A DNA stretch of 40,265 nucleotides from the NCBI GenBank assembly GCA_016839765.1, contig JAEOTP010000078.1:1-40265 (forward strand). The letters run 5' to 3'. Numbering within the stretch: the first letter of the stretch is position 1; the number at the start of each line of letters is the position of its first letter. The notes under the pieces were generated by a model that was not told the origin of the DNA, did no database searches, and worked only from the letters and a program-made list of their open reading frames with translations. This DNA comes from Promethearchaeota archaeon (lineage in GTDB: Archaea > Asgardarchaeota > Lokiarchaeia > Sigyniarchaeales > SOKP01). This document shows positions 1 through 40,265 of the stretch, one piece after another. The position numbers and the translations under genes were made by a program.

Positions 1-172
1 CTATCGGCTTGTCACTATAGATCGGGTTATCCGGCTGTGGAGCCATGTGGGAAACGCTCGCCTTTTTTAGAGAGAAATATTCCCCCGGCTTCGCGTTATC
101 GTACGCATTTCTAACCATTTCAGAGATCGCTTCTACTTTTCTTTTATGTATTGCTAGTTTTTCTTCGCTCAT
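1..172 (-). CDS. Probable FAD-linked oxidase, N-terminal part (runs off left edge)
   Basis: An open frame starts with ATG at 172 and is still open at base 1, giving 57 residues. It holds a charged helix followed by a segment with S-V-S-H-M-A-P-Q-P. This resembles the N-terminus of archaeal FAD-binding (GlcD/lactate dehydrogenase-like) oxidases, where a lysine-rich segment with a V-S-H motif precedes the FAD-binding fold. The FAD domain itself lies outside the window, so the family call rests on memory of the N-terminal pattern only. An in-frame GTG at 181 is an alternative start. It is the last visible gene of the minus-strand operon, 35 bases after the truncated gene at 208-486. GC content is clearly higher than in the rest of the window (about 50% in the first 100 bases). 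The large plus-strand frame opposite it is a shadow. Confidence 0.5.
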   Translation of the reverse strand, partial: MSEEKLAIHKRKVEAISEMVRNAYDNAKPGEYFSLKKASVSHMAPQPDNPIYSDKPI

Positions 173-207
173 ATCAAACACAGGGTTGGGATTATTGCAC
201 GAAACGA

Positions 208-486
208 TTATTGCACTCCTCTTTTCGCTTTCTTTTTTCCAGCTTGCATTCTCTTCTTGCGCTTAATCATTCCAGTGAAGGATTCTATTCGAGTTAAAAG
301 TCCAGTCACAAAGTCTCCAATCGTGGCTTTAAACGGAAAGCATACAAATTCTGGGCTTTGCTTAACTCCAATTTTTATCGCTTCTCTGTTTGTTGGATCA
401 GGTAGTACTACATCAAGATCGAGAGCGGTGAATAATGTCTTGAAAGCAACCCAGTTCGGTCCCATATTTGGAAAACTTACAAGCAT
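208..486 (-). CDS. Internally deleted 2-hydroxyacyl-CoA dehydratase/activase-type protein (DUF2229-like)
   Basis: 92 residues. Residues 1-63 match the N-terminus of the second type of DUF2229/CoA-activase-related protein: F-P-N-M-G, then V-V-L-P-D-P-T, then S-P-E-F-V-C-F-P-F-K. At about residue 68 the protein jumps into the family's C-terminal end (L-L-T-R-I-E-S-F), which is also seen near the C-terminus of the upstream 358-residue gene (M-L-T-R-I-E-S-F). Full-length members are about 350-370 residues, so some 270 central residues are missing while the reading frame is kept. It starts 5 bases after the stop of the upstream gene, so it is probably co-translated. The cysteine in E-F-V-C is kept, but the central region with the other conserved cysteines is lost, so catalytic function is doubtful. 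It could be a real deletion or an assembly collapse between similar sequences. Confidence 0.6.
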   Translation of the reverse strand: MLVSFPNMGPNWVAFKTLFTALDLDVVLPDPTNREAIKIGVKQSPEFVCFPFKATIGDFVTGLLTRIESFTGMIKRKKRMQAGKKKAKRGVQ

Positions 487-491
487 TTGTA

Positions 492-1568
492 TTATACACC
501 TTGAGCTGATTTAATTTTTGTTTTTTCTCTTGGGCTTAATCCAAGCTTTTTCCTCTTTCTTCGAACCATTTCAACAAAACTTTCGATTCGCGTGAGCATC
601 CCGGCCTCTCCGCTATGCTCGTCCATTGTAATTTCCAAAAACGGCAATCCAACTACTTTCATATCGCGCTTAATTAATTCTGATATCAAACTATCTGGAC
701 CACAAGCAAAACTGATCAAGAAAATCACACCATCTATTTCATCTCGCCCTTTTCTTAAGAAATAGCGTATTGATTGCATGATTTCCTCTTCATGTTTCCA
801 ATAATTTTGTAATTTTGCTCCCCATGGATTTACTATAACAGGTTCTTTAAAAATGAATTCAGGTAAATTTTCAATAGTGAGTATTTCAACCCCATGGTCT
901 AGTAATTTTTTCTGGAAATCTAAGTTAATAAATGTGTCAAAAATATTATACGCATGTCCTAAAAGTAAGAATCTTATATCTCCAGTGTGTTTTTTCTTTG
1001 GTATTTTAAATGGAATATTTCTTTGAGCTAATCTCAATCCATAATTTACTGATACTCCTTGCCGTAAGAATTCATGATATTCATCGAAATATTTTTGGGC
1101 AGCTCTATAGGCATTTAATGATTTTGCTTGGTTTTTCCCTAATTCCTTTCCAAGCTCAATAGCAGAGGTTGCAATAGGAAATTCTTTCACATTAACTTCA
1201 AAATTTAGTATTTTCGGAATATCATCTAAAATTTTAATAACATCTGGTAATGATAAAAATTTAGGGCAAAAATAGGATTCTTTATCTTCAGAAACATATC
1301 TTGGAACAAATATATAATCTAAATCAGGATGATCTTTTACTAATCTTAATACTTGACCATAATAAATCTTCATGGGTATACATAACTCACCAAACCCATG
1401 AGTTACGCCTTCCTCTACGATTTGTCTATTGGTTGGCGGACTAAGCACTAATTCTACGTCTAACTCTTCTAAAAGCTTTTTCCAAAAAGGAAAGTAACGA
1501 TAAAAATGAAGAGCTCTGGGTATCCCAACTTTTACTTTCTTTTTTTCGCTTTCCGAACTTGTTGCCAT
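492..1568 (-). CDS. 2-hydroxyacyl-CoA dehydratase/activase-related protein (DUF2229 family)
   Basis: 358 residues. The N-terminus carries the family hallmark V-G-I-P-R-A-L followed by F-P-F-W, then V-L-S-P-P-T-N and E-L-C-I-P-M-K with a conserved cysteine. Further cysteines lie in Y-F-C-P-K (about residue 101) and F-A-C-G-P-D-S (about residue 288), as expected for iron-sulfur ligands in HgdB/DUF2229-type subunits. The family works with ATP-dependent activases that pass single electrons to 2-hydroxyacyl-CoA dehydratases or benzoyl-CoA-type reductases. The exact substrate cannot be read from the sequence. It lies 21 bases after the acyltransferase gene and 5 bases before the deleted paralogue, in one minus-strand operon. 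No BadF/HgdC ATPase gene is visible in the window. Confidence 0.75.
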   Translation of the reverse strand: MATSSESEKKKVKVGIPRALHFYRYFPFWKKLLEELDVELVLSPPTNRQIVEEGVTHGFGELCIPMKIYYGQVLRLVKDHPDLDYIFVPRYVSEDKESYFCPKFLSLPDVIKILDDIPKILNFEVNVKEFPIATSAIELGKELGKNQAKSLNAYRAAQKYFDEYHEFLRQGVSVNYGLRLAQRNIPFKIPKKKHTGDIRFLLLGHAYNIFDTFINLDFQKKLLDHGVEILTIENLPEFIFKEPVIVNPWGAKLQNYWKHEEEIMQSIRYFLRKGRDEIDGVIFLISFACGPDSLISELIKRDMKVVGLPFLEITMDEHSGEAGMLTRIESFVEMVRRKRKKLGLSPREKTKIKSAQGV

Positions 1569-1589
1569 TTTAAAATATCCTCGAGTAAA

Positions 1590-3275
1590 TTACGCGCCAG
1601 ATGTATCGTAAATCAATAATTCTTTAATTTTTGCCATCATATTGCCTGTTAAACGCTTTAATTCTTCATAATCCGGCATTGGCTTACCCCAATGCATCTT
1701 ATGTTCCATAAATATTGGGCCTGCCTTAAATATGTTTCCCTTATAAAAGTTGAGCATTTTTGCATGTTTTGGATATGTATCCTCCGTCCCTGTGATTCCT
1801 ACTAATACTATTGGCACTTGTGCTTCAATAGCTAGTCGCATGGCACCTGTATGGCCTTCTAATAATTCGCCACCACCAGTGTTAGTTGTTCCTTCAGGGT
1901 AAATTGTCACAATTTGATCTTTGCTGAGTAAATATTTAGCATAATTGTAGGAATCAACATCGTGCGCACCTCTTCTCAACGGAAATGCAAAGTGTGTTCT
2001 TACCCAAGCATTGACAACGGGGTACTTAAATAATGACTGTTTCGACATTTGCCAAATATACCGCTTTTTATGTATTCCAAAGAGTGTGGCCAACATTATT
2101 ACATCCCATTCTGAATTGTGGTTAGTACAGAGAATATAACCGCCTTTATCTGGGATATTAGTACTATTGAAGTCTATAACTTTATAGGGCGCCATTATAT
2201 CCAGCCACTTATCAACAACTTGCGCTGAAAACATATACACTGATTCCTTGAATTTCCAATCTACTTTAAGGTCTTCTAAAGCCATAATTAATGCATACCA
2301 AGAATCATCAATAAGCTGTAATACACCTTTAAATACATCTTTTGCATAAGTTTTTATGTTGAATTTTGGCTTTGTTTCAATATCTTCTGCTGAGCCAATT
2401 GAAATTTCCTCTTCTTCCCTGCCATAAATTCCTTGTTTTAATTCATAAATAACAGTCCTTAATTCATTCGTTAATCTCCTAATATCTTCATATGTCATGC
2501 TTTCAAGATTATAATCATTGTAATAAATAGGTTCCCCTACACGGGTAATAACTTGAGTAGGTTTCATAACTAAATTTCCTTTTGGTAATGCATTCTTCGA
2601 ACCAATCACTGCCATTGGTACAATAGGGCACCCCATCTCAATTGCTAATCTTACCGCGCCTGTTTTAAACTCTCCTAATTCACCGTCTACTGAGCGTGTA
2701 CCCTCAGGAAAAATCCCTACAACTTCTCCTTGACGTAAAAGATCTTTAGCAGTTTCCCATCCTAGTGATGGATTGTCGCGATCTAATTTAAAGGCACTTA
2801 AATTAGTAAAAAGTGTTCTAACTATAGGTGTTTTGAAATTATCTAGCTTACTCATCCAATTTATCCGACGGTGCATTGCGCCTCCACAGAAGAAGGGATC
2901 AAGGTGACTTACATGCGTAGACACGAGAACGACCGGACCCCACTCCGGGAAGATGTTCTTCTTCGGATACTCTGCCTTGAAGTTCCAGAACGTACGAAGA
3001 GCTAATTTTACCCAGATGTTAGCAGCTCTCCATTGTAGCTTTTTCTCTAATTCAGTTAAGTTCAATCGTTCGATAATGTCTCGATAGAGATCATTCAGAG
3101 GGTCAATAGGATTGTATTTTAATACCTTATACAGAGCATTTTGGTGGGGTTTCTCAAGTTTGAGTTCCTCTTTCATTTTTTCTTCTATTTTTTTGACTGG
3201 TTCATAGTCATAGTCTTTAGACACTATTTGATTTGATTTTTCTAGTTCCATTTTTCTCATCTCATTTTCTTTCAA
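1590..3275 (-). CDS. Tandem PlsC-type acyltransferase (two lysophospholipid acyltransferase domains)
   Basis: 561 residues with two complete PlsC/LPLAT domains. Domain 1 has the catalytic H-X4-D (H121 to D126) and F-P-E-G-T-R (189-194). Domain 2 has H386 to D391 and Y-P-E-G-T (459-463). Each domain is about 200 residues, the usual size of a stand-alone 1-acylglycerol-3-phosphate acyltransferase, joined by a helical linker with an acidic patch near 287-300. The family moves acyl chains from acyl-CoA or acyl-ACP to lysophospholipids at the membrane face. Both catalytic pairs are intact, so both domains may be active. An acyl-ester enzyme is notable in an archaeon, whose main lipids are ethers. 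The first gene of the operon, it is preceded by one copy of a 66-base repeat. Bases 2881-3000, covering the first active site, are unusually GC-rich. Confidence 0.85.
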   Translation of the reverse strand: MKENEMRKMELEKSNQIVSKDYDYEPVKKIEEKMKEELKLEKPHQNALYKVLKYNPIDPLNDLYRDIIERLNLTELEKKLQWRAANIWVKLALRTFWNFKAEYPKKNIFPEWGPVVLVSTHVSHLDPFFCGGAMHRRINWMSKLDNFKTPIVRTLFTNLSAFKLDRDNPSLGWETAKDLLRQGEVVGIFPEGTRSVDGELGEFKTGAVRLAIEMGCPIVPMAVIGSKNALPKGNLVMKPTQVITRVGEPIYYNDYNLESMTYEDIRRLTNELRTVIYELKQGIYGREEEEISIGSAEDIETKPKFNIKTYAKDVFKGVLQLIDDSWYALIMALEDLKVDWKFKESVYMFSAQVVDKWLDIMAPYKVIDFNSTNIPDKGGYILCTNHNSEWDVIMLATLFGIHKKRYIWQMSKQSLFKYPVVNAWVRTHFAFPLRRGAHDVDSYNYAKYLLSKDQIVTIYPEGTTNTGGGELLEGHTGAMRLAIEAQVPIVLVGITGTEDTYPKHAKMLNFYKGNIFKAGPIFMEHKMHWGKPMPDYEELKRLTGNMMAKIKELLIYDTSGA

Positions 3276-3368
3276 ACAAGATTTTTAATAATTCGAATTA
3301 TTTTAACATCCCTAATTTACTATTAAAAAAGGGAAAAAAGTTTAATAAACACTAATTTTTCGTAGTAA

Positions 3369-3434
3369 ATTATCTTTACTAAAATACCCTTTTATATAAA
3401 AAGATAATGGTCAAAATAATACTGGAAAAAGTAT
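3369..3434. repeat. 66-base palindromic repeat, copy 1
   Basis: About 83% identical (55 of 66 positions, no gaps) to 4385-4450, in the same orientation. It contains a 9-base inverted repeat (3369-3377 with 3400-3408) flanking a TATA-like core, then a second short palindrome (3419-3423 with 3430-3434). It lies 94-159 bases upstream of the acyltransferase start at 3275. A shared promoter or operator is the likeliest explanation; a small mobile repeat is also possible. Confidence 0.7.
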
Positions 3435-3547
3435 GATCAAAAAGCGACGAAAAAAGCATTGAAAGCCAATTTTATACTCAAGAAATTCAATTACAGATTT
3501 AAAAGAGAATTAGAGAAATTGCGAATATGAAGATTTATGAATTTTAA

Positions 3548-4336
3548 TCAGGATTTAATCTTCAAGCTTTTTTGAGAATTTGATCCTGATAAAGATTTTT
3601 TATCTATTATTTTTTTAAGTTCTTCTAAAGATTCTATTACCAAACTTGGCTCACAGCCAGCTAGTGTTTCTATCTTACTTACTCCGGTGGATACTCCTAC
3701 CGTCCATACGCCTGCTTCCTGTCCTGCTTCGATATCTGAGGGCATATCTCCAATAATTACAAATTCATTTACTTTACACGATTTATAATTTTCAAAAACT
3801 GGTGATAATGCTTCAGGGCTAGGTTTAAGTTCAGGTAGTATATCCGCTCCATAAATTCCCTTAAATAGATTTTCAATTCCTTCTCTTTCTAGATGACTCA
3901 TGAGATTTCTTGTTTGATTATGAGAAACGATGTATAGATCGTAGGATTTACTTAATTTTTTCAGTAAATCAATGGAACCTGGGAAAAATGGAGCTTCTTT
4001 AGCATATGTTAGATATTTGGTAAATATTCTTGCTGCGATTTCTAATTTTTTAAGATAGGTTAATGACTGAAGAGAGGAGATATGTCTTATTAATTCAAAA
4101 GACTGTAGTAAAATCTTAGGAAGTGGAAGTGCCTGAATAGTTTCCATTAGGGCTCCAATTTCTTCGATGGTAGTATTTACATCTGCTTCAAGTTTTTTTT
4201 TTTCGAAAATCTCTTCTATTGATTTTCTTAGCGGCTCGCTTATATCAAGAAGAGTTCCATCGAAATCGAAAATAATTCCTCGAATTGATCCCGAATGAAA
4301 CCTTTTTATTAATTGATTATCGCTATTCATGAGCAT
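3548..4336 (-). CDS. HAD-superfamily hydrolase (phosphoglycolate phosphatase-like)
   Basis: 262 residues with all four HAD motifs: D-F-D-G-T (24-28, nucleophile and acid/base aspartates), S in I-V-S-H-N (motif II), the lysine of K-P-S-P-E (motif III) and G-D-M-P-S-D-I (motif IV). The helical insert between motif I and motif II is a C1-type cap, as in the Gph/pyrophosphatase subfamily. The substrate is not determined; phosphoglycolate and other small sugar phosphates are typical. ATG at 4336 or ATG at 4330 could be the start. It is monocistronic, with its own upstream copy of the 66-base repeat (4385-4450), the same element that precedes the downstream acyltransferase operon. Confidence 0.85.
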   Translation of the reverse strand: MLMNSDNQLIKRFHSGSIRGIIFDFDGTLLDISEPLRKSIEEIFEKKKLEADVNTTIEEIGALMETIQALPLPKILLQSFELIRHISSLQSLTYLKKLEIAARIFTKYLTYAKEAPFFPGSIDLLKKLSKSYDLYIVSHNQTRNLMSHLEREGIENLFKGIYGADILPELKPSPEALSPVFENYKSCKVNEFVIIGDMPSDIEAGQEAGVWTVGVSTGVSKIETLAGCEPSLVIESLEELKKIIDKKSLSGSNSQKSLKIKS

Positions 4337-4384
4337 CTGGATGTTTTATTTAATTATCGTTATAAATAATTGAAAAGTGGTTGA

Positions 4385-4450
4385 ATTATCTTTACTTAAG
4401 TGTTCTTTTATATAAAAAGATAATGAGTAAAATAATACTTTATAAAGTAT
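4385..4450. repeat. 66-base palindromic repeat, copy 2
   Basis: Second copy of the element at 3369-3434, exactly 1016 bases away. The outer arms are 4385-4393 and 4416-4424. The tail 4435-4450 is a perfect 16-base palindrome. It lies 49-114 bases upstream of the HAD phosphatase start. The remaining intergenic stretch (4451-4710) is AT-rich, with a TATA-like ATTATAAAT near 4637-4645 for the rightward gene and no convincing small gene. Confidence 0.7.
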
Positions 4451-4710
4451 GTAATTATTTTCTTGAAAATAGACTTAATTTCCAATAATAGAACCTGAAT
4501 TTAAATTTCTACAAAAAACAAAAACAAAAAAACAAAAAATCAATCATATAATTTATTTAATTCATGCAATTTCTGAACCATGTAGATAACGAATTTCTTT
4601 ACAACATATCTAATTTCAATTGTATTACCGAAGAAAATTATAAATATTGGAGTTGTTACTACGTTGTTAAATAACTGAATCTTATCTAATAATATTAAGA
4701 GGTTTTTAAT

Positions 4711-7065
4711 TTGCAAAGAAAATTGAAATTTTATCTACTATTTGGAGTTCTATTTTTATCGATATCGCCATCTATAAATCAAATTTTCAATATGTATTTT
4801 GATCAAGATTATAACCTTAAAGCTTTACCTAATCCAACCTCTACTTTATCACTTTCAAATGGTATTGGGGATAATATTACGGGGAGTTATGATGGAGATC
4901 TTTCTCTTGTTTATTTTGAATTTAATTCAAATTGGAGTTCGTGGTGGTATCAGAACAGAAGCACAAATATTGTGTCTCATAATATGTCTGTGAACAATAA
5001 AGAATTTGTTTTAAACAGATTAGAAATTTACGCAGACAACATTATAAACGAATCTGGTTCTGGAGATTATGTAATAGCTAATAATATCACTAATCAAATT
5101 AGCCCTGCTCCTTCAATTTTATTTTCTCAACAATTTACTGCTCATGATTTATATTCAATTGATGTTATTTGGCTATACTTGAATTACAGTTTGATTATGC
5201 TTCCAGAACTTGAACATTATTTAATGGTCTTACATATTTTTAATGAGACATTTGAGGAAGAAATTGATGTTATGTGGGAATGGGAATCAAGAAAAGTAGT
5301 TGATGAGTGGAAACCATTTTTTCCCCGGGCTAATATTTTTGAACCTGGTAAAAAGTATAATCTTGTTTTTCATCTATTGGATGAAAAGTCTGAGGATGGA
5401 GGTGGAATACCTTTTAATTTTTGGAAAGCAGAACAATATAAGAACTCTAGTTACAACAAAGGATTAACGCTCAGATTCGATGGTGCGTACTGGTTAGCAT
5501 TCATTAATGATAACACTGCGGATTTATTATGTTTTTTCAGTTATAAAAAGCTTATCAACCCTGCTTTAGTAGATCTTAAGTATATAATTAATAATGAAAC
5601 AATAATCCCTATCTATCAACGGAGTTCTTTTGGATTTTGGGGTTATGAGGCGTATTTACCATATACTCTCGATGCTCAAATAAACGCCCCCATAAATATC
5701 ACTGTTATAACTAACCAAACCATTCCAACTCTCGAAGTATATATAGAGATGTATTACATTCACCTTGTTAATGCAACAGGAACCTATAGTGTTGATAATA
5801 ATTTCAATGAATGGACAATAGAGTATTATTACGAAGAAATATCATTTGGATGGCCCCCTCCGATATTTTTATTCGAAAAGGATTGGGATTTTGTTCAATT
5901 TTTAGATCCAAATGGAATACCAATGAACGAAATCTATTTTGGACCAATGGATTTGTATAACAAATCGTATTATGGAGTGACAGACTTTTTCGGTCCTCCT
6001 TTAGAGCGTGGAACATATACCGGAATATTCCATTCGCCAAATTATTGTAATAAAATTAATTTTAAAGCACAATCCGGGACACAGTTTGTAGATAAAAGTT
6101 CTTTAGAGATTGGGCAAACAATTAAGCTTGAAGCAGAAATATATAACACTTTTAATCAACCTATGTCTGGAGGAGAAGGGCAAATCATATTAAAATCTCC
6201 TTCTGGGTCGATAATTCTTAACGATACTGGATTAAGTACAGTAAATGGGATGCTCAGTAGCTCTGAAATTAATTTGGATTCTACTTATTTAGAAGGATTT
6301 TATGAAGCAGAAATTTTTTGGACGGATGGAAAAGAAATTGCATATTATTCAGCTCAGATTGAAGTAAGAACGCCTTTAAATTTAATCTTAGTCATAGGGG
6401 TCTCTATAGCCTCTGCACTTGCAGCTGTTTCAATTACTCTGGTCTTGAGGAGACAAATCCGGATGAGAAATTGGGAAAAATCATTAAAAAATCTATTTGT
6501 GCTTACTAAAGACGGATTAAGCTTATTTGAATATTCTTTTGGAATTGAGATTCAAGACCCTGCTCTTATATCTGGAATGATAGCTGCTCTTACACAGTTT
6601 GTGCGTGAAGCTACAGGCAGTAAAAAATCTCTCCGCACTGTTGATCAAGAAGATAAAAAAGTAATATTACAACATGGGGATTATACAACTATTGCTTTAT
6701 TGGCAGAAAAGGACTTACCTATAATTCATAAACGTATTAGAAAGTTTTCAGGTGAATTTGAGACAGCGTATCACAAAAATATTAAAACTTTTGATGGTGA
6801 AATTTCTGCATTCAAGAATGCGGATGTGATTGTAAACAAATACTTTCCCATTGATGTAGAAGAACAGATTATTCGAGGTGTGAGAGAAAAATTAATAGAA
6901 TTCCGGGAAAGACTGGACGTTCTTACAGATCCAAGGCATATTATATCTTTGATGCGTGAAATCACCGAATTTATCTCTAGATATCGCGCCATTGTAAATG
7001 AGAATTATTTAGACTATTATAACGAGATAATCATTGGTGCAGAGCAAAAGATTTCTAATGCATAA
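4711..7065 (+). CDS. Transmembrane receptor-like protein with cytosolic longin-like domain
   Basis: 784 residues. The TTG start at 4711 is supported by an AAGAGG ribosome-binding site about 9 bases upstream and a signal peptide directly after it. Residues 1 to about 25 are the signal peptide. Residues 30-550 form a large beta-rich ectodomain with many N-X-S/T sites; its end (about 450-550) looks like an Ig-like fold. A single membrane helix spans about 556-580, followed by R-R-Q-I-R. The cytosolic part at about 592-715 looks like a longin/roadblock-type domain: an F-V-L-T-K-D-G hairpin, then a D-P-A-L-I-S-G-M helix, then further strands and a helix. It is similar to the N-terminus of the GTPase at 23130. 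A helical tail (715-784) ends the protein. Longin-like domains often bind small GTPases, so a receptor passing an outside signal to a GTPase is plausible; this is inference. A long T-tract follows. Confidence 0.75.
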   Translation: MQRKLKFYLLFGVLFLSISPSINQIFNMYFDQDYNLKALPNPTSTLSLSNGIGDNITGSYDGDLSLVYFEFNSNWSSWWYQNRSTNIVSHNMSVNNKEFVLNRLEIYADNIINESGSGDYVIANNITNQISPAPSILFSQQFTAHDLYSIDVIWLYLNYSLIMLPELEHYLMVLHIFNETFEEEIDVMWEWESRKVVDEWKPFFPRANIFEPGKKYNLVFHLLDEKSEDGGGIPFNFWKAEQYKNSSYNKGLTLRFDGAYWLAFINDNTADLLCFFSYKKLINPALVDLKYIINNETIIPIYQRSSFGFWGYEAYLPYTLDAQINAPINITVITNQTIPTLEVYIEMYYIHLVNATGTYSVDNNFNEWTIEYYYEEISFGWPPPIFLFEKDWDFVQFLDPNGIPMNEIYFGPMDLYNKSYYGVTDFFGPPLERGTYTGIFHSPNYCNKINFKAQSGTQFVDKSSLEIGQTIKLEAEIYNTFNQPMSGGEGQIILKSPSGSIILNDTGLSTVNGMLSSSEINLDSTYLEGFYEAEIFWTDGKEIAYYSAQIEVRTPLNLILVIGVSIASALAAVSITLVLRRQIRMRNWEKSLKNLFVLTKDGLSLFEYSFGIEIQDPALISGMIAALTQFVREATGSKKSLRTVDQEDKKVILQHGDYTTIALLAEKDLPIIHKRIRKFSGEFETAYHKNIKTFDGEISAFKNADVIVNKYFPIDVEEQIIRGVREKLIEFRERLDVLTDPRHIISLMREITEFISRYRAIVNENYLDYYNEIIIGAEQKISNA

Positions 7066-7070
7066 ATTAG

Positions 7071-7095
7071 ATTTTTTTTTAAATTTTTTTTTTTA
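7071..7095 (+). terminator. T-rich terminator after the longin receptor
   Basis: Two oligo-T runs separated by AAA directly follow the stop codon at 7065. T-tracts of this kind end transcription in archaea without needing a hairpin. Confidence 0.5.
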
Positions 7096-7208
7096 GAAGT
7101 TATTGTTATTTTTGTAATTTAAGATAAGACTTAAATAACTTTTAATAACCTTTTTTACGAATTTAAGACTTCTCTATATAGTTTTTAAATATTATTGAAG
7201 AGAAGATA

Positions 7209-8399
7209 ATGCAAAATAAGAAATATCGTGTTTTTCCCATCCTTTTTCTTGCGTTTATGCGAGTGGCTTTAGGGGTAGCAATCAGTTTAGCAATTCCACT
7301 TTATTATCTTGATATAGGATTAGAACCAGGAACTATTGGCGTTATTACATCAGGGACCGCTATGTCTTACTTAGTTTCTCCCTTAATCTTTAAAAATCTT
7401 TATAAAAAAATCGGAGTTAAATTAACTATTATTCTATCTTGTACTGGATTTCTAATAATCCAGATAATTTTACAATTTACATTAGAACCATTAGCTGTAT
7501 ATATCCTTTTAATACTTGATGGAATTGTTTTGGGGTCCTTTTGGCCTGTTCTAATGACGGCAGTTTCGAGAATATCAAGATTAGAAGAATATAATCAAAA
7601 TAATTTATTAAAAGATAGATTAATGAAACGATATAGTCTATCTTGGAATTTTGGAGGAATATTTAGTTTTGTACTGGGCACTATTGTACTATTTTTCATC
7701 GAAGATATACTTCTGATGTTTATTTTTTCATTATTATTTGCTACAAGTGGCTTAATTTTCGCGTTTTTAATTCAAGAACCTGAAAATAACCTTGATAAAG
7801 AAATAATTGTACCTATTGATGAAAGAGTGAAAAGCATTCCTAATCGTGAGGATATTTCTTTCCCAATTTTCTTACCTTTAGTGATGATCTGTGTGTATGG
7901 TTTTTTAATTGGAGGATTAGGTCTTGCATATCCCATAAAATCAGAACTATTAAATTTTCCATTATTTACTAATTATCTATTCTATTTCTTTAGAATGAGC
8001 ACTCAAACAGCTACACTTTCCAAAACCATGGATCTAAATGTTAAAAAAATAAAAAAAATGATTTTAGTCTCAAATATAATTGTAATTATATCGTTTATAT
8101 TAATGGGATTAAATTACAATATCGTAATTTTTGGAATTCTTTTTTGCTTATTTGGTAGTTTTAATTCATTTTACTATGCACTTGCATTTAAATTAACCAT
8201 TTTCAAAAATATTGCCAAAAATACATCCAAATATAGTGTTTATTTTGAAATAATGATTGGAATCGGCTTCTTTTTAGCCCCAATCCTCACTGGTTTAATT
8301 GCAGAGTTAAATGCAGATCTAACATTTTTCATTTTAGCAATCCTTTCAGTCTTTACTTTTATTGTTTATTTAATATTTTACAGGAAGATAAAGGATTAA
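7209..8399 (+). CDS. MFS transporter
   Basis: 396 residues with about 12 hydrophobic helices and a charged central loop (about 195-215), the layout of a Major Facilitator Superfamily permease. The first half has the short helix-to-helix turns typical of MFS domains (for example Y-L-D-I-G-L-E-P-G-T-I-G after helix 1). It resembles proton-coupled efflux or sugar-phosphate-type members, but the substrate cannot be told. Start ATG at 7209 has a GAGAAG sequence just upstream and a TTTTTAAATATT box about 24 bases upstream. It is followed 103 bases later by a second MFS gene with its own TATA box, so the two may be separate transcripts. Confidence 0.8.
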   Translation: MQNKKYRVFPILFLAFMRVALGVAISLAIPLYYLDIGLEPGTIGVITSGTAMSYLVSPLIFKNLYKKIGVKLTIILSCTGFLIIQIILQFTLEPLAVYILLILDGIVLGSFWPVLMTAVSRISRLEEYNQNNLLKDRLMKRYSLSWNFGGIFSFVLGTIVLFFIEDILLMFIFSLLFATSGLIFAFLIQEPENNLDKEIIVPIDERVKSIPNREDISFPIFLPLVMICVYGFLIGGLGLAYPIKSELLNFPLFTNYLFYFFRMSTQTATLSKTMDLNVKKIKKMILVSNIIVIISFILMGLNYNIVIFGILFCLFGSFNSFYYALAFKLTIFKNIAKNTSKYSVYFEIMIGIGFFLAPILTGLIAELNADLTFFILAILSVFTFIVYLIFYRKIKD

Positions 8400-8473
8400 G
8401 AATGTATTCTTACAATAAAGTATAAACTAATTCTTACAATATCTTAAAATTACAACACTCATTTTACAATTCA

Positions 8474-8483
8474 TATTATAATA
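8474..8483 (+). promoter_or_regulatory. TATA box for the second MFS gene
   Basis: The sequence TATTATAATA is centred about 25 bases before the ATG at 8503. This fits a leaderless transcript starting at the start codon, and no ribosome-binding site is present. Confidence 0.45.
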
Positions 8484-8502
8484 TGATACTGCTTTCAATT
8501 AT

Positions 8503-9909
8503 ATGCCTAAATCAAAAGAAAAAGTCAGTTTCAATCGCGTCTTTTGGCCTCTATATTTACTAAACGGTTTTCAAAGTATCGCATATGGAGCAATTATCGT
8601 TTTAGTAGTGCCTCTTGCTCTTATTATTTGGCCAAATGATTCAGCAGATATTCATGCTTTAGAAATGGGAATATTATATACTACTTTATCATGGTCTTCG
8701 TCTTTTGCAGGATTGCTTTTCGGCAGACTTATTGATAAGTATTCACGTAAAAAGATTATTATTGTCATTTCAATTTTTCGTGGAATATCAATGTTTTTAT
8801 TAGGATTTGCTGTTTATGGTGGTGAAGTCAATACATGGTGGTATTTCTTTATATTTATTGCTCTTTTTGGGTTTTTTGCAGGGGGCTCGTGGCCAGCTAT
8901 TAATTCATTATCCAATGATGTTGTAGCCCAGGATCGACGTTCTCGTTTTTTTGGCGTATATCAAATAATACTTAACACTACTAATATAATAGGTTGGCTA
9001 ATAGCAACCCTTTTAGTCCAAAATGGTTTTTGGAGAGAATTTTTTTGGGGTATAGGTGCTTCCATTCTTCTTGGGGGCTTAATTTTTGCTATTCAAAATG
9101 AAGAGCCAAAAAGAGGTGCTCAACAAGAGGAATTATATCATGTACTCCAAGACGATTCCATAGAGTATGATTTTCAGATTAATAGAGAAATGATGCGCAA
9201 AACAATGCTTAGTAAGACTAATTCTGTGGCTCTCATTGAAGGAATTTTTACGTGTATTCTTATGAGCAGTCTAAACTTTCTAATATTGATCTATATCCAA
9301 AACCCTCCGTACAATCTCGCACCATTTTCAATAGGGGTTTTTATGGTTGTTTTTGGCTTAACAGGAGGGCTCGTAGGTCAGATATTTTTATCAAGGATCA
9401 GTGACAAGATTGCTGTAAAAGATCCAGTAAAAAGATTACCTATCATTGTAATTTCTATAATTGGGGGCTTGGTAACTTTTGCTCTCTTCTTTTTCATACC
9501 TTGGGTTCCCTTAACAAAAGAACAGGGGAAAAATATTCTTTTTATAATGACAATACCCACGATGTGGGTTATGGGAGCACTCTTTTTTACTTCAAGGTCT
9601 ATTTTTTCATTATATATCGTAAATCAGAGTCCTGTTATTCAACAAATTAATTTACCTGAAGCACAAGGTCAAATTGTTTCATGGAATCAATTTTTAGAAC
9701 AATTTGGGAGAGGAATTGGACCTTTGTTATGTGGGGGTCTATTGCTTTTTACAGGCACAAATTATAAAATAACAGTAGTAGTAGTTATTTTATGTATTAT
9801 ACCAGGAGTGATACTATGGCTTCTGGCAATAAAATGGTTTCCAAAAGATAGAACTCAAATTAAAACCATTTTAAAAGAAAGAGCTGAATTACTCAAATCT
9901 CGAAAATAG
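8503..9909 (+). CDS. MFS transporter
   Basis: 468 residues, about 12 membrane helices. The loop between helices 2 and 3 carries the MFS signature pattern G-L-L-F-G-R-L-I-D-K-Y-S-R-K-K (about residues 70-84), close to the family consensus G-x-L-a-D-r-x-G-r-k-k. The central cytosolic loop (about 200-235) is long and charged. It is not a recent duplicate of the gene at 7209, since little sequence is shared beyond the fold. Direction of transport and substrate are unknown. The following 110 bases contain a 13-base direct repeat (9915-9927 and 9930-9942) and then the end of the convergent acyl-CoA synthetase gene. Confidence 0.85.
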   Translation: MPKSKEKVSFNRVFWPLYLLNGFQSIAYGAIIVLVVPLALIIWPNDSADIHALEMGILYTTLSWSSSFAGLLFGRLIDKYSRKKIIIVISIFRGISMFLLGFAVYGGEVNTWWYFFIFIALFGFFAGGSWPAINSLSNDVVAQDRRSRFFGVYQIILNTTNIIGWLIATLLVQNGFWREFFWGIGASILLGGLIFAIQNEEPKRGAQQEELYHVLQDDSIEYDFQINREMMRKTMLSKTNSVALIEGIFTCILMSSLNFLILIYIQNPPYNLAPFSIGVFMVVFGLTGGLVGQIFLSRISDKIAVKDPVKRLPIIVISIIGGLVTFALFFFIPWVPLTKEQGKNILFIMTIPTMWVMGALFFTSRSIFSLYIVNQSPVIQQINLPEAQGQIVSWNQFLEQFGRGIGPLLCGGLLLFTGTNYKITVVVVILCIIPGVILWLLAIKWFPKDRTQIKTILKERAELLKSRK

Positions 9910-10019
9910 CACTATTTAATATCAATTTGTTTAATATCAATTCTAATCGCAGTAAGTATTAGTGGGGCTAATATTAAAACAAAAGAATTATTTAAAAGAT
10001 TAAAAAAATATTATTTTTT

Positions 10020-11702
10020 TTAATTTTTTCTCTTTTTCTGTAATTTTTCGCGCATAACTCGTCTTAAAACTTTGCCAACGGCGCTCTTTGGTAAGGATCG
10101 TACAAATTTTATAATTCTAGGGTATTTATAGGCTGCCATATTATCTTTAGTCCAATTAATTATTTCTTGCTCTGTAATTTTACTTTTATACTCAGGTTTA
10201 AGAATGATATGTGCCACGATCTCTTCACCTTTTATGGGATCTGGGACTCCAAATACAGAACATTCTAAAATTGCTGGATGTTCATATAGTATCTCTTCGA
10301 TTTCTCTAGGATAAACACTGTGCCCTTTATATTTTATCATGTCTTTAACACGATCAAGTATAAAAATATAACCTTCCTCGTCAAGTTTCGCATAATCTCC
10401 TGTTCGAAACCATCTATAGCCTCCTGCTTCAAAGAGTACCATTTTGTTCTCCTTTGGTCTATTATGATATCCTAACATAACTTGGGGTCCCGAGACAACT
10501 AATTCTCCAGGTTCTCCAATTTGCAGAAAATTTAAATTTTCATCAATAATTCCCACTAATGTATTTGCTACAGGGTGACCGCAACTACCATATTTTTTCC
10601 TTGCCCAGGGTGGAGAATTTGTAACCGTCGGACTTGTTTCACTTAGGCCATACCCTTCTCCCAGCTCAAAACCAGTTTTTTCCTTCCATGCTTTAAAGAT
10701 TTCAGCAGGTAAAGATCCGGCTCCAACATTAGCATATTTTAAGCTACTAAAATCAACATCCTTGCTTCCAGGATAATTTAGAAGATTTATAAACATGGTA
10801 GGAACTCCAAGCATTAAATTGGCTTTATATTTTTCTATTATCTCTAGAATTTTGGGAATATCGAAAGTGGCTAACACATAACCCTTCGAACCGATTAGAG
10901 GTGATTGAGCGAGTTCGCAAGTCTGTCCATATATATGATACCAGGGTAGTATAGATAAATTTATAAAATCTTCTTTTATGTATTCATCTTTCATATAATT
11001 GGTAATTTGCATCATTTGATACATATTTGCGATTATATTATAATGTGATAAACAAGCACCCTTTGGAAGCCCTGTAGTTCCTCCCGTATATTGGATAACA
11101 GCAATATCTTTCTTAGGATCAATTCCTATGCCTAATTTTGAGTCTGTAAGAGGTTCGGGATTTTGTTCCATTACCGTATTAAAATGGATAACTTTCTCGT
11201 TTTCTGGGATATCTGGAACTTTTCCCTCAACATTTACAACTATTACTTTTTTTAAATTTAATTTATCCTGTACACGTTCATATTGACTAAAAAACCTGTC
11301 AATCATAATTAAAAAAGATGCTCCAGAATCTTCGAGTTGATATAAGACTTCACGTGCTACAAACAAAGGACTTAAAGCTGTTATGGTTGCTCCAAGACTT
11401 AGAGCAGCAAAATATGCAAAACTGAAATATGGTCCGTTTGGCAACCAAATTGCAACCACATCACCTTTTTTGACTCCTAAATCATATAACCCACTAGCAA
11501 ATCTCCTTGTTAGAAGATCCATCTCATTAAATGTAAATTCTCTTCCATAATAATCCATAGATACCTTATCCCCAAATTGCTCAGCACCATTTCTGAAAAT
11601 ATCCAAAAGAGAGATGTCTTCAGGAATGTCTATTTCTAAGGTTATACCAGGAGGTAAATGATCTTTCCAATAACGATTTTTTATATAATCCGGAAGTTCC
11701 AT
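10020..11702 (-). CDS. Long-chain acyl-CoA synthetase (AMP-forming)
   Basis: 560 residues, normal for the ANL adenylate-forming family. Motifs in order: the phosphate-binding loop Y-T-G-G-T-T-G-L-P-K-G (205-215), A5-type Y-G-L-S-E-T (351-356), the T-G-D aspartate (434-436), the hinge D-R-V-K-D-M-I-K-Y-K-G (450-460), and the C-terminal catalytic lysine in P-K-S-A-V-G-K (K544). It activates a carboxylic acid with ATP to acyl-AMP and then acyl-CoA; a fatty acid is most likely given the FadD-like hinge. It is monocistronic and convergent with the MFS gene. With the acyl-CoA dehydrogenase at 26030 and the dehydratase-type operon at the left edge, it suggests fatty or organic acid turnover. Confidence 0.9.
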   Translation of the reverse strand: MELPDYIKNRYWKDHLPPGITLEIDIPEDISLLDIFRNGAEQFGDKVSMDYYGREFTFNEMDLLTRRFASGLYDLGVKKGDVVAIWLPNGPYFSFAYFAALSLGATITALSPLFVAREVLYQLEDSGASFLIMIDRFFSQYERVQDKLNLKKVIVVNVEGKVPDIPENEKVIHFNTVMEQNPEPLTDSKLGIGIDPKKDIAVIQYTGGTTGLPKGACLSHYNIIANMYQMMQITNYMKDEYIKEDFINLSILPWYHIYGQTCELAQSPLIGSKGYVLATFDIPKILEIIEKYKANLMLGVPTMFINLLNYPGSKDVDFSSLKYANVGAGSLPAEIFKAWKEKTGFELGEGYGLSETSPTVTNSPPWARKKYGSCGHPVANTLVGIIDENLNFLQIGEPGELVVSGPQVMLGYHNRPKENKMVLFEAGGYRWFRTGDYAKLDEEGYIFILDRVKDMIKYKGHSVYPREIEEILYEHPAILECSVFGVPDPIKGEEIVAHIILKPEYKSKITEQEIINWTKDNMAAYKYPRIIKFVRSLPKSAVGKVLRRVMREKLQKKRKN

Positions 11703-11895
11703 AATAATTCATTTTAAATTTTAATAACTAATTGAGATGTTTTCAAATATAAATGTTGATGTTTTTATTCTTCTATTTCTTTTTTATGAGAATTACTCAT
11801 TTTCGGGTTAATTTAATAATGTAGAAAGGTTTAATATCTTCTATTAATTATTTAGAAATATTGAAGTAGAGTTCTTTTTTTTATGTGAAAATATA

Positions 11896-11904
11896 TTTAT
11901 AAAT
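11896..11904 (+). promoter_or_regulatory. TATA box for the tryptophanase-like gene
   Basis: TTTATAAAT is centred 25 bases before the ATG at 11925. This predicts a leaderless transcript beginning at that ATG and argues against the in-frame TTG at 11913 as start. Confidence 0.55.
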
Positions 11905-11924
11905 AACTCCATTTGGTTAATAAA

Positions 11925-13541
11925 ATGAAACCTATGCATGAATTGGGAGTCCGAGTGCCCACTAAACGCTCTTTAATTATTCGAAACATTAAAGAAGTAA
12001 CTAAAGAGCAGAGAGAACATGCTTTAAGGAAGACAGAATACAGTATGTTTTCTTTTCCTGCGGATATGTTGGTGCTAGACTTCCTTTCCGATAGTGGGAC
12101 ATCTACTATGACAGATTTACAATGGTCATCTTTATTTCATGGTGATGAATCATATGGACGCAATAAGGGATATTATGTTCTCTTGGACGCTATAAGAGAT
12201 ACATTTGAAAGAGGAAATAATCCAAAAAAAGTTATTGATCTAATACTTTCAGGAGAAACAAATATTGAAAAATTAATGAACGAGCTTTATCTTGCTTCAT
12301 ATGAAAATGGTTTTGTTAATGGGGGTATCCATCAATTAACTCGACCTAATGCTTTTTTAGTACCCCAAGGCCGATGCGCAGAATATCTATTGTTTTCAAC
12401 AATTGCTCCCCTTTTAAGAAAGAAAAATCGAGAAGCTGAATTTTATATTCCTAACAATGGTCATTTTGATACTACTGAAGCAAATATATCTGCTAATGGA
12501 ATTAATCCCGTAAATATATTTTCAAACGATTTGTTTGAGGATTTTCCACCTAATCAAATGGATATTAGAAATCCATTTAAAGGGAATATGGAAATTCAAG
12601 AATTGAAATCCTTTATTCAAGAAAAAGGATCTAATAAAATACCTTTAATTTATTTAACCCTTACAAATAATACTGCTGCAGGCCAACCAGTTTCTCTAAA
12701 CAATATTAAGGATGTTAGCCAAATTGCCAAGAAATCTGATATTCCTTTATTTTTTGACGCTTGTCGCTTTGCTGAAAATGCGATTTTTATTAAAAATTTT
12801 GAAGCAGGTTACCAAAAAAAAACCATTCCAACTATTATCCAAGAAATGTTTTCTTATGCTGATGGATTTACAATTAGCTTTAAAAAAGATGGTTTGGCAA
12901 ATATAGGAGGGGGATTATTTTTTAGAGATAATGGAGTTTTCCATCAAAAATTTTCAATTGATAGTGATATTGGAATAAAGTTGAAAGAAAAACAAATTCT
13001 TACTTTTGGAAATGATTCATATGGAGGATTATCAGGACGAGATATATTTACCATTGCGACAGGTTTATATGAAATTATAAAAGAACCGTACTTAAATGAG
13101 AGGATTTACCAAGTAAGAGAGTTTGCAGTAAAATTAGCTAATAATGGAATCCCCGTTATACTTCCCGCAGGAGGTCATGCGGTTTATCTTAATATGGACA
13201 AATTTTTTAAAGGATCTGATATGAAAATCGATGATTTTGGTGGAGTTGGATTAACTATTGAATTAATTAGGCACTATGGTATCAGAGCTGCTGAATTAGG
13301 ACCATTTGCATTTGAATGGGAAAATAAAACGCCAGAAGAACGGAAAGGAATTTTAAATTTAGTTCGATTTGCGGTGCCTCGAAACGTCTATGATTCTTCA
13401 CATATCGATTATGCTGTTGCAGCAATTAAGGAATTATATGAGAATCGAGATAAAATCCCTAAAGTTAGAGTTTCTCGTGGTGCTAAGTTACGGCTACGCC
13501 ATTTTCAATCTGGACTTCAACCAATTTATAATAATCTATAA
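11925..13541 (+). CDS. Beta-eliminating lyase, tryptophanase-like
   Basis: 538 residues from ATG 11925. It is a PLP-dependent fold-type I enzyme of the tryptophanase/tyrosine phenol-lyase family. Signs are Q-G-R-C-A-E (148-153), the PLP aspartate in F-D-A-C-R-F (D278), and Y-A-D-G-F-T-I-S-F-K-K-D, which contains the Schiff-base lysine pair (320-321) and closely follows the family signature. The C-terminal R-x-x-V-P-R and S-S-H-I-D-Y are also conserved. At the position where tyrosine phenol-lyase has its substrate-binding arginine (M-E-R-G) this protein has A-E-L-G, like tryptophanase (V-E-I-G), which favours tryptophan to indole, pyruvate and ammonia. It is about 65 residues longer than E. 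coli TnaA. No tnaB-type permease or leader peptide is seen next to it. The start was chosen from the TATA spacing. Confidence 0.85.
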   Translation: MKPMHELGVRVPTKRSLIIRNIKEVTKEQREHALRKTEYSMFSFPADMLVLDFLSDSGTSTMTDLQWSSLFHGDESYGRNKGYYVLLDAIRDTFERGNNPKKVIDLILSGETNIEKLMNELYLASYENGFVNGGIHQLTRPNAFLVPQGRCAEYLLFSTIAPLLRKKNREAEFYIPNNGHFDTTEANISANGINPVNIFSNDLFEDFPPNQMDIRNPFKGNMEIQELKSFIQEKGSNKIPLIYLTLTNNTAAGQPVSLNNIKDVSQIAKKSDIPLFFDACRFAENAIFIKNFEAGYQKKTIPTIIQEMFSYADGFTISFKKDGLANIGGGLFFRDNGVFHQKFSIDSDIGIKLKEKQILTFGNDSYGGLSGRDIFTIATGLYEIIKEPYLNERIYQVREFAVKLANNGIPVILPAGGHAVYLNMDKFFKGSDMKIDDFGGVGLTIELIRHYGIRAAELGPFAFEWENKTPEERKGILNLVRFAVPRNVYDSSHIDYAVAAIKELYENRDKIPKVRVSRGAKLRLRHFQSGLQPIYNNL

Positions 13542-13685
13542 TTTATATTTATTAAGAAATTATTCAGAGAGTCTTTTTTTCATCGCATTTACTTATTTGT
13601 AAAAAAAATATTTGTTCTTTTTACAAGAACATACAAAACATTTAATTAACTAAATTTAAAATAGAAAGAAATCGATTTTAATAAT

Positions 13686-14357
13686 ATGGATACTACTCAA
13701 CATTTTATAATGGTTTGGATCATTTCTATTGAAATCCTAATCTTAGCATTATTTACGATTAGCACATTGGTTAATTATTTTAAGCATAAAAAAAGAGCCG
13801 CTTTATACTTAGTTTTGAATTACATTTCGTTCGCAGTAGCAATGGCTTTCCACCTAATCGGACATTATGATTCAGTGACTAGTGGTAATACTACTGATTT
13901 TTATAACGACGCAAGTATGTATGGAAAAGTATTTATTGTTGCAGGAATTCTTTTTAATCTCTTATTTCATGCTCAATTTACAGAAGTTAATAAAGTATGG
14001 AAATATATTCGAGAAGTTCTTGGAATAGTTTTGATGATCTGGATTTTGATGCCACCTAATTACACATATGGAGGGCGTTCAACTGTGATTATTACTTATA
14101 TGTTCATGGCAATCTACGGATTATTAATTAATTTATTCCTAGCTATTAGCTTTTTTAAAATGGGACGAAGAACAACAAAAAGACGGAAGGAGTTATATTC
14201 CCTTGGCTTAGGAGCGTTTACGTTTCTGATTTATTATATTTTAATGACCATTTACGGGATGACACAGTCATTTCTCGTTATGATTATAACCCAGGTAGAT
14301 TTATTCTTCGCACTCTTGTTCTATTTCATCGGAATCTATTTACCTAAATTAGAGTAA
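13686..14357 (+). CDS. Seven-helix membrane protein, paralogue of 15520-16209
   Basis: 223 residues with about seven hydrophobic helices and short loops. I do not recognise a named family. It aligns along its whole length with the protein at 15520: both begin with M-x-x-x-Q-H, share L-N-Y-x-S-F, D-A-S-M, V-A-G-I-L and L-F-H-x-Q-F-T, and end in I-G-I-Y-L-P-K. Conserved histidines sit in the membrane half (F-H-L-I-G-H and L-F-H). A TAAATTTAAAA box lies about 30 bases before the ATG. The 7-helix size recalls sensory or heme-type membrane proteins, but no retinal lysine or known motif is evident, so function stays open. Confidence 0.65.
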   Translation: MDTTQHFIMVWIISIEILILALFTISTLVNYFKHKKRAALYLVLNYISFAVAMAFHLIGHYDSVTSGNTTDFYNDASMYGKVFIVAGILFNLLFHAQFTEVNKVWKYIREVLGIVLMIWILMPPNYTYGGRSTVIITYMFMAIYGLLINLFLAISFFKMGRRTTKRRKELYSLGLGAFTFLIYYILMTIYGMTQSFLVMIITQVDLFFALLFYFIGIYLPKLE

Positions 14358-14443
14358 AATAAAATTTAATTTTTTTTTATATAATTACAAAAAAGGACCT
14401 TTCATTCGAATGTTATAAAAAAAAATTGATTTAATTATTAAAT

Positions 14444-15193
14444 CTAACGGTTTAACATGTTTTTATAATGGTAATAGAACGCTATTAAATATGCAATAGT
14501 TTTCGGTATCATAAAAAGTCCTGTTAGTGGAAATATTGCAACTAAGAATAGTGTAATACTATATGTAACATAAGAGACAACAAACCATATTGAAGCCATG
14601 TAATTTCCTTTATTTAGGTTAATATTAATCCCAGTAAATTCATTTTTCTCTGCTTTTGAATCTTTGAATAGTAAACTGATACTAAGAATTCCTATAATAT
14701 AGATTGGAATAGCAGTAATTATTCTAAAGTCAAATCCAAAATCTACAGTTGCATCTCCTTCAAACCAGTGATTAAAAGGTAAAAATATTAATACCAAGCG
14801 TAAAATGAATGCGCTATATAAGATTATAGTATATATTTTTATCTTAGATGGGATTGAATACTTATCTCCGTAAATATTAGACCATGCATGAAAAATAGCA
14901 ATATAAAAATAAGTCATTGTTAAACCAGAGATTATATATCCAGATCCTATGGCCAGGTTTGTAAATGATTCATCAGGACCTAAACCAGTAAAAAATACAT
15001 AAATACGAAATCCTAAATGAAAGAGATCTCCAAAACCTAGTAAAAAATAGGCTACGAAAGTCCACTTCCAAGCGTTATCTATTGGAATAGTTTTTCCTTT
15101 CTTAAATCTCTTTATAATTATTTTTATTAAAAATATCCAGATAATTACTAAATACGCAATGATGAATATTATTGAACCCATATTATCTTCCAT
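14444..15193 (-). CDS. Multi-pass membrane protein of unknown function
   Basis: 249 residues from ATG 15193 (a TTG at 15199 is in frame but less likely). About seven membrane helices are visible. Loops carry G-F-G-D-L-F-H-L-G-F-R and Y-F-Y-I-A-I-F-H. Its topology and its position between the two paralogues at 13686 and 15520 suggest a related role, though the sequence similarity is weak. It is transcribed towards the first paralogue and away from the second. The upstream 15194-15519 stretch is a divergent promoter region, AT-rich and without a gene. Confidence 0.6.
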   Translation of the reverse strand: MEDNMGSIIFIIAYLVIIWIFLIKIIIKRFKKGKTIPIDNAWKWTFVAYFLLGFGDLFHLGFRIYVFFTGLGPDESFTNLAIGSGYIISGLTMTYFYIAIFHAWSNIYGDKYSIPSKIKIYTIILYSAFILRLVLIFLPFNHWFEGDATVDFGFDFRIITAIPIYIIGILSISLLFKDSKAEKNEFTGININLNKGNYMASIWFVVSYVTYSITLFLVAIFPLTGLFMIPKTIAYLIAFYYHYKNMLNR

Positions 15194-15485
15194 TTGCAAA
15201 GTTATAACCCCTATTTATATCAAAAGAAAGTCTGTTAATAATTTATTTTAATTTTTGAAATATATAATTAAAATTAAAATTACCGATTTGTAAAATTTAT
15301 ACAGAATTATCAAAATAAATAAGATTACATTAAAAAAGTAAGGGTATTTGACGTGCAGTAGAAAATAAAACTTATTTTTATCCTTAATTGAATTTTCTCG
15401 CGGGCTTATAGTACTTAGTAAAAATCAATTAAATAGTAAAGATAAGTATTAATTTATCCCGATTATCGCATATAACTAAAAAATA

Positions 15486-15497
15486 AAAATTTAAATA
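15486..15497 (+). promoter_or_regulatory. TATA-like box for the membrane protein at 15520
   Basis: An AAATTTAAATAA sequence is centred about 28 bases before the ATG at 15520. The rest of the 320-base divergent region (15200-15519) holds only AT-rich sequence with a short GC-rich patch at about 15399-15406. Confidence 0.4.
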
Positions 15498-15519
15498 AAA
15501 CAAGTTTTCCACTATAATT

Positions 15520-16209
15520 ATGGAAGTATTTCAACATGAAATAATGCAATGGTTAACTTTAACCCTTATTTTAATATTGGGACTTTTTATGCTAAGCACT
15601 TTTATTAACTTTATTAGAAAGAAAAAGAAAGCAACATTATATTTAGCACTTAATTATTTATCCTTTATTGGAGCTTTAATTTTTTTCTATCTTGGGCATA
15701 TCGACGTAACCAATGCTGGAACCGTTACTAAATTCTATTTTGATGCTAGTATGATTGCCAACGCATTTGTAGTTGCTGGAATTCTTGTTATTATTCTTTT
15801 TCATGAACAATTTACCAAAATAAATAAAACTCGCAAATATATTGCCTTGATTTTAGGTATGATTCTAATAATTTGGATTTTTGTGCCACTTAATTATGAG
15901 GTGACAACTCCAGGAGAATTCCATGTAAAATATATAACTTATACTTTAATGACATTTTATGGAGCTCTGGTTTATGCTGCTTTATCTTATAGTTTTTTTA
16001 AATTAACAAGACTGGCTACTCAAAAGCGTGTACAACTCGCAGCATTAGGAATAGGTTCATTACTTTTTCTCGCATATTATATTAATATGACTGTCTACGG
16101 AATACTACAAGATTTTTTCTTAATGACTATAGGGATGATAATAATATTTGGTGCCTGCTTGTCATTGTTCATCGGGATCTATCTACCAAAATTTGTATCG
16201 AAGAAATAA
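15520..16209 (+). CDS. Seven-helix membrane protein, paralogue of 13686-14357
   Basis: 229 residues, about seven membrane helices, clearly homologous to the protein 1.8 kb upstream (roughly 40-45% identity by eye over the first 120 residues). Shared motifs are L-N-Y-L-S-F, G-H-x-D, D-A-S-M, V-V-A-G-I-L, L-F-H-E-Q-F-T and the C-terminal I-G-I-Y-L-P-K. Charged Lys/Arg clusters after helix 1 and helix 5 probably face the cytosol. The arrangement looks like a local duplication followed by insertion or inversion of the gene at 14444. No family name can be given. Confidence 0.65.
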   Translation: MEVFQHEIMQWLTLTLILILGLFMLSTFINFIRKKKKATLYLALNYLSFIGALIFFYLGHIDVTNAGTVTKFYFDASMIANAFVVAGILVIILFHEQFTKINKTRKYIALILGMILIIWIFVPLNYEVTTPGEFHVKYITYTLMTFYGALVYAALSYSFFKLTRLATQKRVQLAALGIGSLLFLAYYINMTVYGILQDFFLMTIGMIIIFGACLSLFIGIYLPKFVSKK

Positions 16210-16402
16210 CATAAATAGTAAAATCTTATATAAAAAGAATTAAATCAGTAATTTTACATCTTTTTTTTTATAGTAAAATTCATTCGCAATACAAGGTTAC
16301 TATTTTATCATTGCTGAAAGCAACGTAATATTGTTCCTTATAATCGAACGTATTATAGATATATTAGGGAGGTTTTTATTTAGGTAAATCATAATCTCAA
16401 TT

Positions 16403-17275
16403 ATGGATGATAATGAATTTGTAAACATAAGAATTCTTGATAATTTCTATCAGACATCAAGTTTCTTCCCGATGCCGGTTGTATTAATAAGTACCATATC
16501 CGAATCTGGACAGATTAATCTTGGATCCTATTCTCTTTGTTTTCCGCATACAATATCAGAAAATCATTCAATGATTCTAACTACCCGTTCAAATAGCAAT
16601 ACAGCGGAGAATATTCGTCGTACAAAAGTATGTGCAATTAATTTTATTCCATATGATAAAAAGAGTTTGAAGAATTGTGTGTTATTAGGGTATCCTGGAG
16701 AAACTACTGAACAAAAAATGAAAAATAACAAGTTTACGCTTATCCCCTCTCAAAGGACAGAAGAGGAAAAAAAAGTTGGGGTTCGCTATCCAGATATAGT
16801 TCAGGAAGCATTTCAAGTGTTTGAATGTACATGGAATGATGAATATCCTATAATAAATAATGAAGAAACTCTTGAATGTCATTTTATCTTAAAGGTTGAT
16901 AAGATCCTTCTTAAAAATAAATGGAAAGAAAATATATTTAAAGGTAAGGGATTTCCAAGTATGCCTATTGATTTTGGATTTAGAGATAATATAAATTTTT
17001 GGTTTTGTAAAAACACTGATCCATATTCAGAGCAAATTCCAAAAGAAAAAGGAACTACCATAAATACTGTAATGTATGCTGCTAGAAGGATTGAACCTGA
17101 TATTGAATGGACTGAAGAGGCTTGTGAAAAGTTAATAAAAGTGCCGAGAATTTTTCTTAAAATGGCAATAAAAGGTTGCGTTGAAGCTGCTAAGGAAGAA
17201 GGTATAAAAATCATGACACCTGAATTCATGGATAAGATTAGAGACAAAAGATCTAAGGATAAGCAAGAGAAATAA
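16403..17275 (+). CDS. Flavin reductase-like FMN-binding protein
   Basis: 290 residues. The N-terminal 190 residues show the split-barrel pattern of the DIM6/NTAB flavin reductase family: F-F-P-M-P-V-V-L-I-S-T near the start, then N-L-G-S-Y-S-L, then T-T-R-S-N-S-N-T-A-E-N-I and V-C-A-I-N-F, the usual FMN phosphate-contacting segment. The C-terminal 100 residues are extra compared with 160-200-residue members and are helical and charged. Members use FMN and NAD(P)H for electron transfer or flavin supply. The partner is unknown, as neighbours are membrane proteins of unknown function. GGGAGG at 16370-16375 is too far from the ATG to serve as a ribosome site, so a leaderless start is likely. Confidence 0.7.
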   Translation: MDDNEFVNIRILDNFYQTSSFFPMPVVLISTISESGQINLGSYSLCFPHTISENHSMILTTRSNSNTAENIRRTKVCAINFIPYDKKSLKNCVLLGYPGETTEQKMKNNKFTLIPSQRTEEEKKVGVRYPDIVQEAFQVFECTWNDEYPIINNEETLECHFILKVDKILLKNKWKENIFKGKGFPSMPIDFGFRDNINFWFCKNTDPYSEQIPKEKGTTINTVMYAARRIEPDIEWTEEACEKLIKVPRIFLKMAIKGCVEAAKEEGIKIMTPEFMDKIRDKRSKDKQEK

Positions 17276-17381
17276 CTTATAGTATAATTTGATTTTAAAT
17301 TTTTTCATTAATATATCTATTTTTTATCAATCAATTATTTCACTATTACATTAAATGAAAAATATTGAAAGAAAGATAACT

Positions 17382-17702
17382 CTAAATATCTAATCTCCTG
17401 AGTTTCTGAGATATATTTTTCCTTCTTAGAATCTTTATAAAATCGTTTTCTCTCTGCTTTAACCGGCTTAAAAAGGTATCAAGTTTGTCAAAGTTATTAA
17501 ACCAATGCTCTTCACCATTAACAATGATCTTTACTCCTTTTCTCTCATTATTGTTAATGATTGCATAAATACCTCCTATTTCAGAATCGTGTTTAATAAA
17601 GATTTTCTCTCCGCTTAAATCATTCCCTTTTTCATTTCCCTTTTTTGCCCAAAATTGATTCTTTAGAAGATAACTTCTATACATACTCATCTTATTACAC
17701 AC
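17382..17702 (-). CDS. Small hypothetical protein, basic
   Basis: 106 residues from GTG 17702, or 102 from ATG 17690. The family is not recognised. The middle has alternating strands (G-E-K-I-F-I-K-H, G-G-I-Y-A-I-I, V-K-I-I-V-N-G) and the end is a basic helix (R-R-K-N-I-S-Q-K-L-R-R), giving a compact alpha/beta protein that could bind nucleic acid. A TATATATA box at 17723-17730 lies about 25 bases before the GTG and 37 before the ATG. An AAGG sits just before the GTG, so the start is not settled. Confidence 0.5.
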   Translation of the reverse strand: MCNKMSMYRSYLLKNQFWAKKGNEKGNDLSGEKIFIKHDSEIGGIYAIINNNERKGVKIIVNGEEHWFNNFDKLDTFLSRLKQRENDFIKILRRKNISQKLRRLDI

Positions 17703-17722
17703 ACATCCTTTTTATTTTATTT

Positions 17723-17730
17723 GTATATAT
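17723..17730 (-). promoter_or_regulatory. TATA box for the small gene at 17382-17702
   Basis: TATATATA, 21-28 bases upstream of the GTG at 17702 on the minus strand, is the usual archaeal distance. A GGTC-TTAT-GACC hairpin (17754-17765) lies just upstream and could be an operator. Confidence 0.4.
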
Positions 17731-17949
17731 ACTGTGGAGTCATCTTGATATATGGTCTTATGACCCCTTGAGTAGTATCCAAATAATATAAGATAAAGTC
17801 TAATTATAGAATAGTGTGTTATTGAGATTATACTTCGATATTACGTAAATTTCAATGTATTTGATTTAACTCCTCTCATATCACTTAGATAACTCATAAT
17901 CAAAAAAACTGATAATTTATATTTAAATCACAAAGTAAAATGGATAGAA

Positions 17950-18033
17950 GTGACTACTAAAAAAGAATTATTTGGGGTTATCTCAAAAAAATTTCCAGTG
18001 GAAGTTTGTTATATGGTAACGATATTTGGATGA
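17950..18033 (+). other. Short open frame, possible gene remnant
   Basis: In the 418-base gap between 17702 and 18121 a 27-codon frame starts with GTG at 17950 and ends at TGA 18031-18033. A TTTATATTTAAAT box lies about 29 bases upstream. The peptide begins T-T-K-K-E-L-F-G-V-I-S-K-K-F-P, which reads like the first helix of a real protein and then stops abruptly. It may be a remnant of a truncated gene or a chance frame. Nothing else is evident in the gap. Confidence 0.25.
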
Positions 18034-18120
18034 AAAAGTCTGTTTTAAAAATATTAATTGATTACTATTTTTTGAGTTAATAGAAGAGGGACTGTGGGTT
18101 AAGGGAAGGTATTATTAAAA

Positions 18121-18408
18121 ATGATTAGTGAATGTGACTTTTATATGAATCTGTATGATGATTTCATTAAAACCAATAACATTAAGAACGAAAAAATCCT
18201 ATGGAAAATGAATTCCATCATAAAATTAATGAAACTCACAGAAGGAAGCGAAGAAGGAGAGTTTTGTGAAAGTGGCTTAAGAATGATTATGGTTCTCTTT
18301 AATAGTTATCAGTTTGATTCTTGTGATATTAAAAGTAAAGATTTTGATAATTCTTCAATCCAACAAAAAGAGATCGTTGTACACATTCTGAGAGAAGAAT
18401 TTATCTAA
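18121..18408 (+). CDS. Small acidic hypothetical protein
   Basis: 95 residues, helical, acidic overall, with three cysteines (positions 5, 49 and 63) and no known motif. An AAGGGAAGG stretch 12-20 bases before the ATG is a plausible ribosome-binding site. Its last 8 bases overlap the end of the convergent PUA gene, which is unusual but seen in compact genomes. The codon use (AAT, AAA, GAA, ATT) is like that of its neighbours. It could be a chance frame, but length, ribosome site and composition favour a gene. Confidence 0.5.
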   Translation: MISECDFYMNLYDDFIKTNNIKNEKILWKMNSIIKLMKLTEGSEEGEFCESGLRMIMVLFNSYQFDSCDIKSKDFDNSSIQQKEIVVHILREEFI

Positions 18409-18916
18409 ACTCCTTTTCAAATTCCCATATTGCATCTTGAATAGTATGTAAATTTTTTACAACTTTACCTGAATCCCTCATCTCTATTTCCTTGGCATTA
18501 TACATAGTTTTTCCGACTGCTATAGCGCGATCATGTGTTTCGTCAATAATTTGCACTATATCATTTTTTCTAATAGAGGGGTCAATTTGAGTAATTCCAG
18601 GACGCATAACATCAGCACCATTCGCAACATAACGAATAGCACCCATATCAACTACAATAGTTTTAATTTTAACTTTATTATTCAACAGAAAAGTTAAAAC
18701 AGGTATATAGCCATCTTTTTCAGTTTTCCATAGCTTTAACTCTTTATTAATAACAAACAACGTATCTCCCTTCTCTGTTTGAATTACTTCAATACTAGAC
18801 TTCTTTGGAAATACTTGGTTTAAAAATGTTTCATCATATTGCTTTAAAACATCTTCTTTTAGGGCTTTAATTTCAGATTTCTGAATAAAATGTCTATGTT
18901 TAATGTGCATAATCAT
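18401..18916 (-). CDS. PUA-domain RNA-binding protein, archaeal MCT-1/Tma20-like
   Basis: 171 residues, start ATG 18916 (or 18910, which begins M-H-I-K-H-R-H-F). The N-terminal 75 residues match the small alpha/beta domain that precedes PUA in the archaeal DUF1947 family. The C-terminal PUA domain has V-V-D-M-G-A-I-R-Y-V-A-N-G-A-D-V-M-R-P-G-I and A-V-G-K-T, the standard RNA-contacting loop and last strand. Eukaryotic relatives (MCT-1, Tma20, the eIF2D N-terminus) bind the small ribosomal subunit and recycle or load tRNA. An analogous ribosomal role in archaea is likely. It is monocistronic. Confidence 0.85.
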   Translation of the reverse strand: MIMHIKHRHFIQKSEIKALKEDVLKQYDETFLNQVFPKKSSIEVIQTEKGDTLFVINKELKLWKTEKDGYIPVLTFLLNNKVKIKTIVVDMGAIRYVANGADVMRPGITQIDPSIRKNDIVQIIDETHDRAIAVGKTMYNAKEIEMRDSGKVVKNLHTIQDAIWEFEKEFR

Positions 18917-19009
18917 TAACTAAATAACAATGATTAAATAAAAATCTTATAACTATAATCCTTTAGTTTTTAATAAAAAAAAGATAAAATTGGATATATA
19001 AAAATATTT

Positions 19010-19204
19010 CTATTCTACAATAGCCGATAATACTTCATGTTCTCTCAATGTTTTCGCTATCTCAAGTCTTCTAATTTCTGGGGGCTCAAGGAATTTATAT
19101 GCTTCAGATGTGCTTTTGGCTAGGTCAGAATCTCTAAAAGCTTCGAGATGTTCTTTTGTGTCAAAAATGAAAACTCCACCAACTTGATTGGTGTTATTAT
19201 CCAA
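19010..19204 (-). CDS. YdhR/ABM-like ferredoxin-fold protein, N-terminally truncated
   Basis: 64 residues if translation begins at TTG 19204. G-G-V-F-I-F-D-T-K-E-H-L-E-A-F followed by a short helix is the second half of a dimeric alpha/beta-barrel (antibiotic-biosynthesis-monooxygenase/YdhR type). The frame stays open upstream to 19276 and codes I-L-A-E-K-Y-R-T-V-N-G-L-I-Q-K-Y-Y-V, clearly the first helix and second strand of the same fold. However, it contains no ATG, GTG or TTG before a TAG at 19277-19279. The first strand and start codon are therefore missing. Either a rare start codon is used or the gene is decaying. Family members are about 100 residues. Confidence 0.55.
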   Translation of the reverse strand: MDNNTNQVGGVFIFDTKEHLEAFRDSDLAKSTSEAYKFLEPPEIRRLEIAKTLREHEVLSAIVE

Positions 19205-19421
19205 AACATAGTATTTTTGAATTAAACCATTAACTGTACGATATTTTTCAGCTAATATATTAGATTTCTGATTAATCTATTTTTTAGAATAAGTTATGTG
19301 ATTTTAAAAATTTATAATTCTTAGAATTATCATTTCTTACGTCATTAGATAATACTCTTGTGTAAAAGGATCTGATTCGATAAAAGTCTTTTAATTCCCC
19401 TTTCTTATTTTCCCATGTTTT

Positions 19422-20045
19422 ATGAATAAAGTGCATACTTCAGCTGTTGTAATAATTCCTCCCAAAGATAAGTGGGAACCAATACAAGAAATCCGAAAAC
19501 AATATGACCGTCAGTTTAATAGATGGATGCCCCATATTACATTAATATATCCCTTTCGGCCAGAATCAGAATATAATACTATAGAACAAGAATTTTCAGC
19601 AGTATGTAAGGAAATAAAACCATTTGAAATAAAATTGAAATCATTTAAGTATTTTAATTATGGTCACCAAAATTTTACAATATGGCTCGCACCACATCCA
19701 CAAGATTCGATTATTAACCTTCAAAAGGAAATCCAAATGATTGTACTAGACTGTAATGATGTGAATTTATATAAAAGGGGTTTTACCCCTCATTTAAGCA
19801 TTGGACAAATTAAAGGAAAAAAAATATTACTTGAGATTATTCAGCAACTTGAAACTAAGTGGTATGAAATAAAATTTACATTGAATAAAATCTATTTTAT
19901 TGCAAGAGAAAAATGTAAAACATCACTATTTCAAGTGAAAAAAGTCATAAACTTTAAAAATTCAGAAGAATCATTAAAATTTTTATATTTGAACTACATA
20001 TTTAATATAATCAATAAAATTAATCTCAAAAAGAGTGAACTATGA
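19422..20045 (+). CDS. 2H phosphoesterase (2'-5' RNA ligase/LigT-like)
   Basis: 207 residues. The two catalytic H-x-T/S motifs of the 2H superfamily are present: P-H-I-T at 37-40 (H38) and P-H-L-S at 123-126 (H124), about 85 residues apart as usual. Members hydrolyse 2',3'-cyclic phosphates or related RNA or ADP-ribose bonds. The subfamily is closer to stand-alone YjcG/LigT forms; the exact substrate is unknown. The last 40 residues are a lysine-rich tail beyond the core fold. The stop codon overlaps the start of the Rab-like GTPase gene (ATGA at 20042-20045), so the two are translationally coupled. That is a surprising partner for an RNA-type phosphoesterase. Confidence 0.8.
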   Translation: MNKVHTSAVVIIPPKDKWEPIQEIRKQYDRQFNRWMPHITLIYPFRPESEYNTIEQEFSAVCKEIKPFEIKLKSFKYFNYGHQNFTIWLAPHPQDSIINLQKEIQMIVLDCNDVNLYKRGFTPHLSIGQIKGKKILLEIIQQLETKWYEIKFTLNKIYFIAREKCKTSLFQVKKVINFKNSEESLKFLYLNYIFNIINKINLKKSEL

Positions 20046-20599
20046 GTAATAGTGATATTGTGTTTCAAGGCAGAACCGAGAGTATTTATAAGGTAATTGT
20101 AATCGGAGATCCTGCTGTAGGAAAGACAAGCCTTCTTACTAAATTTGCCACTAATAAATTCGAGGAGAAGTATCTCCCCACGGTTGGTGTAAATATTTTA
20201 AAAGAAATCATAAATTTGGAGGAGCAAAACGTCGTCAACTTAATGTTTTGGGATGTAGCTGGTCAACCACAATTCTATATGCTCCATCGTCCCTACTTTA
20301 ACGGTGCAGATGCTATGTTATTAGTCTTTGATATTACAAGGTCAAGTACTTTTTCCAATATTAATAACTGGTATTCTACTGCAGTGAAATACGGACTTAG
20401 TGGAATTCCTCGTCTTTTAATTGGTAATAAAATAGATTTGAAAGATGATCGAAAAATTATTATGCCAATGGCAGAGCATCTCTCTGAAAAATTAAATGCT
20501 CCGTACTTCGAAACTTCTGCATTAACAGGAGATAATGTAAAGCTTATTTTTCATAAAATAGCAGAATTGGTGTATAAATTCAAGGAAGAATTAAAATAG
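20042..20599 (+). CDS. Rab/Ras-like small GTPase
   Basis: 185 residues, one complete G domain: G1 G-D-P-A-V-G-K-T-S (22-30), G2 threonine T47 in Y-L-P-T-V-G, G3 W-D-V-A-G-Q (70-75, with the catalytic glutamine Q75), G4 N-K-I-D (129-132), G5 T-S-A-L (158-161). The order and spacing follow Rab/Ras rather than Arf. There is no C-terminal cysteine for prenylation and no N-terminal glycine for myristoylation, so any membrane contact must be through a partner. Eukaryotic relatives control vesicle traffic; in Asgard archaea the role is unknown. It is coupled to the 2H phosphoesterase upstream by a 4-base overlap. The next 415 bases (20600-21014) are AT-rich and hold no visible gene. Confidence 0.92.
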   Translation: MSNSDIVFQGRTESIYKVIVIGDPAVGKTSLLTKFATNKFEEKYLPTVGVNILKEIINLEEQNVVNLMFWDVAGQPQFYMLHRPYFNGADAMLLVFDITRSSTFSNINNWYSTAVKYGLSGIPRLLIGNKIDLKDDRKIIMPMAEHLSEKLNAPYFETSALTGDNVKLIFHKIAELVYKFKEELK

Positions 20600-21014
20600 T
20601 ACTTCTTATTAACTATTTCCTTTATGATTTTGATTATTTAGATTACTATATTTAAGAGTTTAGTTTATTTAGTTATTAATTCTCGAAATTTTTATTAGAT
20701 TAACTACATCTTTGCATGAAATAGTTGAATTAGCTTACAAAAAATTTTTTAGATTAATTCTTTAATAACTACTTTTAGTTCATATACTATTCGAATTTCA
20801 GTCACTTAATGTATATAATTAGATCATATTTGATATTTTGTCCAATTATTTTTTTAGGTTAAGTCTAACTGTTATTTAATTTTTCAATTAAATTACTATT
20901 AGTATAGATGAATCTTTAAAGAAAAATTTAATAGAGTTGTAATAAATGCCATTTGGAAACATTTATTAAGATGAAAGAATAAGGATTATTAGAAAGAGTT
21001 TATAGAGGATAATT

Positions 21015-22280
21015 ATGTCTATAGAAAGAGAACAAATTTTTTGGAAGTTCTTGGGCAGAAAAATGATCAGTTACAAAAGGCTTGAGACTGGTCAAGTCAT
21101 TGGTACTGGACTTTTAAATCCTCTTATTGACAGACTTAGTATACTTGTAATGATTTTTTTTCAATCAAACTTTTATAAAAACACTATAGTTGGAAAATGG
21201 AAAGGGAAGACTGTTTCAAACACCTTTGCACCACCCATTGGAAGTGGCCCAATGATTCGAGCTCTGAAAGGACTAGTAAAAAACTTCTTACTTGGTTATT
21301 CTTTTCCTATAGCCATGACTTTTGCGGTTACATATAGATGTCAATGCAAATGTGTACATTGTAGTGCAGGTAAACATATTAAGGAGGATATAAAAGAGCT
21401 TACTACAAAAGAAGCTAAAAAACTTATTGATGACGCACAAAAATTAGGAGTGACCATAATTGCCTTTACTGGAGGAGAACCTCTCCTTCGGGAAGATATA
21501 TTCGAACTTATTTCTCATGTGAATCAGAAAAAGGCAATGCCTATAATGTTTACAAATGGACAATATCTTACTGATGAAAATGTAGAAAAATTAGCCGATG
21601 CTGGCCTTTATTCTCTTTTTGTCAGTATTGATAGCCCAGATCCCCAAGAACATGATAATTTAAGAAGGATGCCTGGACTTTTTAATACCGCTATTGAGGG
21701 ATTTAAGAAAGCAAAATCAAAAGGAATGCTTGTAGGGCTTTCTTCTTACGCAATCCGTTCACATACTGAAAGAAAGATGTATAAAAAGTTACATGAGTTT
21801 GGAATGAAAATTGGTGCTCAAAATATAATTCTTTTTGATGGAGTTCCTACAGGAAGTATGTTGAAAAATACTAGCGAAGTTCTTACTCCAGAACAGCGTG
21901 AAGAAATTCACCTATATTCTGCTGAACATTTTAGAAAAGGAACAATTCCTCCGCTTTCATCGCAAGCATGGCAAAATTCTTTAGAAGCATATCTTGCTGG
22001 AATTGGGTGTTTAGCAGGAAATATTCAATTGTATGCATCAGCCTATGGAGAGATATCGCCCTGTGATTTTACACCAATTTCTTTTGGTAATATACGAGAA
22101 GAATCTTTAAAGAAAATCTGGTTTAAGATGGTCCAGCATCCGGCATATGATCATAAAAATTCTGTTTGTAGGATGCAGCTTCAAAAATTCCGGAAATTTT
22201 ACATCGATCCTATTCCTAGCGATGCTATTCTTCCGTATCCAATTGAAAAACTCCCACGCGTCGATTACAGAAAATATTAA
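21015..22280 (+). CDS. Radical SAM/SPASM enzyme
   Basis: 421 residues. The SAM-cluster motif C-x3-C-x2-C is at C109, C113, C116, and G-G-E-P at 153-156 binds SAM. A SPASM-like C-terminal region has cysteines at C332, C350 and C385 in the contexts G-C-L-A-G and S-P-C-D-F, which would hold an auxiliary Fe-S cluster. The first 100 residues are an extension with a hydrophobic patch (about 42-52). SPASM enzymes modify peptides or make cofactors (PqqE, heme d1, tungsten-cofactor types). No precursor-peptide gene is obvious nearby, so a cofactor or small-molecule role is more likely. An AGAGGATA ribosome site lies 4-11 bases before the ATG. Confidence 0.85.
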   Translation: MSIEREQIFWKFLGRKMISYKRLETGQVIGTGLLNPLIDRLSILVMIFFQSNFYKNTIVGKWKGKTVSNTFAPPIGSGPMIRALKGLVKNFLLGYSFPIAMTFAVTYRCQCKCVHCSAGKHIKEDIKELTTKEAKKLIDDAQKLGVTIIAFTGGEPLLREDIFELISHVNQKKAMPIMFTNGQYLTDENVEKLADAGLYSLFVSIDSPDPQEHDNLRRMPGLFNTAIEGFKKAKSKGMLVGLSSYAIRSHTERKMYKKLHEFGMKIGAQNIILFDGVPTGSMLKNTSEVLTPEQREEIHLYSAEHFRKGTIPPLSSQAWQNSLEAYLAGIGCLAGNIQLYASAYGEISPCDFTPISFGNIREESLKKIWFKMVQHPAYDHKNSVCRMQLQKFRKFYIDPIPSDAILPYPIEKLPRVDYRKY

Positions 22281-22305
22281 TTATCTAAAATTTTATAAAA
22301 ATATT

Positions 22306-22959
22306 TTAAACTCCTTTCTTATCCTTAACCATTAATTTGTTTATCCAAAAAGTTATTTTTTCATTTAGATGGTTTTCAATGGTCTCAGATTTAGGATTTT
22401 CTTGATCGATTTGGACAGAAAGCGATTTTACTGTGTTTAAACGATTGACGACTTTCAAAATTTCGTTGCAAATTCGATGTCCTCCTGTAAAATCAAATAT
22501 ATCTTCCTTTATTTTTTCTAATGTGGATTTTACAACTTGAGGGTCATTTAAAGTTTTCAACTCCTGCTTTAAATTATTCAAGTTTTCAATTATTGTCTCT
22601 TTTTTGTCAGTAGCAGTTTCATCTCTATTTATTTCATTACTTGCTAATTCAGGTTGAGATGAGATTGTCCGCAAATTGGTGATTAATGATTTAATTAGAT
22701 CAAGTTCATTTTCTAAGTTATTTTGATTTTCAATAATGTTATTTAGTTGAGGGGATAAACTCTTAATATCCAGAGTAACTTTATGTAATTCATTCACTTT
22801 ATCAGTTAGCATATTCACTTTAAGATTCGTTTGTCCCATTTTAGTAATAATATCTAATCCGAATTTTTCAAGGATTGATGAGAATGATTTCATTTTTTCA
22901 TTTAATTCTTTAATGGAATTAATAATATTTTGCTCATCAAAATCATTAGCATTTGACAT
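22306..22959 (-). CDS. Coiled-coil protein divergent from the longin-Arf GTPase
   Basis: 217 residues, nearly all helical, with heptad-like patterns at about 10-50, 52-105 and 115-150 and a more compact C-terminal segment (F-D-F-T-G-G-H-R-I-C, 154-163). There is no signal peptide, membrane helix or known domain. It shares a 170-base divergent promoter region with the longin-GTPase gene at 23130. Coiled coils next to small GTPases are often effectors or tethers, so a partnership is a reasonable guess, but only the gene position supports it. Its stop is 25 bases from the stop of the convergent radical SAM gene. Confidence 0.65.
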   Translation of the reverse strand: MSNANDFDEQNIINSIKELNEKMKSFSSILEKFGLDIITKMGQTNLKVNMLTDKVNELHKVTLDIKSLSPQLNNIIENQNNLENELDLIKSLITNLRTISSQPELASNEINRDETATDKKETIIENLNNLKQELKTLNDPQVVKSTLEKIKEDIFDFTGGHRICNEILKVVNRLNTVKSLSVQIDQENPKSETIENHLNEKITFWINKLMVKDKKGV

Positions 22960-23129
22960 ATAATTACCTTATTCTAAAAAGTATATTAAATATAATTCGG
23001 CGGAGTTAAAAAATTGATAAGGATCTAACAAAAAGATCAATTTTTATTTTAAATATTTATTACCTTATATAGAACTTAAATTTTTTTTCAAGTATTTTTT
23101 TGTCTAAAATTTTTACAGATTAAGACAGT

Positions 23130-24026
23130 GTGGTTAAAATAATACAATATATAAATATTCTAAGCAGAGATGGAAAATCATTCCTATTTAGGAATTATGG
23201 TAGTTCTGATGTAGATAGAGATCTCTTAGCGGGTTTCTTAAGTGCTTTTTCAGGGTTTATAAAAGAAATAAGTCAAAGTGAGATTAGATCAACTGCAACT
23301 GACGAATTTAAATATTATTATACGATTATTGATGAGATAATTATTGTAGTATGTGCGGATTTAGATGAGGATGATGCTAATGTTAATTCAAAAATTACAA
23401 CAATAAGAAGAAAATTTATAGAAAAATATGGTACTATCCTTTCTAATGGTAGTTGGTCTGGAAATCGCGCTATTTTTACAGAATTTGAAAGAGAAATAGA
23501 TAACACCATCCTTGGAGCGATCAAAGTTTCAATTATAGGAATAGGTGGAGTTGGTAAAACAACACTTTTACACCTTATATGTGGGAAGGACATTGACTTA
23601 GAATATGTTCCAACTATAAATGTAGATATTACTACTTATGATGGATTTGATGATATGCATCGCTCTATCGTATTATGGGATTTTGCAGGACAAGATAATT
23701 TTAGATCATTATGGAAAAGCCTTCTTGACAGTACAGATGTGGCTCTTCTTGTCTTAGATTCTAGTATTGAAAATGTTAAATATAGTAAAGAAATAATGAG
23801 AGATATTTTGGATAAATATTATAAAGATACTTTAGTTATAGGTATAGCAAATAAGCAAGACTTGCCTAATCGGTTAACTCCTAAATTTTGTGAGAGAATA
23901 CTTTCGGAAGCTGATAGACACCCTTCAATTAAGGTTCATGGGATGATTGCTATCAATCCAGTTTATAGAGAAAAAATACATGCTATTTTAAGGGAAGCCA
24001 TAAATAAAATATATCCCTTAAGCTAA
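23130..24026 (+). CDS. Longin-like domain fused to Arf-like small GTPase
   Basis: 298 residues, GTG start at 23130, directly followed by the first strand of the domain. Residues 1-125 form a longin-like fold: a hairpin with S-R-D-G-K-S-F-L, then D-R-D-L-L-A-G-F-L-S-A-F helix, then strands and a C-terminal helix. It aligns with the cytosolic part of the receptor at 4711. Residues 130-298 are a GTPase: G1 G-I-G-G-V-G-K-T (137-144), T162, G3 W-D-F-A-G-Q (183-188), G4 N-K-Q-D-L-P (241-246). N-K-Q-D is the Arf/Sar form. G5 is weak (I-A-I-N-P around 273-277). The arrangement recalls the GTPase plus longin pairs of the eukaryotic Rag/Ragulator and SRX/SR-beta systems, but on one chain. A dimer sensing a membrane partner through longin contacts is plausible inference. 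Confidence 0.85.
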   Translation: MVKIIQYINILSRDGKSFLFRNYGSSDVDRDLLAGFLSAFSGFIKEISQSEIRSTATDEFKYYYTIIDEIIIVVCADLDEDDANVNSKITTIRRKFIEKYGTILSNGSWSGNRAIFTEFEREIDNTILGAIKVSIIGIGGVGKTTLLHLICGKDIDLEYVPTINVDITTYDGFDDMHRSIVLWDFAGQDNFRSLWKSLLDSTDVALLVLDSSIENVKYSKEIMRDILDKYYKDTLVIGIANKQDLPNRLTPKFCERILSEADRHPSIKVHGMIAINPVYREKIHAILREAINKIYPLS

Positions 24027-24147
24027 CATTATATTAGATTTTGAACTTGAAATCTCTAGTTTATTAATCCTACGTGTTTAGCAAGAAATCCATAAAAAAT
24101 TTAATATTTTAAATACTCTTCGATATTAACTTATTACTTGGAAGGTT

Positions 24148-25914
24148 ATGAAATTGCTTAAATTTGAAATTGAAGACATTGAGATTGAAACCCATAAAGA
24201 TGTTAGTATTTTAAAATTACCAGAATTAAGTGAAGAAGAAAAAAATTTAATCGATCCCCTTGTTGCTCCAACTTCTGGATTGAGAATTCAAATTTTAGAT
24301 ATAATAGAAGAAAATGGCAAAAAAAAGTATATTTTAACCAAACATAAGTTATTTTTGTTTCTAAGAGTCTTTAAAGCAATTAGTCAAATATTTAAAGAAA
24401 TGAAAAAAGCTCAAAATTTAAAAGTTTTAATTGTTACGGATAATCGCCCAAGTAGAAATATTTTATTAGATTATTCTTCTCAAATATTTGCATACGATGG
24501 TTATGAGATTTTTTATCAAAAAGATGATCCTAAAGAATCGAGATTATCATCACCTTATGGTGCTGCCTCAGTCGCATTATTAGAAGATATTAATTTAATA
24601 ATAGTTTTGACTGCATCTCACAATGATTTCTCTTGGAATGGAATTAAATTTTACATTGATTATCCAATTCCAATGTCAGGTGATTTGTTCAAAGAAATTT
24701 CAAAGAAGGCATTAAAAGTTAATGAAATTTGTCTTAAATCCAAATATAGCGCCATACAAGTTGATGCTGAACAATTAAATAATGATTATACCATTAAACT
24801 CTTATCAAGAATTTTAGAAATAAAGAGTTTAAAAGGAAAGAATATTGTCATTTGGCCATATCTGGGTAAAGCCAGAGGGATTGTTAACCTATTTAAACAA
24901 CTTGGAGCAAATGTGACGTTAATAGAAGAAGAGATTAATCCACCGAATCCCTTAAAAGAAATTCGCGAATTAAAACTACAACAAATAATGAACCAAGTCA
25001 ATTCAAATTTAGCATTGTTATTAGATGCTGATAGAGATAGAATCGCATTGTATGCTAAACAAAATGGAAAATTCTTCTTTTATATCCCAAATGAGATTTA
25101 TTCAGCAATGCATAATATATTAGCAAAAGTATATAATAAAAAGATTATAAATGTTCGAACTATTCCAAGTGATTTAAGAGGAGATGACACTAGTTTTTTA
25201 AATATCTTAACTGGTGTTGGATATAAACATCTCGGAATTATTTTGTATTTTCTTACTGGAATAGAAGTAGATCAATCAAAAATTGATACCGCAATTCTTT
25301 ATTTCGAAGATGAGAATAAAAACTTAATTAAAATTAATAATCCAACTCCTCTTAGGCAACAAATCGTTCATTTGATTAAAACTCAAAATATAGAAAAAGA
25401 ATCTTTTTTAATGGTATATTGGGAAGAGAGTGGAGGTCATACAATTAACATTTTAAATGTTTTTAAAATCAAAGAGACAGGTGAATATAAATTTACTACT
25501 GATTTTGCTATTATAGCAGATAAATACCCTGTTCCTGCTTTGGTGTTAATAACAGAACTCATATGTAGAGGTTATATCATTTCAGAAGCAATAGATTGGG
25601 CAATAAAAGGAATTAACCGGACAATTCATGCTATTGATGAAGAAAAAATCAAACTTATGAATAATTTTAAGAGGAATGATGGAAAAATAATTACAATTGA
25701 AGGAAAAGATTATAGTGTACAAGCATTATCTGATAATAACCAACAAATTGATATATACCAGCTCAAAAGTATCGATTCTACTCTCTATTTCAGACCTAGC
25801 GGTACAGGTCCAGATGTACGATTCTATATTTTTGCAAAAAAAGAAACTCACTTAGATGAAATTAAAAGAGTTCAAAATTTTATAAAAAAGAATTATATTT
25901 CGACAATTATTTAA
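24148..25914 (+). CDS. Phosphohexomutase (phosphoglucomutase/phosphomannomutase-like)
   Basis: 588 residues, longer than the usual 450-480. Alpha-D-phosphohexomutase motifs in order: P-T-S-G-L-R (41-46, the N-terminal G-T-S-G-x-R loop), T-A-S-H-N (155-159, phosphoserine S157), metal loop D-A-D-R-D-R (293-298), sugar loop E-E-S-G-G-H (about 425-430), and phosphate loop R-P-S-G-T-G-P (549-555). It converts hexose 1- and 6-phosphates for sugar nucleotide synthesis, probably feeding N-glycans of surface proteins such as those at 4711, 27326 and 29506. Oddities are E-E-S-G-G-H with an extra glycine and R-P-S-G-T-G-P where glutamate is usual, plus about 100 extra residues spread over the domains. 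Some divergence of substrate is possible. Confidence 0.8.
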   Translation: MKLLKFEIEDIEIETHKDVSILKLPELSEEEKNLIDPLVAPTSGLRIQILDIIEENGKKKYILTKHKLFLFLRVFKAISQIFKEMKKAQNLKVLIVTDNRPSRNILLDYSSQIFAYDGYEIFYQKDDPKESRLSSPYGAASVALLEDINLIIVLTASHNDFSWNGIKFYIDYPIPMSGDLFKEISKKALKVNEICLKSKYSAIQVDAEQLNNDYTIKLLSRILEIKSLKGKNIVIWPYLGKARGIVNLFKQLGANVTLIEEEINPPNPLKEIRELKLQQIMNQVNSNLALLLDADRDRIALYAKQNGKFFFYIPNEIYSAMHNILAKVYNKKIINVRTIPSDLRGDDTSFLNILTGVGYKHLGIILYFLTGIEVDQSKIDTAILYFEDENKNLIKINNPTPLRQQIVHLIKTQNIEKESFLMVYWEESGGHTINILNVFKIKETGEYKFTTDFAIIADKYPVPALVLITELICRGYIISEAIDWAIKGINRTIHAIDEEKIKLMNNFKRNDGKIITIEGKDYSVQALSDNNQQIDIYQLKSIDSTLYFRPSGTGPDVRFYIFAKKETHLDEIKRVQNFIKKNYISTII

Positions 25915-26029
25915 AGGCTGACCCTTTGATTTTCTATACTTTTTATTTAAACTTTAATTGTAATAAAAAATTTAGACTAATTAAAATAAATTCTTTCAAA
26001 ATCACTATTTTTAGTTAAAGTTGACGAAA

Positions 26030-27301
26030 ATGAAAATGCAAGAGAAAATAATTGATGATGAAATTCATGAAAAAATGACATTGGAAAACGTATTTAAAAT
26101 TTTTAATGACAACGTGTTTCCAATGTTAAATAATGAGGAAAAAGATTATTGCAAAGAATTACAAGATTTTTGCTTAGAATTACATCCAAGAATAGATAAG
26201 TCTCAAGATGTTTATGTATTGTTTCCCGAACTAGGAAAACACGGATATCTTCAACGCATTAATAAATGGAAAGATTTCACACCATACGGAATGAAAAAGG
26301 AAATTTTACTTGGTACTCATCTCTCATTATTGGACCCTCAACTCGAGCTTGCAAGATTAGCAAGCGGAATCTTATGCGGTAATCCCACCTTTCATTACTA
26401 TCAGCATGGAGGCACAGGAGACACTATACAAAAGGTTCAAGATGAATTAATGTCAGGACAAAAAATTGGATGTATTGGAATTACTGAACCTGCCCGAGGT
26501 TCTGATGCAGTAAATCTGACCACTATTTGTACTAAAACAGATGAGGGGGTCATTTATAATGGTGAAAAAGTCTATACTACAAACGGACCTAAAGCTGATT
26601 ATTTCTGTGCCTATGCAGTGTATGATAAAGCTCAACCAAGAGACACTATGGTTCAGGCAATGATTAAACGTGAATTTGGAGTAAAAACTGAACGCTTAAA
26701 AATCAACTCAGTTCCTCGAGTACATATTGCTCATACCATTTTAGATAATGTGAAAATTCCTAAAGAATATATCTTGGCAGATGATGGACTCGGCTATGTC
26801 CGATTGTTTGAAGGTTTGGTTCCGGAGAGACTTTCAATAATGGGAAGTGGAGTTGGGATATGTTGGTCAGGTTTAATATATGGTATTATTTATACTAATC
26901 TTAGACAGCAGTTTGGTAAACCTGTTATTAGATATCAAGGAGTTGGTTATGGATTAGCAGATTTGTTAACAAAAACTAATGCTGCCACTGCTTTAGCCCT
27001 CCAAGCTGCATCAGTATACGATGAGAGAATCTTATTTGCAGAAAAATCCTCAGAGGGAAAGTCAGCCGCTGAAAAGTGGGTTGCCTCTATTTCTTCTCAA
27101 GGAAAATATTATTTGGCTAAATTAACTCATGAAATTTGCTATGAAGTTCAGCAGCATATGGGTGGCGTTAGCGTGACTGATAATACTCCTCTGGATGAGT
27201 TGACGGATATAAGTAAAATAGAAGAAGTTATTGGTGGGTCAAGAAATATTCAATTACTTTTAATTCAATCCCAGATTCAAAGATTCTTAAGGCTTTTATA
27301 G
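26030..27301 (+). CDS. Acyl-CoA dehydrogenase family protein
   Basis: 423 residues from ATG 26030 (an upstream TTG at 26021 is in frame). The FAD-binding I-T-E-P-A-R-G-S-D (about 151-159) and T-N-G-P-K-A-D-Y-F match the ACAD middle domain; the C-terminal helical domain contains Q-Q-H-M-G-G. The usual catalytic glutamate site near the C-terminus (Y-E-G-T in medium-chain enzymes) is V-I-G-G-S-R here. A glutamate in L-V-P-E-R-L (E266) sits where isovaleryl-CoA dehydrogenase has its helix-G base (L-D-L-E-R-L). That suggests a branched- or long-chain-type enzyme. It oxidises acyl-CoA to enoyl-CoA with FAD; no electron-transfer flavoprotein gene is in the window. Confidence 0.85.
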   Translation: MKMQEKIIDDEIHEKMTLENVFKIFNDNVFPMLNNEEKDYCKELQDFCLELHPRIDKSQDVYVLFPELGKHGYLQRINKWKDFTPYGMKKEILLGTHLSLLDPQLELARLASGILCGNPTFHYYQHGGTGDTIQKVQDELMSGQKIGCIGITEPARGSDAVNLTTICTKTDEGVIYNGEKVYTTNGPKADYFCAYAVYDKAQPRDTMVQAMIKREFGVKTERLKINSVPRVHIAHTILDNVKIPKEYILADDGLGYVRLFEGLVPERLSIMGSGVGICWSGLIYGIIYTNLRQQFGKPVIRYQGVGYGLADLLTKTNAATALALQAASVYDERILFAEKSSEGKSAAEKWVASISSQGKYYLAKLTHEICYEVQQHMGGVSVTDNTPLDELTDISKIEEVIGGSRNIQLLLIQSQIQRFLRLL

Positions 27302-27325
27302 ACCTTTAAAAGAAAATTTACACTA

Positions 27326-29305
27326 TTATCTTTTTTTATTTTTTACTTTATTAGGTACAATTACTATTCCAAAAAATACTACACATATCAAAAATAAAAT
27401 TAGATTATAACCAGGGATTGCTTGTTCCTTTTTGATTATAATTACTTCTGCAAATCCAATTTTTCCGGTTTTGTCCATCACATAAAATTCCAGCTTCACC
27501 AAACCACTTGGTAATGGATTCCAAGCTGCTTGATTAATAGTACCATTATTAGTAAATATATAATTATGTAAACCTCCATCAAGAGTATACCACATCTCAT
27601 CAGTATGTTTTTCTTTTACCGAAATAATAAAGCTTGGAGCTATATTTTTAAAAACAGATTCATTAGAAGGTGATAAAATAGTAATTTCAGGAACTTCATT
27701 GTCTACAATGGGGAGAAAATCTTGCACCAAGGGAGAACTACAAATATTATGAGGAGTATCACCAATACCATCTCCATTTGCATCAATCCCAGTATAATTA
27801 TCCCAATAGTTTCCGATTTCAGAATTATTCCATCTATTATTTAAACCATTATCACCTATATGCACACCATTATTCCTGAAGAAATTAAGAAAGATCGTAT
27901 TATTATTACTTCCACCCCCCAAATATAACCCAGTATCAATATTTCCAGAAATTACATTTTTAGAAATGTTGCTAAAGCTGTTTACCAGAAAAGCACCAAA
28001 TACATTGTTTTCAATATTATTATCTAAAATTGTATTATTTTCGCAGAAAAACCGGATATCAAGCCCTCTATACCCATTATTTTTAATATTATTTCTAATT
28101 ATAAGGTTGTTATGACCACCAATAGCTATTCCATCCATATAGTTTTCATTTACATCATTTTCTACAATAATTGAGTTAGTAAGACCACCCTCAATACCAT
28201 CATGATTTTCATTGATAATATTTCCAATGATTGAAATTTTATCACAATTAGAGAGCTCTATACCCCACCAATTATTACTAGATAAATTGTTATGGCTAAT
28301 CTCAATGAAACTACAATTAGTTAACGATATTGATACTGAGCCGTCCGATAAATCTAAATTTGATATAATAGAATTATTACAATTTATTAAATAAATTTGA
28401 CCTGCATTTGAGAGATCATCATTATCCAAACCTGTTGAATTTAAATAGAAGTATAGATGCCCACCGTTCACTAAATTTGTAGTATCAATAGTATTAGAAA
28501 GAAAATATGAGTAATGTGAGTAAAAACCACATCCTTCCATCATATTTCCATTAAATTTATTATTATAACATGGACCATATAAATAAATTCCTAGTTCTTC
28601 ATTATTGATTAAAATATTATCCAAGATTGTATTGTTATTACAAAAGGCAAGAAAGTAAATTCCATAACGATTGTAGTTAATAAAATTCCCCTTAATAGTG
28701 TTATTGTCCAATTCTCCTGGTGGACCACCAGGGCCACCACGACAATAAATTCCGTAATCTTCATTATTATTTACAATATTATTGGATACTGTATTATTCA
28801 TACAATAACATTGTTCAATTTCTTCTTGTGTTGGGTGTGTATTATCTGTCCATCCATCTAAATAAATCCCGTTTTCATTATTAGAGCAATTATTATTCAA
28901 TAGAGTGCCATTACACGATCTTGTCAATCGAATACCGTATGTACAATTAAATACAGTACAATTTTCAATTCTAAAAACCACATTTTTTGAATTTCCTATT
29001 GAGATTCCTGAACCTGTACCATCTCCATCTATAATTAAATCTTGGATGACATAAGGATCAGCAAATGTCCCAGATCCAGTACAAATACCAGCATCCACAG
29101 CATCTGACCAATTATCAGCAATCAGTATTTTTCCCGAAATTTGAGAGCCTCTGGGGGTAACTTTATATAAACTTTCATTATTTAATGAATCAATCTTGTT
29201 TATTTTATTAAACGAGGGAACAATAGAGAGAGAGATAAGAAATAAAATTAAACAAACTATTATAAATCCCGTTTTAGGTTTGAATAATCTATTTTGATGG
29301 ATCAT
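27326..29305 (-). CDS. Surface beta-helix protein (NosD/PbH1 repeats) with C-terminal anchor
   Basis: 659 residues. A signal segment lies at about 13-32. Residues about 70-510 are parallel beta-helix repeats, rich in N-N and N-x-I, of the NosD/carbohydrate-binding CASH type: repeated patterns such as I-x-x-N-x-I-x-x-N-x-x-G-I. Next comes N-Y-W-D-N-Y-T-G-I-D-A-N-G-D-G-I-G-D, the calcium-binding-like end seen in many archaeal NosD proteins. An Ig-like domain covers about 530-625. The C-terminus has I-P-G-Y-N (630-634), a membrane helix and a K-x-K-N-K-K-R tail, the layout of an archaeal C-terminal sorting or anchoring signal. It probably forms part of the glycosylated cell surface and binds polysaccharide. 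It is monocistronic. Confidence 0.8.
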   Translation of the reverse strand: MIHQNRLFKPKTGFIIVCLILFLISLSIVPSFNKINKIDSLNNESLYKVTPRGSQISGKILIADNWSDAVDAGICTGSGTFADPYVIQDLIIDGDGTGSGISIGNSKNVVFRIENCTVFNCTYGIRLTRSCNGTLLNNNCSNNENGIYLDGWTDNTHPTQEEIEQCYCMNNTVSNNIVNNNEDYGIYCRGGPGGPPGELDNNTIKGNFINYNRYGIYFLAFCNNNTILDNILINNEELGIYLYGPCYNNKFNGNMMEGCGFYSHYSYFLSNTIDTTNLVNGGHLYFYLNSTGLDNDDLSNAGQIYLINCNNSIISNLDLSDGSVSISLTNCSFIEISHNNLSSNNWWGIELSNCDKISIIGNIINENHDGIEGGLTNSIIVENDVNENYMDGIAIGGHNNLIIRNNIKNNGYRGLDIRFFCENNTILDNNIENNVFGAFLVNSFSNISKNVISGNIDTGLYLGGGSNNNTIFLNFFRNNGVHIGDNGLNNRWNNSEIGNYWDNYTGIDANGDGIGDTPHNICSSPLVQDFLPIVDNEVPEITILSPSNESVFKNIAPSFIISVKEKHTDEMWYTLDGGLHNYIFTNNGTINQAAWNPLPSGLVKLEFYVMDKTGKIGFAEVIIIKKEQAIPGYNLILFLICVVFFGIVIVPNKVKNKKR

Positions 29306-29505
29306 GCTTTTCTCTATTTAAATTGAAATTTCATGCATTTTGTCTATGATTATTATATTTCTTTTTTTACCCATATAAATATTTCTAGCATGATTAACAA
29401 ATGATTTAGATTTTAATATGTGAATCGATGAGATTTACAAGGCTAATAATTAAAAGTTTACTTGAAATATTAGATCTTAAGAAATAGATAATCAGATTTA
29501 AAGAA

Positions 29506-30795
29506 TTGAAATTCAAGAATTTTATCTTTTATGGTTTAATAATAGGATTAATTTTTAGTTCCTTAGCCCAATACATATCATTTGCATCTCTTAGTTTTCA
29601 AATTGAAAGAAATAATTTTAGTATGAAATCCAATGGATTAAGTCAATCATGGAGTATTCCTTTAGACTATATTGGACAAGATATTGCATTTGATTCAAAT
29701 AATTGTATTTATGTTGTTGGATATGATTATTCATCTAATAATTCGATAAAATTAATGAAGTATAACAGCTCGGGAGTTCAATTATGGAATAAAGAATTAG
29801 AAGGATTTTATAAACATAATCCAATAATGAAAATTGATTTAAACAACAATTTGTATTTAGCAGGTTATTATAAGAATCAAACAACAGACTGGAATGCAGC
29901 AATTTTTAAATTTAATTCCTCAGGTGATTTGCAATGGCAAAAGATATATGAAGATGATAATGTTAGTTTTATTCATGATATCGTTTTAGATTCAGAAGAT
30001 CATATATATATTTATGGCTCCTTGGAATCGGATAATTTATTTATAATAAAATATAATAAATCTGGCAGTCAATTATGGTTTCACGAATTTGGAGAAATTG
30101 GTATACTTAATTATGGATATAGTATTTTGATTGATTCAGATAACGATATCATCATCTCAGGGATTTCTTCTAATTATAGTTCGATATACTGGTTAAGATC
30201 TTATAATATATCAAGGGAATTGCAGTGGTCTATTACTCGTGATTCTGAATCTTTTCCCTTACTTGGATTAGATTCATCAGATAATGTGATTTCAATCGCA
30301 AATTATGATCGGCAATTGGATTTGGTTAAATATGATATCTCTGGGAATTCTATTTGGAATTATACACTTGAATCGCGATTTTTAGACTTATTACCGCACG
30401 GTGGACCGCCAGTTCCAATGAAATATCAATTTGACTTAACATTGGACTCATCCGATAACATCTATATTGGTTGGGAGATAGAAATACCGAATGACCTGTA
30501 TAATGCTGATATATTGATAATCAAAATCAACAATTCTGGAAATTTTGAATCGTATTTAACATGGGGGGATTCTAATAATGATTATTTAATAAAAATTGGT
30601 ACTGATTCAAATGAGAATATTTATTTATTGTCTGTCCATTATTTAACTAAAAATCCAGTAAGTAATGGTAAATCTCTTTATAGAACAAATCTTTGGAACT
30701 TTTATTTAATTCTTTTTGGAATTTGTTGCTTTGTATCTCTAATTTCATTATATTTTATCATAAGATCCAGAATTAGAAAGAGTTCAAATACATAG
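29506..30795 (+). CDS. Surface beta-propeller protein (SBBP-like repeats)
   Basis: 429 residues. TTG start at 29506, chosen because a signal peptide (about 6-28) follows directly and the next ATG is 40 codons later. Seven repeats of about 45-50 residues each contain D-S-x-x-x-I-Y-x-x-G, then K-Y-N-x-S-G-x-x-L-W, as in SBBP/beta-propeller proteins. This suggests a seven-bladed propeller facing outside. A membrane helix lies near the C-terminus (about 398-420), followed by a basic tail. Many N-x-S/T sites suggest N-glycosylation. It is divergent from the NosD-like gene across 200 AT-rich bases. The ligand is unknown. Confidence 0.75.
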   Translation: MKFKNFIFYGLIIGLIFSSLAQYISFASLSFQIERNNFSMKSNGLSQSWSIPLDYIGQDIAFDSNNCIYVVGYDYSSNNSIKLMKYNSSGVQLWNKELEGFYKHNPIMKIDLNNNLYLAGYYKNQTTDWNAAIFKFNSSGDLQWQKIYEDDNVSFIHDIVLDSEDHIYIYGSLESDNLFIIKYNKSGSQLWFHEFGEIGILNYGYSILIDSDNDIIISGISSNYSSIYWLRSYNISRELQWSITRDSESFPLLGLDSSDNVISIANYDRQLDLVKYDISGNSIWNYTLESRFLDLLPHGGPPVPMKYQFDLTLDSSDNIYIGWEIEIPNDLYNADILIIKINNSGNFESYLTWGDSNNDYLIKIGTDSNENIYLLSVHYLTKNPVSNGKSLYRTNLWNFYLILFGICCFVSLISLYFIIRSRIRKSSNT

Positions 30796-30826
30796 CATTG
30801 TTTTATCGACTGTTAAAATAAAGATA

Positions 30827-31342
30827 TTACCAGAAACCATACGTACCTAATTGTATTGAAAAGACGCAAAATTGAAAAGATGCGAAATTTGCTAGCGTGG
30901 AAATCAATGCAGTTTTTTTTAACGATAAAAATTTCCTGATTGACTTTCTATAAAAAAGTTTTCGAAATTCTAAACAATATAAGAACCATTCAATTAATAC
31001 CGTTATGATGATAATTATAATCGCATAGAACAGATAGAATTCAAAAAAGAATGCTAAAACGAAGCAAGAAATTATATAGGTGGGAGGAAATATAACTAGA
31101 TTAACTAATGCTACCGAAGAAAATAACTCTTTTTTAACTAAATCGCCCGATCTAAGAAAAATATAAACAACACCATATTCAATAATTATGTTAATAATAA
31201 CTGTAATGATTAAATACGTAATTATTAAAATTGGCTGTTCATAGAAGGGTGTGGGAACTAGTACAGAATATACCTTTGGAATAATAATGAAGAATAGTGT
31301 TAAAAAGACGATAATAGTGGAAAGATAATTTTTATATTTCAC
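30827..31342 (-). CDS. Multi-pass membrane protein of unknown function
   Basis: 171 residues with about five hydrophobic helices (near 9-28, 37-64, 73-91, 93-120 and a weaker C-terminal one) and a basic loop at 125-145 (F-R-K-L-F-Y-R-K-S). No family is recognised. Its stop lies 31 bases from the stop of the convergent propeller gene. It starts with ATG at 31342 and has no close upstream partner. Confidence 0.5.
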   Translation of the reverse strand: MKYKNYLSTIIVFLTLFFIIIPKVYSVLVPTPFYEQPILIITYLIITVIINIIIEYGVVYIFLRSGDLVKKELFSSVALVNLVIFPPTYIISCFVLAFFFEFYLFYAIIIIIITVLIEWFLYCLEFRKLFYRKSIRKFLSLKKTALISTLANFASFQFCVFSIQLGTYGFW

Positions 31343-31485
31343 ATTGAATGCTTAGTAAAGAAAAATTAAAAACATTTAGGCATTATTGAAATTTTATTAA
31401 AAGTTTATAATTTTAAAATTGAAGATTTAAATAGAAATAAACCTTGAATTAAAATACCTATTAAATGACTTTAAGGTGAAAAAAT

Positions 31486-31713
31486 GTGGCATGGACTCCG
31501 CCAACAAAATTTACGGTATTTTTATCATTCCTCTTATTAGCAGGAGGATTGTTTTTATTAATTGTTTTAATTTTTGGAATACCTGGGATTACATTACCTG
31601 CATTTAATCTTGGAACACTTAGTTCAACTGAAACATGGGGGCTTATTGGCATTTTACTAGTTTTCTTTTCTTGGCTTCTATTCTTACTCGGAGTTAGGCT
31701 GAAGGGAATGTGA
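31486..31713 (+). CDS. Small two-helix membrane protein with W-T-P-P-T-K start
   Basis: 75 residues with two membrane helices (about 9-32 and 50-70). GTG start at 31486, supported by AAGGTG 7-12 bases upstream; the ATG two bases earlier is out of frame. The N-terminus M-A-W-T-P-P-T-K-F-T matches, from memory, a recurrent group of small Lokiarchaeal membrane proteins beginning with W-T-P-P-T. Function is unknown. Confidence 0.65.
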   Translation: MAWTPPTKFTVFLSFLLLAGGLFLLIVLIFGIPGITLPAFNLGTLSSTETWGLIGILLVFFSWLLFLLGVRLKGM

Positions 31714-31845
31714 TAATCTATAATTTTGATTTTATCTTATTTTTTTTTAATTATTTGTTATTATTATTATCATCATAATATTAAGGAGAAAATCAAAGAA
31801 AAGAAATTGATGGGAATCTTTCCTATTTATTTTATTCCTTTTAAT

Positions 31846-32622
31846 CTAATAAAGTAAGCCAAAAGCGGAAGTAAAAATTGTTTTGATGCCTATTATTAAG
31901 AGAAAACAAAAAATGAGAATCTCAAATGTTTTTAAGGGAATTTTAGGAGTAATTTTATGACCAAGCTTAGTTCCAACGAATATCACTGGAAATGCGAATA
32001 AAAAAACTAAAAATAAGTCATAAGGAAATACATTTTCAATGAAGTAAAATGGGATTCTAGATATTGATAATATAGTTCCAATAGCTCCAAAATTTTCAAT
32101 GAAATTTTCCTTATAGTGTCCAGTTTTTTCTAATAATGCTACGTTAAGAGGACCAGCGGCACTTATTAAACCAGTTAGTAATCCATACGAAAATCCACCA
32201 ATAAATATAATAGGTGATGTTGAGTTTATTTGATTTTTTATATCGTCTTTGATTGGATTTCTAATACATTGAATAAGTTTTATTGAAGAATATATCAAAA
32301 CGAAAATTCCAAAAATTAACTCTATCCATTCTGTTCGAATATTTATAATTAAGTATGTTCCAAGAATTGTAGCAGGGATACCTAAAGATAAGAATCGGAG
32401 GAAATAACCCTTATCTAAAAATTCTCGATATTTAATAAAATTAAGTAAAGCGGGAAAGGTTCCCCAAAGATTCACTAGAATTACTGCTGCTTTTACTCCA
32501 ATTATTGGAGTTATGATAGGAATTAATATAAGTGCATCTCCAAACCCTATGATGCCATAAACCATACTCGAAAAAAAAATTGGGATTAAAATTAGATAAA
32601 TACTCATCTTATAAGATTTCAA
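31846..32622 (-). CDS. TauE/SafE family membrane exporter
   Basis: 258 residues with about eight membrane helices in two halves. The first half carries G-I-I-G-F-G-D and the second G-L-I-S-A-A-G-P, the paired glycine-rich motifs of the TauE/SafE (COG0730) family. Known members export sulfite, sulfoacetate or related organic anions. No sulfur-metabolism gene is nearby to specify the substrate. It is divergent from the ABC transporter genes at 32761, separated by about 140 bases containing the ABC promoter. Confidence 0.8.
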   Translation of the reverse strand: MKSYKMSIYLILIPIFFSSMVYGIIGFGDALILIPIITPIIGVKAAVILVNLWGTFPALLNFIKYREFLDKGYFLRFLSLGIPATILGTYLIINIRTEWIELIFGIFVLIYSSIKLIQCIRNPIKDDIKNQINSTSPIIFIGGFSYGLLTGLISAAGPLNVALLEKTGHYKENFIENFGAIGTILSISRIPFYFIENVFPYDLFLVFLFAFPVIFVGTKLGHKITPKIPLKTFEILIFCFLLIIGIKTIFTSAFGLLY

Positions 32623-32760
32623 AATATTTTTTATGTATAAGCTTTTAGATTATGATTTTATTTACAGGGTGAGGATAGAAAACTTTTTATAATTAAAAAA
32701 AGAATATTGATACGCTCTTTGAAATCAAATAAAAATGAATATTATAAAAATGTGAATTTA

Positions 32761-33699
32761 ATGTCATATGCGATTAAAACAATGGGTTTGAAAAAATATT
32801 TTGGTGATATACATGCTGTTGATGGAATAGATTTAAAAATACCTAAAGGTTCTCTGTTTGGTGTTCTTGGACCGAATGGTGCGGGAAAAACTACAACTAT
32901 TAGAATGTTATCAACGATATTATCTCCCACTAGTGGGGAAGCCAAAGTTTTAGGATTCGATCTAAAAAAGGAAGCACGTGAGATTAAAAGAAGGATAGGT
33001 TTGTGTCCTCAAGAACTTGTAGTTTACCCACGTCTAACAGCAAAAGAGAATATTCATTTAATTGCCCAAATGCATGGAATGGCAAAGAAGGACTATAAAG
33101 AAAGAACCGATGACTTGTTAGGAAAAATGAATTTGTTGGATCGTGCAAATTCTTTAGTCAAAGGATACTCAGGTGGAATGAAACGGCGAATCAATGTATT
33201 AATGGCAGTTATCCATGAACCAGAGTTATTATTTTTCGATGAGCCCACAGCGGGGCTTGATCCTCAGTCGCGACGGGTAGTTTGGGATTTTATCCGAGAT
33301 TTTCAAGAAAGAAAATGTACTATAATTTTAACAACACATAACATGGAAGAAGCAGATGATCTTTCGGATGAGCTTGTTATAATTGATCATGGAAAAATTA
33401 TTGCCCAGGGTACTCCAGACGAATTGAAAGGAAAGTTAGGAGAAGGAGATATACTAGAATTTAAAGTTAAAGAAATAGAACAGAGAGAAGACATTATTGA
33501 GCGTGCAAAATCATTAGATTTTGTAAGATGGGGCAAACCAGTTGGAAAACATAGGATAGTTCTAAATGCTCTTGACGGATTAAGGCGAGTCTCAGAAATC
33601 ATGGATGTTGTTAAAGTTAAAATGGAAGATATCTCTGTTCATAAAAATACTTTAGAAGATGTATTTATTGATTTAACAGGTAGGAGGTTGAGAGACTAA
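32761..33699 (+). CDS. ABC transporter ATP-binding protein (DrrA-like)
   Basis: 312 residues from ATG 32761. A TTG at 32707 would add 18 residues that look unlike the family. Walker A G-P-N-G-A-G-K-T (37-44), Q-loop Q84, signature Y-S-G-G-M-K-R (136-142), Walker B L-F-F-D-E (157-161) and H-loop H193 are all present. The C-terminal 80 residues match the DUF4162-type extension of drug/antibiotic-export ATPases. The TAATG overlap with the permease gene shows they form one transporter, ABC-2 class, exporting a drug, lipid or polysaccharide. A TTTTTATAATT box at about 32684-32694 is the likely promoter. Confidence 0.9.
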   Translation: MSYAIKTMGLKKYFGDIHAVDGIDLKIPKGSLFGVLGPNGAGKTTTIRMLSTILSPTSGEAKVLGFDLKKEAREIKRRIGLCPQELVVYPRLTAKENIHLIAQMHGMAKKDYKERTDDLLGKMNLLDRANSLVKGYSGGMKRRINVLMAVIHEPELLFFDEPTAGLDPQSRRVVWDFIRDFQERKCTIILTTHNMEEADDLSDELVIIDHGKIIAQGTPDELKGKLGEGDILEFKVKEIEQREDIIERAKSLDFVRWGKPVGKHRIVLNALDGLRRVSEIMDVVKVKMEDISVHKNTLEDVFIDLTGRRLRD

Positions 33700-34433
33700 T
33701 GGCACTCAAGATGGAACCTAAAGTTACCAAACAGCTGTTGTATTTAACTATAAAAAACTTCAAATCAATGATTCGTGAGCTAAGTCAGTTAATTTGGATT
33801 TTCGGTTACCCTTTAGTTTTTATTCTCTTATTTAGGTTTGCATATGGTTTAGAGGTTTATAATATATTTGCACCAGGTGTTATAATCTTAGCTCCAATTG
33901 TATTAATTTCACAACTAGCAGGCCATTTTGCTGATGAAAAAGAATCAGGAACACTACAACGCTTAATTACTACGCCTGTTTCACGTCAAATTATATTATT
34001 ATCAGGGTTATTTTCTCAATTGATAGTTGCAGCAATACAAATTGTAATAATGCTTCTTCTGACTTTTTTATTCGGAGCATCTTTCCATCCTAATGCAAAT
34101 ATCTTTTTGTTATTCGTTATTCCGTTTTTAGTTGCATTTACCTCTCTTGGATTTGGTTTACTCCTTGCATCATTCGTAAAAACTGCTGGCTCAGCAGGGG
34201 GTCTTGCATGGTTTATCATTTTACCACTCCAATTTTTAGGGGGCTTACTTACCGCTCCAGTTATAGGTTTTATACCTACATCTCTTGCAGCAGTAGCAAT
34301 GGGTGCTGTAATGATACATGGAAGCATTGCATTTGATCCAGTTGGGTTAAATTTAATATGGGTTACTATATGGGGAGTAGGTTTAATAATCCTAGGTGTT
34401 CTTCTATTTCAGCGAAAAACAGCAATTCTTTAA
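33699..34433 (+). CDS. ABC-2 type permease
   Basis: 244 residues with six membrane helices, the ABC2_membrane/DrrB layout. The cytosolic elbow after helix 2 has A-D-E-K-E-S-G-T-L-Q-R-L (about 75-86), the conserved E-x-G-T-x-x-x-L coupling segment that touches the ATPase. It partners the upstream ATPase, with a 1-base overlap between stop and start. An oligo-T run at 34442-34452 follows and probably ends the transcript. Confidence 0.9.
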   Translation: MALKMEPKVTKQLLYLTIKNFKSMIRELSQLIWIFGYPLVFILLFRFAYGLEVYNIFAPGVIILAPIVLISQLAGHFADEKESGTLQRLITTPVSRQIILLSGLFSQLIVAAIQIVIMLLLTFLFGASFHPNANIFLLFVIPFLVAFTSLGFGLLLASFVKTAGSAGGLAWFIILPLQFLGGLLTAPVIGFIPTSLAAVAMGAVMIHGSIAFDPVGLNLIWVTIWGVGLIILGVLLFQRKTAIL

Positions 34434-34441
34434 CTTAAAAT

Positions 34442-34452
34442 TCTTTTTTTTT
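34442..34452 (+). terminator. Oligo-T terminator after the ABC operon
   Basis: A run of T residues begins 9 bases after the permease stop codon, a typical archaeal termination signal. Confidence 0.5.
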
Positions 34453-34555
34453 TGGAAAGTAAAAAGTAATAATATTAGTTTTACACTAAATCTTTAACCT
34501 CATATTTTTTTATTCAATCATAGCATTTCATATCTTAAAGCTGTAAATCTCAATA

Positions 34556-34565
34556 AAATATATTT
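34556..34565 (+). promoter_or_regulatory. TATA box for the radical SAM-HhH gene
   Basis: AAATATATTT is centred about 28 bases before the ATG at 34588, consistent with a leaderless transcript. No ribosome-binding site is present. Confidence 0.45.
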
Positions 34566-34587
34566 GTAATTTTCCTTAAAAATAGAA

Positions 34588-35901
34588 ATGCCATCTCTCT
34601 TAGAAAAAGTTAGAGTACTAGGAGCAGCGGGAAAATATGATATATGTGCTTCAAGTGGGTGTGCGTCAAATTCAAGAGTTTCAAATAAAGATTTAAAGAA
34701 GATAAACGGAAAAAGAGAAGAAAGCAGTTCTAATAAAATAAAAAACAAACCTTATTTTGGTTCTACTCTTTCAAGTGGTATATGTCACAGTTTCACCCCA
34801 GATGGGAAGTGTGTATCTCTTTTTAAAGTCTTATTTTCTAATGCTTGTATATTTAATTGCAAATATTGCTTTAATAAGGTTAATAGGAGGAAGATGAGCC
34901 TTACTCCAGAGGAGTATGCCAGAGCCTTTATGCATCTATATTTAGGAAATTATGTTGAGGGCATGTTTCTTTCATCCGGAGTAACCAAAAATGCAGATAT
35001 AACCATGGAAAAAATGCTGCAAGCTGTTATTCTTTTAAGAGAAAAACATAATTTTCGAGGGTATATTCATTTTAAATGCCTTCCTGGAGCATCAAGGGAT
35101 ATAATTCAGAGAGCTGCTCAGTATGTTGATAGAATGAGTATAAACCTTGAATCTCCTACAGAAGATCATCTATCAGAGATTGCAGATCAAAAAAATTTAA
35201 AAACTGACATATTACGTAGACAAGAATGGATTCGAGATATGTCAGAAAAAAACTTTAGTAATTGGGAAAAGATTGATAGAATTCAATCATTTGATACAGG
35301 GTTGCATAATAAAATACCAAATCAAATCTGCGAAGTGAAATATAATCAGGCAAAACAATTACCTGCTGGACAAACTACACAATTTGTTGTTGGTGCTGCA
35401 GATGAAACAGATTGGGACATTCTTAATAGGCTTAATTGGGAATATAAGTCCATTAAACTGCGTAGAGGTTATTTTTCAGCATTTTATCCCATAATTGGAA
35501 CTCCTTTAGAAAAAAAAACAGCCACTCCTTTGTTAAGGGAGCACCGTCTTTACCAAACAGATTGGTTGATGAGAATTTATAAGATTCCTTTGAAAGAAAT
35601 CAAAGATATATTAATAGATGATCTTTATTTACCACGAACGGATCCCAAAATAAAGTTAGCAAATAATTATTTTGATGGAATAAAAGCTAATGACATTAAT
35701 AATTTACCATATTCAGAGCTACTTAGAATCCCAGGGATTGGTTTAACATCCGCAAGAAGAATCATGAAATTAAGAAATGAGGGAATTAAAATAACTAAGA
35801 AAATTCAACTAAAAAATATAGGGGTCGTACTTAAAAGAGCAGAACCATATATCAAATTTGGAAATAACTACCAGTCAACTCTTGAAACTTTTATCGTATA
35901 A
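34588..35901 (+). CDS. Radical SAM DNA-metabolism protein with HhH domain (TIGR03916-like)
   Basis: 437 residues. The N-terminus (L-G-A-A-G-K-Y-D, then C-A-S-S-G-C) and the SAM-cluster motif C87-x3-C91-x2-C94 in N-A-C-I-F-N-C-K-Y-C match the 'putative DNA modification/repair radical SAM' family. The middle has S-S-G-V and S-I-N-L-E-S-P, and the C-terminus a helix-hairpin-helix (L-L-R-I-P-G-I-G-L-T-S-A-R-R, about 381-394) that binds DNA without sequence specificity. In many bacteria this gene pairs with a DUF4130/uracil-DNA-glycosylase-like partner, and the next gene here is DUF4130-like, which supports the call. The reaction is not known. Confidence 0.88.
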   Translation: MPSLLEKVRVLGAAGKYDICASSGCASNSRVSNKDLKKINGKREESSSNKIKNKPYFGSTLSSGICHSFTPDGKCVSLFKVLFSNACIFNCKYCFNKVNRRKMSLTPEEYARAFMHLYLGNYVEGMFLSSGVTKNADITMEKMLQAVILLREKHNFRGYIHFKCLPGASRDIIQRAAQYVDRMSINLESPTEDHLSEIADQKNLKTDILRRQEWIRDMSEKNFSNWEKIDRIQSFDTGLHNKIPNQICEVKYNQAKQLPAGQTTQFVVGAADETDWDILNRLNWEYKSIKLRRGYFSAFYPIIGTPLEKKTATPLLREHRLYQTDWLMRIYKIPLKEIKDILIDDLYLPRTDPKIKLANNYFDGIKANDINNLPYSELLRIPGIGLTSARRIMKLRNEGIKITKKIQLKNIGVVLKRAEPYIKFGNNYQSTLETFIV

Positions 35902-35938
35902 TTGATTGAATTAAAAAAATAATCAGGTAAGTTGAAAA

Positions 35939-36643
35939 ATGTTTAGCATGAATAGAACTAAGATTATTAGCCTATTGAAAAGACACAAAAATTTTCTGAA
36001 TAAACCACTAAGAGAAAGAGAGAAAATAATTTGGGGAATAATGAGAGATTCTAAAGCAGTAATTGAAACTAAATTGACAACAATAGCTCGGAATTATTAT
36101 AATATGGCTCGTGCTGTTTCCAATGAAATACACTATAATAAGATGTTTACACGGCTCAGAATAGAAGAAAGCATGATCCTTACAGGGTACATTCAACCAA
36201 TACACTCAGTGGAAGATTTAATTTTAGAATTCTTTTACAACAGATTTCCTAAATATACAATAATTTTATTTTCAGGCAAAAAAAATAAAACTTACATGAT
36301 TTCACCAAAGCAAATAAGTGATGATCTAAACAGATTAAAGGTAATAAAGTATACTATTAAAAAGGATTACCTTATAGGGAGTTCTAGTCTGAAACCAAAA
36401 AAGGTGATTTCAATAATTTCACCCATATTAGCGAAACATAACAGCATTAACCCCCTCTTAGATAATGAGTTTGATTCCAAAGAACTGTTTGAGTCTTTTT
36501 ATGAATCCCAATTCATCAAATCAAGAGAAAATCTAAGACTTTTTAATCAAAACATGCCAAGAAAATATCAGAAAAAGAAAGACATGAAAATAGAACGCTC
36601 TTTTCGTACCAAAACAATAGACAAATTTATTAAGAAATTTTGA
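35939..36643 (+). CDS. DUF4130-like DNA-metabolism partner protein (TIGR03915-like, divergent)
   Basis: 234 residues. The middle (V-S-N-E-I-H-Y-N-K-M-F-T-R-L-R-I, then I-Q-P-I-H-S-V-E-D-L-I, then F-Y-N-R-F-P) and the end (F-Y-E-S-Q-F-I-K-S-R-E-N-L-R-L-F-N-Q-N-M-P-R-K-Y) follow the DUF4130 pattern of R-x-x-H-K-x-x-x-F-x-R-F, P-x-H-x-x-x, R-x-N-x-x-L and M-P-x-x-Y-x. The family is the standard partner of the upstream radical SAM-HhH protein and is linked to uracil-DNA-glycosylase-like domains. None is present here, and the protein is shorter and more divergent than bacterial ones. The 37-base gap to the upstream gene suggests one transcript. It was identified by motif pattern and context, so moderate certainty. 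Confidence 0.65.
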   Translation: MFSMNRTKIISLLKRHKNFLNKPLREREKIIWGIMRDSKAVIETKLTTIARNYYNMARAVSNEIHYNKMFTRLRIEESMILTGYIQPIHSVEDLILEFFYNRFPKYTIILFSGKKNKTYMISPKQISDDLNRLKVIKYTIKKDYLIGSSSLKPKKVISIISPILAKHNSINPLLDNEFDSKELFESFYESQFIKSRENLRLFNQNMPRKYQKKKDMKIERSFRTKTIDKFIKKF

Positions 36644-36656
36644 GAAATCTTTTTCG

Positions 36657-37403
36657 TTATTCGTTTAGTACTTCATCAAGCTTTTTTTGAATATAACGAT
36701 GTTGTTTACCAAATATTAGTTTCTTATTTTTTTCAATAAACTTCCAACTAAATCCCTTTATTTTACTCAAAGAACCTTGAATTCCTTTAGGGTTACCTGT
36801 TCTTGTATAAGTTATCTCGGTATGCTTAATTGCTTTAAATACCTTATGAGGTGTCTTATATTTTTCAATTAACGATTTTGCTTTTTTAGGGCCAATATCT
36901 ACAAGCCCTTCAATAATAAAAGTCCTTCTTTCTTCAATGCTCATTCCTTTTGGTGCTTTTCTTGCTAATAATATACCCCCGTCTTTAATTTGTTCTCTAT
37001 AAGCTACGCGCTCGACAACAATAGCAGTGTCTTCTATATTCCTTGTAGGAATTACAGCAATTCCTAGTTTATATGATATAAACGCAAGAGCACCATAAAT
37101 CGAGGAAATCTTCATTCCAACATTTTCAAAAACATTGTCGTTTAAACCCTCTAGAATTAAAATTGGGGTATTATAAGTTTCCTGTAACCTCATTATTTGC
37201 TCAAATAGACGATTATCCATAATTGAAGTCACAAAATCAAAACCCTCCTTTCTTTCTATAGCTACTTCGTCAGAAACAACAACATCAGCAATGTCCAACT
37301 GCTTATTTTCATAAGTGATGCGATCTTTCCTATTATCCAATATTTTACTTAATTTTTGTTCTCTAGTATCTACAATAATGTGTGGTATTTCATTTTGCTC
37401 CAT
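36657..37403 (-). CDS. ERCC4/XPF-type nuclease with HhH domain
   Basis: 248 residues. The N-terminal nuclease core has V-D-T-R-E-Q (11-16) and V-A-I-E-R-K-E-G-x-D (47-56), the G-D-x-x-E-R-K-x-x-x-D active site of XPF/Mus81/Hef. The C-terminal half has two helix-hairpin-helix segments (I-G-P-K-K-A-K-S-L and a second near 215-225). It lacks a helicase domain, like the short XPF of some archaea. It cuts branched or 3'-flap DNA during repair. Its stop is 13 bases from the stop of the convergent DUF4130-like gene, so it belongs to the same DNA-metabolism cluster in the opposite direction. Confidence 0.88.
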   Translation of the reverse strand: MEQNEIPHIIVDTREQKLSKILDNRKDRITYENKQLDIADVVVSDEVAIERKEGFDFVTSIMDNRLFEQIMRLQETYNTPILILEGLNDNVFENVGMKISSIYGALAFISYKLGIAVIPTRNIEDTAIVVERVAYREQIKDGGILLARKAPKGMSIEERRTFIIEGLVDIGPKKAKSLIEKYKTPHKVFKAIKHTEITYTRTGNPKGIQGSLSKIKGFSWKFIEKNKKLIFGKQHRYIQKKLDEVLNE

Positions 37404-37501
37404 ATTTTTATCAAATCAGAGAAATTAATTCCTTTTAAGTTTATTACTAATTATATTGGTATTTAAAAGAAAAATAGTTTTACTATGTTATTTATTATCT
37501 A

Positions 37502-38008
37502 TCATGAGGTTAATTTGTCCTCATATTGATTTTCAATCTTTATTTCTTTTTTAGAATTTTTCAAAAGATATACTGTGATTTTATTAAAACTAAATAATTT
37601 ATTAATGATAATTACAAAAATCAAAATAATTAATCCTGAAATCTCGGTAATGTAAGTAAATGGGTCATGTAATAGTTTATATAACCAAAACCCAAATGGA
37701 TCTTCTATATATGTAAAATCATAAGGAATAAATGGAAATAATAGAGGTACATCAGGTAGATCTAACAATAAATGGAGAAGAGTTCCAATGAAATAAGAAA
37801 TCGAGATTGCTTTACTCCTCTTAGTAATTAAAAAAACAAATAATGAACTCACTACAGAAAATAGGAGTGTATGAGAATAACCTCGTCCAGAACTAATACT
37901 TAAAAACATAAGAGCTTTATCAATTAAATCAGGTATTAGTGACCCGGTTATTAAAGCAAAGCGATTAAATTGAAACTTTTTTTTAATTTGGGGCAATTCA
38001 AAAATCAA
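37502..38008 (-). CDS. YdjM-like membrane-bound metal-dependent hydrolase, C-terminal part after a frameshift
   Basis: 168 residues if read from TTG 38008. It shows the membrane-bound LexA-binding/metal-hydrolase (YdjM, PF04307) pattern: L-I-P-D-L-I-D-K, G-R-G-Y-S-H-T, G-T-L-L-H-L-L-L-D, with four or more membrane helices. The frame stays open upstream of 38008 and codes F-P-I-F-H-I-A-I-P-L, the expected N-terminal histidine strand, but has no normal start codon. A second frame (38198-38058) supplies the missing N-terminus. Removing one T from a T5 run at 38060-38064 joins the two into one 231-residue protein. Programmed frameshift, sequencing error or decay are all possible. Loss of the N-terminal histidine in the annotated form would remove a likely metal ligand. 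Confidence 0.7.
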   Translation of the reverse strand: MIFELPQIKKKFQFNRFALITGSLIPDLIDKALMFLSISSGRGYSHTLLFSVVSSLFVFLITKRSKAISISYFIGTLLHLLLDLPDVPLLFPFIPYDFTYIEDPFGFWLYKLLHDPFTYITEISGLIILIFVIIINKLFSFNKITVYLLKNSKKEIKIENQYEDKLTS

Positions 38009-38057
38009 TAATGGTATTGCAATGTGAAATATTGGAAATATTATAATCCCCTCAGCA

Positions 38058-38198
38058 TTAAAAACCGTAAAGGAATCTGAAAAACATTATTATCTCCGGT
38101 AAATAAAACAAAATTATGCAAATGATAACGAATTCTATAGCAATTTTTATAGCTCTTTTGACCAAATGATTGTATGAAATAATCTTCTCTTCTTTCAT
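38058..38198 (-). pseudogene. N-terminal fragment of the frameshifted YdjM-like gene
   Basis: 46 residues from ATG 38198 (a GTG at 38207 is also in frame) to TAA 38058-38060. The peptide has a lysine-rich start (M-K-E-E-K-I-I-S-Y) and a hydrophobic helix (A-I-E-F-V-I-I-C-I-I-L-F), then R-F-L-Y-G-F before the stop. Shifting one base at the T5 run continues directly into G-F-N-A-E-G-I-I-I-F-P-I-F-H of the downstream frame. It is best seen as the first part of one gene with 37502-38008. Confidence 0.6.
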
Positions 38199-38227
38199 TT
38201 CAAGCACATTTTTCTATTAAATCTCTA

Positions 38228-39025
38228 CTAAAACTTGTATTCCTTTAAAACTTCTTCCACTGTGTAATTATGATGTATGACTTTTGCTATGGCATTAACT
38301 AATTTTGTAGGTTCATCAGCTTGAAAGATATTCCTTCCGAAGGCTACTCCAGCTCCCCCAGCTTGAATCGAGTCGTAAACAACCTGTAGTAAATCAACAA
38401 TTGTATCCATTTTTGGACCGCCAGCAATAATTACTGGAACATGAACGCTTTTTACAATGTATTTAAAGGAATCAATATCTCCAGTATAATTTGTTTTTAC
38501 TATATCTGCTCCTAATTCCGCTCCAGCTCTAACTGCAATATTCACAACCTCTGGTTCATTCTCATCTTTTATTTTCTCACCTCTGGGGTACATCATAGCG
38601 ATGAGAGGTATACCCCATTCTCTTGAGGCTTCAACCACTTTCTGGGCATCTTGAAGCATTTCAGGCTCTTCATTAGCACCGATATTTATATGAATAGAAA
38701 CAGCATCAGCGCCCAATTTTATTGCTCTCTCTACAGAACAAACTAATATTTTTCGATTTGGATCGGGTGCTAGATTAGTAGCTCCAGATAAGTGAACAAT
38801 TAGACCGATATCTTTACCATAACGTCTATGACCGGCTCCAATCATACCAGAATGCATTAAAACCGCATTTGCTCCACCTAAAGCAACTTTATTTACCATA
38901 TCTGCTAAATTTTCTAGGCCCTTAATTGTGCCTAAAGTTAATCCATGATCCATTGGAATTATAATCGTTCTATTCGTTTTTCTGTTAATAATACGTTCAA
39001 TTCTAATATTTTTTCCAATATTCAC
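38228..39025 (-). CDS. aroA': 2-amino-3,7-dideoxy-D-threo-hept-6-ulosonate synthase (ADH synthase)
   Basis: 265 residues, a class I aldolase TIM barrel. It is very close to Methanocaldococcus MJ0400-type ADH synthase: P-M-D-H-G near the start, H-R[14 protein letters not shown], [18 protein letters not shown], and the Schiff-base lysine in [10 protein letters not shown] (about K178). It makes the first intermediate of the archaeal dehydroquinate route to aromatic amino acids. The archaeal fructose-bisphosphate aldolase relatives are similar, but the overall match is closest to the ADH synthase branch. The dehydroquinate synthase II partner is not in the window. It is downstream of the B12 radical SAM gene on the same strand. 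Confidence 0.85.
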
Positions 39026-39161
39026 TTTACTATTTATATCCTCTTTTATTTTCAGATTTATTCGTAATAAATGAGAGTAAAGATTTAAAATTATAGTTCT
39101 TTTTGAGATAAAGTTTTACTAATATATAAGAGAATTAAATTTTGATTATTTCTATTTTATT

Positions 39162-40265
39162 TTACTCAGGCTGTTTTGAGCCAGTAGTTAATAACATGTT
39201 TACAGTACTTAAAAATGAAAGTGTGTTTATTATTCGTATCGAAGAGGCAGAAAAAGTTTTTGAGTCATAATTTATCACACTATAAAAGTATGATATTTTA
39301 GAATTTTTAAAAGCTTCAGCAATCTCGGGAAAAGATTTGTATTTTAATTTTATTGCATAATCTTCGGGAGATTCATGTGCAGGTGACCCAGGAAAAATGT
39401 GATATAATTCATTCATTATTGTAATCGGTTTGGATTTAGTTGTTCCATATTTTAAAGCACATTTCATCATAAAAAGAAAATCTTTCAAAACATCAAGGCG
39501 GGTTTGGAATGGAAAACCGAGCGTTAACCATATTCTCAATGTCCTTCTGAAAAGATTCGCATTCCTTATTAAATCGTTAATTTGAGCTCTTGAAAATTTA
39601 AATGTAGGATCACCTTTTTTAGCTATCTTATAATGAACGTTTTCCGACATAGTTCGAGGAGAGACACTAATTGATGAATCTTTCCTAGGAAAAGTATCAT
39701 GAAAAATTTTCCACATCTTCTTAGGAAACGGTAAACGCCATATTTCTAAGTCTGCACCTATATCAAGTTTTTCTTTTTTAATTAACCCAAATAAATTTTG
39801 CCAATATTTTAAATTAGCAGGATAACTGCCATGTCCAAAAAAAACACTTGGAATGTTAAAATTGTCTTTTATTTTTTTAATATCTTCTATTACTTTTTCT
39901 GGGCTTCTTAGAATCACTTCATTACGTCCTGCAAACTTTTGTTGAGCTCTCTGACCTCCTCCGCAAAATGGGCAATTAAATGGACAACCTCTTCCAATAG
40001 AAAGATTAAAAGAGATGCCCATAAGTTTTCTACTACTTTCAAAATAAGATTTTGCATTTTTTAGGAGTGATACATTTGTAAAATTTAAGTCATTTAAAGT
40101 CTTTGCTGTATAAGATAGAGAATTGACTTTTATTTGTTTAGAAGAATCACGATAAGTCAAATTCGGAACGGAATCTAAAGATTGATTTTTAACAATACTT
40201 TGAACATATTTTAAAAGGGGGATTTCACCTTCTCCTCTAATTACACCATCAATTTCATTATAATA
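39162..40265 (-). CDS. B12-binding radical SAM enzyme (N-terminus beyond right edge)
   Basis: The frame is open to base 40265, so the gene is partial; the TTG at 40160 is not its start. The visible N-terminal part Y-Y-N-E-I-D-G-V-I-R-G-E-G-E-I-P-L-L-K-Y is the end of a cobalamin-binding Rossmann domain, followed by a P-N-L-T-Y-R linker. The radical SAM motif C-P-F-N-C-P-F-C (C-x3-C-x2-C) follows G-R-G. Family members use B12 and SAM for methyl transfers or rearrangements on unactivated carbons (lipid tail, Hpn or tryptophan type). The substrate is unknown. At least 367 residues are visible. Confidence 0.8.
   Translation of the reverse strand, partial: YYNEIDGVIRGEGEIPLLKYVQSIVKNQSLDSVPNLTYRDSSKQIKVNSLSYTAKTLNDLNFTNVSLLKNAKSYFESSRKLMGISFNLSIGRGCPFNCPFCGGGQRAQQKFAGRNEVILRSPEKVIEDIKKIKDNFNIPSVFFGHGSYPANLKYWQNLFGLIKKEKLDIGADLEIWRLPFPKKMWKIFHDTFPRKDSSISVSPRTMSENVHYKIAKKGDPTFKFSRAQINDLIRNANLFRRTLRIWLTLGFPFQTRLDVLKDFLFMMKCALKYGTTKSKPITIMNELYHIFPGSPAHESPEDYAIKLKYKSFPEIAEAFKNSKISYFYSVINYDSKTFSASSIRIINTLSFLSTVNMLLTTGSKQPE

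Follow-up and report, generated by a model that had tools for sequence, protein, structure and literature searches.

A Lokiarchaeal type I membrane protein with a predicted cytosolic longin domain and an ectodomain that appears exchangeable between species

The longin is a fold used by eukaryotes in the control of small GTPases. The longins of TRAPP, Mon1-Ccz1, and Fuz-Intu are soluble parts of complexes that act as Rab exchange factors, and to our knowledge none of these bears an ectodomain and a membrane helix of its own. Longins are also found in Asgard archaea; one report gives 41 longin domains for Lokiarchaeum, five of them fused to Arf-like GTPases (PMC4917890). Longin-GTPase fusions of Asgard archaea have been modelled in a second paper (PMC10933270), and an ESCRT study (PMC10936438) places Asgard longins also alongside the Vps28-C domain and the adaptin appendage. 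No description of receptor-type or transmembrane longins was found in the titles and abstracts of the open-access papers listed for Asgard and longin, or in the text passages returned from PMC10933270, PMC7997004, PMC4917890, and PMC10936438, and Asgard membrane proteins that end in a longin are apparently undescribed so far.

The open reading frame reported here is situated at positions 4711–7065 (+ strand) of a 40,265 nt stretch of DNA, termed the window; this stretch corresponds to contig C61 of a Lokiarchaeal genome whose 96 contigs total 3.3 Mb. It encodes 784 amino acids and begins with a TTG start; a ribosome-binding-like motif, AAGAGG, was read from the sequence 8 nt 5′ of the start (positions 4697–4702, +). 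Both the TTG and the motif are kept in the close relative L019. Hydropathy and alignment predict a signal peptide at amino acid positions 1–27 (4711–4791, +), hydrophobic from about position 7 to 27 and resembling that of the sister genome G001 (L019). An ectodomain of approximately 525 residues follows (aa 28–553; 4792–6369, +), delimited by hydropathy, sequons, and Pfam and PDB searches, then a single transmembrane helix predicted by hydropathy at about aa 556–579 (6376–6447, +) and a basic cytosolic stretch, RRQIRMRNWEK, C-terminal to it. The cytosolic part consists of a longin domain (aa 590–714, 125 residues; 6478–6852, +), located by BLASTP, shuffles, and profile searches, and a conserved helical tail (aa 715–784, 70 residues; 6853–7062, +), recognized by modelled helices and identity in orthologs. 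The protein thus displays the layout of a type I single-pass receptor, in which a signal peptide is followed by an extracellular domain that a lone membrane helix links to a cytosolic one. This order had been proposed in a sequence-only reading of the window and is borne out by hydropathy, sequons, and alignment. The same reading had assigned a single longin-like domain to residues 585–784; a longin is indeed present there, but the domain proper ends at position 714 and the remainder is a separate tail. Helices in the tail are modelled at pLDDT of about 76–91, and its identity in orthologs is 49–97%. The tail gave no Pfam match, and among 21 relatives searched no homologue of it was found outside the receptor family.

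N-X-S/T sequons support the predicted topology. There are 15 in the ectodomain vs 6.0 ± 2.3 in shuffled sequences (none of 500 shuffles reaches 15) and none in the cytosolic part, a pattern also seen in relatives. The only match of the ectodomain in Pfam and PDB is a weak one to the macroglobulin family MG2, found in six of nine orthologous ectodomains with a best E-value of 0.003. It points to a membrane-proximal domain, probably macroglobulin MG2/Ig-like, which was placed by eye at aa 456–553 (6076–6369, +). The distal part of the ectodomain yields no relative in the same searches.

The window carries a second longin. The open reading frame at 23130–24026 encodes a longin-GTPase fusion, with the longin at its N-terminus (23136–23516, +; BLASTP and profile) and an Arf/Ras-like GTPase domain following (23520–24023, +; Pfam Roc/Arf/Ras, E-values 2e-16 to 6e-14). 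BLASTP aligns the receptor with the N-terminus of the fusion over 49 aa with 27% identity (E-value = 6e-5). The Smith-Waterman score is 70 vs 28.5 ± 4.9 in 2000 shuffles (maximum 54), i.e. 8.5 standard deviations above chance. A profile was also built from 40 other Asgard domains, each no more than 40% identical to either copy in the window and with both window sequences left out. This profile finds the receptor (E-value = 1.7e-35) and the fusion (5.7e-16), and no further match among all other window proteins and reversed decoys, where the best E-value is 0.07. The similarity between the two domains, first noticed in the sequence-only reading, is real.

The cytosolic domain is assigned as a longin and not as a roadblock domain. 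When an Asgard-only profile of 14 sequences was searched against all PDB chains, Bet5 came first (0.007), followed by Trs23, AP sigma, zeta-COP, and Mon1; with a profile of 45 sequences (A6), the top matches are Trs23 (4.7e-4), Bet5 (1.6e-3), and TRAPPC1 (3.1e-3). The Pfam families found most often among the 45 members, Sybindin, Fuz_longin_1, and Intu_longin_1, are all longin families. Most per-sequence matches are weak and under Pfam cut-offs, yet consistent, the best E-values being 1.3e-5 (Fuz_longin_1) and 2.2e-5 (Sybindin). The receptor copy alone gives a weak match below cutoff to Intu_longin_1 (E-value = 0.035). Two AlphaFold models of the domain are of low confidence (pLDDT 56 and 45) because only four sequences were aligned, and the longin assignment therefore rests on sequence. 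In both models the predicted order of elements is E-E-H-E-E-H-H, which would fit a longin (two strands, a helix, three strands, then helices) with one strand missing. Foldseek with the trimmed model gives, among its 50 best matches, almost exclusively longin, roadblock, Rag-roadblock, and profilin chains; none reaches an E-value of 0.001, and they count as weak support. The roadblock reading was rejected, the Roadblock family being absent among the Pfam matches listed for the 45 members. Neither low-confidence model shows a helix N-terminal to strand 1. The earlier proposal of a "longin/roadblock" fold is thus narrowed to longin by the PDB and Pfam profile matches.

Orthologous ectodomains are found in 14 of the 79 genomes of the order, partial copies included and three more weak matches excluded. 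Among nine receptor orthologs the mean identity is 75% for the longin, 65% for the tail, and 47% for the ectodomain, so that by alignment the cytosolic side is far more conserved than the ectodomain. Comparison of individual pairs displays a mosaic. Between the window and G001 (L019/L184) the longin shares 91% and the tail 97% identity, and most flanking proteins 90–98%, but the ectodomain shares only 44%. Against the species G041 the values are 80% for the ectodomain, 71% for the longin, and 61% for the tail. The nt identity switches close to where the signal peptide ends, and again about 25–30 codons before the membrane helix. The segment between these approximate breakpoints (about aa 27–525; 4790–6285, +) has 65–91% nt identity to G041 and 35–69% to G001. 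Trees agree with this and conflict with each other: that of the ectodomain groups the window with G041, inside a clade with G037 and G183, and that of the cytosolic part groups the window with G001, then G039, both with full support. Forcing the alternative grouping is rejected with AU p-values of 1.5e-70 and 2.7e-7, which are nominal because the groups were named after the identities had been seen. Thus the ectodomain sides with G041, and G001 is the closer partner for the signal peptide, the membrane helix, the longin, and the genes on either side.

Rapid drift is not a likely cause of the ectodomain divergence, since another orthologous receptor pair from the same two genomes, the window's genome and G001, shares 91% identity in the ectodomain (97% in the cytosolic part). 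That pair also speaks against an assembly chimera of two Lokiarchaea from one sample, which would have produced the mosaic without recombination. Metagenome assemblies are among the genomes compared, yet a chimera would have to place two switches inside one gene and beside its domain borders, and the exchanged segment, at only 65–91% identity to G041, is no copy of the G041 genome; a chimera is distinctly improbable. The comparisons argue that the ectodomain is a cassette exchangeable between species. Since the other type of ectodomain is common to G001 and G039, the window's lineage is most simply taken as the recipient.

In the same neighborhood, the MFS gene at 8503–9909 is 63% identical to its G001 counterpart, and the MFS gene between it and the receptor is 90% identical. 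The gene at 8503–9909 may be exchanged or fast-evolving.

Of 148 genomes sampled from the phylum, 145 contain the longin domain. The window's genome contains 37 longin proteins, in which membrane helices were called by hydropathy only. Seven show a single span with a C-terminal longin and three show multiple spans, so that 10 of the 37 have the receptor-like form of a membrane part and a cytosolic longin; two others have an N-terminal longin and membrane helices, one is a clear GTPase fusion, and 24 have no membrane helices. In related genomes, the ectodomain ahead of the membrane helix and longin can reach about 2400 residues. A family of about 745 aa displays 11 helices (10–12 by hydropathy) followed by a longin (L021:4329-6569, L142, L143, L144, L146, L151, L153) and reaches other Asgard classes (L142, L143, L144, L146); its membrane part matches no Pfam family. 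Proteins of about 550 aa with 10–12 helices and a C-terminal longin (L094, L095, L096, L112) stand as tandem pairs in three of the four loci, and one shows a weak MFS match; these are putative transporter-like sensors. Proteins of about 370 aa carry roughly seven helices, a count that is uncertain, and a C-terminal longin (L026:5110-6210, L026:6376-7524 on G000:C96, L099–L103). The two L026 copies are in tandem in the window's genome. Hydropathy and loop charges give this type a layout like that of GPCRs; the likeness is in topology only, with no Pfam match and no GPCR homology detected.

The sequence-only reading had suggested a look at other Asgard genomes for the receptor architecture, which indeed turns up repeatedly, in Lokiarchaea as well as in other Asgard groups. 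As judged from these sequences, the longin recurs in Lokiarchaeal membrane proteins as a putative cytosolic output module, at the inner end of several unrelated membrane parts. This large family with its several membrane modules and the ectodomain exchange in the window's genome are the main new results beyond that reading. On viral contigs the longin profile gave no usable pattern.

Some further longin proteins were observed. Three more single-span longin receptors are clustered at L023 (G000:C83); two of them share 87% ectodomain identity, against about 38% for the third, and relatives are clustered in a similar way in G001 and G008. L032:114-2756 (G000:C95), 880 aa, has an N-terminal longin, after which come a P-loop-bearing stretch that resembles a GTPase by eye, a region of helical repeat-like character, and, again by eye, a nitrilase-like part at the C-terminus. 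L159 and L160 are longin proteins of similar size.

The reading that we lean towards, by a small measure, is a Lokiarchaeal type I receptor whose cytosolic longin would provide a platform on which a Rab/Arf-like GTPase is kept at the membrane and perhaps activated. The secreted part with its membrane-proximal macroglobulin/Ig-like module would bind something extracellular, and the single membrane helix would join it to the longin and the conserved helical tail. A ligand outside would alter the pairing or position of the cytosolic longins and so pass a signal across the membrane. The receptor longin would most likely pair with another longin to form the platform, which would tether the small GTPase to the membrane and might also bring about its GTP loading, in the manner of the eukaryotic TRAPP and Mon1-Ccz1 longins. 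If ligand specificity lies in the ectodomain and the inside acts as a fixed output, exchange should spare the signal peptide, the membrane helix, and the longin, as it does here.

Coupling to small GTPases is plausible and the likeliest mechanism, and is supported by the fusion of the same longin to the GTPase at 23130 and by synteny. Copies of the size of longin-GTPase fusions (about 300 aa, judged by length) occur across the phylum. In four relatives (G041, G037, G183, G039) a Rab-like GTPase gene lies on the receptor's strand, one or two genes past the receptor's MFS neighbor (L110:10092-10643, L109:3696-4247, L179:8934-9485, L111:12060-12605); these GTPases are 61–93% identical to that of G037. 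The window and G001 weaken the case, since the gene is missing at that place in both, where an AMP-ligase gene is found on the other strand. The nearest match in the window's own genome, where Ras-like GTPases give 37 matches at an E-value of 1e-20 or better, is 60% identical and on another contig. GTPase genes lie within five genes of membrane-longin genes in 8 of 36 cases (one locus counted twice), about the expectation from GTPase density. With no general enrichment, the synteny seen in those four relatives is scored as a single event. Roles other than GTPase control, which some longins have (PMC10933270, PMC4917890), also weigh against coupling.

The lack of enrichment fits as well with a longin that serves as a trafficking or assembly tag, binding other longins or coat- or ESCRT-like factors and sorting or clustering a surface protein without GTPase control. 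Longins of eukaryotic SNAREs and adaptor subunits act partly in this way, as is generally known (see also PMC10933270), and the company that Asgard longins keep with Vps28-C and with adaptin appendage domains (PMC10936438) points in the same direction. However, the same domain is directly fused to GTPases, and its nearest profile matches are TRAPP longins, which are parts of Rab exchange factors; we consider a tag rather unlikely. The protein might also be a surface adhesion or S-layer-associated protein whose ectodomain binds cells or surfaces and whose longin merely anchors it to a cytoskeleton or scaffold, with exchange reflecting virus escape or a change of partner. A sequon-rich extracellular part with a macroglobulin-like module, the swapping of that part between species, and its patchy presence in the order would suit such a protein, but the better conserved cytosolic half with its family-specific helical tail is more than a passive anchor needs, and adhesion as the main role seems improbable.

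A broader picture can be put forward tentatively, one we hold to be possible though somewhat short of probable. Asgard membrane signalling would use single-span, 7-TM, 11-TM, and transporter-like sensors with a longin output that controls Rab/Arf-like GTPases; it would predate eukaryotes, and its sensor halves would be exchanged between species. Many Asgard small GTPases and longins have no known input, and longin-ending receptors would supply one. The old question whether membrane GTPase control began as outside-in signalling, before internal compartments, would then become testable. Ectodomain exchange offers an independent handle on it, because the ligand side and the output side have been separated in nature.

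Compared with known systems, the receptor longin belongs to the same family as the Asgard longin-GTPase fusions (PMC4917890, PMC10933270), one of which is in the window at 23130. The fusions are soluble with the GTPase in the same chain, whereas the receptor lacks a GTPase and instead has its longin joined to an ectodomain by way of a membrane helix. Its closest sequence profiles are the TRAPP longins Bet5/TRAPPC1 and Trs23/TRAPPC4 and those of Mon1-Ccz1/Fuz-Intu. The longin SNAREs Sec22, VAMP7, and Ykt6 also have a cytosolic longin, and Sec22 and VAMP7 are membrane-anchored, but their order is longin, SNARE motif, and C-terminal anchor, the reverse of the receptor, in which signal peptide and ectodomain come first and the longin last. 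A longin R-SNARE was rejected, as the anchor precedes the longin, no SNARE motif was seen, and the tail is a 70 aa helical domain. MglB and other roadblock proteins regulate small GTPases with a sister fold; unlike them, the receptor domain has no roadblock family match and no N-terminal helix in its predicted secondary structure. Although the output of the receptor is a longin, with no kinase or methyl-accepting domain by Pfam, its arrangement resembles that of bacterial and archaeal sensor kinases and chemoreceptors, in which variable sensor modules are likewise set on a shared cytosolic output domain.

Follow-up and report, generated by a model that had tools for sequence, protein, structure and literature searches.

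The fusion gene and its surroundings

The window, which is the whole stretch of 40,265 nucleotides that was analysed, derives from a Promethearchaeota archaeon (contig JAEOTP010000078.1 of assembly GCA_016839765.1) whose genome assembly comprises 3.32 Mb and is 96 % complete. Among its genes is one that encodes a longin domain and a small GTPase domain on a single chain (Table 1). This arrangement had been proposed in the original prediction, and it is borne out by the sequence motifs, the fold matches and the orthologues of the protein.

Table 1. Positions of the fusion gene, its domains and motifs, its neighbours and the candidate partner in the window
Feature	Positions	Strand	Remarks
Transmembrane protein, candidate docking partner	4711..7065	+	Hydropathy and profile searches
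Longin-type cytosolic tail of the 4711 protein	6487..6840	+	Profile search, hhalign
Coiled-coil-like protein, 217 aa, divergently transcribed	22306..22959	-	Neighbour of the fusion conserved within the order
Longin-GTPase fusion gene	23130..24026	+	298 aa, GTG start, stop included
N-terminal longin domain, residues 1-128	23130..23513	+	AF2, VIA, profile matches, Pfam longin families in members
Small GTPase domain, residues 129-298	23514..24023	+	Pfam and PDB matches
G1 P-loop GIGGVGKT, residues 137-144, Ras/Rab style	23538..23561	+	
G3/Switch II WDFAGQ, residues 183-188, putative catalytic Gln188	23676..23693	+	
G4 NKQD, residues 241-244, Arf style	23850..23861	+	
Phosphoglucomutase-like protein	24148..25914	+	Downstream neighbour of the fusion conserved within the order

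In a scan of close relatives, matches to the fusion came from Lokiarchaeota only (the named near relatives are Lokiarchaeota/Lokiarchaeia MAGs), and the orthologues found there are of equal length and share 65-95 % identity. Elsewhere in the Asgard phylum, full-length orthologues at about 30-56 % identity occur in further orders and classes. The dN/dS ratio is about 0.05-0.20 for the whole gene and 0.06-0.30 for each half separately, where computable. The gene is real and subject to purifying selection, which acts on both of its halves, while a chance ORF is ruled out by the orthologues together with the dN/dS values. A small antisense ORF (23318-23593, minus strand), which lies inside this conserved coding gene, is probably spurious. 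The encoded chain has no transmembrane (TM) segment, no C-terminal cysteine and no glycine at position 2, where a valine is found instead; as far as can be judged from the sequence, no membrane anchor can be recognised in the fusion protein itself.

The neighbours compared included genes for PUA, LigT, Rab-like GTPase, coiled-coil, phosphoglucomutase-like and acyl-CoA dehydrogenase proteins, the last of which lies near the fusion in near relatives. No dedicated operon partner of the fusion was found among them, and these neighbours are kept only within the genus, family or order. Elsewhere in the window (19422-20599, plus strand), the gene encoding a LigT-like 2'-5' RNA ligase shares a four-base overlap with the start of a Rab/Ras-type GTPase gene, the best solved relative of which is a Thorarchaeota Rab.

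The N-terminal longin domain

When modelled alone with AF2, using an alignment of 21 near relatives, the longin half reached a mean pLDDT of 80.5 and a pTM of 0.78. The full-length model of the fusion is of low confidence (pLDDT 65.8) and is too uncertain for the relative position of the two halves to be read from it. In the longin half, DSSP assigns strands to residues 5-12, 17-22, 53-56, 60-67 and 70-77, and helices to residues 30-40, 82-105 and 113-116/119-128. The full-length and the domain models give the same order, b-b-a-b-b-b-a-a, with two C-terminal helices and no N-terminal helix, and this modelled succession is the longin order of elements. A roadblock domain, unlike a longin, begins with a helix (PMC10933270), and a roadblock identity of the N-terminal half is ruled out by the element order and the missing N-terminal helix.

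The VIA search with the full-length model listed only GTPases, and the longin half was therefore searched alone. In VIA-align, it was matched to VAMP7 (Z 15.2, rmsd 2.2, 118 aligned), Sec22b (Z 14.8), zeta-COP (14.6), Fuzzy (13.6), AP-1 sigma (Z 13.4) and SRX (Z 12.2), where rows within 1 unit of Z count as ties, and Foldseek returned AP sigma, COPI, VAMP7, Sec22b and Ragulator chains. Compared with solved sequences, a profile built from 36 diverse members identified AP-3 and AP-2 sigma as the best matches (E about 2e-5), followed by AP-4 sigma, VAMP7, COPI delta and MON1. Residues 1-128 of the fusion alone give a weak Pfam match (Longin, E 0.042); among the 36 members, Fuz_longin_1 is matched by 19 (best E 1.7e-8), Clat_adaptor_s by 13 (best 1.9e-4) and Longin by 12 (best 4.5e-6). 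Since the structure, profile and Pfam matches all lead to longins, membership of the longin superfamily is firm, and residues 1-128 are recognised, in part through the predicted structure, as a true longin domain. The N-terminus had been expected to fold in this way, and the structure prediction (VIA Z 12-15 to longin structures) agrees with that expectation; only the boundary has shifted, the domain ending at about residue 128 rather than at residue 125. The signals for a particular sub-family differ, with the PDB profile pointing to sigma chains, Pfam to Fuz_longin_1, and the structures giving ties or slightly favouring the SNARE longins.

The GTPase domain

Residues 129-298 match the Pfam families Roc (60.8 bits), Arf (58.8 bits) and Ras (52.4 bits), all above the curated cut-offs, and VIA relates this half to Ras-superfamily GTPases with Z 15-16. 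The N-K-Q-D and W-D-F-A-G-Q motifs that had been named beforehand are both present (Table 1), G2 is represented by P161-T-I163, and the G5 position is occupied by A274. To judge by these motifs, the C-terminal half is intact as a small GTPase, none of the five nucleotide motifs being missing. The G motifs are nearly invariant across diverse members of the family: G1 is mostly GxGGVGKT, G2 is PTI, NKQD occurs in all 36 members and G5 is mostly VAID or VAIN, while LW follows Switch II in 31 of the 36. The residue that precedes GQ in WDFAGQ is A in 32 members, P in two and G in two.

Known Arf proteins carry the P-loop GLDxAGKT and a G3 motif with G before GQ (WDxGGQ); according to PDB alignments and general knowledge, LW after Switch II and NKQD are Arf-like features and GxGGVGKT is a Ras/Rab-like one. 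The motif set of the fusion is a Ras/Rab-Arf hybrid. The WDxGGQ signature of Arf is absent from the fusion, which has WDFAGQ, and so is the Arf-type N-terminal amphipathic, often myristoylated helix, the GTPase being preceded by the longin domain. The best 60 PDB matches listed, for both the fusion protein and the family profile, are Arf/Arl proteins, bar a few 'GTP-binding protein' entries, and the GTPase half is rightly said to resemble Arf at the level of sequence.

A GTPase tree of 60 rows and 140 columns was built from reference rows copied from PDB alignments and from the GTPases of the source genome, with MglA chosen as the root. It groups the fusion GTPases with Rab/Ras-like proteins (support 97/96), away from Arf, Sar1, SR-beta, Rag and MglA. 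The AU test did not reject trees in which the fusion GTPases were held with Arf and Sar1 (p 0.196), and neither their placement with SR-beta (p 0.249) nor an own clade together with the paralogue L107 (p 0.4) was rejected. Constraining them with Rab/Ras gave p 0.033, a value that was left unused, as the constrained set omitted two L113 GTPases of the same genome that sit at the base of the Rab/Ras group. A second alignment setting resulted in an equal tree likelihood and therefore provides no independent check. Given an alignment of 140 columns, a placement of the family nearer Rab, with Arf and SR-beta not rejected, is the most that the tree allows. The designation 'Arf-type' holds with respect to the closest solved structures, which are Arf/Arl, and to NKQD, but not with respect to the P-loop and Switch II, which are Ras/Rab-like, and the phylogeny, in which the free tree leans to Rab/Ras, neither confirms nor rejects it.

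Distribution in Asgard archaea

Matches with E <= 1e-40 to a 292-position longin-GTPase profile were observed in 154 of 214 Asgard genomes and in 45 of 60 genera, a tally that is per se no proof of a full-length fusion in every genome counted. Among the matches listed, those with E <= 1e-90 that span about positions 2-290 of the 292 come from at least 12 families. The longin-GTPase fusion turns out to be an old family that is present in most Asgard genomes. Within the 214 genomes, the families designated f22 and f23 yielded no match to the longin-GTPase profile with E <= 1e-40; their best matches to the full-length model cover the longin part or the GTPase part alone, mostly on separate short ORFs. 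The nearest f23 longins (L171-L176) belong to proteins of about 209-241 aa with a short C-terminal part instead of a GTPase, and this part, judged by eye, looks like a winged helix.

The source genome encodes paralogous fusions of 666 aa (C23, L107:733-2733) and 885 aa (C95:99-2756), and a 504-aa protein (C53, L113:4766-6280) is probably a further one. In all three, the longin and GTPase domains are accompanied by an additional C-terminal region, which in the 666- and 504-aa proteins has no Pfam match. A second, diverged longin-GTPase copy (L099:6038-6901) is encoded near the orthologue in genome G007; its P-loop reads GLGGTGKE, with the GKT altered, and it is possibly a non-binding paralogue.

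Longin-type tails of membrane proteins

The protein encoded at 4711 comprises 784 residues. Its N-terminus is hydrophobic and its ectodomain large, and it has one strong TM segment near residues 555-579 and a cytosolic tail. This tail matches the longin profile of the fusion with E 3.4e-8 in a profile search of the same genome, and with a probability of 96.2 and E 2.3e-9 in hhalign. On the evidence of these comparisons, the tail appears to be longin-type and homologous to the longin domain of the fusion, and the earlier guess that a related domain would be found here proved correct. Used as a query, the tail in turn retrieves the longin halves of longin-GTPases from other genomes (G081:C1:870583, G080:C1:907222 and G080:C1:1070681).

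In most of the Asgard genomes examined, the longin-type tail recurs, and the ORFs that carry it vary greatly in length; the genome G078 alone has 79 matches. Numerous Asgard membrane proteins with diverse outer parts share such a cytosolic tail. In the source genome, about 30 longin-type domains were detected (E < 0.01, own-genome search). Ten of them, including that of the 4711 protein, are on proteins with TM segments predicted by a simple hydropathy window, eight are stand-alone proteins of 136-165 aa, and others are proteins of 250-290 aa with additional regions, while in four a GTPase domain follows in the chain. The nine further TM longin proteins are encoded on C83 (three), C3, C4, C67 (near 37, 90 and 128 kb) and C95 (near 36 kb); in the C67 protein near 128 kb, the longin is preceded by about ten TM segments.

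In near relatives, the fusion and the 4711 gene reside on shared contigs but several kb apart, with other genes between them. Tails are present even where a genome has no fusion, and on these grounds nothing points to an exclusive pairing of the two proteins. In the Asgard genomes, fusion and longin-tailed membrane proteins were not seen to co-occur strictly, since families f22 and f23 have the tail without the fusion; tail and fusion are therefore not strictly coupled.

Relation to known systems

Five longin domains fused to Arf-like GTPases of Lokiarchaeum are reported by Dey et al. 2016 (PMC4917890), who cite a re-examination from 2016, and GTPase-longin fusions were reported by Tran et al. 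2024 in 'Ca. Prometheoarchaeum syntrophicum' MK-D1, where 26 of 74 small-GTPase sequences are combined with roadblock or longin domains and the second largest GTPase class is closest to Rag and also near Arf (PMC10933270). In view of these reports, the longin-GTPase architecture was already known. The published fusions are alike by architecture, with a longin and an Arf- or Rag/Arf-like GTPase on one chain; however, they were presented as architectures in single genomes, whereas here one full-length family is followed throughout the phylum, together with its motif signature and homologous membrane tails. No description of the family at the scale of the phylum, of its motif signature or of membrane proteins with longin tails was found in accessible papers, and none of these is claimed to be unreported.

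In the eukaryotic SRP receptor, SRX (the N-terminal longin of SR-alpha; fold match Z 12.2) and SR-beta likewise bring together a longin and an Arf-related GTPase. These are two chains, of which SR-beta is membrane-anchored and devoid of WDFAGQ, whereas the fusion is one soluble chain that has only the longin and a Ras-like GTPase, with neither an SRP-type NG GTPase nor an apparent hydrophobic segment of TM length. The sigma and zeta chains of AP/COPI, which function with Arf1, are comparable in that sigma is the best longin-profile match among solved structures and Arf the closest solved GTPase, but they are separate eukaryotic chains inside large coats and their similarity to the fusion remains remote. 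The MON1-CCZ1, Fuzzy-Inturned and HPS1-HPS4 platforms for Rab-type GTPases resemble the fusion via Fuz_longin_1 (19 of the 36 members), although, unlike the fusion, they form heterodimers with several longins, and the GTPases on which they act are separate proteins. Finally, in the bacterial MglA-MglB system a GTPase is controlled by a longin/roadblock-type dimer, but MglB is a roadblock protein with an N-terminal helix and a separate chain, and MglA occupies a long branch in the GTPase tree.

Possible function of the fusion

The best model for the function of the fusion is that longin-longin pairing would dock its GTPase on longin-tailed membrane proteins, a proposal that we put forward tentatively and with somewhat less than even confidence. 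It builds on the fold, the G motifs, the joint conservation of the two halves and the occurrence of homologous tails in the same genome. Longin and roadblock domains form dimeric platforms that hold small GTPases, as exemplified by TRAPP-Rab1 and MglB-MglA (PMC10933270), and SRX-SR-beta (PDB 5ck3) is a further precedent for the binding of a GTPase by a longin platform. The fusion lacks an anchor of its own, and longin pairing is the simplest reading. The protein would then be a soluble Ras-superfamily switch carrying its own longin platform, and its longin half would pair with another longin, whether a membrane tail (e.g. that encoded at 4711-7065), a longin that stands alone or another copy of the fusion. 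Like other longin/roadblock dimers, the platform may place the GTPase at the inner membrane face, with a surface offered to the switch regions; the state of the receptor or the choice of partner would control GTP loading or hydrolysis, a putative GAP or GEF effect, and the GTP-bound switch would recruit an effector. Against this model, the 4711 gene is located 16 kb from the fusion and shares no operon with it, and synteny of the two genes is confined to close relatives. That this longin domain is shared by the inner tails of numerous surface-receptor-like proteins suggests a route for bringing the switch to the membrane.

The strongest rival to docking is a self-contained homodimeric switch, in which the longin halves would pair with each other and act as a GAP/GEF platform in cis or in trans, much as if MglB and MglA were joined in a single chain, with no need for membrane proteins. 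We regard this as a serious possibility, if on balance an unlikely one. It would accord with the 1:1 ratio of regulator to switch that the fusion maintains across most Asgard genomes, with the lack of a dedicated neighbour at the level of the phylum, and with the models of Tran et al. (PMC10933270), in which such architectures of MK-D1 form homodimers whose GTPases are variously positioned, but it leaves unexplained the spread of the same longin family over membrane tails and stand-alone proteins.

It is considerably less probable that the fusion represents a single-chain precursor, or a relative, of an Arf-family pair of eukaryotes (SRX/SR-beta-like or AP-sigma/Arf-like) whose halves later separated. 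Among solved sequences, the longin profile best matches AP sigma chains (E 2e-5), the GTPase profile best matches Arf/Arl and the 'GTP-binding protein' 8oun, and the tree rejects neither Arf with Sar1 (p 0.196) nor SR-beta (p 0.249). However, Pfam favours MON1/FUZ/HPS1-type and SNARE longins over sigma chains, structure does not discriminate between them, 34 of the 36 members lack GGQ, the hallmark of Arf, in the best tree the GTPase lies nearer Rab/Ras (97/96), and two families yielded no fusion. The 60-row GTPase tree contains no link between the fusion and a eukaryotic pair of the kind conveyed by the term 'ancestral-like', which the original prediction had offered as one possibility. Just as improbable is a cytosolic metabolic or ligand sensor, whose longin would bind either a small molecule or some partner other than a longin, to be read out by the GTPase with no docking by longin pairing: the phosphoglucomutase-like and coiled-coil neighbours at order level, the acyl-CoA dehydrogenase in near relatives and the related f23 longins with a winged-helix-like C-terminal part (by eye) in place of a GTPase would suit it, but the neighbours are not kept beyond the order and a ligand pocket is without support.

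In eukaryotes, membrane identity is governed by longin platforms together with small GTPases, and Asgard archaea are the nearest known archaeal relatives of eukaryotes. A phylum-conserved single-chain longin-GTPase is a compact object for asking whether longins regulated GTPases before eukaryotes, and the longin tails on membrane proteins provide a concrete list of partners for it. If docking by longin pairing is true, a receptor-to-GTPase pathway would exist in the archaeal relatives of eukaryotes; if there is no such pairing, the fusion still offers a 1:1 regulator-switch pair for biochemistry. A broader and doubtful extension of the docking model is that longins constitute an Asgard plug-and-socket code, in which fusions and stand-alone longins would plug into receptor tails and the recruitment of GTPases would be pre-eukaryotic. 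Were this the case, receptor-controlled GTPase recruitment would predate the longin complexes of the eukaryotic SRP receptor, adaptor coats and Rab GEFs.

Adjacent longin and GTPase genes

Longins and GTPases are also encoded side by side in the source genome. A 154-aa stand-alone longin lies directly upstream of a 180-aa small GTPase on the same strand (G000:C25, about 6138-7322; L158:1639-2823), and the pair may be a split version of the fusion. At a second site (G000:C95, about 28743-30925; L104:1244-3426), a 473-aa Rag-like GTPase adjoins a 214-aa longin-type protein, and the N-terminus of this GTPase shows a weak match to Folliculin (PF11704, E 0.0014).
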